A stretch of DNA of 37,085 nt from assembly GCA_903894295.1 (NCBI GenBank), contig CAITPI010000104.1, positions 1 through 37,085 of the forward strand. The letters are read 5' to 3'. The stretch comes from an uncultured Acidimicrobiaceae bacterium (lineage in GTDB: Bacteria; Actinomycetota; Acidimicrobiia; Acidimicrobiales; RAAP-2). Under the pieces are notes generated by a model, which saw only the letters and a program-made list of their open reading frames with translations, had not been told where the DNA came from and ran no database searches. This document shows, piece by piece, positions 1 to 37,085 of this stretch. Positions within the stretch are counted from its first letter, which is position 1, and every line of letters begins with the position of its first letter. The position numbers and the translations under genes were made by a program.

Positions 1-63
1 AGAGGGGTCGAGGTGGAACACGACGGCCCGGGTCAGGTACTCCTCGGCGATGGCCCCGGTCAT
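1..63 (-). CDS. Partial CDS, N-terminus only, function unknown
   Basis: Only the first 21 codons are inside the window, starting at an ATG at 63 and running off the left edge (begins MTGAIAEEYLTR). I do not recognise the family. A GACAAT hexamer ends 7 nt upstream of the ATG, similar to the -10/start arrangement of the leaderless genes in this window, and a hairpin lies at 76-93 just upstream. No Shine-Dalgarno is visible. It could be a chance ORF; the codon use fits its neighbours. Confidence 0.4.
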   Translation of the reverse strand, partial: MTGAIAEEYLTRAVVFHLDPS

Positions 64-75
64 GACTTTGATTGT

Positions 76-93
76 CCGTCACGGGTGTGACGG
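76..93. promoter_or_regulatory. Short inverted repeat upstream of the partial left-edge gene
   Basis: CCGTCAC and GTGACGG are perfect 7-bp arms around a 4-nt loop. It lies 13 nt before the ATG at 63 (reverse strand) and could be an operator. The rest of 64-253 holds no gene that I can support. It contains one further inverted repeat at 191-206 (ATCACCC, GT, GGGTGAT). Confidence 0.3.
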
Positions 94-253
94 TGCCAGA
101 TTTTGGATACATCTCATCTCACCTTGCTGCCGAACCCGCCATGCCCTGACCGCCCTTGGCTGCATGACCCGGCATGGCCGTCGGTCCGGAATCACCCGTG
201 GGTGATCCCCATCGGCCGGAACATCTCCCGGTGCCGCACCGGCGTCCCGTCCC

Positions 254-487
254 TCACAACCCGTCGGAGGCCGGGTCCTCGACTTCGTCGATCCACCGCC
301 CGTCAGTCGGGAACACCGACGGGTCGACCTCGACCCAGCCCAGCACGGAGGGACCCACGAGGATGCCCAGGCCCAGCTCGAACAGCACGCTCGGGATGCG
401 GAACCGCTTCAGCAACTCCGAGAAGACCGGGGCCAAAGCGGCGGCGGCGGCGACCACCAGCAGTGAGACGGCTACCGACCTCGCCAT
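254..487 (-). pseudogene. N-terminal fragment of a Kef-type cation/proton antiporter
   Basis: The 77-residue frame begins with a hydrophobic helix followed by the stretch LKRFRIPSVLFELGLGILVG, the signature of the first two segments of CPA2/Kef-type sodium or potassium/proton antiporters. After about residue 50 it drifts into a charged non-membrane tail (DPSVFPTDGRWIDEVEDP) and stops at 254. Intact family members have about 380-600 residues and 12 or more helices, so this is a truncated remnant. No continuation is visible in the 190 bp downstream. A short expressed peptide cannot be excluded. Confidence 0.6.
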
Positions 488-496
488 GGCGAAACC

Positions 497-997
497 CTAG
501 CCAGCCTGGCGGGCGAGCAGGGAGTCGATGAGCCCTCGACAACCGGCTTCGATCAAGGCCAGACACTCATCGAACCCGGCGTCGTCGCCATAGTAGGGAT
601 CAGGGACATCGACCTGGCCGCCCGAGGCGGGATCGAAGGCGCGCAACATCACCAGGCGGTCCTCATGCCGGTCGTCACCCATGCGACCCCGGGTCAGGGA
701 ACGGATGGTCTGTTGGTGGCCCCGGTCCAGACAGACCACGAGGTCGTGCTCCCCGAGGGCATCCCACCACGAACCGGTGTAGGCCCGGGCCTGGTGCACG
801 TCCGGGTCGTAGCCGGCCCGACGAAGTGCGGCCCGGGCCCGGTCGTCCATGTCGTTGCCCACATGCCAGTTCCCGGTCCCGGCACTTTCCACCAGCAGTT
901 CGGTACCGAGGGCCGTCCCTTCGGCCATCGTCTCCAGAACCACCTCGGCCATGGGAGAACGGCAGATGTTGCCGGTGCAGACAAAAAGCACTCGCAT
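497..997 (-). CDS. Low-molecular-weight protein-tyrosine phosphatase
   Basis: 166 residues. The P-loop CTGNICRS at residues 7-14 is the C-X5-R-S catalytic loop (Cys7 nucleophile, Arg13), and VPDPYYG near residue 131 supplies the general acid Asp133. The length is normal for the family. It should dephosphorylate phosphotyrosine on cytosolic proteins; partners are unknown. A longer upstream reading frame exists, but MRVLFVCTGN is the canonical N-terminus. A GATGCT hexamer (1004-1009) ends 6 nt before this ATG, supporting a leaderless start at 997. The gene is divergent from the flavoprotein gene at 1043; the two share 45 bp of promoter DNA. Confidence 0.92.
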   Translation of the reverse strand: MRVLFVCTGNICRSPMAEVVLETMAEGTALGTELLVESAGTGNWHVGNDMDDRARAALRRAGYDPDVHQARAYTGSWWDALGEHDLVVCLDRGHQQTIRSLTRGRMGDDRHEDRLVMLRAFDPASGGQVDVPDPYYGDDAGFDECLALIEAGCRGLIDSLLARQAG

Positions 998-1003
998 CGG
1001 CCC

Positions 1004-1036
1004 AGCATCGCACGTCCCTCCCACCACCGATACGCT
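1004..1036. promoter_or_regulatory. Divergent leaderless promoter pair
   Basis: On the forward strand TACGCT (1031-1036) is followed after 6 nt by the ATG at 1043. On the reverse strand GATGCT (1004-1009) is followed after 6 nt by the ATG at 997. Neither gene has a Shine-Dalgarno, so both transcripts probably begin at the start codon. Confidence 0.6.
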
Positions 1037-1042
1037 GCCCGG

Positions 1043-1558
1043 ATGAGCGAATCCGGAGAGTCCCCCGCCCCCATGGGTCACGGCGTCAAGCAGCGTGACC
1101 TGATCCGCATGACCGACGCCGAGATCGACGCCTTCCTGCACGAACGCCGACCCATGACGATGTGCACCATCAACCACGACGGCACCATCCACGCCGTGGC
1201 CATGTGGTATGGGTTTCTCGACGGCGAGATTGCCATCGAGACCAAGGCCAAGGCCCAGAAGGCCATCAACCTCCAGCGCAACGCCACCATCACCGTGATG
1301 ATGGAGGACGGCGACTACTACGAGGAACTCCGTGGGGTCGAACTCGTCGGCCACGCCGAGATCGTCGAGGATGAAGCCAAGCGGTGGGAACTCGGGGTCA
1401 ACCTGTTCGAGCGCTACTACGGCACCTACAGCGAAGAGTTGCGTCCCTTCGTGGAGACCATGCTGCACAAGCGCATCGTGGCCAAGATCATGGTGGACCG
1501 GACCGTCTCCTGGGACCACCGCAAACTGGGCCTTCCCTCCACCCGGCCGGCCGAGTAG
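1043..1558 (+). CDS. Pyridoxamine 5'-phosphate oxidase-fold flavin/F420-binding protein
   Basis: 171 residues. The segment from about residue 35 to 110 (RRPMTMCTINHDGTIHAVAMWYGFLDGE, with KAQKAINLQRN after it) is the split-barrel core of PPOX/FDOR-type proteins that bind FMN or coenzyme F420. Actinobacteria have many such proteins. The substrate cannot be told from sequence. The start is set by a TACGCT -10 box ending 6 nt upstream. ATG at 1073 (Met11) is the alternative. A longer in-frame ORF upstream runs antisense to the phosphatase and is not used. Confidence 0.8.
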   Translation: MSESGESPAPMGHGVKQRDLIRMTDAEIDAFLHERRPMTMCTINHDGTIHAVAMWYGFLDGEIAIETKAKAQKAINLQRNATITVMMEDGDYYEELRGVELVGHAEIVEDEAKRWELGVNLFERYYGTYSEELRPFVETMLHKRIVAKIMVDRTVSWDHRKLGLPSTRPAE

Positions 1559-1664
1559 CCGGACCCGGGCGGCAGAGGGCGCAGAAGCCCGACCCATCGG
1601 TCCCGGTCGTCGGGTCCGACCAGCCAGGATTTCCGGGCCCCTGCGCCTCCTTGGTGGCTTCGGA

Positions 1665-1680
1665 CTGGTACACGTTCTAG
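1665..1680. promoter_or_regulatory. KstR-like palindromic operator
   Basis: CTGGTACACGTTCTAG is an imperfect palindrome. The inner 14 bp match the TetR-family KstR consensus TnnAACnnGTTnnA at all fixed positions but one (TAC for AAC). It lies 53 bp upstream of the SDR gene at 1733. In mycobacteria and rhodococci such sites control sterol and fatty-acid catabolism genes; the assignment here is an inference. Confidence 0.45.
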
Positions 1681-1732
1681 TTTTGTTCCATCCACCGGGC
1701 ACGAGTCCGCCAGCAACGGGAGAGTTCGTCAC

Positions 1733-2545
1733 ATGATCCTTGACCGATTCACCATGACCGACCAGGTCGCCATCGTCACCGGCGCCGGCCGGGGCATCGG
1801 TGCGGCCACCGCGGTGGCCGTAGCCGAAGCTGGCGCCGACGTCCTGATCTCGGCCCGTACGGCCGAGCAGCTCGATGAAGTCGTGACCCGGATCGAAGCG
1901 GTGGGGCGCCGGGCGGTGGCCGTGCCGGCGGATCTCAGTGACCTCGATGCGGTGGCCGGCCTCGTTGACCGGGCCAGGGACGAGTTCGGTCGCCTCGACG
2001 TGGTCGTGAACAATGTCGGCGGCGCCATGCCCCGACCGTTCCTCGACACCTCGCCCGGCCGGCTCGAACAGGCCTTCCACTTCAACGTGGCAACGGCCCA
2101 TGCCCTCCTGAGGCCGGCGGTTCCCCTGATGCTTGACCGATCCACCAAGAGTGGCGGTGAACCGGGTGGCTCGGTCGTCAACATCTCGTCCGCCATGGGT
2201 CGGGTCGCCGGTCGGGGCTACCTCGCCTACGGCACCGCCAAGGCGGCCCTCGCCCACTACACCCGACTGGCCGCCGCCGACCTCTCACCCCACATCCGGG
2301 TGAACGCCATTGCGGTGGGCTCGGTCGCCACCTCGGCGCTCGACATCGTGATGCAGACCGACGAACTGCGCGAGGCCCTCGAAGCCGGCACGCCCCTGAA
2401 GCGCATCGGTGTGCCCGAGGACATTGCCGCCACCATCGTCTACCTCTCCTCGCTGGCCGGGTCGTACGTGACCGGCAAGATCCTCGAAGTCGACGGCGGT
2501 ATCAACGGTCCCAACCTCGACATGGGACTGCCCGACCTGGCCTGA
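1733..2545 (+). CDS. SDR family NAD(P)-dependent oxidoreductase
   Basis: 270-residue classical short-chain dehydrogenase. Cofactor loop TGAGRGIG at 16-23, NNVGG at 93-97, catalytic Ser152/153, Tyr166 and Lys170 (YGTAK). The C-terminal EVDGG motif near 252-256 is normal for the family. It should oxidise or reduce an alcohol/ketone; the neighbouring KstR-like site and lipid-type genes suggest an acyl or steroid-like substrate, but this is an inference. Start ATG at 1733 with GGGAG about 8 nt upstream. Confidence 0.9.
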
Positions 2546-2608
2546 ACGCCAGGGCACCCGAGGAACCGCCGCAGTCAACCCACCCGCATGTGAACCAAGA
2601 TTCCGAAC

Positions 2609-2648
2609 CCCTGAAACCCTGAAACCCTGAAACCCTGAAACCCTGAAG
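2609..2648 (+). repeat. 8-bp tandem repeat CCCTGAAA running into a Shine-Dalgarno
   Basis: There are four exact CCCTGAAA units (2609-2640) and a fifth unit CCCTGAAG (2641-2648). The last unit and the next three bases form the Shine-Dalgarno AAGGAG (2646-2651), 5 nt before the ATG at 2657. Copy-number change would alter promoter-to-RBS spacing without changing the reading frame. Confidence 0.9.
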
Positions 2649-2656
2649 GAGCCACC

Positions 2657-3730
2657 ATGTCCAAGACCTACCGGGTCGTCGCCTGGAGTACCGGGAACGT
2701 CGGCCGCCACGCCATCGCCGGGATCGATGCCCGGCCCGACCTCGAACTGGTCGGCCTCTGGGTCTCCAACCCGGACAAGGTCGGCCAGGACGCCGGACGC
2801 CTGGCCGGCCTCGACAGGGACCTCGGCGTCGCTGCCACCAACGATGTCGACCAACTGCTGGCCCTCAAACCCGACGTGGTGGTTCACACCGCCATGGCCG
2901 ACCACCGGCTCTTCGAGGCGATGGGCGACATGTCCAGGATCCTCGAGGCCGGGATCAACGTGGTCTCCTCGGGACCGGTCTTCCTGCAGTACCCCTATGG
3001 CGTCGTTGACGAGTCCATGTACGCCGGCATCGTCGATGCCGCCACCAAGGGTGGCGTCTCGTTGTTCGTGAACGGCGTTGATCCGGGCTTTGCCAACGAT
3101 GCCCTTCCTCTTGTGCTGACCGGCGTGAGCGAACGGATCGAGGAGGTCCGGGTCTCCGAGGTCCTCAACTACGCCACCTACAACCAGGGCATGGTCATCT
3201 ACGACATCATGGGCTTCGGTCGCTCGATGGACGAGGTCCCGATGATCCTGCAGCCCGGGGTGATGACGATGGCCTGGGGCTCGGTTGTCCGTCAGCTGGC
3301 CGCCGGTCTTGACGTCGAACTCGACTCGGTCGACGAGTGGTACGAGCGGGTTCCGGCCCACATGGATTTCGAGATCGACTGTGGTCCCATCGAAAAGGGA
3401 ACGGTGGGAGCCCTGCACTTCGAACTGCGAGGCATGCGCAACGGTCGGGCCGTGATCGTGCTGGAGCACGTAACCCGGCTCCATGACGACCTGGCTCCGG
3501 AGTGGCCCCAGCCGGCCGGTCAGGGTTGCTACCGGGTCCAGATCACCGGAGAGCCGAACTACACCCTCGACATGCAGCTCATGGGCACCGACGGCGACCA
3601 CAACACCGGGGGCCTGAAGGCCACCGCCATGCGGCTGGTCAACGCCATTCCCGCCGTGGTGGAAGCCCGGCCCGGACTCATCACCGCCCTCGACCTGCCT
3701 CCGGTCACCGGCAAGGGCCTCGTGGTCTGA
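2657..3730 (+). CDS. DapB-like NAD(P)H-dependent dehydrogenase (amine dehydrogenase family)
   Basis: 357 residues. An N-terminal Rossmann fold begins RVVAWSTGNVGRHAI (GxxGxxG-like loop near 12-18). The rest matches the dihydrodipicolinate reductase-like proteins annotated as NAD(P)H-dependent amine or 2,4-diaminopentanoate dehydrogenases, including VVHTAMADHR and NGVDPGFANDALP. The substrate in actinobacteria is unknown. It follows the SDR gene in the same direction and may be co-transcribed, although the 111-bp gap holds an octamer repeat that ends in its Shine-Dalgarno. Confidence 0.8.
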   Translation: MSKTYRVVAWSTGNVGRHAIAGIDARPDLELVGLWVSNPDKVGQDAGRLAGLDRDLGVAATNDVDQLLALKPDVVVHTAMADHRLFEAMGDMSRILEAGINVVSSGPVFLQYPYGVVDESMYAGIVDAATKGGVSLFVNGVDPGFANDALPLVLTGVSERIEEVRVSEVLNYATYNQGMVIYDIMGFGRSMDEVPMILQPGVMTMAWGSVVRQLAAGLDVELDSVDEWYERVPAHMDFEIDCGPIEKGTVGALHFELRGMRNGRAVIVLEHVTRLHDDLAPEWPQPAGQGCYRVQITGEPNYTLDMQLMGTDGDHNTGGLKATAMRLVNAIPAVVEARPGLITALDLPPVTGKGLVV

Positions 3731-3774
3731 CCCGTTGCCGGCCGCTCCCCGCCGGCTGACGTGGGGTCGGCCGG

Positions 3775-3780
3775 TAGGGT
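3775..3780 (+). promoter_or_regulatory. -10 box TAGGGT before the ABC exporter micro-ORF
   Basis: TAGGGT is followed after 7 nt by a GTG at 3788, which opens a short ORF in frame with the ATG at 3782. The spacing matches the leaderless genes of this window. Confidence 0.45.
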
Positions 3781-3781
3781 C

Positions 3782-3853
3782 ATGGACGTGACGAGCCACC
3801 GGCAGCAACAGGTTCCCGGCCCGGCCCCGACCGAGGGGCCGGTCGGGGCATGA
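3782..3853 (+). CDS. Putative leader micro-ORF overlapping the ABC exporter start
   Basis: 23 codons from the ATG at 3782 (or 21 from the GTG at 3788), beginning MDVTSHRQQQ. Its stop overlaps the exporter start as ATGA (ATG 3850-3852, TGA 3851-3853). A -10 box sits just upstream, so ribosomes may load here and re-initiate on the exporter. The peptide itself resembles nothing I know. An unused 5' region remains possible. Confidence 0.4.
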   Translation: MDVTSHRQQQVPGPAPTEGPVGA

Positions 3854-5763
3854 GTATGGGCATGGGTGGCCACGGCATGGGTGGCATGGGCGGACAGTTC
3901 GGCGGGGTGATGCGCTCGATGCGGCGGGACTCCTCGGTCAAGGAGACCCACGTCACCAAGGGAACCGGCCGCCGGATGATGCACTTTGCCCGGCCCTACT
4001 CGAAGATCCTCTCCTTCTTCCTGGTCCTGGTCGTTCTCGACGCGGTCGTCGGCGTCGTCAACCCGCTGTTGTTCCGGTCGGTGATCAACAACGGCATTCC
4101 CCATCACAACAAGTCCCTCATCATCACGCTGGCCCTCGTGGCCGCCGGCCTGGCCATTGCCGACGCCGGTCTTTCCATCGGCATCCGGTGGGTGAGCGCC
4201 AAGGTGGGTGAAGGCCTCATCTTCGACATGCGCTCCCAGGTCTTCGCCCACATCCAGAAGATGCCGATCGCCTTCTTCACCCGGACCCAGACCGGATCAC
4301 TGATCAGTCGTCTCAACAACGACGTGATCGGGGCCCAGCAGGCCTTCACCGACACCCTCTCGTCCATCGTCTCGAACCTGATCAGCGTGACGCTGGTGTT
4401 GATCGTGATGTTCATCCTGTCCTGGCCCATCACCCTGATCAGCCTGGTGATCCTGCCGATCTTCGTCATCCCGGCCAAGCGGGTGGGCCGCAAGCTCTCG
4501 GCGATCACCCGCGAGTCCTACGCGCTCAACGCCCAGATGAACAACACCATGAACGAGCGGTTCAACGTGTCGGGCGCCCTGTTGGTCAAGCTCTTCGGCC
4601 GGCCCGCCGAAGAGCGGGGCCAGTTCGAGAAGAAGGCCGGGCGGGTCCGTGACATCGGCGTCACCCAGGCGATGTACTCCCGGATCTTCTTCTCGGCCCT
4701 GATGCTGACGGCCGCACTGGCGACGGCCGTCGTATACGGATGGGGCGGCCTCCAGGTCGTGGACGGCGCCCTCACCGTCGGCACCATGGTGGCCCTGGCT
4801 GCCTACCTCACCCGCCTCTATGCGCCGCTGACGGCCCTGTCCAACGTCCAGGTCGACATCATGACGGCGCTGGTCTCCTTCGACCGGGTCTTCGAGGTCC
4901 TCGACCTCGAGCCGATGATCGCCGAGCATTCCGATGCCCGGCCGATCCCGGGCGGGCCGGCCACCATCGAGTTCGACCACGTTGACTTCCGTTATCCGAG
5001 CGCCGAAGAAGTCTCGCTCGCCTCCCTGGAGTCGGTCGCCGTGCTGGAACAGACCGTTTCGGCCCAGGTTCTCTTCGACGTCTCCTTCCGGGCCGAGCCG
5101 GGCCAGCTGGTGGCCCTGGTGGGTCCGTCCGGGGCCGGCAAGACCACCATCAGCCAGCTGTTGCCCCGCCTGTATGACGTCACGTCCGGGGCCATCCGCA
5201 TCAACGGTCTCGACGTACGGGACGCCACCATGGCCTCGCTGACCTCCACCATTGGCGTGGTCACCCAGGACGCCCACCTGTTCCACGACACCATCCGGGA
5301 CAACCTCCTCTACGCCCGGCCGGATGCCACGGAAGCGGAGATCGAGGCCGCCCTCGCCGGTGCCCAGATCGCCACCTTGGTGAGCTCGCTGCCCGACGGC
5401 CTCGACACCGTGGTCGGCGATCGTGGCTACCGCCTGAGCGGCGGCGAGAAACAGCGGATCGCCATCGCCCGGCTGCTGTTGAAGGCGCCGGAGATCGTGG
5501 TGCTCGACGAGGCCACCGCCCACCTCGACTCCGAGTCGGAAGCCGCCGTCCAGAAGGCACTGGGGGCGGCCCTGGCGGGACGTACGTCGCTCGTGATCGC
5601 CCACCGGCTGTCGACGGTGCGGGAGGCCGACCTGATCCTGGTCCTTGACCACGGACACATCGTCGAGCGGGGTCGCCACGAAGAGCTGCTGGCGGCCGGT
5701 GGGCAGTACGCCGAGCTCTACCGGATCCAGTTCCAGCGCCAGGAGTTCGACCAGGCGCTCTGA
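3850..5763 (+). CDS. ABC-type multidrug/lipid exporter, fused membrane and ATPase domains
   Basis: 637-residue half-transporter. Residues about 1-20 are Met/Gly/His-rich. Six membrane helices lie in about 50-330. In the ATPase domain: Walker A GPSGAGKT 425-432, Q-loop TQD, signature LSGGE 529-533, Walker B IVVLDE 549-554, switch His585. It should work as a homodimer in the cytoplasmic membrane or pair with another half-transporter. The substrate cannot be deduced. The start ATG overlaps the stop of the upstream micro-ORF. Confidence 0.93.
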   Translation: MSMGMGGHGMGGMGGQFGGVMRSMRRDSSVKETHVTKGTGRRMMHFARPYSKILSFFLVLVVLDAVVGVVNPLLFRSVINNGIPHHNKSLIITLALVAAGLAIADAGLSIGIRWVSAKVGEGLIFDMRSQVFAHIQKMPIAFFTRTQTGSLISRLNNDVIGAQQAFTDTLSSIVSNLISVTLVLIVMFILSWPITLISLVILPIFVIPAKRVGRKLSAITRESYALNAQMNNTMNERFNVSGALLVKLFGRPAEERGQFEKKAGRVRDIGVTQAMYSRIFFSALMLTAALATAVVYGWGGLQVVDGALTVGTMVALAAYLTRLYAPLTALSNVQVDIMTALVSFDRVFEVLDLEPMIAEHSDARPIPGGPATIEFDHVDFRYPSAEEVSLASLESVAVLEQTVSAQVLFDVSFRAEPGQLVALVGPSGAGKTTISQLLPRLYDVTSGAIRINGLDVRDATMASLTSTIGVVTQDAHLFHDTIRDNLLYARPDATEAEIEAALAGAQIATLVSSLPDGLDTVVGDRGYRLSGGEKQRIAIARLLLKAPEIVVLDEATAHLDSESEAAVQKALGAALAGRTSLVIAHRLSTVREADLILVLDHGHIVERGRHEELLAAGGQYAELYRIQFQRQEFDQAL

Positions 5764-5797
5764 CCATCCCGGACACCGGCACACCTCCCGGGTGGTC
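5762..5797 (+). terminator. Possible hairpin after the ABC exporter
   Basis: GACCATCCCGG (5762-5772) pairs with CCGGGTGGTC (5788-5797) with one bulged base. There is no T-run. A TACCAT -10-like hexamer follows at 5800, so the site may separate two transcription units. Confidence 0.35.
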
Positions 5798-5829
5798 ACT
5801 ACCATGAGGCCGCCCAAGGAGGAACGTCG

Positions 5830-8049
5830 ATGACACCGGAGACACCCAGCGCCACCAGCCCCGTGCCCGGGGACCATCGACCGGATCCGGTTGGCTCACA
5901 CCGGGACGAGGCCGGGCAACTGGTGGCGGCCATGACCCGGGAAGAGAAACTGTGGTGCCTGGACGGAGACGCACCGTTCTGGGCCGGGATCGCCTACCTC
6001 GGCCAGCTCGGCTACCACAAGAGCCCGTTCCGGGCCGCCCGGGTGGAACGGCTCGGGTTCCCCGGGTTTGCCTTCGCCGACGGTCCCCGCGGCGTGGTGG
6101 TCGACCAGGCCACCTGCTTTCCGGTTTCGATGGCGCGGGGTGCCAGTTTCGATCCCGAACTCGAGGAGCGGATCGGCGACGTCATCGGACGCGAACTGCG
6201 GGCCGTGGGCGCCGACCTCTACGGCGGGGTCTGCGTCAACGTCCTGCGCCATCCGGCCTGGGGGCGCGCCCAGGAGACCTACGGCGAGGATCCCCACCAT
6301 GTCGGCATCCTCGGGGCCGCCCTGGTGCGCGGCGTCCAGCGTCACGCCATGGCGTGCGTCAAGCATTTTGCCGCCAACTCGATGGAGAACGCCCGGTTCG
6401 CGGTGGACGTCACCATCGGCGAAGCGGCGCTCCACGAGGTCTACCTGCCCCACTTCCGCCGGATCGTGGACGAAGGTGTGGCGGTCGTCATGAGCGCCTA
6501 CAACTCTCTCAACGGTGCCTGGTGCGGCGAGAACTCGGAACTGCTCACCGACATCCTCCGCCACGAATGGGGCTTTACCGGTGTTGTCATCAGCGACTGG
6601 ATCCTTGGACTGCGTGACGCCGGCCGGTCCCTCTCCGGTGGTCTCGACGTCGAGATGCCCTACCGCATGATCCGGGCCGGCCATCTGGAGGCGGCCCTCG
6701 CGGAAGGAAGGTGCACCTGGGCCGAAGTGGACGAGTCGGTGACGAGGACGGTGGCCACCGTCCTGCGCTTCGCTCCGGTCCTCGAATCCTCGGCGGAGAT
6801 GCCCCGGAGCGTGCTGGCGAGCCCCGGTCACCGGGACCTGGCCCGGGAGGCGGCCGCCCGGTCGATGGTGCTCCTGCGCAACGAGGAGGTTGACTCCACC
6901 CCGGTCCTGCCCCTCGATCCGGCCTCGCTGTCGTCACTGGCCGTCATCGGCCCACTGGCCGATCTGGTCAATCTCGGTGACGGCGGATCCAGTGACGTGT
7001 GGGCCCCCGAGGTCGTCACACCCTGGGCCGGTCTGGAAGAACGCCTGTCCACCTCGTTCCCCCACGTCGCCGTGCATCTCGACGACGGCTCCGATCCCGA
7101 CCAGGCCGCCGAAGCGGCCCGGAAGGCAGACGTTGCCATCGTCGTCGTGGGCTACACCAGGGACGACGAAGGCGAGTTCATCGGCGAGATGGCCACCGGT
7201 GACCTCACCCACCTGTTTCCCGGCCCCGACGACCCCGAACTCGCCGCCGCGTTCCAGGCCTCGATCGCCACGGAGTCGTTGGTCGCCGCGCCCGACCACG
7301 TCACGGCCCGGGGATCGAACGCCATGTTCTCCACCGGCGGGGACCGTCGCTCGTTGCGGCTCCCACCCGCCCAGGTGGCCCTGATCCGCGCCGTGGCCGC
7401 CGCCAACCGGCGGGTCGTGGTGGTGATGGTGGCCGGAAGCGCCGTGGTGGTCTCGGAGTGGGACGAAGAGGTTCCGGCCATCCTCCTCGCCTGGTATTCG
7501 GGCATGGAGGGCGGGCGGGCCCTGGCCGACGTGCTCACCGGAGAGTGCGACGCCAACGGGCGCCTGCCGTTCAGCATCCCGACCGACGAGTCGCACCTGG
7601 TCGACTTCGACCCGGATGCCACTGTGGTCACCTACGACGAATGGCACGGCTACTGGCATCTGGCCCGACAGGGCGTGGAGCCGGCCTATCCGTTCGGTTT
7701 CGGCCTCAGCTACACCGACTTCCATCTGGTGGACTCCGACGTCGTCGTGGTCGACGGAACTCCCACGGTGAGCGCGACGGTGGCGAACCCGGGAGACCGG
7801 CCGGGCCGGGATCTCGTGCTGGTCTTCGCCCAGCACGTCGACTCCGGACGACCGATGCGACTGGTGGGATTCTCGCGGGTCGCCGTCCCGGCCGACGGGG
7901 AAGCGACGGTCACCCTGGCCATCGACCGGTTCGACCTCGAGATTCGGGACGAGGGCCGACACCAGATGGTGGTCGAACCCGGCCTCTATCGCTGGCGGGT
8001 GGCCCGCCACGCCTCCGACCCCGGTCAGGTCCACGAGGTGTCCCTGTAG
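5830..8049 (+). CDS. Glycoside hydrolase family 3 (beta-glucosidase-type)
   Basis: 739 residues, the size of a three-domain GH3 enzyme. The N-terminal TIM-barrel contains KHF at 178-180 and GVVISDW with the nucleophile Asp256. The second alpha/beta domain and the C-terminal fibronectin-III-like domain (GFGLSYTDF onward) are present. There is no signal peptide, so it probably acts in the cytoplasm on beta-glucosides. Start ATG at 5830 with AAGGAGG about 7 nt upstream. An MFS exporter follows, only 57 bp away but with its own promoter. Confidence 0.9.
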   Translation: MTPETPSATSPVPGDHRPDPVGSHRDEAGQLVAAMTREEKLWCLDGDAPFWAGIAYLGQLGYHKSPFRAARVERLGFPGFAFADGPRGVVVDQATCFPVSMARGASFDPELEERIGDVIGRELRAVGADLYGGVCVNVLRHPAWGRAQETYGEDPHHVGILGAALVRGVQRHAMACVKHFAANSMENARFAVDVTIGEAALHEVYLPHFRRIVDEGVAVVMSAYNSLNGAWCGENSELLTDILRHEWGFTGVVISDWILGLRDAGRSLSGGLDVEMPYRMIRAGHLEAALAEGRCTWAEVDESVTRTVATVLRFAPVLESSAEMPRSVLASPGHRDLAREAAARSMVLLRNEEVDSTPVLPLDPASLSSLAVIGPLADLVNLGDGGSSDVWAPEVVTPWAGLEERLSTSFPHVAVHLDDGSDPDQAAEAARKADVAIVVVGYTRDDEGEFIGEMATGDLTHLFPGPDDPELAAAFQASIATESLVAAPDHVTARGSNAMFSTGGDRRSLRLPPAQVALIRAVAAANRRVVVVMVAGSAVVVSEWDEEVPAILLAWYSGMEGGRALADVLTGECDANGRLPFSIPTDESHLVDFDPDATVVTYDEWHGYWHLARQGVEPAYPFGFGLSYTDFHLVDSDVVVVDGTPTVSATVANPGDRPGRDLVLVFAQHVDSGRPMRLVGFSRVAVPADGEATVTLAIDRFDLEIRDEGRHQMVVEPGLYRWRVARHASDPGQVHEVSL

Positions 8050-8094
8050 GTCCCCTTGGTCCCACCGGCGGCCCGACGTGGCTGGGCTGACCAC

Positions 8095-8100
8095 TACCGT
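8095..8100 (+). promoter_or_regulatory. -10 box TACCGT of the MFS gene
   Basis: TACCGT ends 6 nt before the GTG at 8107. No Shine-Dalgarno is present, which favours this GTG over an in-frame TTG at 8056. Confidence 0.55.
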
Positions 8101-8106
8101 GGTCCG

Positions 8107-9405
8107 GTGGCCCGGGTCTTCCTCGACTTCTCCCCCATCCGCAAGCACCGCGACTTCCGCCGCCTGTGGACCGGACAGGTCGTCTCGGGCATCGGTTCAC
8201 AGCTCACGCTCGTGGCCGTCAGCTATCAGGCCTACCACCTCTCCCACTCGACCCTGATCGTCGGCCTGATCGGTCTCACCCAGTTGATCCCCCTCCTGGC
8301 CGGATCCCTGTGGGGAGGAACCCTCGCTGACGCCTGGGACCGGAAGAAGGTCCTCTTGCTGGCCCAGTGCGCCATGGCCACGGCCATCGTCGGCCTCGCC
8401 GTGAACGCCGGCCTCTCCCGGCCGGCGGTGTGGCCCCTGTTTGCCTGCACCGCCTTGACCGCCGGATTCCAGGGGATCGAATGGCCGGCCCGACGGGCCG
8501 CGTTGCCCATGCTGGTCGGTGACGACGTCGACGAGGCAGTCGCTTTGCAGACCTCGGTGTTGCAACTGGCCCTCGTGGCCGGTCCCGCCCTGGCTGGCGT
8601 GCTCATCACCACGATCGGTCTCACGGCCGTCTACTCCATCGATGTCGCCACCTACGCCGTGGCCATCACGGCAGTGGCCCTCCTGCCCCACCTCCGACCG
8701 ACCGGCGGCGGAACACCGATGGGCCTGCGGTCCATGGCCGAAGGATTCACCCACCTGCGGCGGGAAAAACTGCTCGCGGCGAGCTACTACATCGACCTCA
8801 ACGCCATGATCTTCGGCATGCCCCGGGCGGTCTTTCCGGCCATCGCCACCAGCCTCTATGGAGGAGGCGCCGGGGTGGTCGGCCTCCTCTATGCGGCTCC
8901 GGGCGCCGGTGCCCTGTTGGGCTCGTTCGTCACCGGTTGGTGCTCCCGGGTCCGTCACCAGGGACGGGCCATCGCCCTCTGCGTCGTTGTCTGGGGCGGC
9001 ACCATCGCCCTGTTCGGCATCGTCCCGGTCCTCTGGATCGGGCTCGGCCTGCTGGGCCTGGCCGGTGCCGCCGACGTGGTCAGCGCCGTCCTGCGCCAGA
9101 ACGTCCAGTCGCGGTGCGTTCCCGACCATCTCCAGGGCCGGCTGTCGGGCACCTTTTTCGCCGTGGTGGCCGGGGGCCCACGTCTCGGCGATGCCGAAAC
9201 CGGTCTGGCCGCCGCCATCGGGGGGCCCGAGTTTGCCGTGTGGTCCGGCGGTCTGGCCTGCATCGTCGGCGTCGGGGTGCTGCTCTGGCGGGTACCCCAA
9301 CTCTGGGCCGACAGTGGTGGGGGCTCCACGGCCCTGTCCGAAGCCGACCGGGAACGGGCCGTCGGAGAGGCCACGTCCGAACTCGGCGAAGGCGAGCCAC
9401 TGTGA
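8107..9405 (+). CDS. MFS transporter (EntS-like MFS_3 group)
   Basis: About 432 residues with 12 predicted membrane helices. The start region RKHRDFRRLWTGQVVSGIGS and the loop 2-3 motif GGTLADAWDRKKVLL are typical of the MFS_3 group that includes the enterobactin exporter. It is probably a drug or metabolite exporter. I place the start at GTG 8107 (leaderless). TTG 8056 would add 17 unlike residues. Confidence 0.85.
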   Translation: MARVFLDFSPIRKHRDFRRLWTGQVVSGIGSQLTLVAVSYQAYHLSHSTLIVGLIGLTQLIPLLAGSLWGGTLADAWDRKKVLLLAQCAMATAIVGLAVNAGLSRPAVWPLFACTALTAGFQGIEWPARRAALPMLVGDDVDEAVALQTSVLQLALVAGPALAGVLITTIGLTAVYSIDVATYAVAITAVALLPHLRPTGGGTPMGLRSMAEGFTHLRREKLLAASYYIDLNAMIFGMPRAVFPAIATSLYGGGAGVVGLLYAAPGAGALLGSFVTGWCSRVRHQGRAIALCVVVWGGTIALFGIVPVLWIGLGLLGLAGAADVVSAVLRQNVQSRCVPDHLQGRLSGTFFAVVAGGPRLGDAETGLAAAIGGPEFAVWSGGLACIVGVGVLLWRVPQLWADSGGGSTALSEADRERAVGEATSELGEGEPL

Positions 9406-9412
9406 GGGTGCG

Positions 9413-9610
9413 GTGAAACACCTCCGTCTCGTCCTGCTGCTGGTCGGCCTGGCCTCGATCGTGGCCGGGATCTTCCTCGGCCTGTACTTCGCCCGACACG
9501 GACCCGGCCCCAAGGGTTCCGGGGCCACGGGCGCGAACCCTCCCGTCGTTCTCCTGGTCTCGGCCCCGGCTCAGGCCCACCCTTCCGGGGCCCACCCGGA
9601 CAACGGGTGA
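9413..9610 (+). CDS. Small single-span membrane protein
   Basis: 65 residues from GTG, starting 7 nt after the MFS stop with GAGGGTG as a likely ribosome site. A hydrophobic helix covers residues about 4-25 (LRLVLLLVGLASIVAGIFLG), followed by a Gly/Pro-rich tail. It is probably translated with the MFS gene. Function unknown. Its stop (9610) faces the stop of the HdeD-like gene (9612). Confidence 0.6.
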   Translation: MKHLRLVLLLVGLASIVAGIFLGLYFARHGPGPKGSGATGANPPVVLLVSAPAQAHPSGAHPDNG

Positions 9611-9611
9611 C

Positions 9612-10193
9612 TCAGCGGGCGGACTTCAGCCGGCGCAGCTGGAATGACAGGCCGATCATCAACAAGCTGTAGATGATGAGCCAGATGCCCATGATCACGC
9701 CCAGCACCGACAGGGTGACGTGCGGCCACACCAGGGTCAGGATGCCGGCGGCCAAGGCCAGAAGGCCCATCACCATGCGGTAGCCCCGGGCCGGGACGTC
9801 AGGGTCGCCGGCGGCATGGGCGAACTCGAGGACGCCTGCGACCACCCAGAAGAGGCCGATCAGGAAGACGACCGTCGTGACCGACTGATCGGTGCGATGG
9901 AAGAAGAACACCCCAAGGATGATCGACACCAACCCGAGCAGGGCCAGCAGCCACCGCACGCCGGCCGTGTCACGCTTGTCGGCAATAGCGGCCACCATCC
10001 GGAACAGCCCCGAGATGAAGAGCCAGATCCCGAGCACGATGGCCAGGAAGTAGATGGTGTCCCGGGGGTGCGAGACCACCAGGATGCCAGCGACCAGAGT
10101 GGCGATACCGAAGGCAAAGACCCACCCCCACGACCGGCCCAACACGTCGAGGACTTCGCCCTCGCCAACCACGGTTGCTTCACCCTGTGCCAT
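9612..10193 (-). CDS. HdeD family (DUF308) membrane protein
   Basis: 193 residues with six membrane helices in three pairs, as in HdeD/DUF308. Repeated motifs such as VLGIWLFISGLFRM and VMGIWLIIYSLLMIG are seen. E. coli HdeD is linked to acid resistance; the role in actinobacteria is unknown. Start ATG 10193 has AAGGAG 6 nt upstream. TAGCGT (reverse strand, 10231-10236) is a likely -10. A longer upstream frame is not used. Confidence 0.85.
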   Translation of the reverse strand: MAQGEATVVGEGEVLDVLGRSWGWVFAFGIATLVAGILVVSHPRDTIYFLAIVLGIWLFISGLFRMVAAIADKRDTAGVRWLLALLGLVSIILGVFFFHRTDQSVTTVVFLIGLFWVVAGVLEFAHAAGDPDVPARGYRMVMGLLALAAGILTLVWPHVTLSVLGVIMGIWLIIYSLLMIGLSFQLRRLKSAR

Positions 10194-10293
10194 CGGATCT
10201 CCTTCACGTTTCACCGTTGCGGACGCCAAAACGCTAGGCCCGACGGGATCCTCCCGGGTGGATCCACCGGCGGGACAGGACGCCCGCGGGGGC

Positions 10294-11199
10294 TCAGGAC
10301 GCCAATGCGCCGGGAACTGCCGCGTCGACCAGCGCTGCGCTGACCTCCCACAGCCGTCGGGCCGCTTCGGCGTCACGGGCGTGACCAGACGGTGTCTTCG
10401 GACGGCACTTGGCGAAATACCGACCCGAGACGCCCTCGACGTCGGAGGACGAGGCCAGGTAGACCGACGTGGCGGCACCCTTTTCCGGGGTCAGGCTGAA
10501 GGGCGCCCAGAGTTTGATCCCCAGGGCAAACAGGCCCGACGTATCCCCGTCGCGCCCGTAACCGGTGGCCACCGAGCCCGGATGCAGCGAGTTGGCGGTG
10601 ACGCCGGTGCCGTCCAACCGTCGGGCCAACTCGTCCGTGAAGAGGATGTTGGCCAGTTTGGAACGTCCGTAGGTCTCCATCGCCCCGTAGGACTTCTCGG
10701 CCATCAGGTCGTCAAAGGCCATGCCCTTGCGGGCAAAGTTGTGGGCCGTCGACGCCACGTTCACGATGCGGGATGGCGCCGATTCTTCCAGCCGGCCCAA
10801 CAACAGGTTGGTGAGCAGGAACGGCCCAAGATGGTTGATGGCAAAGGTCGCCTCGTAGCCATCGACGGTCTCGGTCCTCTCGGACAGCACCAAACCGGCG
10901 TTGTTGATCAGGACGTCGATCCGCGGGCAACGCTCCAGGAGCTCCACCGCCCCGGCCTGCACCGACCGGAGGTCGGCCAGGTCGAAGAGGCACAACTCGA
11001 CCGTGTTGGAGCCACTCGCCTTCTTGATGTCCGAGACCGCGCTGGCACCACGGTGGGCGTCCCGGGCGGTGATGACAACCCGGGCGCCGGCCCGGGCCAG
11101 TGCCAGCCCCGTGGCCTTCCCGATCCCGGAGTTTCCCCCGGTGATGACGACGGTCTTCCCGCTCATCCGCTCGGCATGGACTCCGCCGCTCCGGTTCAC
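10294..11199 (-). CDS. SDR family oxidoreductase (retinol dehydrogenase-like)
   Basis: 301 residues. TGGNSGIG at 20-27, NNAG at 99-102, catalytic Ser150, Tyr177 and Lys181 (YGRSK). The shape resembles the retinol dehydrogenase/WW-oxidoreductase-like SDR group. The substrate is unknown. The GTG at 11199 overlaps the stop of the iron permease gene as GTGA, suggesting coupled translation. ATG 11166 (Met12) is an alternative start. Lying downstream of the permease, it may be iron-regulated too. Confidence 0.85.
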   Translation of the reverse strand: MNRSGGVHAERMSGKTVVITGGNSGIGKATGLALARAGARVVITARDAHRGASAVSDIKKASGSNTVELCLFDLADLRSVQAGAVELLERCPRIDVLINNAGLVLSERTETVDGYEATFAINHLGPFLLTNLLLGRLEESAPSRIVNVASTAHNFARKGMAFDDLMAEKSYGAMETYGRSKLANILFTDELARRLDGTGVTANSLHPGSVATGYGRDGDTSGLFALGIKLWAPFSLTPEKGAATSVYLASSSDVEGVSGRYFAKCRPKTPSGHARDAEAARRLWEVSAALVDAAVPGALAS

Positions 11200-12158
11200 G
11201 AGGCGACCCCGGTGGGCGTGGCGACCGGGTCCGGAAGGGATACCGGACCCGTCGCGGCTTCCTCCGGGCCTCCTCCGACCGCCACCGCCTGGTGGTCCGG
11301 CGAGCCCGAGGACGGGAGCCGAACGGGCCGGTTCCGGCGGCCGAGCACGATGAAACAGCCGATGGAGACCACCACGTAGGCCACCCAGACGACCACCTGG
11401 AGCACCGTGGGCTGTTCGGCGTAGCCCAACAGATTGTGGAAGACGTCACCCACCGAACTCGACTCGGACATGAACCCGCTCGAGTTCCAGAGCGCATGGG
11501 TGCCAAACGGCAGCCAGCCCAACTGCTGCATGTTCTGCACCGCATCGGCCAACAGGCCGGCAGCGAAGAGCATCAGGATGACTCCCACGATCCGGAAGAA
11601 CTTGCCCAGATTGAGACGGCGGCCCATCTTGAAGATGGCAAACGCGATGGCGACGGCGACGGCCAGGCCCAGGACGGCGCCGAGAAGGACCCCCGAGCCA
11701 TGAACCGGCGTACCGGCCTGGTTGCTCGAGGCAAAGATGATGGCGAGGGTGAAGACCATGGTCTCGAGGCCCTCGCGCCCGACGGCCTGGAAGGAGAGGA
11801 CACCGAGACCCCATCGGGTTCGACCGTTGAGCGCCGCGTCCGACCGCCGACGGAGTTCCGCACTCATGGTGCGGCTGTGGGCCTGCATCCAGTAGGTCAT
11901 GAAGGTCAGGAAGACCGCAGCCAGCAGGTAGGTGACCGTCTCGAAGACGGTCTGAACGGTGGATCCTTCGTACCGCTGGATCAGGTAGTAGGCGGCAAAG
12001 CCTCCACCCAGAACGAGCACCGTCGCCACCAGAACACCCAGATAGACGTCCCGGAAATGCTTCCGTTGCTGGATCTGGTCCAGATAGGCCAGAAGGATGG
12101 CCACGATCATCGACGCCTCGAGGCCTTCCCGCAGGAAGATCACAAAGGTGGGAATCAT
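11196..12158 (-). CDS. efeU: FTR1-family high-affinity iron permease (EfeU-like)
   Basis: 320 residues, seven predicted membrane helices. Two REGLE iron-binding motifs lie at 10-14 and 128-132, the pattern of EfeU/Ftr1 permeases. It should move ferric iron across the cytoplasmic membrane after oxidation of Fe(II). The usual partners EfeO and EfeB are not in the window. I chose ATG 12158 because the conserved N-terminus (MIPTFVIFLREGLEA) starts there; the longer frame adds 21 unlike residues. Two iron-box-like sequences lie 65-115 bp upstream. Confidence 0.9.
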   Translation of the reverse strand: MIPTFVIFLREGLEASMIVAILLAYLDQIQQRKHFRDVYLGVLVATVLVLGGGFAAYYLIQRYEGSTVQTVFETVTYLLAAVFLTFMTYWMQAHSRTMSAELRRRSDAALNGRTRWGLGVLSFQAVGREGLETMVFTLAIIFASSNQAGTPVHGSGVLLGAVLGLAVAVAIAFAIFKMGRRLNLGKFFRIVGVILMLFAAGLLADAVQNMQQLGWLPFGTHALWNSSGFMSESSSVGDVFHNLLGYAEQPTVLQVVVWVAYVVVSIGCFIVLGRRNRPVRLPSSGSPDHQAVAVGGGPEEAATGPVSLPDPVATPTGVAS

Positions 12159-12222
12159 GCCGTCAGCCCGTTCTTGCGGCCGGCCCGGGAGGACGCGGTA
12201 GCCCGGACGGGTCGGAAACAAC

Positions 12223-12241
12223 GCAGGTAAGGCTTCCCTAA
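12223..12241. promoter_or_regulatory. DtxR/IdeR-type iron box
   Basis: GCAGGTAAGGCTTCCCTAA matches the 19-bp DtxR/IdeR consensus TWAGGTTAGSCTAACCTWA at 14 positions by eye. It lies 65 bp upstream of the FTR1 start, where Fe(II)-bound repressor would block transcription. Confidence 0.6.
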
Positions 12242-12249
12242 CTTCTGCA

Positions 12250-12273
12250 CGTTCTTAGGTTTACCTAAGAACG
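12250..12273. promoter_or_regulatory. Perfect 24-bp palindrome with TTAGGT/ACCTAA halves
   Basis: CGTTCTTAGGT and ACCTAAGAACG are perfect 11-bp arms around TT. The half-sites look like iron-box halves, but the spacing differs from the 19-bp DtxR box. It lies between the thioesterase stop (12282) and the FTR1 start. There is no T-run on either strand, so an operator is more likely than a terminator. Confidence 0.65.
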
Positions 12274-12281
12274 ACGGTTTG

Positions 12282-13157
12282 TCAAGATCCCGGATGGAGG
12301 TCGAGCACGACGACCGAAGCCAGGGCGACCAGACGGCCGTCGGCCCCAACGTCATGCATCGGCACCCGGACCAGGGTACGACCCCGTCGGGATCCGATCA
12401 CCTCGGCCCGGGCCTCGATCGGCCCTACCCGTGATGGCCGGAGATAGTGCAGGACCGTGTCGCTGGCGGCGAGTTGCTCCTCACGGCGACCGGTGGCCGC
12501 CGCCGCCGCCCGGCAGGCCCCAACGTCGCTCAGCATGGCGATCCCGCCCCCATGGAGGATGCCCCAGGGATTCCGCAACCGGTCGTCAAGCCTCAGACGG
12601 GTGAGGGGACCCCGTGACGGTTCGATGGCAAAGAACGTTTCGGGGGCTGGAGGGTCGTCCCGGGCCGGCGCCATCGGAACGACCAGTGGACGGGAAAAGC
12701 CCAGCTCCATGTCGCCGGCGTCCAGAATGGCAAACGTTGCCGTCACCGTGGCCACCCGTTGTTGGCTCGCCCCTTCGTCGACGACCTCGAGCGAGGTCAC
12801 CACCGACGTTCGGCCCCGTCGCAACACCCGGGAGTCGATCCGGAGTGGACCGACGTGTTCGAGCTCCGAGATGGTGGCCATCATCGAGCTGGTGACGATC
12901 CACTGCGGCAGCACGGCGAACCCGGCAGTCAGGCCACCCAGCGAGTCGACGTTCGTGAGCAGGCTGCCGATTCGGAGGCCACCGCCGGAACTTCGCTGGT
13001 GGTCTTCCACCGGACAACGACCCACCATCGTCGGATATCCGTCGGCCGATGTGGCCGGCACTTCATGGCGGGCCATCCGGAAGTAGTCACTGACGTAACG
13101 ACGGGGATCGATGCCGATGTCCGGATCTTCGAAGAACTCCTCGGGTGACTCCGTCAT
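12282..13157 (-). CDS. PaaI-like thioesterase, double hotdog
   Basis: 291 residues with two hotdog-fold halves. The C-terminal half carries NPWGILHGGGIAMLSDVGA (about 211-229), the catalytic-type PaaI motif with N, HGG and D. The N-terminal half has the weaker GGLRIGSLLTNVDSLGG. It probably hydrolyses an acyl-CoA. The ATG overlaps the upstream gene's stop as ATGA, so both are translated together and may form one complex. Confidence 0.78.
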   Translation of the reverse strand: MTESPEEFFEDPDIGIDPRRYVSDYFRMARHEVPATSADGYPTMVGRCPVEDHQRSSGGGLRIGSLLTNVDSLGGLTAGFAVLPQWIVTSSMMATISELEHVGPLRIDSRVLRRGRTSVVTSLEVVDEGASQQRVATVTATFAILDAGDMELGFSRPLVVPMAPARDDPPAPETFFAIEPSRGPLTRLRLDDRLRNPWGILHGGGIAMLSDVGACRAAAAATGRREEQLAASDTVLHYLRPSRVGPIEARAEVIGSRRGRTLVRVPMHDVGADGRLVALASVVVLDLHPGS

Positions 13158-14059
13158 GACACCTCCCCGTCGGGCACCGCAACCACGCCGACGTGGGCCA
13201 CCGAGACCAGGCGGCCTTCACTGCCATCGTCAACCACTTCCACCACCGCTTCGCCCCGACCACCTTGGACCCCCACCCCGCCGGGATCACCCAGCAGCAC
13301 GTTGGTCCGGGTGGCGGCCGGTCCGACCCGGGCCAGGGCCAGATACGCGATCTGGAGGTCCACGACGGCCAGTCGGGTCGGATCCGCTCCGTCGTGGCTG
13401 GCGACGGCCTGAATGCCGGCCTCTTCGGCCATGAGGGCGATGATGCCCCCCTGCAGGGCCCCAATCGAGTTGTGGACGTACGGCACAATCGGCAGCGCCA
13501 CCCGTCCCGAGGGTGCATCTTCGACCCGCATTCCCACGGCCTCGGCCACCGGCTGGGCAAAACCGTCTCCGGCGATGGCGAAGGCGCTGGGCGTAGCCGA
13601 GGTGCCGGCGGAGTCCCTGATCGCCACCGGAGAGTCGGCCCGGGCCGGCAGGACCGAGAAGGTCATGGTGGCGAATCCGACCGGACTCCGGTGGCCGGCC
13701 CGATCGGCGGGATGGGCGGGATCGATGTTGTCGATACGGGCTTCCATGACGAGGGTGGTCCGACCCCGGCGGACCACTCCCCCGGTGGCTTCCACCACCG
13801 GACCAACCGCCGGAGCCACGACCTGGAGGGCCAGATCGGCCGTCGCCATCCAGTCAGGGGCCAGCACCCGGGCGCCCAGAATGCCTCCAACCACGTCGAC
13901 CACGGTGGCCAGCATGCCGGCCCGCATTCCACGATCGGCCCCAAGAACTTCCGGCGATGGCGTCGTTCTCACCTTGACCACGAGATCGTCGGAGATTTCG
14001 GCATCGAGACCGAGGTCGGCCAGAAAGTGGAGGGCCTGGGGGTAATCACTCCTTGCCAC
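13154..14059 (-). CDS. Second double-hotdog thioesterase-like protein
   Basis: 301 residues from GTG 14059 with CAGGAG 6 nt upstream; longer in-frame sequence upstream is not conserved-looking. The N-terminal half has GADRGMRAGMLATVVDVVGG. The C-terminal half has SIGALQGGIIALMAEEAG, where the usual LHGG is LQGG and Asp is Glu. It therefore looks like a partly inactive or altered paralogue of the next gene, with which it overlaps by 4 bp. The two may act as a heteromer. Confidence 0.72.
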   Translation of the reverse strand: MARSDYPQALHFLADLGLDAEISDDLVVKVRTTPSPEVLGADRGMRAGMLATVVDVVGGILGARVLAPDWMATADLALQVVAPAVGPVVEATGGVVRRGRTTLVMEARIDNIDPAHPADRAGHRSPVGFATMTFSVLPARADSPVAIRDSAGTSATPSAFAIAGDGFAQPVAEAVGMRVEDAPSGRVALPIVPYVHNSIGALQGGIIALMAEEAGIQAVASHDGADPTRLAVVDLQIAYLALARVGPAATRTNVLLGDPGGVGVQGGRGEAVVEVVDDGSEGRLVSVAHVGVVAVPDGEVS

Positions 14060-14261
14060 TGGGGACTCCTGGCTGCTCGGATGAAACGAATGGTCCCAGG
14101 GACCAGGTCCGCTCCGACCCTGGACGTAGCAAGGTATCGGTCGGGACCCCAAGTCTAGCGAGTACGACCCGCCACCAAGATCCCCCAACCCTCCGTTCCG
14201 GGACGGCCCGGGCCGGGCACGATCCTTCCGCGTCATCTGCCACCACGACATCTCCCGCCAC

Positions 14262-14301
14262 GACGAACGACGGGCCCGCATCGGCGGACCCGTCGTTCGT
14301 C
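14262..14301. terminator. Strong hairpin, probable (bidirectional) terminator
   Basis: GACGAACGACGGG (14262-14274) pairs exactly with CCCGTCGTTCGTC (14289-14301), and an inner CCGC/GCGG stem closes an ATCG tetraloop. TTCATTTTC follows on the forward side only. It lies 110 bp past the stop of the zinc-motif gene (reverse strand) and is its likely terminator. Confidence 0.65.
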
Positions 14302-14334
14302 TTCATTTTCGCCTCTGGTCGGTCGGTGGCAGCA

Positions 14335-14352
14335 GCATCACCCGGGTGATGC
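14335..14352. repeat. Perfect 18-bp palindrome
   Basis: GCATCACCCGGGTGATGC is a perfect palindrome with no spacer, between the zinc-motif gene stop (14412) and the strong hairpin at 14262. Its core (ATCACCC...GGGTGAT) repeats the inverted repeat at 191-206. Function unknown. Confidence 0.6.
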
Positions 14353-14411
14353 CGGCCCGGCATGACCGCCGGCCAACAGCGATGTCGATGGAGGTTTCCG
14401 GTTGGTCCGTC

Positions 14412-14834
14412 TCAGGCGGCGGTGGACTTGCGGGCCGGTCGGGGCGAGGCGCCAGGGGCCGCATCCTTCTTGGTGGCACCGGCACCCTTGCGCTCGGCTT
14501 CCACCATGGCGCCATAGGCCGGGTGGTTGCGGCGGTCACCGGGGGGATACGGCGCCCTCGGGACGTTGTTGGCCAACACCCGCTCGAGTTCGCGGCGGGA
14601 AGCCGACGAGTTCCGGCGACGACCCCGCTGGCGGGTCGAGGTGTCGAAGGGGCGACCGGTGGACGCCGGGCTCTCGTGGAGGGCACACCACTCGGTGCTG
14701 TTGTACCGGGAGAGCTTGGCGCCACAATCGGTGTGGGCACAGAGGCGTCCGGTCGGGAAGGTTTCCGGCGGGGCATTGCCGGCCAGTCCGTCCGCCATGA
14801 AGGAGGAGTCTTCCGAGGTGCGACGTTCAACCAT
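14412..14834 (-). CDS. Small protein with a CX4C-LSRYN-CX2H zinc-finger-like motif
   Basis: 140 residues. The motif CAHTDCGAKLSRYN followed by CALH (about 32-53) resembles short zinc knuckles found at the start of several bacterial HTH or nucleic-acid-linked proteins. The C-terminal half is basic (RQRGRRR, ASRRELERVL, KKDAAPGASPRPARKS), which suits nucleic-acid binding. Function unknown. ATG 14834 is chosen with AAAGG 9 nt upstream; ATG 14876 is an alternative. The upstream region is unusually AT-rich. Confidence 0.65.
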   Translation of the reverse strand: MVERRTSEDSSFMADGLAGNAPPETFPTGRLCAHTDCGAKLSRYNSTEWCALHESPASTGRPFDTSTRQRGRRRNSSASRRELERVLANNVPRAPYPPGDRRNHPAYGAMVEAERKGAGATKKDAAPGASPRPARKSTAA

Positions 14835-15069
14835 GTTGCTGGGCCTTTCTTGCTGCCTTCGATCGGCGAGGATCACGAGGGGCTGGTTTCGATGTATTTC
14901 GTGATGTTTTGTTCATTTGGGGTGTCCCGCATGACTGACAAGTTCTTCGGCACGTGGCAGGAAAATCTGAACAAAAAGGTTGACAACTTCCCGAACGGCA
15001 CACCAAAGCCATCGCTTCGCAGCCCGTGGCGGGACCACTCCAGGAGGCGCTGGGGTCGGTGACCCTTGG
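14835..15069. other. AT-rich divergent intergenic region
   Basis: No gene is supported here. The segment 14895-14990 is much richer in A/T than its surroundings and contains a 9-bp inverted pair TTTTGTTCA / TGAACAAAA about 55 bp apart, and the inverted pair GACAAGTT / TTGACAACTT-like sequences. It must hold the promoter of the reverse zinc-motif gene. Confidence 0.4.
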
Positions 15070-15075
15070 TACGAT
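15070..15075 (+). promoter_or_regulatory. -10 box TACGAT of the GH13 gene
   Basis: TACGAT ends 6 nt before the GTG at 15082. It sets the start and suggests a leaderless mRNA. Confidence 0.55.
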
Positions 15076-15081
15076 CCGCCC

Positions 15082-16698
15082 GTGAACTCCCCGCCATGGT
15101 GGCAAGAAGCGGTCTTCTACCAGATCTACCCACGGTCGTTTGCCTCCTCCAACGCCAGCGGCGTCGGGAACCTGGAGGGCATCCGGGAGCACCTCGACGA
15201 CCTGGTCTGGCTGGGCGTCGATGCCCTTTGGATCTCCCCCTTCTACCGCTCCCCGATGGCCGACTTCGGCTACGACGTCAGCGACTACTGCGACGTTGAC
15301 CCGCTGTTTGGCGACCTCGCCGGCTTTGACGCCCTCCTCGACGAAGCGCACCAACGGGGCCTGCGGGTGATCATCGACTGGGTCCCGAACCACACCTCGA
15401 ACGAGCATCCGTGGTTCCTCGATGCCCGTAGCGGACCGGACGCCCGGCACCGGAACTTCTATGTCTGGCGGAACGGCAAGGGCGACAACACCGAACCTCC
15501 CAACAACTGGGTGTCGGCGTTCGACCCCGGTCAACCGGCGTGGAAGTTCGTGGCCGATGATCGTCTGGAGAACGGCGGCCAGTGGTATCTCCACCTGTTC
15601 GACCCGGCCCAACCCGATCTCAACTGGGATGAACCGGCGGTGGAACAGGCCCACCACGACATCCTGCGGTTCTGGCTGGACCGTGGCGTCGACGGCTTCC
15701 GGGCCGACGTCATCCACTGCATCGCCAAGGATCCTGCCCTGCCCGACGATCCGGTCGGGTCGGCCGGGATCCCGCACTGTGCCCTCAACGATGTGGAGGC
15801 CGTGCATCCACGCCTGCGGCGCTTGCGGTCGCTGCTGGACTCCTATCCGGGAGACCGGATGATGCTCGGCGAGGTGTACCTCTTCTCAACCGAAGCGGTG
15901 GCCACCTACTACGGAACCGGCGACGAACTGCACCTCGCCTTCAACTTCCCGCCGCTGTACGCCCCCTGGCGGGCCGACAAGTGGCGACAGGTCATCGAAG
16001 CGACGTCATCGGCCTTCGATCCCCGGGGAGCATGGCCCACCTGGGTGCTGTCCAACCACGACAACCCCCGTCACCGCCAACGCTACGACGACCAGGCCAG
16101 CCACCATGGCGAGGACGAAGCCACCCGGCACCGACGCAGCATGGCCCGGGCCCGGGCCGCCGCCGTGCTCTTGCTCACTCTGCGCGGTACGCCCTTCCTC
16201 TACCAGGGCGAGGAGTTGGGCCTGCTCGACGCCGTCATCGATTCGGGCCGCCGGGTCGACCCCGGGGGGCGCGACGGCTGCCGGCACCCGATCCCCTGGA
16301 CCGCCGGTGAAGACCACGGCTGGCCCGGGGAGCCGTGGCTTCCCCATGCCCCCGAAGCCGAACGGCAGAACGTCGAATCCCTGAAGGCCGACGAGGGGTC
16401 GATCCTCCACCTCTACCGCCGCCTGTTGGACCTCCGCCGGAGGTTTCCGGAACTCCGGCGAGGATCGTTCACACTGCTCGACAGCCCACCGGGAACCCTC
16501 TCCTTCCGGAGATCCCTTGACCACGAGAAGGCGGTCATCGACATCCGGATCAACTTCGGCGGTGAGCCGGTCGTTGTTCCCCTCGAGGCCGGAGCGCCCG
16601 AATGGATACTGCTCGCCAGTGGCTCCCAAGGGTCCGGAACCCGCTTCCCGGGCGTCCTCGGTCCGGATGAAGCGGTGCTACTCGGCGCCCTGGCCTAG
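15082..16698 (+). CDS. GH13 alpha-glucosidase (oligo-1,6-glucosidase / trehalose synthase-like)
   Basis: 538 residues. The N-terminus WWQEAVFYQIYPRSF is typical of the GH13 alpha-glucosidase/oligo-1,6-glucosidase group. The catalytic set is intact: nucleophile Asp209 (GFRADV), acid Glu264 (LGEVY) and Asp327 (SNHDNPRH). There is no signal peptide, so it acts in the cytoplasm on small alpha-glucosides such as maltose, isomaltose or trehalose. The start is GTG 15082 (leaderless); the longer frame upstream is not coding-like. The stop overlaps the end of the opposing small gene by 4 bp. Confidence 0.92.
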   Translation: MNSPPWWQEAVFYQIYPRSFASSNASGVGNLEGIREHLDDLVWLGVDALWISPFYRSPMADFGYDVSDYCDVDPLFGDLAGFDALLDEAHQRGLRVIIDWVPNHTSNEHPWFLDARSGPDARHRNFYVWRNGKGDNTEPPNNWVSAFDPGQPAWKFVADDRLENGGQWYLHLFDPAQPDLNWDEPAVEQAHHDILRFWLDRGVDGFRADVIHCIAKDPALPDDPVGSAGIPHCALNDVEAVHPRLRRLRSLLDSYPGDRMMLGEVYLFSTEAVATYYGTGDELHLAFNFPPLYAPWRADKWRQVIEATSSAFDPRGAWPTWVLSNHDNPRHRQRYDDQASHHGEDEATRHRRSMARARAAAVLLLTLRGTPFLYQGEELGLLDAVIDSGRRVDPGGRDGCRHPIPWTAGEDHGWPGEPWLPHAPEAERQNVESLKADEGSILHLYRRLLDLRRRFPELRRGSFTLLDSPPGTLSFRRSLDHEKAVIDIRINFGGEPVVVPLEAGAPEWILLASGSQGSGTRFPGVLGPDEAVLLGALA

Positions 16699-16946
16699 AA
16701 CCAACGCTCCGGCCAGTAGTCCTCACCGTCGGCATCGCCCAGCGACATGGAGTGCTCCCCGTCGTGGCCACTGCGTCGGATGCAGCACACCAGCGTTCCG
16801 ATCCACGGCCCGTTGTCGATGCAGTGGACCGAACCACAACGCTGCCACAGCGAGGACGGCGGAAGGTCCAGGTCATCCATCTCCTCGTCGCGGACGAGGC
16901 CGAGGTGGGAGTTGTCAACCTTCGAGCGGTTGAAGTCGATCGTCAT
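16695..16946 (-). CDS. Small Cys/His protein, function unknown
   Basis: 83 residues. A Cys/His-rich core CGSVHCIDNGPW...CCIRRSGHDGEHSM (about 37-67) resembles short metal-binding proteins with a GHxGxH tail. It is acidic overall. AGGA and AAGGG lie upstream of the ATG at 16946. It converges on the GH13 gene, overlapping by 4 bp. I cannot assign a role. Confidence 0.55.
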   Translation of the reverse strand: MTIDFNRSKVDNSHLGLVRDEEMDDLDLPPSSLWQRCGSVHCIDNGPWIGTLVCCIRRSGHDGEHSMSLGDADGEDYWPERWF

Positions 16947-17125
16947 GTCATCCTGCCCTTTGTGTCGTGGTGTCCGGATTTTCGAGGTCGGCGTGTTCCT
17001 CCCCTATGTCTTCGGACACTCACGGCCGTACCTGTAGCCCGCCGAGGAGAGATCGGCCCGGCGATGGCCCGAGGAGGCTCCACCAGACGGTCATGTTCAG
17101 AAAATGACCACCACACAACGCGACA

Positions 17126-17137
17126 TATCGGCCGATA
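17126..17137. promoter_or_regulatory. Palindrome TATCGGCCGATA upstream of the XRE gene
   Basis: A perfect 12-bp palindrome 80 bp upstream of the XRE regulator start. The inverted pair GGTCAT/ATGACC around 17090-17109 lies nearby. Either could be the regulator's own operator. The rest of 16947-17203 shows no gene. Confidence 0.4.
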
Positions 17138-17203
17138 ACCCGGCCAAATAGCGAGTAGCCTCACTCTTCGTGCAGTATCCCGTTCACCTTTCCAACATCC
17201 GCC

Positions 17204-17209
17204 TAGGAT
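17204..17209 (+). promoter_or_regulatory. -10 box TAGGAT of the XRE gene
   Basis: TAGGAT ends 7 nt before the ATG at 17217. It overlaps an upstream in-frame ATG at 17208, which therefore cannot be the usual start. Confidence 0.55.
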
Positions 17210-17216
17210 GACTGCC

Positions 17217-18305
17217 ATGGCGGCCGGGGGACTCAGCACGATCGACGACATCGTCCGTCGCAACGTCGCCATGCTTCGGTCCCGGGCCAATCTCACCCAG
17301 CAGGGACTCGCCGACGAGATGCTGCTTCGGGGCCTGACCTGGAGTCGGGAAACCGTGGCCCAGGTGGAAACGACCAGTCGCCGAATCACCTTCGTCGAGG
17401 CCATTGCCCTCGCGGCCAGCCTCGATGTTCCGTTGGCCCGCCTGGTGTCCACCAGTGCGGAGGTCGTCAGCGTGGGCGAGAGCGAATGGACCTCCGCCTA
17501 CGTGGGCGCCGCCATGGCAGGAACGGCGGGCGACGTGTTCACTCCCGAGGCCTACGCCGGCGGTGCATCCACATCCACCCCCACTCCGGCAACTCCAACC
17601 TCTCCGGCCGCCCAGGGTCCGGTTCCCCCGGGCAGTCGGGCCACCCGGGGAGACGTCGCACCCGGTCCGGTCCCACCGGGCGGAGTCGAACGACGGAACA
17701 GCGCGGGCGACCGTCGGCGGACCGATGACTCGGGAGAGCCCCGTCGCCCGGGCCGACGGAGTACCGATTTTGCCGTCGCTCCGGGGGACTGGGATCAGCC
17801 GGCCCCGGTCGTCGCCGAAGCGCCCTCGGCCGCGGTTGCTCCCGGCTCGGGACCCCAGCGCACGGCCGAGCGTATTGAACGCCGGATGCGGACCCGGGTG
17901 ACGGCCAGCGATGTCGACGCCACCGCGCAGCAACTTTGGGCCCGCAGTCTGGAGGCCGAACGCGAGCGACGGGTCGCCGACCGGCTGGCCGTGGCCGGTG
18001 GCTCCCCGAAGACGGTACAGGGGCACATCACCCGGGATCTCGACCGCGAACTGGCCTTCGAACTGGAGCGTCGGGCCGAGGCCGGTCGCCAACCCGCCAT
18101 GACTCCCGAAGAAGTGACCTGGGAGGCCACCCGTCTCCACATCATGTTGGCCAACAAGGGCTACGACAACGAAGACGTCGAAACGTGGTGGCACGACATG
18201 CCCCATCGTGAGCTGGGCGGACTGACGGTGGCCCAGGCGTGGGATGCTGGGGAGTACCGGGCCGTGGGTCAGTTGATTCGATCCCTGCCGGCCCGCCACG
18301 GCTGA
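17217..18305 (+). CDS. XRE-type HTH regulator with disordered linker and C-terminal helical domain
   Basis: 362 residues. An N-terminal XRE helix-turn-helix (about 12-78: NLTQQGLADEMLLRGLTWSR ... RRITFVEAIALAASLDVPL) is followed by a Pro/Ser/Gly/Arg-rich linker (about 110-215). Then comes a charged helical stretch (RTAERIERRMRTRVTASDVD, QLWARSLEAERERRVADRLA) and a compact end (MPHRELGGLTVAQAWDAGEY) that faintly recalls the LGG...A...G toxin-binding end of MbcA/ParS antitoxins. No toxin gene lies beside it. It is probably a DNA-binding regulator; the signal is unknown. The start is set by the -10 box. Confidence 0.7.
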   Translation: MAAGGLSTIDDIVRRNVAMLRSRANLTQQGLADEMLLRGLTWSRETVAQVETTSRRITFVEAIALAASLDVPLARLVSTSAEVVSVGESEWTSAYVGAAMAGTAGDVFTPEAYAGGASTSTPTPATPTSPAAQGPVPPGSRATRGDVAPGPVPPGGVERRNSAGDRRRTDDSGEPRRPGRRSTDFAVAPGDWDQPAPVVAEAPSAAVAPGSGPQRTAERIERRMRTRVTASDVDATAQQLWARSLEAERERRVADRLAVAGGSPKTVQGHITRDLDRELAFELERRAEAGRQPAMTPEEVTWEATRLHIMLANKGYDNEDVETWWHDMPHRELGGLTVAQAWDAGEYRAVGQLIRSLPARHG

Positions 18306-18366
18306 GTCCGGCGACCCGCCCGGCGACGGGAGACCGGGAGGACCGGACCGATCACCCAGGAGACCC

Positions 18367-19725
18367 ATGGACTACCCGCAACTTCCCGCCCGACTGGCCA
18401 GCGAACTGGCCCAGCACCACGAACGCAACCCCGGGTCCCTCGCCCAGTACCAGGCAGCCAGACATCTCTTCACCGGTGTTCCGATGACGTGGATGGCCAA
18501 CTGGGCCGGCGGCTTCCCGCTCGCCTTGCACCAGGCCCGGGGAGCACGCATCACCGACGTTGACGGTCACACCTACGTGGACTTCGCCCTGGGAGACACC
18601 GGTGCCATGGCTGGCCACAGCCCGGAACCCGTGGTGCGGGCCATCGACGAACGCGTGGCCAGGGAAGGTGGCATCACCGTGATGCTGCCGAGTGGCGACG
18701 CCGAATGGGTGGCGGCCGACCTGACGAGGCGGTTCGGCGTGTCCCAGTGGTCCTTTGCCCTCTCGGCCACCGATGCCAACCGTTGGGCCCTCCGGTTGGC
18801 CCGGCTGGCCACGAAGCGGTCCAAGATCCTCGTCTTCTCCTACTGCTACCACGGAAGCGTGGACGAAACGTTCGTCGTGACCGGCGACGACGGGGTGACC
18901 CGCTCCCGACCGGGCAACGTTGCCCCAGCGGTCGACCCGGCGCTGACGACCGTCGCCGTCGAGTTCAACGATCTCGATGCCGTGGCCCGTGCCCTGCGAA
19001 CCGGTGAGATCGCCGCCGTGTTGACCGAGCCGGCGCTCACCAACATCGGCATCGTCCTGCCCGAGCCCGGATTCCTGGAAGGGGTCCGGTCGCTGTGCGA
19101 CGAGACCGGCACCTTGTTGATGATCGACGAGACCCACACCTTTTCGGCCGGCCCCGGTGGGGCCACCCGGGCGTGGGATCTCCACCCGGACATCGTGACG
19201 ATCGGCAAGGCCATCGCCGGCGGCATTCCCATCGGAGCGTTCGGCCTGAAGGGCGACCTTGCCGATGCGATCTTCGCCCTGGTGGAAGCCGAAGGTGCCG
19301 ACATTGTCGACGTGGGTGGCATCGGCGGCACTCTGGCCGGGAACGCCCTCTCGCTGGCGGCGGCCCGGGCCACCCTGGGTGAAGTCCTCACGGACGAGGC
19401 GTTCGCCCGGATGATCTCCCTGGCCACCCGGCTCACCGACCAGACCCGGGCCAGCATCGACCGCCACCGGTTGCCCTGGTCGGTCAGCCAGCTCGGCGCC
19501 CGTTCGGAGTACCGGTTCTGCTCACCGGCACCGGTGAACGGCGGTCAGTCACACGCGGCCGAACAGGGCGACCTCGATGCCTACCTCCACCTGTACATGA
19601 GCAACCGGGGTGTGTTGATCACCCCGTTCCACAACATGGTGCTCATGTGTCCGGACACCACCGAAGCCGACGTCGATCTCCACGGCGAGATCTTTGACCA
19701 GGCGTTGGCCGACCTCGTGGCCTGA
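18367..19725 (+). CDS. Class III PLP-dependent aminotransferase / aminomutase-like
   Basis: 452 residues of the aspartate aminotransferase fold, class III, close to glutamate-1-semialdehyde aminomutase-like enzymes (FSYCYHGSVDE, GDTGAMAGHS). PLP residues: Asp254 (LLMIDETHTF) and Lys281 (IGKAIAGGIPIGAFG). Actinobacteria use these proteins as amino-group transferases of unknown substrate; a true heme-pathway HemL is usually smaller (about 430 residues) and differs. AGGAG 4 nt upstream of ATG 18367 fixes the start. Confidence 0.87.
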   Translation: MDYPQLPARLASELAQHHERNPGSLAQYQAARHLFTGVPMTWMANWAGGFPLALHQARGARITDVDGHTYVDFALGDTGAMAGHSPEPVVRAIDERVAREGGITVMLPSGDAEWVAADLTRRFGVSQWSFALSATDANRWALRLARLATKRSKILVFSYCYHGSVDETFVVTGDDGVTRSRPGNVAPAVDPALTTVAVEFNDLDAVARALRTGEIAAVLTEPALTNIGIVLPEPGFLEGVRSLCDETGTLLMIDETHTFSAGPGGATRAWDLHPDIVTIGKAIAGGIPIGAFGLKGDLADAIFALVEAEGADIVDVGGIGGTLAGNALSLAAARATLGEVLTDEAFARMISLATRLTDQTRASIDRHRLPWSVSQLGARSEYRFCSPAPVNGGQSHAAEQGDLDAYLHLYMSNRGVLITPFHNMVLMCPDTTEADVDLHGEIFDQALADLVA

Positions 19726-19738
19726 GTCCTCCCTGACG

Positions 19739-20398
19739 TCAGGCCGGAGGCAACGGTGGTGGTGGCAGTGGCTTGTTGGCGTCAAGGTGGTCGAGGTCCG
19801 ACTGAAGTTGCGCCACCAGTTCTGTCACCTTGTTCTGGAAGTGGGCGATGGCCAGTTCCAGACGGAAGTCGAAGTCAGTTGAGAGTTTCGGTCCGTAGTG
19901 CACGGTGGTCGGCTTGGACCGGTTGGACACCGAAAACGTCGTCGTGCCCGCCCCATCGTCGTGGCGGAACCCGATGAGGTTGTCAAACGCGCACTCCCGG
20001 GTCTGGGCGGCGCCCTGGAAGATCACCCGCAGGTTGGTCACGTAGATCGTTCCGTGGTCGATCTCGGTCGGAGATGGCGTGCCCGGGACGTAGTGCCCTT
20101 TGCTGGCCCCGACCCGATAGCGGACCGAACGGCCGCCGATGGAAGCCACCGGGATCGAGAACCCCTGGGAGTGACCTTCGTAGTGGCCCTGGCCCCGGCG
20201 CTCTTCGATCAGCGAGGCATCGGTCACGGTGAAGAACACCGACTCACCGGCCTTCAGCATGACCCCGTCGGTGGCTTCACCGTGGAAGGTCTGGGCGGTC
20301 TCGAGACAGGCGGCGATGCCGTCCCGTTGGGCTTGCCACTGTGTGAGGTGACCCTCCCACTCCTTGACCTCGTGATGGGCCTTCATCTCTTCGAACAC
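19739..20398 (-). CDS. PH/GRAM-like domain protein, function unknown
   Basis: 219 residues from GTG 20398 with GAGGAAGG 8 nt upstream. It begins with a charged helix (HHEVKEWEGHLTQWQAQRDG). A PH/GRAM-like beta domain follows, marked by GTIYVTNLRVIFQG (about 124-137), and it ends in a helix and a proline tail. Such domains bind membranes or proteins. An in-frame ATG 20521 would add 41 Arg/Pro-rich residues and is less likely. TATTCT on the reverse strand (about 20481) is a possible -10. Its stop sits in the palindrome CCTGACGTCAGG (19732-19743). Confidence 0.6.
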   Translation of the reverse strand: MFEEMKAHHEVKEWEGHLTQWQAQRDGIAACLETAQTFHGEATDGVMLKAGESVFFTVTDASLIEERRGQGHYEGHSQGFSIPVASIGGRSVRYRVGASKGHYVPGTPSPTEIDHGTIYVTNLRVIFQGAAQTRECAFDNLIGFRHDDGAGTTTFSVSNRSKPTTVHYGPKLSTDFDFRLELAIAHFQNKVTELVAQLQSDLDHLDANKPLPPPPLPPA

Positions 20399-20608
20399 GC
20401 CTCGGACCTTCCTCGCCGCACCGGCGGGCCACCGGGACCGCGCACCGGCTGACGTCCACCTTGGTCGCCTGGCGGCCAGAATAGGCTGAAGGGTGAATCC
20501 AACGGATGACCACGTCGCCATGGCTTGGCCGCATTCAGCCCGTGATCAGGGCATCGCCACCCCCATCCAGCATCAACCGGGCGGGTTTCCCACAGAAGAA
20601 GAGGGCAC

Positions 20609-20635
20609 ATGTTGAACGAGCAACGACGTGGTTGA
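20609..20635 (+). other. Eight-codon ORF in front of the secreted protein
   Basis: ATG 20609 has a strong GAAGAGGG ribosome site, but the frame stops after 8 codons (20633-20635), overlapping the GTG 20628 of the secreted protein in another frame. It may be a leader ORF. It may also be the true N-terminus if a one-base indel is present in the assembly. Confidence 0.35.
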
Positions 20636-23378
20636 CCATCGGCGGGGCCGGAGGTTCCTCGTGGCGTTGGCCTCACTGCTCGCCTTGGTGGGCCTGGTGG
20701 CCCTGCCCGGAAAGAACGCCGGGGCGAGTCCCGTCCCGGCGTCGGGTGTTCCGGCCACAGCGTCCAATCTGCCACCGTCACTGGTGCGGGCGCTCTCGGT
20801 TGCGCTGGCCGCATTCGACCACATGCCCGCCTCCTCGGTCGGCAACCTGCGAGAAGGATCGGACCACCTCGGCTTTGACCGAAGTTCCCATCTCTGGTGG
20901 GCGACGGCCGGTTTTCTTCCGTCCACCTCCGCCACCACCGTCGAGGCAAACCGTTTTGAAGACGGTGGAGGCATCGGGATCTTCACCAGTCCCGACGACA
21001 GCCACTGGACCATGACCAGAACCGGCGGCCTGCCGTTCCCGTGTGGCAACGTCGTCCCCGGACGCATCCGGTTGCTGTGGGGACTCCACAACTCGCCCTA
21101 CTGCGCCGGGACCACCAACACCACCCGCCAGTCGACCTCGCCGACCAGCACCTCGCCCATTGCCCAGAACGCCGAGTTGCAGGTCGGCGTCGGCGACAAC
21201 CCGGCCAGCACGGACTTTTCCCGGGACTGCAACCCGTTCACGACCCTGGCCAACCCCGGCATCACCACCGCCGGCTGCGGAACGGATCCCGTCCACAACG
21301 TTCTGAACAGCAACGAGGAGTGGTGTGCCGACTTTGCCAAGTGGGACTGGCAGACCTCGGGCGTCACCGTCGATCTGGGAACCCTCACGGCCGGCGCCCG
21401 CAGTTTCTACGCCTGGGGTCGACAGGTTGGCGATGTCTTGATCCCCGACGGCAACAACCCGGCCGTCGGCGATGCCGTCGTCTTCTACCCGAAGGGTGAT
21501 CTTGGCGCCTCGGGCCTGACCTACGCCGACCACGTCGGTCTGGTCGTCGGAGTGAATCCCAATGGCACGGTGAATCTGGTCAACGGTGATTTCGTTGGTC
21601 CCTCGAACATCACCGTCCAGCAGAACGACGGCGTCTCGATCGCCAGCTGGGCGGCCTCGATCTGGAACCCCAACGAGCAATGGGTCTACGTCGCCCCGAC
21701 CACGGCCAGTGTCGTCGACCCGGCCCGGGCCGACTTCAACGGCGACCACCGGGACGACCTCGCCTGGATCCAGGGTTCGACCCTGACCAACCTCAGGTCG
21801 AACCTCAACGGCACGTTCACCAACGTGGGCTCCACCGTGGCGTCGGGCCCACCCACCTGGGCCGGGGTCGGGAACTTCACCGGGAACGGGTTGGCCGATG
21901 TGGCCTGGTATGCCGGAGGCGTGCTTTCCCTCTACCAACCGGTCAACAACGGCCAGTTCGCCCTGGTCAGCCAGACGGCCGGGCTCCCACCCCCCACCTG
22001 GGCCGGGGTCGGCAACTTCAACACGAGCGGCCTCTCGGGCATCGCCTGGTACTCGGGAACCACCTTGAGCGACCTCCAGTCGACCGGGACCGGCACCTTC
22101 TCCCTGGCCGGGACCACGACCGAAGCCACTCCCCCCACCTGGGCCGGGGTCGGCAACTTCAACTCGAGCGGCCTCTCGGGCATCGCCTGGTACTCGGGAA
22201 CCACCTTGAGCGACCTCCAGTCGACCGGGACCGGCACCTTCTCCCTGGCCGGGACCACGACCGGACTCGGCACACCGACCTGGGCCAGCAACGGTTCGTT
22301 CCCGGTCGTCCCGACGTTCACTTCCCCCTCCTCGGCCACACTGACCGTTTCCCTGGGGGCCAGTGTGACGGTAGCCACCACTCCCACGCTCTCTCCGGTG
22401 CAACTCACCGAGTCGGGAAGCCTGCCGGCCGGCGTGGGTTTCACCGACAACCAGAACGGGACCGCCAGGATTTCGGGCGTTCCCACCTCGGCCGGGTCGT
22501 ATCCGGTGACCATCACGGCCACCAACAGTGCCGGATCCTCCACACAACGGTTGTTGCTCAATGTGGGCTCACCGGGAGGACTGGTGGGCACCACCGACAC
22601 CGGTTACGACGTCGCCACCTCGACCGGCCGGGTCTTCAACTTCGGCGCTGCCGTCTGGTCGGGTTCGACCGGAGGCAACACCTCGCTCGGCACGACGATG
22701 GGCTTCGCCACCACCCCTGACAGTCTCGGCTACTGGCTCGCCACCTCGACCGGCCGGGTCCTCAACTTCGGTGACGCCCCGTGGTTGGGCTCGGAGTACT
22801 CCGTCACCCAGGGCTCGTCGGCCGCGGGAAGCGTGGTCGCCCTGACACCCACTCCCGACGGTGCGGGCTACTGGATCCTGACGAGCACCGGACGGGTCTT
22901 CAACTTCGGCGATGCCCCCTGGTTGGGCTCGGAGTTCGCCGCCACCGGCGGATCAACCGCCGCCGGAAGCGCCATCGCCCTGGCCGCCACGCCCGACCGC
23001 CTCGGCTACTGGATCCTGACGAGCACCGGACGGGTCTTCAACTTCGGCGATGCCGTCTTCTTCGGCTGCATCGAAGGAGCCACCGCGCTCGGCAGTCCCG
23101 TCGATATGACCTCGAGCAGTGATGGCTCGGGCTACCTGATCACCACCGCTTCCGGCCGGGTCCTCAACTTTGGCGATGCGGGCTGGCTGGGCTCGCCGTA
23201 TGCCCAGTCCGGCGGCGCACTCGGAACATCGGCCGTGTCGCTGACGCCCACACCCGACCACCTGGGCTACCTCGTCCTGTTGGCCACCGGCGCCGTCGTG
23301 GTCTTCGGGGATGCCGCCAATCTGGGGGCCCCGGCCAGTTTGTCCCCTGCGTCCGCCGTCAGGCTGGGACTCGCCTAG
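20628..23378 (+). CDS. Secreted multi-domain protein: CHAP-like, FG-GAP, Ig-like and GYW/FGDA repeats
   Basis: 916 residues. The signal peptide covers about 1-33 (RRFLVALASLLALVGLVALPG). A CHAP-like NlpC/P60-type domain lies at about 210-355, with Cys233 (EEWCADFAKW) and His302 (YADHVGLV) as the likely catalytic pair, which suggests cutting of peptidoglycan peptides or amides. Residues about 365-555 hold FG-GAP/VCBS repeats (ADFNGDHRDDLAW, then PPTWAGVGNF three times). A putative Ig/cadherin-like domain follows (about 560-650). From about 655 to the end there are six repeats of about 46 residues with the pattern GYW..TSTGRV.NFGDA..LGS. The protein is probably cell-surface or exported. Confidence 0.8.
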   Translation: MVDHRRGRRFLVALASLLALVGLVALPGKNAGASPVPASGVPATASNLPPSLVRALSVALAAFDHMPASSVGNLREGSDHLGFDRSSHLWWATAGFLPSTSATTVEANRFEDGGGIGIFTSPDDSHWTMTRTGGLPFPCGNVVPGRIRLLWGLHNSPYCAGTTNTTRQSTSPTSTSPIAQNAELQVGVGDNPASTDFSRDCNPFTTLANPGITTAGCGTDPVHNVLNSNEEWCADFAKWDWQTSGVTVDLGTLTAGARSFYAWGRQVGDVLIPDGNNPAVGDAVVFYPKGDLGASGLTYADHVGLVVGVNPNGTVNLVNGDFVGPSNITVQQNDGVSIASWAASIWNPNEQWVYVAPTTASVVDPARADFNGDHRDDLAWIQGSTLTNLRSNLNGTFTNVGSTVASGPPTWAGVGNFTGNGLADVAWYAGGVLSLYQPVNNGQFALVSQTAGLPPPTWAGVGNFNTSGLSGIAWYSGTTLSDLQSTGTGTFSLAGTTTEATPPTWAGVGNFNSSGLSGIAWYSGTTLSDLQSTGTGTFSLAGTTTGLGTPTWASNGSFPVVPTFTSPSSATLTVSLGASVTVATTPTLSPVQLTESGSLPAGVGFTDNQNGTARISGVPTSAGSYPVTITATNSAGSSTQRLLLNVGSPGGLVGTTDTGYDVATSTGRVFNFGAAVWSGSTGGNTSLGTTMGFATTPDSLGYWLATSTGRVLNFGDAPWLGSEYSVTQGSSAAGSVVALTPTPDGAGYWILTSTGRVFNFGDAPWLGSEFAATGGSTAAGSAIALAATPDRLGYWILTSTGRVFNFGDAVFFGCIEGATALGSPVDMTSSSDGSGYLITTASGRVLNFGDAGWLGSPYAQSGGALGTSAVSLTPTPDHLGYLVLLATGAVVVFGDAANLGAPASLSPASAVRLGLA
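21990..22263 (+). repeat. Near-identical direct repeats inside the secreted protein gene
   Basis: 21990-22122 and 22131-22263 are almost base-identical (one clear difference) at a period of 141 bp, that is 47 codons. They encode two FG-GAP-like units. Near-identity at the DNA level points to recent duplication or gene conversion. Confidence 0.85.
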
Positions 23379-23446
23379 AAGGTCCGCCAGGTCGTCATTG
23401 CGTCGGTGGTGACCACAACTCCGACCCACTTGGAAGCCGGTGAACC

Positions 23447-23452
23447 TAGTCT
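23447..23452 (+). promoter_or_regulatory. -10 box TAGTCT of the four-helix membrane protein
   Basis: TAGTCT ends 6 nt before GTG 23459, indicating a leaderless start. Confidence 0.55.
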
Positions 23453-23458
23453 GTTGCG

Positions 23459-23944
23459 GTGAGCAAGCGGACCTCGCGAAATCCGGGCACCCGGCCAGAC
23501 TTCTTGGGGATCAACCGCCTCCAGGTCAGGCTTCTGGGATGGATCTTCTCGGTGGGAGCCGTCGTACTGGTTCCCTGGACCGCCTATCTGGCCTACACCC
23601 TGCCGAACCGGACCATCGACACCCATTACCGGATCGCCTGGGTCGGCTTCGACGTGCTGTTGGTGGTGACCATCTTCCTGACCGCCTACTACACGTTCCG
23701 CATGGATCCCCGGGTCGAACTTCCCGCCACGGCACTCGCCACCTTGCTGGTGGTTGACGCCTGGTTCGACATCATGACCTCGTCCAACCGAACGGCCGCC
23801 CTGGCTGCCGTCTTCCTGGCCCTCACCGTCGAGATTCCCTCCGCCCTGTTCTCGATCTACATCGTGCGCCGCATCAACCACCACGTCGACACGTTGGCCG
23901 AAACGGCCACGTTGGACGGCCTGGACTCCGACCCGTCCGACTGA
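23459..23944 (+). CDS. Four-helix membrane protein, function unknown
   Basis: 161 residues. Four hydrophobic segments (about 25-46, 60-82, 88-105, 112-134) lie between basic and acidic tails. The pattern LPNRTIDTHYRIAWVGFDVLLV...DAWFDIMTS recurs in uncharacterised actinobacterial membrane proteins. There is no known role. The start is set by the -10 box, and a hairpin terminator follows at 23960. Confidence 0.7.
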   Translation: MSKRTSRNPGTRPDFLGINRLQVRLLGWIFSVGAVVLVPWTAYLAYTLPNRTIDTHYRIAWVGFDVLLVVTIFLTAYYTFRMDPRVELPATALATLLVVDAWFDIMTSSNRTAALAAVFLALTVEIPSALFSIYIVRRINHHVDTLAETATLDGLDSDPSD

Positions 23945-23959
23945 CGACCCGACATCTCC

Positions 23960-23978
23960 CCGGATCGTCCCGATCCGG
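23960..23978 (+). terminator. Hairpin terminator after the membrane protein gene
   Basis: CCGGATCG and CGATCCGG are perfect 8-bp arms around TCC, followed by TT. It lies 16 bp past the stop at 23944. Confidence 0.5.
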
Positions 23979-24047
23979 TTCGGCCACACCATCGGCCCGG
24001 TCGGCCACTCCACTGATCTGAACTGGATCTACGGGCGAAAGACATGG

Positions 24048-24173
24048 ATGTCACGGGATCTACTTCGCTCGGCGATCTGCGACTACATCGAGGGCTTCTA
24101 CAACCCCGAGCGCATCCAGAAGCGCCACGGGTACCGTTCACCAGCCGACTTCGAATCGGCTGCCGTCGCTTAG
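24048..24173 (+). pseudogene. IS3-family transposase, C-terminal remnant
   Basis: The frame ending at TAG 24171-24173 reads RSAICDYIEGFYNPERIQKR and then HGYRSPADFESA, the hallmark C-terminus of IS3-group OrfB (DDE integrase core) transposases. In-frame sequence before the ATG (WIYGRKTW) also fits this family back to about 24019. The catalytic DDE residues, OrfA and the left end are gone. It lies directly against the 3' end of the broken HNH gene. Confidence 0.85.
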
Positions 24174-24210
24174 AAAAATGTGCACGGGAGAGTGGGTCAA
24201 CTCCAGATTT
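24174..24210 (+). repeat. Probable right end of the IS3-family element
   Basis: The sequence just after the transposase stop (AAAAATGTGCACGGGAGA, then GTGGGTCAACTCCAG) looks like an IS3-group terminal repeat. The HNH reading frame runs through it from the other strand, so the last roughly 20 codons of the HNH remnant are IS-derived. No matching left end was found in the window. Confidence 0.4.
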
Positions 24211-24559
24211 TGTCGCGGGTCCTGGAGGCCGAGCTGGTCACAGGTGAAGCTGGACTTGCCGAAGTTGCAGGTGTAGTAACTGGCCACAAGGTTTTCGTGG
24301 CTGTCGGCCAGGGCTGGATCAGAAAAGCTGGCAGCAGCCTCGACGTGATCCGCTACTCCGGACAAGACGAGCAGGGCTGCATGGCGTTGAGAGTCGAACC
24401 TTCCCCAGACCGGCGGGTCTCCGAGTAAGGCGACGAGCTGCTTGCGCGCTCTGCGGTCGATGACTCCAATCCCGCAGTAGCGACAGTGCCAGCCATCACG
24501 GGCCAGTACAGCGTCATGATCGGCTTCGCTCAACTGCTGGCGCTTGCCGACTGTCTTTG

Positions 24560-24569
24560 TTCTCGGAAT
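24560..24569. repeat. Left target-site duplication TTCTCGGAAT
   Basis: The 10-bp sequence is repeated in the same direction at 26339-26348. In the HNH reading frame it encodes Ile-Pro-Arg on both sides of the element. Confidence 0.75.
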
Positions 24570-24570
24570 A

Positions 24571-24652
24571 CTCGGCGTTTGAGTCAGATTTTGGTTGACA
24601 AAGGGTCGAGTGGGACTCCTGAGGCCTGATTTGGCCCGTCTCCTTCAGTGGT
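24571..24652 (+). repeat. Left terminal inverted repeat, two-block
   Basis: Outer block 24571-24609 (39 bp, begins CTCGGCGTTTGAGTCAG) is identical to the reverse complement of 26295-26333. After a 14-bp unlike spacer, the inner block 24624-24652 (begins GCCTGATTT) matches the reverse complement of 26252-26280 at 25 of 29 positions. Confidence 0.9.
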
Positions 24653-24799
24653 CGGTGTCAGCGCTGAATGGCGGGAGGATCAGCCCGGGGCTGCCAGTGG
24701 CGGCGAGAAGGGGATGGTCGGCTTGTGCCCAGCCCGCGCAGTCGGATGGTGGTTCGGCCGCTCGATGGTAGAGGTGGCAGCTTGAGCGGCGCAGCCCGA

Positions 24800-24840
24800 G
24801 ATGACGAGCCCGGCCCTCCTTTGGATCCGGGCTCGTCATC
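24800..24840 (-). terminator. Hairpin overlapping the Fic stop codon
   Basis: GATGACGAGCCCGG (24800-24813) pairs perfectly with CCGGGCTCGTCATC (24827-24840) around a 13-nt loop. The Fic stop (24836-24838) lies inside the stem. There is no U-run, as is common in high-GC actinobacteria. Between it and the left terminal repeat there is no gene. Confidence 0.65.
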
Positions 24841-26107
24841 GCGACTGGATGCGGCCCGGAACAGCGCGCGTCGGCCGTGCCACGGCGGTATCAGCTGCGG
24901 GCGAAGCCAGCCTCCGCTCGAACCCGGTAAGAGCATCAAGGAGTCCGGCCACCTCGAAGACGCGATTTCGTCGCCCGACGGTGCCTTGGACAAGGATGCC
25001 GCGCTCGGCCAGGTGGTTGACGGCATCATTGGTCCGCTTGCGGGAACGGTCGATGGCGACCGATGCCGTCTCGACGGTGAGGATGGGGAGGCCCGGCAAC
25101 GCCGACAGCAGCAGGTCGGTCGCCGAGTTGCGACGCACCTGTCCGGCGGCATCACGCCAGCGTCGTTCGAGCTCGGAGAGCTCCTCGGCGAAGCCCTCCG
25201 CGTCGGCACAGGCGCGCAGTAGCTCGTTCACGAAGCGATCGATCCACTGAAGTGCTGCCTCGTTGGCTGCCGTCTGGCCGGGTGGGCCGTCGTAGCGGAA
25301 GGAGACGAGACCCGCGATGTAGGCCCCGGCGTTGGTGGCCAAGATCAGGCTCACAGGAGGAACGAAGGTTGGAGTCACCCCACGACGGCGGAGGACGAGA
25401 TGGATCAGTGCTCGCCCCACCCGGCCGTTTCCGTCGATGAAGGGATGGATGGTTTCGAACTGCGCATGGGCGAGGGCGGCCTGGACGATAGCTGGGTGAT
25501 CGTCGCTCGAGAGATAGGCACACAGGTCCGCCAGGAGGCCGGGGACCTGCTCGTGGGGCGGTGGGACGTAGGCCGCCCGACAGGGGTTGGCGCCTCCGAT
25601 CCAGTTCTGCTCGGTACGCACCACACCTCCCCAGTGCTCATCGCTCGTGCCGACAAGGAGGGCACGATGCAACGCACAGAGGTCATCGACGGTGAGTGCC
25701 CGGCCGAGGTCAGCGAGCTCAAGGGCCCCGCGCATAGCGCGGATGTTCCCGAGCACAGTTCGGGCAGTGTGATCGTTGGCAGGAAGCCCGACCTGCTCAG
25801 CGAACTCCTCCTTGGCCAGACGCCGAGCGTTGACTTGAAGACCTTCGATGTAGGACGACCCGACTGCTTCGGCCCGGAGCAGCAAGCGTGCTACTGACTC
25901 GGTGCTGGCCAGACCCACTGGGCTACGCTGAAGCGCAGCGATCGCCTGGCCGGCGTCAGCGAGGTCGGCCACGAGGTCAGCGGGGAGCGTGAGGGCTCGC
26001 GACGCAACACCGTCGGGGACATAGGCACGATACGAGCAGGAGGTTCTATCCCGTCGGGTCTGCCCCGTAGGGCTACCCTGCCAGATGTGGTCTTCGAAGT
26101 GAGCCAT
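24836..26107 (-). CDS. Fic-family protein with inhibitory helix and C-terminal winged helix
   Basis: 423 residues. The Fic_N region has the self-inhibition motif SSYIEG at 84-89 (S/T-xxx-E-G/N), which places it in class II. The catalytic motif HPFIDGNGRVGR is intact at 221-232 (His221, Asp225, Asn227, Arg232). A winged-helix domain follows (about 325-395: ILTVETASVAIDRSRKRTND ... NHLAERGILVQG). Fic enzymes usually transfer AMP from ATP to a hydroxyl on a target protein; the target here is unknown. ATG 26107 has GGAGG 8 nt upstream. No separate antitoxin gene lies beside it. It is the sole cargo of the mobile element. Confidence 0.9.
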   Translation of the reverse strand: MAHFEDHIWQGSPTGQTRRDRTSCSYRAYVPDGVASRALTLPADLVADLADAGQAIAALQRSPVGLASTESVARLLLRAEAVGSSYIEGLQVNARRLAKEEFAEQVGLPANDHTARTVLGNIRAMRGALELADLGRALTVDDLCALHRALLVGTSDEHWGGVVRTEQNWIGGANPCRAAYVPPPHEQVPGLLADLCAYLSSDDHPAIVQAALAHAQFETIHPFIDGNGRVGRALIHLVLRRRGVTPTFVPPVSLILATNAGAYIAGLVSFRYDGPPGQTAANEAALQWIDRFVNELLRACADAEGFAEELSELERRWRDAAGQVRRNSATDLLLSALPGLPILTVETASVAIDRSRKRTNDAVNHLAERGILVQGTVGRRNRVFEVAGLLDALTGFERRLASPAADTAVARPTRAVPGRIQSR

Positions 26108-26129
26108 GTAATCGTCCTCCGTCAGTCAT

Positions 26130-26162
26130 CATAGTGTCGGTTAGTCAGCAAGCGACACTATG
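26130..26162. promoter_or_regulatory. Operator-like inverted repeat at the Fic promoter
   Basis: CATAGTGTCG (26130-26139) and CGACACTATG (26153-26162) are perfect 10-bp arms 13 bp apart, 22 bp before the Fic ATG. On the reverse strand TATGAT overlaps the arm nearest the gene and is a good -10. The protein's own winged helix could bind here. Confidence 0.65.
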
Positions 26163-26251
26163 GACCACTCGTGGGGGACAGTTGTTGGGGTCGATTCGGT
26201 GGTCCGGCGGCAACCACGGGCCGGTTCTCCGACCACGCAGTCCTGGAATCC

Positions 26252-26333
26252 ACCGCTGAAGGTGACAGGCTAAATCAGGCGCTTGGCGCCACGATCGACC
26301 CTTTGTCAACCAAAATCTGACTCAAACGCCGAG
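26252..26333 (-). repeat. Right terminal inverted repeat, two-block
   Basis: Mirror of the left end: outer block 26295-26333 (perfect), 14-bp spacer, inner block 26252-26280. Equal spacing on both ends suggests two transposase-binding sites per end. Confidence 0.9.
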
Positions 26334-26338
26334 CCCTA

Positions 26339-26348
26339 TTCTCGGAAT
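26339..26348. repeat. Right target-site duplication TTCTCGGAAT
   Basis: Exact match to 24560-24569. Adjoining bases differ between the two sides, which limits the duplication to about 10 bp. Confidence 0.75.
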
Positions 26349-26711
26349 GCCTCGTACCTGCTTGCTGGCCCAATACGAGCGAAGCGGACCTTCGTCCAGC
26401 GATGCGAGCTCGGCTCTGGCACCAGTCAGGTCACCGGAGACGAGGAGGTCTGTGACCCTACCGAGCACCTCGAGGGCCAGGTGTACCTCTGGTCCCGGCT
26501 CGACGAGCGACCGGCGGAGCTCACGCTCATCGCCAGATCGTGGAGTCGTCTGCGGAGTCTGTTCATCAGTCGAAGCGGTGGCGCGCTGCCCTTGCCGATC
26601 GGCCCTGGTCGGTCGGGCATCCGCGTGGTCGAAGTCCTCACCAACGCCAGCGGGTCTCGACAGCGTGGATCCGACGTCACGGACCTTCCGCTTCAAGTCG
26701 CCCGGCCCCAT
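26339..26711 (-). pseudogene. HNH endonuclease, N-terminal part
   Basis: From ATG 26711 the frame runs 121 codons to the duplicated Ile-Pro-Arg, then leaves the gene and stops in the mobile element at 26322. The stretch LEVLGRVTDLLVSGDLTGAR, then AELASLDEGPLRSYWASK, is the helical region normally found before the zinc Cys pair in this kind of HNH protein. It carries no catalytic residues, so the gene is broken. Confidence 0.75.
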
Positions 26712-26731
26712 CAGGTGTGGTTCGAGCTGGG

Positions 26732-26851
26732 ATGCGAGCGAAGGTCAAGCGGTTGCTGACTCGCTTCGACTATCCGCCGGACAAAGAAGAGGCGGCCATC
26801 GAGTTGGTGCGGCAACAGGCCGAGATGTTCGCCACCGCAGAAGTTGGCTGA
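26732..26851 (+). pseudogene. HsdR (type I restriction) C-terminal scrap
   Basis: 39 codons, KVKRLLTRFDYPPDKEEAAI and then ELVRQQAEMFA, match the extreme C-terminus of type I restriction subunit R (pattern KRLLR..GYPPD.QE.A...V..QAE). Intact HsdR has about 1,000 residues; the rest is absent. It suggests that a restriction locus once stood here. Confidence 0.7.
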
Positions 26852-26873
26852 TGTCATTCCCACCTCAGCTGAC

Positions 26874-27236
26874 TTACCCCGCCAAGTAGCGTCCGCGTCC
26901 GACCTTCACCACTTTCCCTTGCTTCAGCAGATGATCGAGCGTGGCAGTCACAGACCGGGCATCGTCGTTTCGTCTGGAGGCATGGAGGCTGGCAACTACC
27001 CCGGTGGGAGAGAGGAACTCGTCAGCCTGACGCAGCACGGCGAGGATTGCCTCCGTCCGGGCGACCCCGACGAGGTCTCCTTCGTGTCCAAGGCCGGCCC
27101 GCAGGGCTGCTAACTCTGCCTCAAGCCCACGGCAGCTGGCGAGGACCTCGGCCGCCTGAGCCCTCTTCTTCGTCAGCTCTGCCTCGACATCGGCAATCCG
27201 CTTGGTGATCGAAATGGGGCTTCCAAAGACAAACAA
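26874..27236 (-). CDS. Small coiled-coil / winged-helix protein
   Basis: About 120 residues. A helical heptad region (RIADVEAELTKKRAQAAEVL) is followed by a winged-helix-like end (RTEAILAVLRQADEFLSPTG ... LDHLLKQGKVVKVGRGRYLA). Such proteins occur near phage and integrated elements in actinobacteria. The start is uncertain: TTG 27236 is the first codon available and no clear ribosome site is seen. An AT-rich inverted repeat overlaps the start region. Confidence 0.6.
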   Translation of the reverse strand: MFVFGSPISITKRIADVEAELTKKRAQAAEVLASCRGLEAELAALRAGLGHEGDLVGVARTEAILAVLRQADEFLSPTGVVASLHASRRNDDARSVTATLDHLLKQGKVVKVGRGRYLAG

Positions 27237-27260
27237 AGAACAAAGAGTTCTTTGTCTTTA
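27226..27260. promoter_or_regulatory. AT-rich nested inverted repeat at the small wHTH gene
   Basis: CAAAGAAC and GTTCTTTG flank AAAGA (about 27234-27254). A wider pair AAAGACAAA/TTTGTCTTT encloses them. It overlaps the start region of the reverse gene and is likely its operator. Confidence 0.5.
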
Positions 27261-27306
27261 GGTTACCAACCCACTCTGTCCGGCAATGCCCCTGGGTGCA
27301 CTCGGC

Positions 27307-27312
27307 CTAGGC
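27307..27312 (+). promoter_or_regulatory. -10 box TAGGCT of the tRNA-Arg gene
   Basis: TAGGCT lies 53 bp upstream of the tRNA. A short hairpin AGCCTC/GAGGCT sits between them. Confidence 0.4.
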
Positions 27313-27365
27313 TAAGGCCCTGATCGAGACGCGGAGCCTCGCGCGGAGGCTTACGCGGAAGTCCC

Positions 27366-27438
27366 GCCCACGTAGCTCAGGGGATAGAGCGTCGGTTTCC
27401 TAAACCGTGCGTCGCAGGTTCGAATCCTGCCGTGGGCA
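27366..27438 (+). tRNA. tRNA-Arg (anticodon CCT)
   Basis: 73 nt. The acceptor arms GCCCACG and CGTGGGC pair fully. The D-arm is GCTC...GAGC, the anticodon loop TTCCTAA gives anticodon CCT (reads AGG), and the T-arm is GCAGG-TTCGAAT-CCTGC. The first anticodon-stem pair is T-T. The discriminator is A, and CC of the CCA tail follows in the DNA. tRNA genes like this are common integration sites for islands. Confidence 0.95.
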
Positions 27439-27743
27439 CCTTTGTGATGTCGCGAGACATCGGAGACAGGTGTCTCACGACATCGTAGAAAATGGACTGC
27501 CGGTCACAGTTGTCGCTGGTAGTACTTCGTTGCATCCTGTGTTGCATTCTGGGTGAGGTGCCGCAGTGGCGATCCATCAAGCTCCAAGGTGTCGTTGGAC
27601 CCCGAACGCCGGGCGTTGCCTTCGACCAGCGACGGGACAGCCCGACCTTCTCGTAGTCGGTCTGCCCCGGCCGTTTCCGGGAAACTACCTCCGCCGGAGG
27701 CCAAAGGTCGTTCCGGAATTGAGTCCGTCATTATGCTTTCATC
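27439..27743. other. Non-coding region after the tRNA with IS/att-like repeats
   Basis: No gene is supported in this 305-bp stretch. 27446-27459 and 27471-27484 form a 14-bp inverted repeat with one mismatch. The same DNA can be read as two direct units of about 23 bp (GATGTCGCGAGACATCGG and GGTGTCTCACGACATCGT as cores). Such units look like transposon or attachment-site ends. A -10 box for the TetR gene lies at 27732. Confidence 0.5.
27732..27737 (+). promoter_or_regulatory. -10 box TATGCT of the double-TetR gene
   Basis: TATGCT ends 6 nt before ATG 27744, giving a leaderless start. Confidence 0.6.
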
Positions 27744-28994
27744 ATGACTCCCACCCGGCGGCACAGCTACCCGGCCAACCGGAAACCCCGCGGCCGGCTG
27801 CCCCGGGAGTTTCTGAACGACGCCCGTCTGGTTGACGCCGGAATCGAGGTACTGGCTGCCAACGGATGGAGCCACCTGTCACCGGTCGCCGTCTCCAAGG
27901 CGGCTGGTCTCTCCAACGCCACTGCCTACCAGCGCTTTCCGGATCGGGCGGCCACCGGATTGACCCTGTGGAACCAGCGGGGGGCCGGAATCTTCACCGA
28001 CCGCCTCCTGCCATCGGCCCGGGCGCTACTGCAACGACAGTTCCGAGGCGGATTGGCCGGCCGGGTCGAGGCCTTTGCCCCCCTGCAGGATCCCGACAAC
28101 GAACTCGTCGCCCTGGCCGAGTTGCTCGCCATCAGCCGGTTCGAACCCGATCTGGCCAATGCCGTACGTCCGGTGGTCCAACAGGGACTCAACGCCCTCG
28201 AAGAAGTCAGCCCGAAATCCGACCGGACGAAGGATGGTGCTGCCGGGGTGGTTGACCGGACACAGGCGTTCTACGCCCTGAACTGCGTATTGGGCGTGCT
28301 GCTCGCCTGGCAGCGACCGGAGGCAAAAACCGTCGACCTGACCTCGGCGGTGAAGAAGGTGACGTGGGCCCTGGCCCACCCGTCCGAGCCGGTCGAACTT
28401 CCACCAGACGAAGCGACGAACATGCGCCCGCACAAGATCAGGACCGGCGACCCCAAACTCGACAAGGTCCTCAACGCGATCAGGGACGAAGTGGGTGCCT
28501 CGGGCTACGACGCCACCACCTTGGCCCGGATCTGCGAGGTGAGTGGCCTTTCAAAGTCCTTCCTCTTCTCGGAGTTCCCGACCAAGCTCGACATGTTCAT
28601 GGCGGCCACCGAGCAGACCTTGCGGCCCGGAGTCGAGAAGAACGTGAAGTTCGGACAGAAGATCGCCGCCGACCATGGAGCGGGAATCGCCGACGCGGTC
28701 ACGTGGCGGGAAATGCTGCGACCCGAACACCGGCTCGGCGCCGCCATCGCTCTCGAGCAGGTACGGGTCGGCTGGCGGGAGGGCCGAATGAAGGCCCGGG
28801 TGGACGCCGGCGAGATGATGGCCATTGCCGACCTGGTCGGGGACCTCGCCCCAGCCGACCAGATCGTCGCCCGGACCGAGGCCCACTGGGGTCTGGGCCT
28901 TGGCTACGCCATCTATGTTCTGGGCCATCTCATGCCCGATGCGTGGAAGTTGCCGTTCGATGTGGTCACCGTGCCACTGAGCAACTATCGCTGA
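27744..28994 (+). CDS. Tandem-duplicated TetR-family regulator
   Basis: 416 residues, about twice the usual TetR length. There are two TetR helix-turn-helix regions: about 38-66 (LSPVAVSKAAGLSNATAYQR) and about 255-285 (TTLARICEVSGLSKSFLFSE). Each is followed by a helical ligand-binding-like region. A single chain would thus act like a TetR dimer. It precedes the deiminase/urease-like genes in the same direction by 87 bp and is their likely regulator; the ligand is unknown. Confidence 0.8.
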   Translation: MTPTRRHSYPANRKPRGRLPREFLNDARLVDAGIEVLAANGWSHLSPVAVSKAAGLSNATAYQRFPDRAATGLTLWNQRGAGIFTDRLLPSARALLQRQFRGGLAGRVEAFAPLQDPDNELVALAELLAISRFEPDLANAVRPVVQQGLNALEEVSPKSDRTKDGAAGVVDRTQAFYALNCVLGVLLAWQRPEAKTVDLTSAVKKVTWALAHPSEPVELPPDEATNMRPHKIRTGDPKLDKVLNAIRDEVGASGYDATTLARICEVSGLSKSFLFSEFPTKLDMFMAATEQTLRPGVEKNVKFGQKIAADHGAGIADAVTWREMLRPEHRLGAAIALEQVRVGWREGRMKARVDAGEMMAIADLVGDLAPADQIVARTEAHWGLGLGYAIYVLGHLMPDAWKLPFDVVTVPLSNYR

Positions 28995-29081
28995 CGGCAA
29001 TCGGGTTCGCCCGGGAGTGGACCACTGCCCACCGCACGGGCAACTCCGTGCCACGATGGAGCCGAACCGGAGGGAGCAGCG

Positions 29082-30089
29082 ATGACCTGGACCATGCCGC
29101 CCGAATGGGCGCCCCACACCGCCAGCTGGATGGCCTGGCCGACCGTCGGACCTTCGAGTTACGACCTGGATGCCGCCGGTCTGGCCGCGATGCGGGCGGC
29201 CTGGGCCTCGGTGGCCAACGCCATCGTTCCCTTCGAGCCCGTGCACCTCGTGGTGGACCCGGCCGATGTCGATTCGGCGAAGAAGCTTTGTGACCCCGGC
29301 ATCACCGTCCATGTGGCTCCCCTCGACGACTCCTGGATCCGCGACATGGGACCGACGTTTGTCGTTGACGGCCAGGGCCGGCGGGCCGCCGTCAACTGGA
29401 TCTTCAACGGTTGGGGAGCCCAGTCGTGGTCCGAATGGGACGATGACGCGAATATTGCCACCTTTATCGCCAACGAGGTGGGGGTAGAGGTGCTCGACTC
29501 CGCCATGGTCAACGAAGGTGGAGGCATCCACGTCGACGGCCGGGGCACGGTGTTCCTCACCGACACCGTTCAACGGGGCGAGGGGCGGAATCCGGACTGG
29601 AGCCGGGAACAGGTGGAAGCCGAGATCCACCGGATGATCGGCACCACCCGGGCCGTGTGGCTCCCCCGGGGCCTCACCCGCGACTACGACGATTTCGGGA
29701 CCCGGGGACACGTGGACATCGTGGCGTGCTTTGCCGGACCGGACACCATCCTCTACCACGACCAACGGTCCACCGAACACCCGGATCACGAAGTCAGTGC
29801 GGAAGTGGCGGGCATCATGGGCGCCCTCCCGGGCATCGACGTCATCCCGGTGGCCGCCCCCACCGTGCTCACCGACGACCGGGGCTGGGTCGACTACAGC
29901 TACATCAACCACTACGTGGTCAACGGGGCGGTGATCCTCTGCTCCTTTGACGACCCCAACGACGAGGCGGCCAAGGAGACCCTGGCCCACTGCTATCCGG
30001 ACCGGGAGATCGTCCTGGTCGATGCCCGGGGCATCTTCGATCGGGGTGGCGGCATCCACTGCATCACCCAGCAGGAACCGGCGGGCTGA
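29082..30089 (+). CDS. Agmatine deiminase-family enzyme
   Basis: 335 residues of the guanidino-modifying (pentein) fold. The conserved set is intact: DDSWIRDMGP (Asp/Arg), NEGGGIH, the catalytic His210 and Asp212 in TRGHVDIVACF, and Cys327 in GGGIHCITQQEP. Agmatine deiminases turn agmatine into N-carbamoylputrescine and ammonia; related members use other guanidines. GGAGGGAG 5-10 nt upstream fixes ATG 29082. Only 8 bp separate it from the urease-like genes. Confidence 0.9.
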   Translation: MTWTMPPEWAPHTASWMAWPTVGPSSYDLDAAGLAAMRAAWASVANAIVPFEPVHLVVDPADVDSAKKLCDPGITVHVAPLDDSWIRDMGPTFVVDGQGRRAAVNWIFNGWGAQSWSEWDDDANIATFIANEVGVEVLDSAMVNEGGGIHVDGRGTVFLTDTVQRGEGRNPDWSREQVEAEIHRMIGTTRAVWLPRGLTRDYDDFGTRGHVDIVACFAGPDTILYHDQRSTEHPDHEVSAEVAGIMGALPGIDVIPVAAPTVLTDDRGWVDYSYINHYVVNGAVILCSFDDPNDEAAKETLAHCYPDREIVLVDARGIFDRGGGIHCITQQEPAG

Positions 30090-30097
30090 CTCCGGGC

Positions 30098-30883
30098 ATG
30101 GATCTGACACCGACCGAGACGGATCGACTTCTGCTTCATCTGGCCGCCTCACTGGCCCGCCAACGCCAGGCCAGGGGGCTCCGGTTGAATGTCCCGGAAA
30201 CCATCGCCATTGTGGCCGACACCGTGGCCGAAGCGGCCCGGGATGGACTCGGCGTACGGGACGCACTGGAGCGGGGTCGGTCCGTGCTCGGACCCGGAGA
30301 TGTCCTGCCTGGCGTGGCCGACATCGTGACCCAGGTCCAGGTGGAGGCCGTCTTTACCGACGGTTCCCGCCTCGTCACCGTCCCCGATCCGGTCGGTGGC
30401 GGGCACCTCGGCGAACAAGCCCCTGGAGCCGTCATCGCCGGTGGCGACGAATCCCGCACTACCCCGCCCTCCGAGACGGTCACCGTGCGTGTGGCCAACC
30501 TGGCCCCGGTGCCCATCTCGGTGACGTCCCACTTCCACTTCTTCGAAGTCAACCCTCGTCTGCGCTTTGACCGCGCCGCCGCCTACGGACGGCACCTCTT
30601 CGTGCCGGCCGGGGCCGTTGTCCGCTTCGAACCCGGCGACGAGCAGGACGTGGAGTTGGTGGACTTCGGAGGCGAACGGGTCATCGTCGGGTTCGCCGGT
30701 CTGGTCGACGGCCCCCTCGACGCCCCCGGAGCCAAGGAGGCGGCACTGGCCCGGGCCCGGGCTTGCGGGTTCAGCGACGGAGACCCGAACGATGCTGTGG
30801 CCCGACGGATGTCCGACCTCAGGGGCCCGGGTAGCCAGGAGTTGGGTGGTCAGGAGTTGGACGACCGGGAGTTGGACACGTGA
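30098..30883 (+). CDS. Urease gamma-beta fusion-like subunit
   Basis: 261 residues. The N-terminal gamma-like part (about 1-100: LTPTETDRLLLHLAASLARQ ... VPETIAIVAD) joins a beta-like part from about 125 (VTVRVANLAPVPISVTSHFH ... NPRLRFDRAAAYGRHL). Fused ureAB genes are known in several actinobacteria. The linker and the C-terminal tail (GSQELGGQELDDRELDT) are unusual. The stop overlaps the alpha subunit start as GTGA. Confidence 0.85.
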   Translation: MDLTPTETDRLLLHLAASLARQRQARGLRLNVPETIAIVADTVAEAARDGLGVRDALERGRSVLGPGDVLPGVADIVTQVQVEAVFTDGSRLVTVPDPVGGGHLGEQAPGAVIAGGDESRTTPPSETVTVRVANLAPVPISVTSHFHFFEVNPRLRFDRAAAYGRHLFVPAGAVVRFEPGDEQDVELVDFGGERVIVGFAGLVDGPLDAPGAKEAALARARACGFSDGDPNDAVARRMSDLRGPGSQELGGQELDDRELDT

Positions 30884-32571
30884 GCCGGCAGCTTCCCTGG
30901 GGCGAGGACCGGGCCATCAACGGGGCCCGCCTCGGCGACCGGGTCCGCCTCGGTGACACCGGACTGGTGGTGGAGGTGGAGGCCGACGCCCGGGTCGTCG
31001 GGGACGAACTCCTCCTCGGCTTTGGTCGCACGGGACGGGACGGCATCGGCCTGCAGTCGGTGCGCACCAGCGAATCCTGCGACATCGTCATCTCCAACGT
31101 ACTGGTGCTTGATCCCCTGCTCGGCATCCGGAACGCCTCGATCGGCATCCGGGGCGGACGGATCACCGGTGTCGGTCGGGCCGGCAACCCGGACGTGTCG
31201 GATGGAATCGATGTCGTCGTGGGCAGCGGCACCCAGATCATTCCCGGCGAGGGCCTCATTGCCACGGCCGGCGGCATCGACACCCACGTCCACGGGATGT
31301 CGCCCCGGGTCTTCGAGGCCGCCCTCGCCAGTGGGGTCACCACCATTCTCACCCAGGAGCTCGGACCGTTCTGGGGCGTGGGGGTCGGATCACCCACCGT
31401 GTTGCGTCAGGGCTACGCCTCACTGGACGCCTGGCCGGTCAACGTCGGGGTCCTCGGGCGGGGTTCCTCGGCCCGGACCGATCCCCTGCTCGAGCAGTTG
31501 GAGGCGGGTGTCTGTGGCTTCAAGGTCCACGAAGACACCGGAGCCCACCTGCGAACCCTCGACACGGCATTGCAGATGGCCGAGCAGTTCGACGTCCAGG
31601 TCTGCCTCCACACCGACGGTCTGAACGAGGGCCTGACCGTCGACGACACCCTCGCCGTGACCGACGGGCGGGTGGTCCACGCCTTCCACGTCGAAGGGTG
31701 CGGAGGGGGCCATACCCCGGACGTGTTGCGACTGGCCGGAATCGACCACGTCATCGGATCGTCCACCAATCCCACCCTCCCCTACGGCGTCAACGCCCTG
31801 GACGAGCACGTCGCCATGATCGTCAGCGTGCACGGGCTCAACCCCGACGTACCCGGTGATCTCGTCCTGGCCCACGACCGGGTCCGGGCCGAAACCATGG
31901 GGGCCGAGAACCTCCTCCATGACCTCGGCGTCATTCCCATCACCAGCTCCGATGCACTGGGCATGGGACGGGCCGGCGAGAACTGGCGCCGGACCTTTGC
32001 CGTGGCGTCGGTCACCCGGGGTGCGCCCGGCGGCGAGTTGGTCACCCCGGGCCGTCCCGACAACGAACGGGTGCTCCGTTTTCTCGCCAAATTGACGATC
32101 AACCCGGCCCTGGCCCACGGCCTGAGCCACGAAGTGGGCTCCCTCTCCCCCGGTCATCTGGCCGACATCGTCCTCTGGAATCCTGCGTCTTTTGCCGCCA
32201 AGCCGACGCTCGTCATCAAGGGCGGACTTCCGGCCTGGGGCCGCCTCGGCGACCCGAACGCCACCACCGAAACGGCGGAGCCCCTCCGTTATGGACCCCA
32301 GTTCGGAGGTCTCGGTGCCGCCCCGGCCGAACTCTCGGTCCTGTTCACCAACTCGGCGGCGTCCGAGTCCGAATCGGATCCGTGGCCGACCCGGCGCCGG
32401 CGGGTGCCGGTGCAGGGTTGTCGCAGCGTGCGCCTGTCGCACATGGTGCGAAACGGCCGACTCGGGTCGGTCCACGTCGACCCGGTGTCGGCCCGGGTCA
32501 CCCTCGATGGCGAGCAGCTCCACTTCGACGCCCAGGACAACGTGCCCCTGCAGCGCCTCTACTTCCTCTAG
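30880..32571 (+). CDS. Urease alpha-like subunit with altered substrate pocket
   Basis: 563 residues. The nickel ligands of urease alpha are all present: His136 and His138 (DTHVHG), Lys215 (CGFKVHED, carbamylated in ureases), His244 (CLHTDG), His270 (AFHVEG) and Asp358 (SSDALGMG). His217 and flap His318 are kept too. But the flap Cys is Val317, the following His is Gly319, the GGGTGPA.GT urea-contact loop has become QELGPFWGVG (161-167), and SSDSQAMG has become SSDALGMG. It may therefore act on a compound other than urea, perhaps a ureido product of the neighbouring deiminase. No ureDEFG genes are in the window. Confidence 0.87.
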   Translation: MSRQLPWGEDRAINGARLGDRVRLGDTGLVVEVEADARVVGDELLLGFGRTGRDGIGLQSVRTSESCDIVISNVLVLDPLLGIRNASIGIRGGRITGVGRAGNPDVSDGIDVVVGSGTQIIPGEGLIATAGGIDTHVHGMSPRVFEAALASGVTTILTQELGPFWGVGVGSPTVLRQGYASLDAWPVNVGVLGRGSSARTDPLLEQLEAGVCGFKVHEDTGAHLRTLDTALQMAEQFDVQVCLHTDGLNEGLTVDDTLAVTDGRVVHAFHVEGCGGGHTPDVLRLAGIDHVIGSSTNPTLPYGVNALDEHVAMIVSVHGLNPDVPGDLVLAHDRVRAETMGAENLLHDLGVIPITSSDALGMGRAGENWRRTFAVASVTRGAPGGELVTPGRPDNERVLRFLAKLTINPALAHGLSHEVGSLSPGHLADIVLWNPASFAAKPTLVIKGGLPAWGRLGDPNATTETAEPLRYGPQFGGLGAAPAELSVLFTNSAASESESDPWPTRRRRVPVQGCRSVRLSHMVRNGRLGSVHVDPVSARVTLDGEQLHFDAQDNVPLQRLYFL

Positions 32572-32626
32572 TAAGGCCGGCCGGCGTCAAACGGCCACAC
32601 CCGGTCGCCCACGGGAAACCTCCGGG

Positions 32627-32836
32627 TCACTCCCCGGTCGGATAGACCACAAGGAGGCCCCGGTCCACGTCGGCCACCACTACGGTGGTTCCCGGGGCAA
32701 TCGCCTCACCGGGGACCATGGAGACGGCGAACCACTCTTCGCCCCGGGTCAGCACCGAGCCGGGTTGGGTTCGACCCGCCACTTCCTTGGTCACCACGGC
32801 CGTCTCTCCGACCATCCCCAAAACGCCGTTCTGCAT
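32627..32836 (-). CDS. Stand-alone NfeD-like OB-fold protein
   Basis: 69 residues matching only the C-terminal soluble domain of NfeD/YqeY-type membrane proteins (MVGETAVVTKEV, WFAVS, GTTVVVADVDRGLLVVYP). No membrane helix is present, whereas usual NfeD proteins have several. GGGAG 8 nt upstream supports ATG 32836. Partner unknown. Confidence 0.65.
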   Translation of the reverse strand: MQNGVLGMVGETAVVTKEVAGRTQPGSVLTRGEEWFAVSMVPGEAIAPGTTVVVADVDRGLLVVYPTGE

Positions 32837-32925
32837 GCCATGCTCCCGAAAACTCGTTCCCCCACCCTACCGCCGCGCCCGGTCGTCCGACCGTCCGGAT
32901 CAACCGCCTGGATCACCCGCCCGGA

Positions 32926-33570
32926 TCAACCTTCCGGTCCAAGAACCTCCATGGCCAGATCGTCCATCTGGTCCGGCAGGACCACCACGGAGAAGCCGTC
33001 ACGGTCAACCAGCCAGTCCCGGTTGGTCCGGTGGACCTTCTCGGAGCCGTCGTAACGGTTGAGGGCCACCAGAACGTCCCCGCCAAGTGCGTCGATGCTG
33101 CTCCGCACGGCATTGATCGTTCCCAGCCCGGCATCGGCGACCAGCACCACGAGGTCCGGAGCCAGGCGGTCCACCAGGTCGGTGACGTCTCCGTCGCTGG
33201 CCTGGGGGGAGCGGACACCACCGGCGGTCTCGACCAGGCCGAAGGTGGTTGGCCCGGAGGGCCAGTGAATCCCGTCGGCCAGCTCGGCCACCGTGAAGGC
33301 CGGGGTTCCGAGCTCTTCGGCGGCGATGGGAGGCGCCATCGCCACCGGATACCAGCGGGCCGGTGGGCAGACCGTCGTGGGATCTTCCCCACTGGCGGCA
33401 CCGAGCAGGTCGGCATCGGTGACGTCCCCCGGCTCGAACGACTGGGCCGGTTTGCGGGCGGCCACGCCGACCCCACGGGCCCGAAGGGCCCGCAGCAGTT
33501 CCACCGAGACCCAGGTCTTCCCGACCTCGGTACCGGTTCCGGCGACGACGACCAATCTGGTGGGGCGCAT
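32926..33570 (-). CDS. bioD: Dethiobiotin synthetase BioD
   Basis: 214 residues. P-loop GTGTEVGKT at 11-19, the catalytic Lys40 (ARKPAQSF) and ETAGG near 114-118 fit BioD, which makes dethiobiotin from DAPA, CO2 and ATP in biotin synthesis. No bioA, bioB or bioF lies in the window, so it is a scattered gene. Start ATG 33570. A much longer in-frame stretch upstream is antisense to the riboflavin synthase gene and not used. Confidence 0.87.
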   Translation of the reverse strand: MRPTRLVVVAGTGTEVGKTWVSVELLRALRARGVGVAARKPAQSFEPGDVTDADLLGAASGEDPTTVCPPARWYPVAMAPPIAAEELGTPAFTVAELADGIHWPSGPTTFGLVETAGGVRSPQASDGDVTDLVDRLAPDLVVLVADAGLGTINAVRSSIDALGGDVLVALNRYDGSEKVHRTNRDWLVDRDGFSVVVLPDQMDDLAMEVLGPEG

Positions 33571-33600
33571 GGGACGAGTCTTGCCGAAAGTGGCGACGGT

Positions 33601-33606
33601 TAGGAT
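33601..33606 (+). promoter_or_regulatory. -10 box TAGGAT of the riboflavin synthase gene
   Basis: TAGGAT ends 6 nt before ATG 33613, giving a leaderless start. Confidence 0.6.
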
Positions 33607-33612
33607 GCAGTC

Positions 33613-34089
33613 ATGGACCGGATCGGCATAGTTGACACGATGTTCGCCCGCTACGACATGGGCGCCGAGGCCATCAGCGAGCTCGAGGCTTGCCCCGGCT
33701 TCGGTTCGACCTTCGAGATCGTCCACCGCACGGTTCCGGGCTTCAAGGATCTTGGCGTGGCGTGCAAGCGGCTCATCGAACAGGAGCAGTGCAGGATCGT
33801 GGTGGCGCTCGGCATGCCGGGCAAGGCACCGATCGACCAACAGTGCGCCCACGAAGCGGCCCAGGGCATCATGCTGGCCCAGCTGATGACCTCGACCCAC
33901 ATCCTCGAGGTCTTCGTCCACGAGAACGAGGAGTCGGACCCCGAAAAACTGGCCGTGGTGTGCGTGAACCGGGCCCGCAAACACGCCCGCAACGCCTACT
34001 GGATGCTCTACGAGCCCGAGCAGTTGACCCGGCGGGCCGGCCAGGGCATCCGCCAGGGCTACGAGGACGCCGGCCCCATCGTCTCCTGA
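33613..34089 (+). CDS. ribC: Archaeal-type riboflavin synthase (RibC)
   Basis: 158 residues, the size of archaeal RibC and not of the bacterial two-lobed RibE (about 200-220). Diagnostic stretches: GIVDTMFARYDMG, RTVPGFKDLGVACKRL, VALGMPGKAPIDQQCAHEA, GIMLAQLMTSTHILEVFVHE, LTRRAGQGIRQGYEDAGP. These match, as I remember it, the Methanocaldococcus-type enzyme, which is related to lumazine synthase. It joins two lumazine molecules to give riboflavin. A bacterial host is unusual. The gene stands alone, divergent from bioD. FMN/FAD need in this genome is high. Confidence 0.9.
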   Translation: MDRIGIVDTMFARYDMGAEAISELEACPGFGSTFEIVHRTVPGFKDLGVACKRLIEQEQCRIVVALGMPGKAPIDQQCAHEAAQGIMLAQLMTSTHILEVFVHENEESDPEKLAVVCVNRARKHARNAYWMLYEPEQLTRRAGQGIRQGYEDAGPIVS

Positions 34090-34117
34090 CGGAGCCGGAG
34101 CGTCCGTCCGGAGGCGC

Positions 34118-35263
34118 TCAGGCCGGAGGGTCGTGGGGCAGACCGAGGGTCCGCTCGGCGATGATGTTGCGCTGCACCTCGGAGGTTCCTCCACCGATGG
34201 TCAGGGCCGGCGAGAAGAAGAAGCCGTAGTCCCACAGGCTGTCCGGCCACGAGCCGGGCCCGGGCGGATCGTCCTCGGCCGGTCCCGCTCCGGCCAGCAT
34301 GCCCCGCGCCCCGGCCAGGTCCCGGGCCAGCATCATCACGTGCTGGCCGTGGTCATCGGCCAGCGCCTTGCGGACTGACGCCTCGGGTCCCGGAGAGGAG
34401 CCGGCCACCATGGCCGACACGGTGCGCATACGCAGGAGCCGCAGGATCTCGCCTTCACTCCAGAGCCGGGCCAGCCGTTGCCGCAGGATCGGGTCGGTCT
34501 CCCCACCGGACCGGCGGACAACGTCGACCAGGTCCTCGGCGGTGGGCCCCATGCCCCATAGCGCCCCGGAACCCGACAGCGACACCCGCTCGTTCCCGAG
34601 CGTCACCTTGGCCAACGCCCAGCCCTGGCCGCGCTCCCCCACCAGGTTGGCGGCCGGCAGACGGACCTCGTCCAGGAAGACCTCGTTGAACGAGTGGGCG
34701 CCGGTCATGTCCACCAGCGGTCGGATGGTGACCCCCGGAGCGTCCATCGGGCAGATGAAGTAGGAGATGCCCTGGTGCTTCGACGCCTCCGGCTCGGTCC
34801 GGGCCAGCAGGATGCCGAACCTGGCCCGGTGGGCATAGCTGGTCCAGACCTTCTGGCCCTCGACGACCCACTCGTCACCGTCCAGCGTGGCCTTGGTGGT
34901 CAGACTGGCCAGGTCGGAGCCGGCCTCGGGCTCGCTGAAGAGCTGACACCAGATCTCTTCTCCCGCCAGCAGCGGCCACAGGTAGCGCTCCTTCTGGGCC
35001 TCGTTGCCGGCATAGAGGATGGTCGGGCCGGCCCAGCCGATTCCGATGGTGTTGTCCGGCCGGCGCACGCCGGCCGAACGAAGTTCGTCGTCGACGATCA
35101 GCTGGTGCGTCGGATCGGCCCCGAGGCCCCACGGCTTCGGCCAGTGGGGCGCCACCAGACCGGCTTCGGCCAGCTGGCGCGGCTCGGGATCCGGATGGGA
35201 AGCCAGCCAGGTCCGGATCTCCTTCCGGCGGGGATCGTCATCGTCGGGAAGCGCGAAGTCCAT
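34118..35263 (-). CDS. Acyl-CoA dehydrogenase (FadE type)
   Basis: 381 residues of the flavin-dependent acyl-CoA dehydrogenase family. Typical stretches: WCQLFSEPEAGSDLASL, VWTSYAHRARFGILLART, and the C-terminal TIGGGTSEVQRNIIAERTLG. It should oxidise an acyl-CoA with FAD and pass electrons to ETF. TACGCT (35271-35276, reverse strand) ends 7 nt before ATG 35263, fixing the start; an upstream ATG 35296 is not used. It is divergent from the acyl-CoA synthetase gene. Confidence 0.9.
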   Translation of the reverse strand: MDFALPDDDDPRRKEIRTWLASHPDPEPRQLAEAGLVAPHWPKPWGLGADPTHQLIVDDELRSAGVRRPDNTIGIGWAGPTILYAGNEAQKERYLWPLLAGEEIWCQLFSEPEAGSDLASLTTKATLDGDEWVVEGQKVWTSYAHRARFGILLARTEPEASKHQGISYFICPMDAPGVTIRPLVDMTGAHSFNEVFLDEVRLPAANLVGERGQGWALAKVTLGNERVSLSGSGALWGMGPTAEDLVDVVRRSGGETDPILRQRLARLWSEGEILRLLRMRTVSAMVAGSSPGPEASVRKALADDHGQHVMMLARDLAGARGMLAGAGPAEDDPPGPGSWPDSLWDYGFFFSPALTIGGGTSEVQRNIIAERTLGLPHDPPA

Positions 35264-35270
35264 GACGACC

Positions 35271-35276
35271 AGCGTA
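35271..35276 (-). promoter_or_regulatory. -10 box TACGCT of the acyl-CoA dehydrogenase gene
   Basis: Read on the reverse strand, TACGCT ends 7 nt before ATG 35263. Confidence 0.55.
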
Positions 35277-35352
35277 GGCTCCTTCGGTTGCGCCAACCAG
35301 TGACATCAAGGTGCCGTGACACGGCTGAGTGCAGGATGGACGGGGAGTAGTG

Positions 35353-36969
35353 ATGACCGCTTGGAACTTTGGTGACGTCTGGGAGACCGTGGCCGACATG
35401 GTCCCGGATTCACCGGCCCAGACCCACGGCACCAGGACCGTCACCTGGCGTGAGTTCGACCACCGGGCCGACAACGTGGCCCGGTGGCTGCTGGAACGCG
35501 GTGCCCTCCACCAGGACAAGGTCGGTCTCTACCTCTACAACTGCCCCGAGTACCTGGAGGCCACGTTCGCCTGCTTCAAGGCCTCGTTCGTGCCCATCAA
35601 CACCAACTACCGCTATGCCGACGACGAACTGGCCTACCTGTGGGAGAACGCCGATGCCGTCGCCGTCGTGTTCCACGGCACGTTCGCCTCCCGCATCGAA
35701 GGCATCCGGTCCCGGGTGCCCACGGTGGTATCGTGGCTCTGGGTCGACGACGGGTCGGGACCCTGTCCCGACTGGGCGACCCCGTATGAACAGGTGGCCG
35801 GCGCCGAAGGCGGTGGCCGGGTCGTCACCCCCTGGGGCCGCTCCCCGGATGACCTGTTCATGCTCTACACCGGAGGCACGACCGGCATGCCCAAGGGCGT
35901 CATGTGGCGTCAGGACGACCTCTACTCGTTGCTGAACGGCGGCGGTTGGCGACGCTATCCCGAAGACGGAGGCCTGGACGGTGTGCGGGCGTCACTGGCC
36001 GAGAATCCGGCCGGAGCCACCGTGATGCCGGCCTGCCCGCTGATGCACGGCACCGGTGGATTCACCGCCATGGACTGCCTCAGCGGAGCCGGTCGGGTCG
36101 TCACCATGGCGAACAGGACCTTTGACGCCACAGCCCTGCTCGACACCGTCGAGCGGGAGAAGGTCAACGCCCTGATCATCGTCGGTGACGCCTTCGCCAA
36201 GCCGATCCTGGCCGCCCTCGAAGCCGAGCCCGGCCGGTGGGACCTGACCAGCCTGATCGGCATGGTCTCCTCGGGCGTCATGTGGAGCGAGGAGACCAAA
36301 CAGGGCCTCCTCCGCCACCACTCCTCCATGTTGCTGATCGACGCCTTCTCCTCGTCCGAAGCGCTCGGGATGGGCAGCTCGGTCTCGGCGGCCGGAGCGG
36401 CGGCCAAGACGGCCAAGTTCACCCTGGGCCCCTTCGTGCGGGTCCTCGCCGACGACGGAACCGAAGTGAAGCCCGGCGACGGCTCGATCGGCGTGTTGGC
36501 GCTCGGTGGCCGCATTCCGCTCGGCTACTACAAGGACGACGCCAAGACCGCCGCCACCTTCCGGACCATCGACGGAAACCGGTACTCCATTCCCGGGGAC
36601 TACGCCGAGGTTCAGGCGGACGGATCCATCAAACTTCTCGGCCGGGGATCGGCCTGCATCAACACCGGTGGCGAGAAGGTCTATCCCGAAGAGGTGGAGG
36701 AGGTCATCAAGACCCTTCCCGAGGTCCTCGATGCCGCCGTGGTGGGTCTGCCCAGTGAACGCTTCGGCGAGGAGATCGTCGCCGTTGTCGAACTCCGGCC
36801 CGGGATGGGACCGCTCGAACCCGACGCGGTCATCGCCCACGTCAAGGCCCGTCTTGCCGGCTACAAGGCACCGCGCCGGGTCCGCTTCGTGGATTCGATC
36901 GGGCGATCGCCATCGGGCAAGATGGACTACGCCCGCCACCGCCGTGAAACCCAGGAGGCTTACGCATGA
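35353..36969 (+). CDS. Acyl-CoA synthetase (FadD-like, AMP-forming)
   Basis: 538 residues of the ANL superfamily. Core motif YTGGTTGMPKGV, GDYAEV...GRGSACINTGGEKVYP, and the C-terminal catalytic Lys in SPSGKMDY. It should activate a carboxylic acid to its CoA ester with ATP. GGGGAG 5 nt upstream supports ATG 35353. The next acyl-CoA dehydrogenase gene overlaps the stop as ATGA, so synthesis of the CoA ester and its first oxidation are linked. Confidence 0.92.
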   Translation: MTAWNFGDVWETVADMVPDSPAQTHGTRTVTWREFDHRADNVARWLLERGALHQDKVGLYLYNCPEYLEATFACFKASFVPINTNYRYADDELAYLWENADAVAVVFHGTFASRIEGIRSRVPTVVSWLWVDDGSGPCPDWATPYEQVAGAEGGGRVVTPWGRSPDDLFMLYTGGTTGMPKGVMWRQDDLYSLLNGGGWRRYPEDGGLDGVRASLAENPAGATVMPACPLMHGTGGFTAMDCLSGAGRVVTMANRTFDATALLDTVEREKVNALIIVGDAFAKPILAALEAEPGRWDLTSLIGMVSSGVMWSEETKQGLLRHHSSMLLIDAFSSSEALGMGSSVSAAGAAAKTAKFTLGPFVRVLADDGTEVKPGDGSIGVLALGGRIPLGYYKDDAKTAATFRTIDGNRYSIPGDYAEVQADGSIKLLGRGSACINTGGEKVYPEEVEEVIKTLPEVLDAAVVGLPSERFGEEIVAVVELRPGMGPLEPDAVIAHVKARLAGYKAPRRVRFVDSIGRSPSGKMDYARHRRETQEAYA

Positions 36970-37085
36970 CCACGCCGGACGTACTCGAAGAGCTTCACGA
37001 CTGGCTCGGTGACGAGTGGGACCCCGACCTCACGGTCGAGGCCTGGTGGGAGAAGCTCGGCACCGCCGGATGGGCGGCCCCGACC
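36966..37085 (+). CDS. Acyl-CoA dehydrogenase, partial, N-terminus
   Basis: The first 40 codons (MTTPDVLEELHDWLGDEWDP and then LTVEAWWEKLGTAGWAAPT) match the N-terminus of an acyl-CoA dehydrogenase subgroup common in actinobacteria. ATG overlaps the stop of the synthetase gene (ATGA). The gene runs off the right edge. Confidence 0.75.
   Translation, partial: MTTPDVLEELHDWLGDEWDPDLTVEAWWEKLGTAGWAAPT

What the first reader, a model, noticed from the sequence alone, without database searches (positions are those of the whole stretch)
24570..26338. A transposase-free mobile element whose only cargo is a Fic gene
The segment has 39-bp perfect terminal inverted repeats, a 10-bp direct target duplication, and an insertion point inside a gene whose two halves rejoin in frame once the element is removed. 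The single gene inside is a Fic protein with intact HPFIDGNGRVGR and its own promoter and terminator. I see no transposase frame. A self-inhibited Fic enzyme moving as a compact TIR cassette would be a little-described way for these genes to spread.
Basis: partly seen in the sequence, partly recalled or inferred. Interest (0 to 1): 0.85.

Follow-up and report, generated by a model that had tools for sequence, protein, structure and literature searches.

The report
Fic gene in a transposase-free cassette
A Fic-enzyme gene sits in what looks like a real mobile cassette without a transposase of its own; it is one of about thirty such cassettes seen in related bacteria, many carrying toxin or anti-phage genes, whose ends match a larger, apparently undescribed transposon.

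Summary
In detail: 39-bp perfect terminal inverted repeats (24571-24609 / 26295-26333), a 10-bp direct repeat, one Fic gene (24836-26107, minus) and no transposase, inside a split HNH gene. A profile of the ends finds them in 44 of 172 genomes of the same family; 32 inverted pairs under 15 kb were examined. At one fixed geometry (4 nt outside the conserved YTCGGC, then 8 bp), 20 of 32 match at 7 or 8 of 8, the window at 7/8, so the duplication is most likely 8 bp and the element 24567-26337. Three pairs encode a transposase, a DEDDh exonuclease and type III-like restriction genes; three keep transposase scraps; 26, the window included, show none. The predicted transposase fold is closest to ISCth4, although its sequence passes no Pfam cut-off. 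The window's ends share its outer box and an inner GATTTAG-type box. Best reading: a cassette moved in trans, like Bacillus mobile insertion cassettes, in an apparently undescribed Mutator/IS256-like transposon clade. Movement itself is inferred.

The parts
24559..24566 (.). left copy of the target duplication (8 bp by the family geometry, GTTCTCGG)
26338..26345 (.). right copy of the target duplication (ATTCTCGG)
24567..26337 (.). the whole transposase-free element by the family geometry (4 nt + YTCGGC... at each end)
24571..24609 (+). left terminal inverted repeat, 39 bp perfect; outer box CTCGGCGTTTGAGTCAGATTTTGGTTGA
26295..26333 (-). right terminal inverted repeat, 39 bp perfect
24628..24634 (+). 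left inner box GATTTGG at +58, proposed second transposase site
26270..26276 (-). right inner box GATTTAG at +58; near the same position (+57) in transposase-encoding L029 and L047
24836..26107 (-). Fic gene, 423 aa, Fic_N + Fic domains, HPFIDGNGRVGR, SSYIEG (N-terminal self-inhibition motif, recalled)
26130..26162 (.). inverted repeat upstream of the Fic start, kept in G007; candidate operator (inferred)
   Evidence: (I9)
24797..24843 (-). hairpin at the Fic stop codon
   Evidence: I4
24138..24566 (-). 3' part of the interrupted HNH endonuclease gene
   Evidence: Pfam HNH only E 0.063, below cut-off
26346..26711 (-). 5' part of the interrupted gene, same frame after allowing for the 1779-nt repeat spacing

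Best explanation
The segment is a non-autonomous transposon with the anatomy of a mobile insertion cassette. Shown: two transposon-like ends, each an outer box (about 28 nt) plus an inner GATTTAG-type box 57-58 nt in, bracket one Fic gene; it interrupts an HNH-like gene and is flanked by a target duplication. Inferred: a transposase of the family seen in G122, G159 and G147 binds these ends in trans, joins them to staggered cuts 8 bp apart and leaves an 8-bp duplication. That family is a divergent Mutator/IS256-like RNase-H transposase with a DEDDh exonuclease frame right beside it in all 13 long relatives checked. No transposase relative was detected in the window's own assembly, so it acted earlier, came from elsewhere or was missed. 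The cassettes are likely derivatives of this transposon in which cargo replaced the transposase: three still hold a scrap of that gene. The Fic protein is probably a self-inhibited AMP-transferase, perhaps self-regulated through its C-terminal region and the upstream inverted repeat (inferred).
Against: No movement was observed. No transposase relative was found in G000 (the assembly is 95% complete). The window duplication is 7/8 at the family geometry, while a perfect 10-bp repeat sits 1/5 nt off it. Nine of 32 pairs show no duplication at the fixed geometry (0-5 of 8). The window's outer box differs from that of L029 at five of 28 positions, so the cognate transposase may be a sister not seen. 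Eight of 24 ends lack an inner box within one mismatch (the two L055 ends were anchored one base off). G007 has only one end. No uninserted HNH gene of this exact kind was found. Foldseek alone gave no PDB match at E <= 0.001.
Confidence: 0.86

Rival explanations
1. The element was autonomous and lost its transposase at this site after insertion (an internal deletion), so it never moved as a Fic-only cassette.
For: L159 looks like such a deletion product and L167 keeps a piece of transposase beside its cargo.
Against: No transposase or exonuclease trace in the window element. In G007 the same Fic gene lies next to a family end at another site, and the homologous stretch holds no transposase. 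Compact cassettes with the same cargo recur in different genomes: RhuM-Fic in G108, G137 and G188, a small ORF in G101 and G113.
Confidence: 0.1
2. The ends are targets of a site-specific recombinase (integron- or dif-module-like), not transposon ends.
For: Single-module cassettes with toxin-antitoxin cargo resemble integron cassettes and pdif modules in content (recalled).
Against: An 8-bp duplication at a fixed geometry in 20 of 32 pairs is a transposase footprint; the ends are inverted and enclose a transposase gene in three pairs; the duplicated 8-mers differ from pair to pair.
Confidence: 0.03
3. An ordinary Fic gene lies by chance between two REP-like or terminator-like repeats.
For: A terminator-like match lies in the right repeat. 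Most Fic relatives in the family are not near such ends: of 40 matches listed, only the window and G007 have an end within about 250 bp (compared by eye; the next nearest, in G109, is 2.3 kb away).
Against: Paired inverted ends around unrelated cargo, fixed-geometry duplications, and the same ends on transposase-encoding elements.
Confidence: 0.01

Closest known systems
Mobile insertion cassettes (MIC231 of Bacillus cereus; mic-qnrD)
   Same: Inverted repeats, a passenger gene instead of a transposase, target duplication; MIC231A1 is mobilised in trans by the IS231A transposase (PMC3913671, passages seen)
   Different: MIC231 depends on IS231, an IS4-family element (recalled); here the ends match a Mutator/IS256-like transposase, and I saw many cassettes with many cargoes, often toxin or defence modules
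Mutator-like prokaryotic transposases (p-MULT: IS256, ISH6, ISLre2/TnGBS, ISAzba1/ISMich2/ISKra4, Mycoplasma ICEs)
   Same: 8- or 9-bp duplications and 18-39 bp inverted repeats (PMC3942029, abstract and section 11 read); predicted fold closest to ISCth4
   Different: DEDDh exonuclease frame beside the transposase, N-terminal cysteine-rich ribbons (by eye), bipartite ends; the L029 protein passes no Pfam cut-off and has no NCBIfam hit; the word exonuclease does not occur in the main text of that paper
Tn7-like transposons with defence cargo
   Same: Transposons that carry anti-phage and toxin-antitoxin genes (PMC8649781, abstract and outline seen)
   Different: Other transposition machinery (recalled); here most of the cassettes examined carry no transposase
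Class II Fic / SoFic protein
   Same: PADLOC SoFic E 1.2e-68 over residues 25-393; Fic_N + Fic domains above Pfam cut-offs; catalytic and inhibitory motifs (motifs recalled)
   Different: NCBIfam SoFic equivalog score 45.2 against a cut-off of 550: related, not the same protein

Membership tests
Mobile insertion cassette (MIC) | bounded by terminal inverted repeats | tested here: met
   39 bp perfect, 125-nt arms at 78%
Mobile insertion cassette (MIC) | no transposase inside, a passenger gene instead | tested here: met
   Fic only
Mobile insertion cassette (MIC) | target duplication | tested here: met
   10-bp exact repeat near the ends; 7/8 at the family geometry
Mobile insertion cassette (MIC) | ends shared with a transposase-encoding element | tested here: met
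   outer box (23 of 28 positions as in L029) and inner box at +57/58 as in L029 and L047
Mobile insertion cassette (MIC) | mobilised in trans by that transposase | not testable with these tools
   needs a transposition assay
Mutator/IS256 superfamily (for the partner transposase) | RNase-H catalytic fold of the IS256 type | tested here: met
Mutator/IS256 superfamily (for the partner transposase) | sequence match to PF00872 | tested here: inconclusive
   no hit for L029, L101 or L093; compact relatives L104, L105 and L110 pass the cut-off, L108 does not
Mutator/IS256 superfamily (for the partner transposase) | 8- or 9-bp target duplication | tested here: met
   perfect 8 bp at the fixed geometry for the transposase-encoding L029, L047 and L098; not for L178 (1/8) or L102
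Mutator/IS256 superfamily (for the partner transposase) | terminal cytosine of the repeats | tested here: inconclusive
   the outermost base by our geometry is mostly A (by eye); the exact end is inferred
Mutator/IS256 superfamily (for the partner transposase) | circular intermediate | not testable with these tools
   -
Fic/DOC domain family | HxFx[D/E]GNGRxxR (recalled) and Pfam cut-off | tested here: met
   HPFIDGNGRVGR; PF02661 82.9 bits, cut-off 24
Class II (self-inhibited) Fic | N-terminal [S/T]xxxE[G/N] motif (recalled) | tested here: met
   SSYIEG before the Fic domain
SoFic equivalog | NCBIfam cut-off | tested here: not met
   45.2 against 550 bits

The most novel reading that the evidence does not exclude
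Acidimicrobiia-type actinobacteria hold a trans-acting shuttle of toxin and defence modules: a two-gene transposon core (Mutator/IS256-like transposase plus DEDDh exonuclease) that itself carries type III-like restriction systems and also moves a swarm of one-module, transposase-free cassettes (Fic, RhuM-Fic, HipA, AbiE, nucleotidyltransferase pairs). It would be a DDE-transposase counterpart of integron cassettes, with the exonuclease taking part in transposition.
Probability: 0.35. Interest if true: 0.8.

Novelty: new variant of a known kind. Interest (0 to 1): 0.62.

Why it matters
If true, it gives a concrete route by which self-inhibited Fic enzymes and other single toxin or defence modules spread within and between chromosomes, and a rule (two end boxes plus an 8-bp duplication geometry) for finding more such modules by their ends rather than by their genes. 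It also points to a transposase-exonuclease pair whose transposase has no profile above cut-off in the four libraries searched, and raises a testable question: what a DEDDh exonuclease does for a Mutator-type transposase.

Tried and rejected
Exact 22-nt search of genome contigs gave 0 stretches (the window's own genome may be left out there). Plasmid blastn of the element matched no record over 80% of its length; the 20 records listed of 49 match only a stretch within the Fic gene. A loose 19-nt pattern over 397 order genomes gave 100 genomes, many by chance, since the reversed control also matched. The HNH 3' half found only short pieces in two other family genomes and one viral contig, not taken as uninserted sites; the 5' half found nothing in phages. 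Transposase by sequence: PDB best E 0.02, unrelated; Pfam one hit below cut-off; NCBIfam, PADLOC and PHROGs none; no plasmid or phage record at E <= 1e-3. Foldseek alone gave no match at E <= 0.001; VIA-align's second look gave ISCth4.

Rows and choices behind the counts. The 32 pairs are the convergent end pairs under 15 kb, picked by eye; one 15.3-kb pair (G111:C71) and L180 (two ends of one strand) were left out. One search used Infernal's stricter filters and scored 30 first-look candidates per genome, so it is a lower bound. Nine of the 32 pairs had ends in the 22-end profile; 23 were new. Eight anchors were moved 1-4 nt to profile position 1 before the geometry test, and in L168 and L175, where two ends of one strand lay close, I took one. 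One search tested 12 pairs first: repeat plus gaps summed to 16 in 9, 15 in L024, 17 in L025, 11 in L102. The shift control ran on 31 pairs because the window failed to load; one search gave the window, unshifted. In one search the loci L107 and L114 end right after the transposase, so an absent exonuclease says nothing there. The structure alignment A2 holds 20 of the 29 loci.

Defence enrichment is suggestive only: the cargo scanned with PADLOC was chosen by me; the nucleotidyltransferases of L163 and L165, the partner ORF of L177 and the ATPase of L157 had no PADLOC match at E <= 1e-6; 25 window genes gave three families at E <= 1e-6 with one member each. L158, L161, L168, L175, L178 and L179 were named by likeness to scanned proteins, L024 and L031 by likeness to L025, and the L047 methylase by eye. 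Print searches whose listings showed no account of these elements.

Full report
What was claimed and what is there. The left repeat runs 24571-24609, the right one 26295-26333, 39 of 39 identical, inside 125-nt arms at 78%. TTCTCGGAAT occurs exactly at 24560-24569 and 26339-26348. The only convincing gene between them is Fic, 423 aa, minus strand. The 3' part of the split gene aligns to HNH endonucleases of a Novosphingobium plasmid (34% over 103 residues; E 6e-9 in the plasmid search) and a Rhodococcus ruber plasmid (32% over 120; E 2e-3); those proteins continue about 80 and 65 residues upstream of the aligned part. The 5' part matches the Rhodococcus protein weakly (E 0.014, two-sequence comparison). 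The frames on both sides agree once the 1779-nt repeat spacing is subtracted. No uninserted copy of this gene was found.

The ends are a family. BLAST of the left end over 61 genomes found matches in two: the window's own genome, which has a third copy on contig C128, and same-genus G002. A pattern with up to 3 mismatches over 172 family genomes gave 8 genomes; the reversed control gave none. A 66-position profile built from 22 ends found ends at E <= 0.05 in 44 of 172 genomes. Of these I examined 32 convergent pairs under 15 kb, from 26 genomes; nine had contributed ends to the profile and 23 were new. Leaving out the three with an intact transposase of this clade, sizes run from 194 to 2729 bp, except L024 (9.4 kb, with an IS256-type transposase gene inside, recognised by eye) and L179 (5.3 kb, with an IS1595-type transposase gene inside, recognised by eye).

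A duplication at fixed geometry. In a first set of 12 pairs, repeat length plus the two gaps to the conserved YTCGGC summed to 16 in nine. That sum does not change when a repeat is lengthened by chance, so it points to one cut geometry; L047 and L098 show 8 bp with exactly 4 nt on each side. Tested on the 32 pairs, 20 match at 7 or 8 of 8 and 23 at 6 or more (for 31 pairs, for the window, 7/8). Among the 23 pairs that the rule was not derived from, the numbers are 13 and 16. Shifting the right copy by -12 to +12 gives at most two pairs with 6/8 at any other offset (31 pairs). Nine pairs show no such duplication (L159, L168, L169, L171, L175, L177, L178, L025, L024); L169's right anchor looks misplaced.

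Bipartite ends. After an outer box of about 28 nt, GATTTAG recurs at +57/58: within one mismatch in 16 of 24 ends (15 of them at +57/58), exact in 11 of 24, against 5.9% and 0.3% of shuffles. The window's ends (GATTTGG left, GATTTAG right) and those of transposase-encoding L029 and L047 share it, which suggests recognition by one transposase family. The window's outer box differs from L029's at five of 28 positions.

From transposon to cassette. Of the 32 pairs, three encode the intact transposase. Three others keep a scrap of it: L159 (N-terminal part), L161 (first 30 residues, plus an ATPase gene) and L167 (a C-terminal piece, plus AbiE). The other 26, the window included, have no transposase or exonuclease similarity at tblastn E 1e-3. 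The cassettes therefore look like derivatives of this transposon in which cargo took the transposase's place.

Cargo. By profile: Fic (window); RhuM-Fic (L026; L168 and L175 by likeness); AbiEi/AbiEii (L167); HipA (L176); HTH plus DUF6036 nucleotidyltransferase (L163, L165; L179 by likeness); other nucleotidyltransferases (L169, L177); an ATPase matching candidate defence family PDC-S27 (L173; L161 by likeness); an antitoxin-like gene with a partner of no known family (L025; L031 by likeness, L024 interrupted); type III-like restriction (L029, L047, L178). Others are not obviously defensive: AadA_C nucleotidyltransferase (L028), TnpB (L170), DUF2268 Zn protease (L162), NHL repeats (L166), AAA ATPases (L157, L158), HTH proteins (L164, L172), a secreted-looking protein (L174), a small ORF (L120, L160), a 194-bp MITE-like pair (L171). 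The nucleotidyltransferases of L163 and L165 and the partner ORF of L177 had no PADLOC match. As a small control, 25 window genes gave three PADLOC families at E <= 1e-6, one member each. Enrichment is suggestive, since I chose which cargo to scan.

The Fic cargo elsewhere. Of 172 family genomes 37, the window's included, have a Fic relative at E <= 1e-60; apart from the window and G007 the 40 matches are 36-53% identical. G007, in the same genus, is 87% identical. Its DNA matches window 24809-26281 at 83%, and a family end (TTCGGCGTTTGGTGGA, inner box at +57) lies on the promoter side at a different site; the other end is missing there. The inverted repeat upstream of the Fic start is kept between the two.

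Mechanism. Shown: ends, geometry, the partner transposase and its exonuclease, decay intermediates, a second site for the same cargo. Inferred: trans mobilisation, staggered cutting at 8 bp, the exonuclease's role, Fic self-inhibition (motif recalled) and self-regulation. G000 gave no transposase match, so the moving enzyme was in an earlier host, arrived transiently, or was missed by the assembly.

What is known. MIC elements have this anatomy and MIC231A1 is moved in trans by IS231A (PMC3913671, passages seen; PMC3129680, passages seen). Prokaryotic Mutator-like transposases make 8- or 9-bp duplications and have 18-39 bp repeats (PMC3942029, abstract and section 11 read; find for exonuclease: 0). 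Tn7-like transposons carry defence cargo (PMC8649781, abstract and outline). I saw no account of this transposon clade or of a Fic cassette in the listings. ISfinder could not be searched, so novelty is provisional. That the host belongs to Acidimicrobiia is inferred from record titles of relatives.

Noticed in passing
window 24000-24172 (+): C-terminal remnant resembling an IS3-type transposase (by eye) lies just left of the truncated HNH 3' end, so the island seems to hold nested insertions.
   Followed up: no
window 27366-27440 and 26874-27236: tRNA-Arg (cct) and a small AbiEi-antitoxin-like ORF (PF13338 E 0.027, below cut-off) near the insertion: possible genomic island edge.
   Followed up: no
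L054:7716-10913 (-): The transposase is fused in one 1065-aa frame to the DEDDh exonuclease; elsewhere the two frames abut or overlap.
   Followed up: partly
L170:493-1959: A cassette with the same ends and a perfect 8-bp duplication carries a TnpB (OrfB_IS605) gene as its longest ORF.
   Followed up: no
L171:377-570: 194-bp MITE-like pair of the same ends with no ORF of 70 aa or more; its duplication matches at only 5/8.
   Followed up: no
L024:1149-10518 (G000:C128): Second pair of family ends in the window's own genome: a toxin-antitoxin-like cassette apparently broken by an IS256-type transposase gene and about 8 kb of metabolic genes.
   Followed up: partly
L104, L105, L108, L110, L111, L113, L117: Compact 1.36-1.44-kb insertion sequences, mostly in Solirubrobacterales and Thermoleophilaceae MAGs, with a distantly related transposase and other terminal repeats.
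   Followed up: partly
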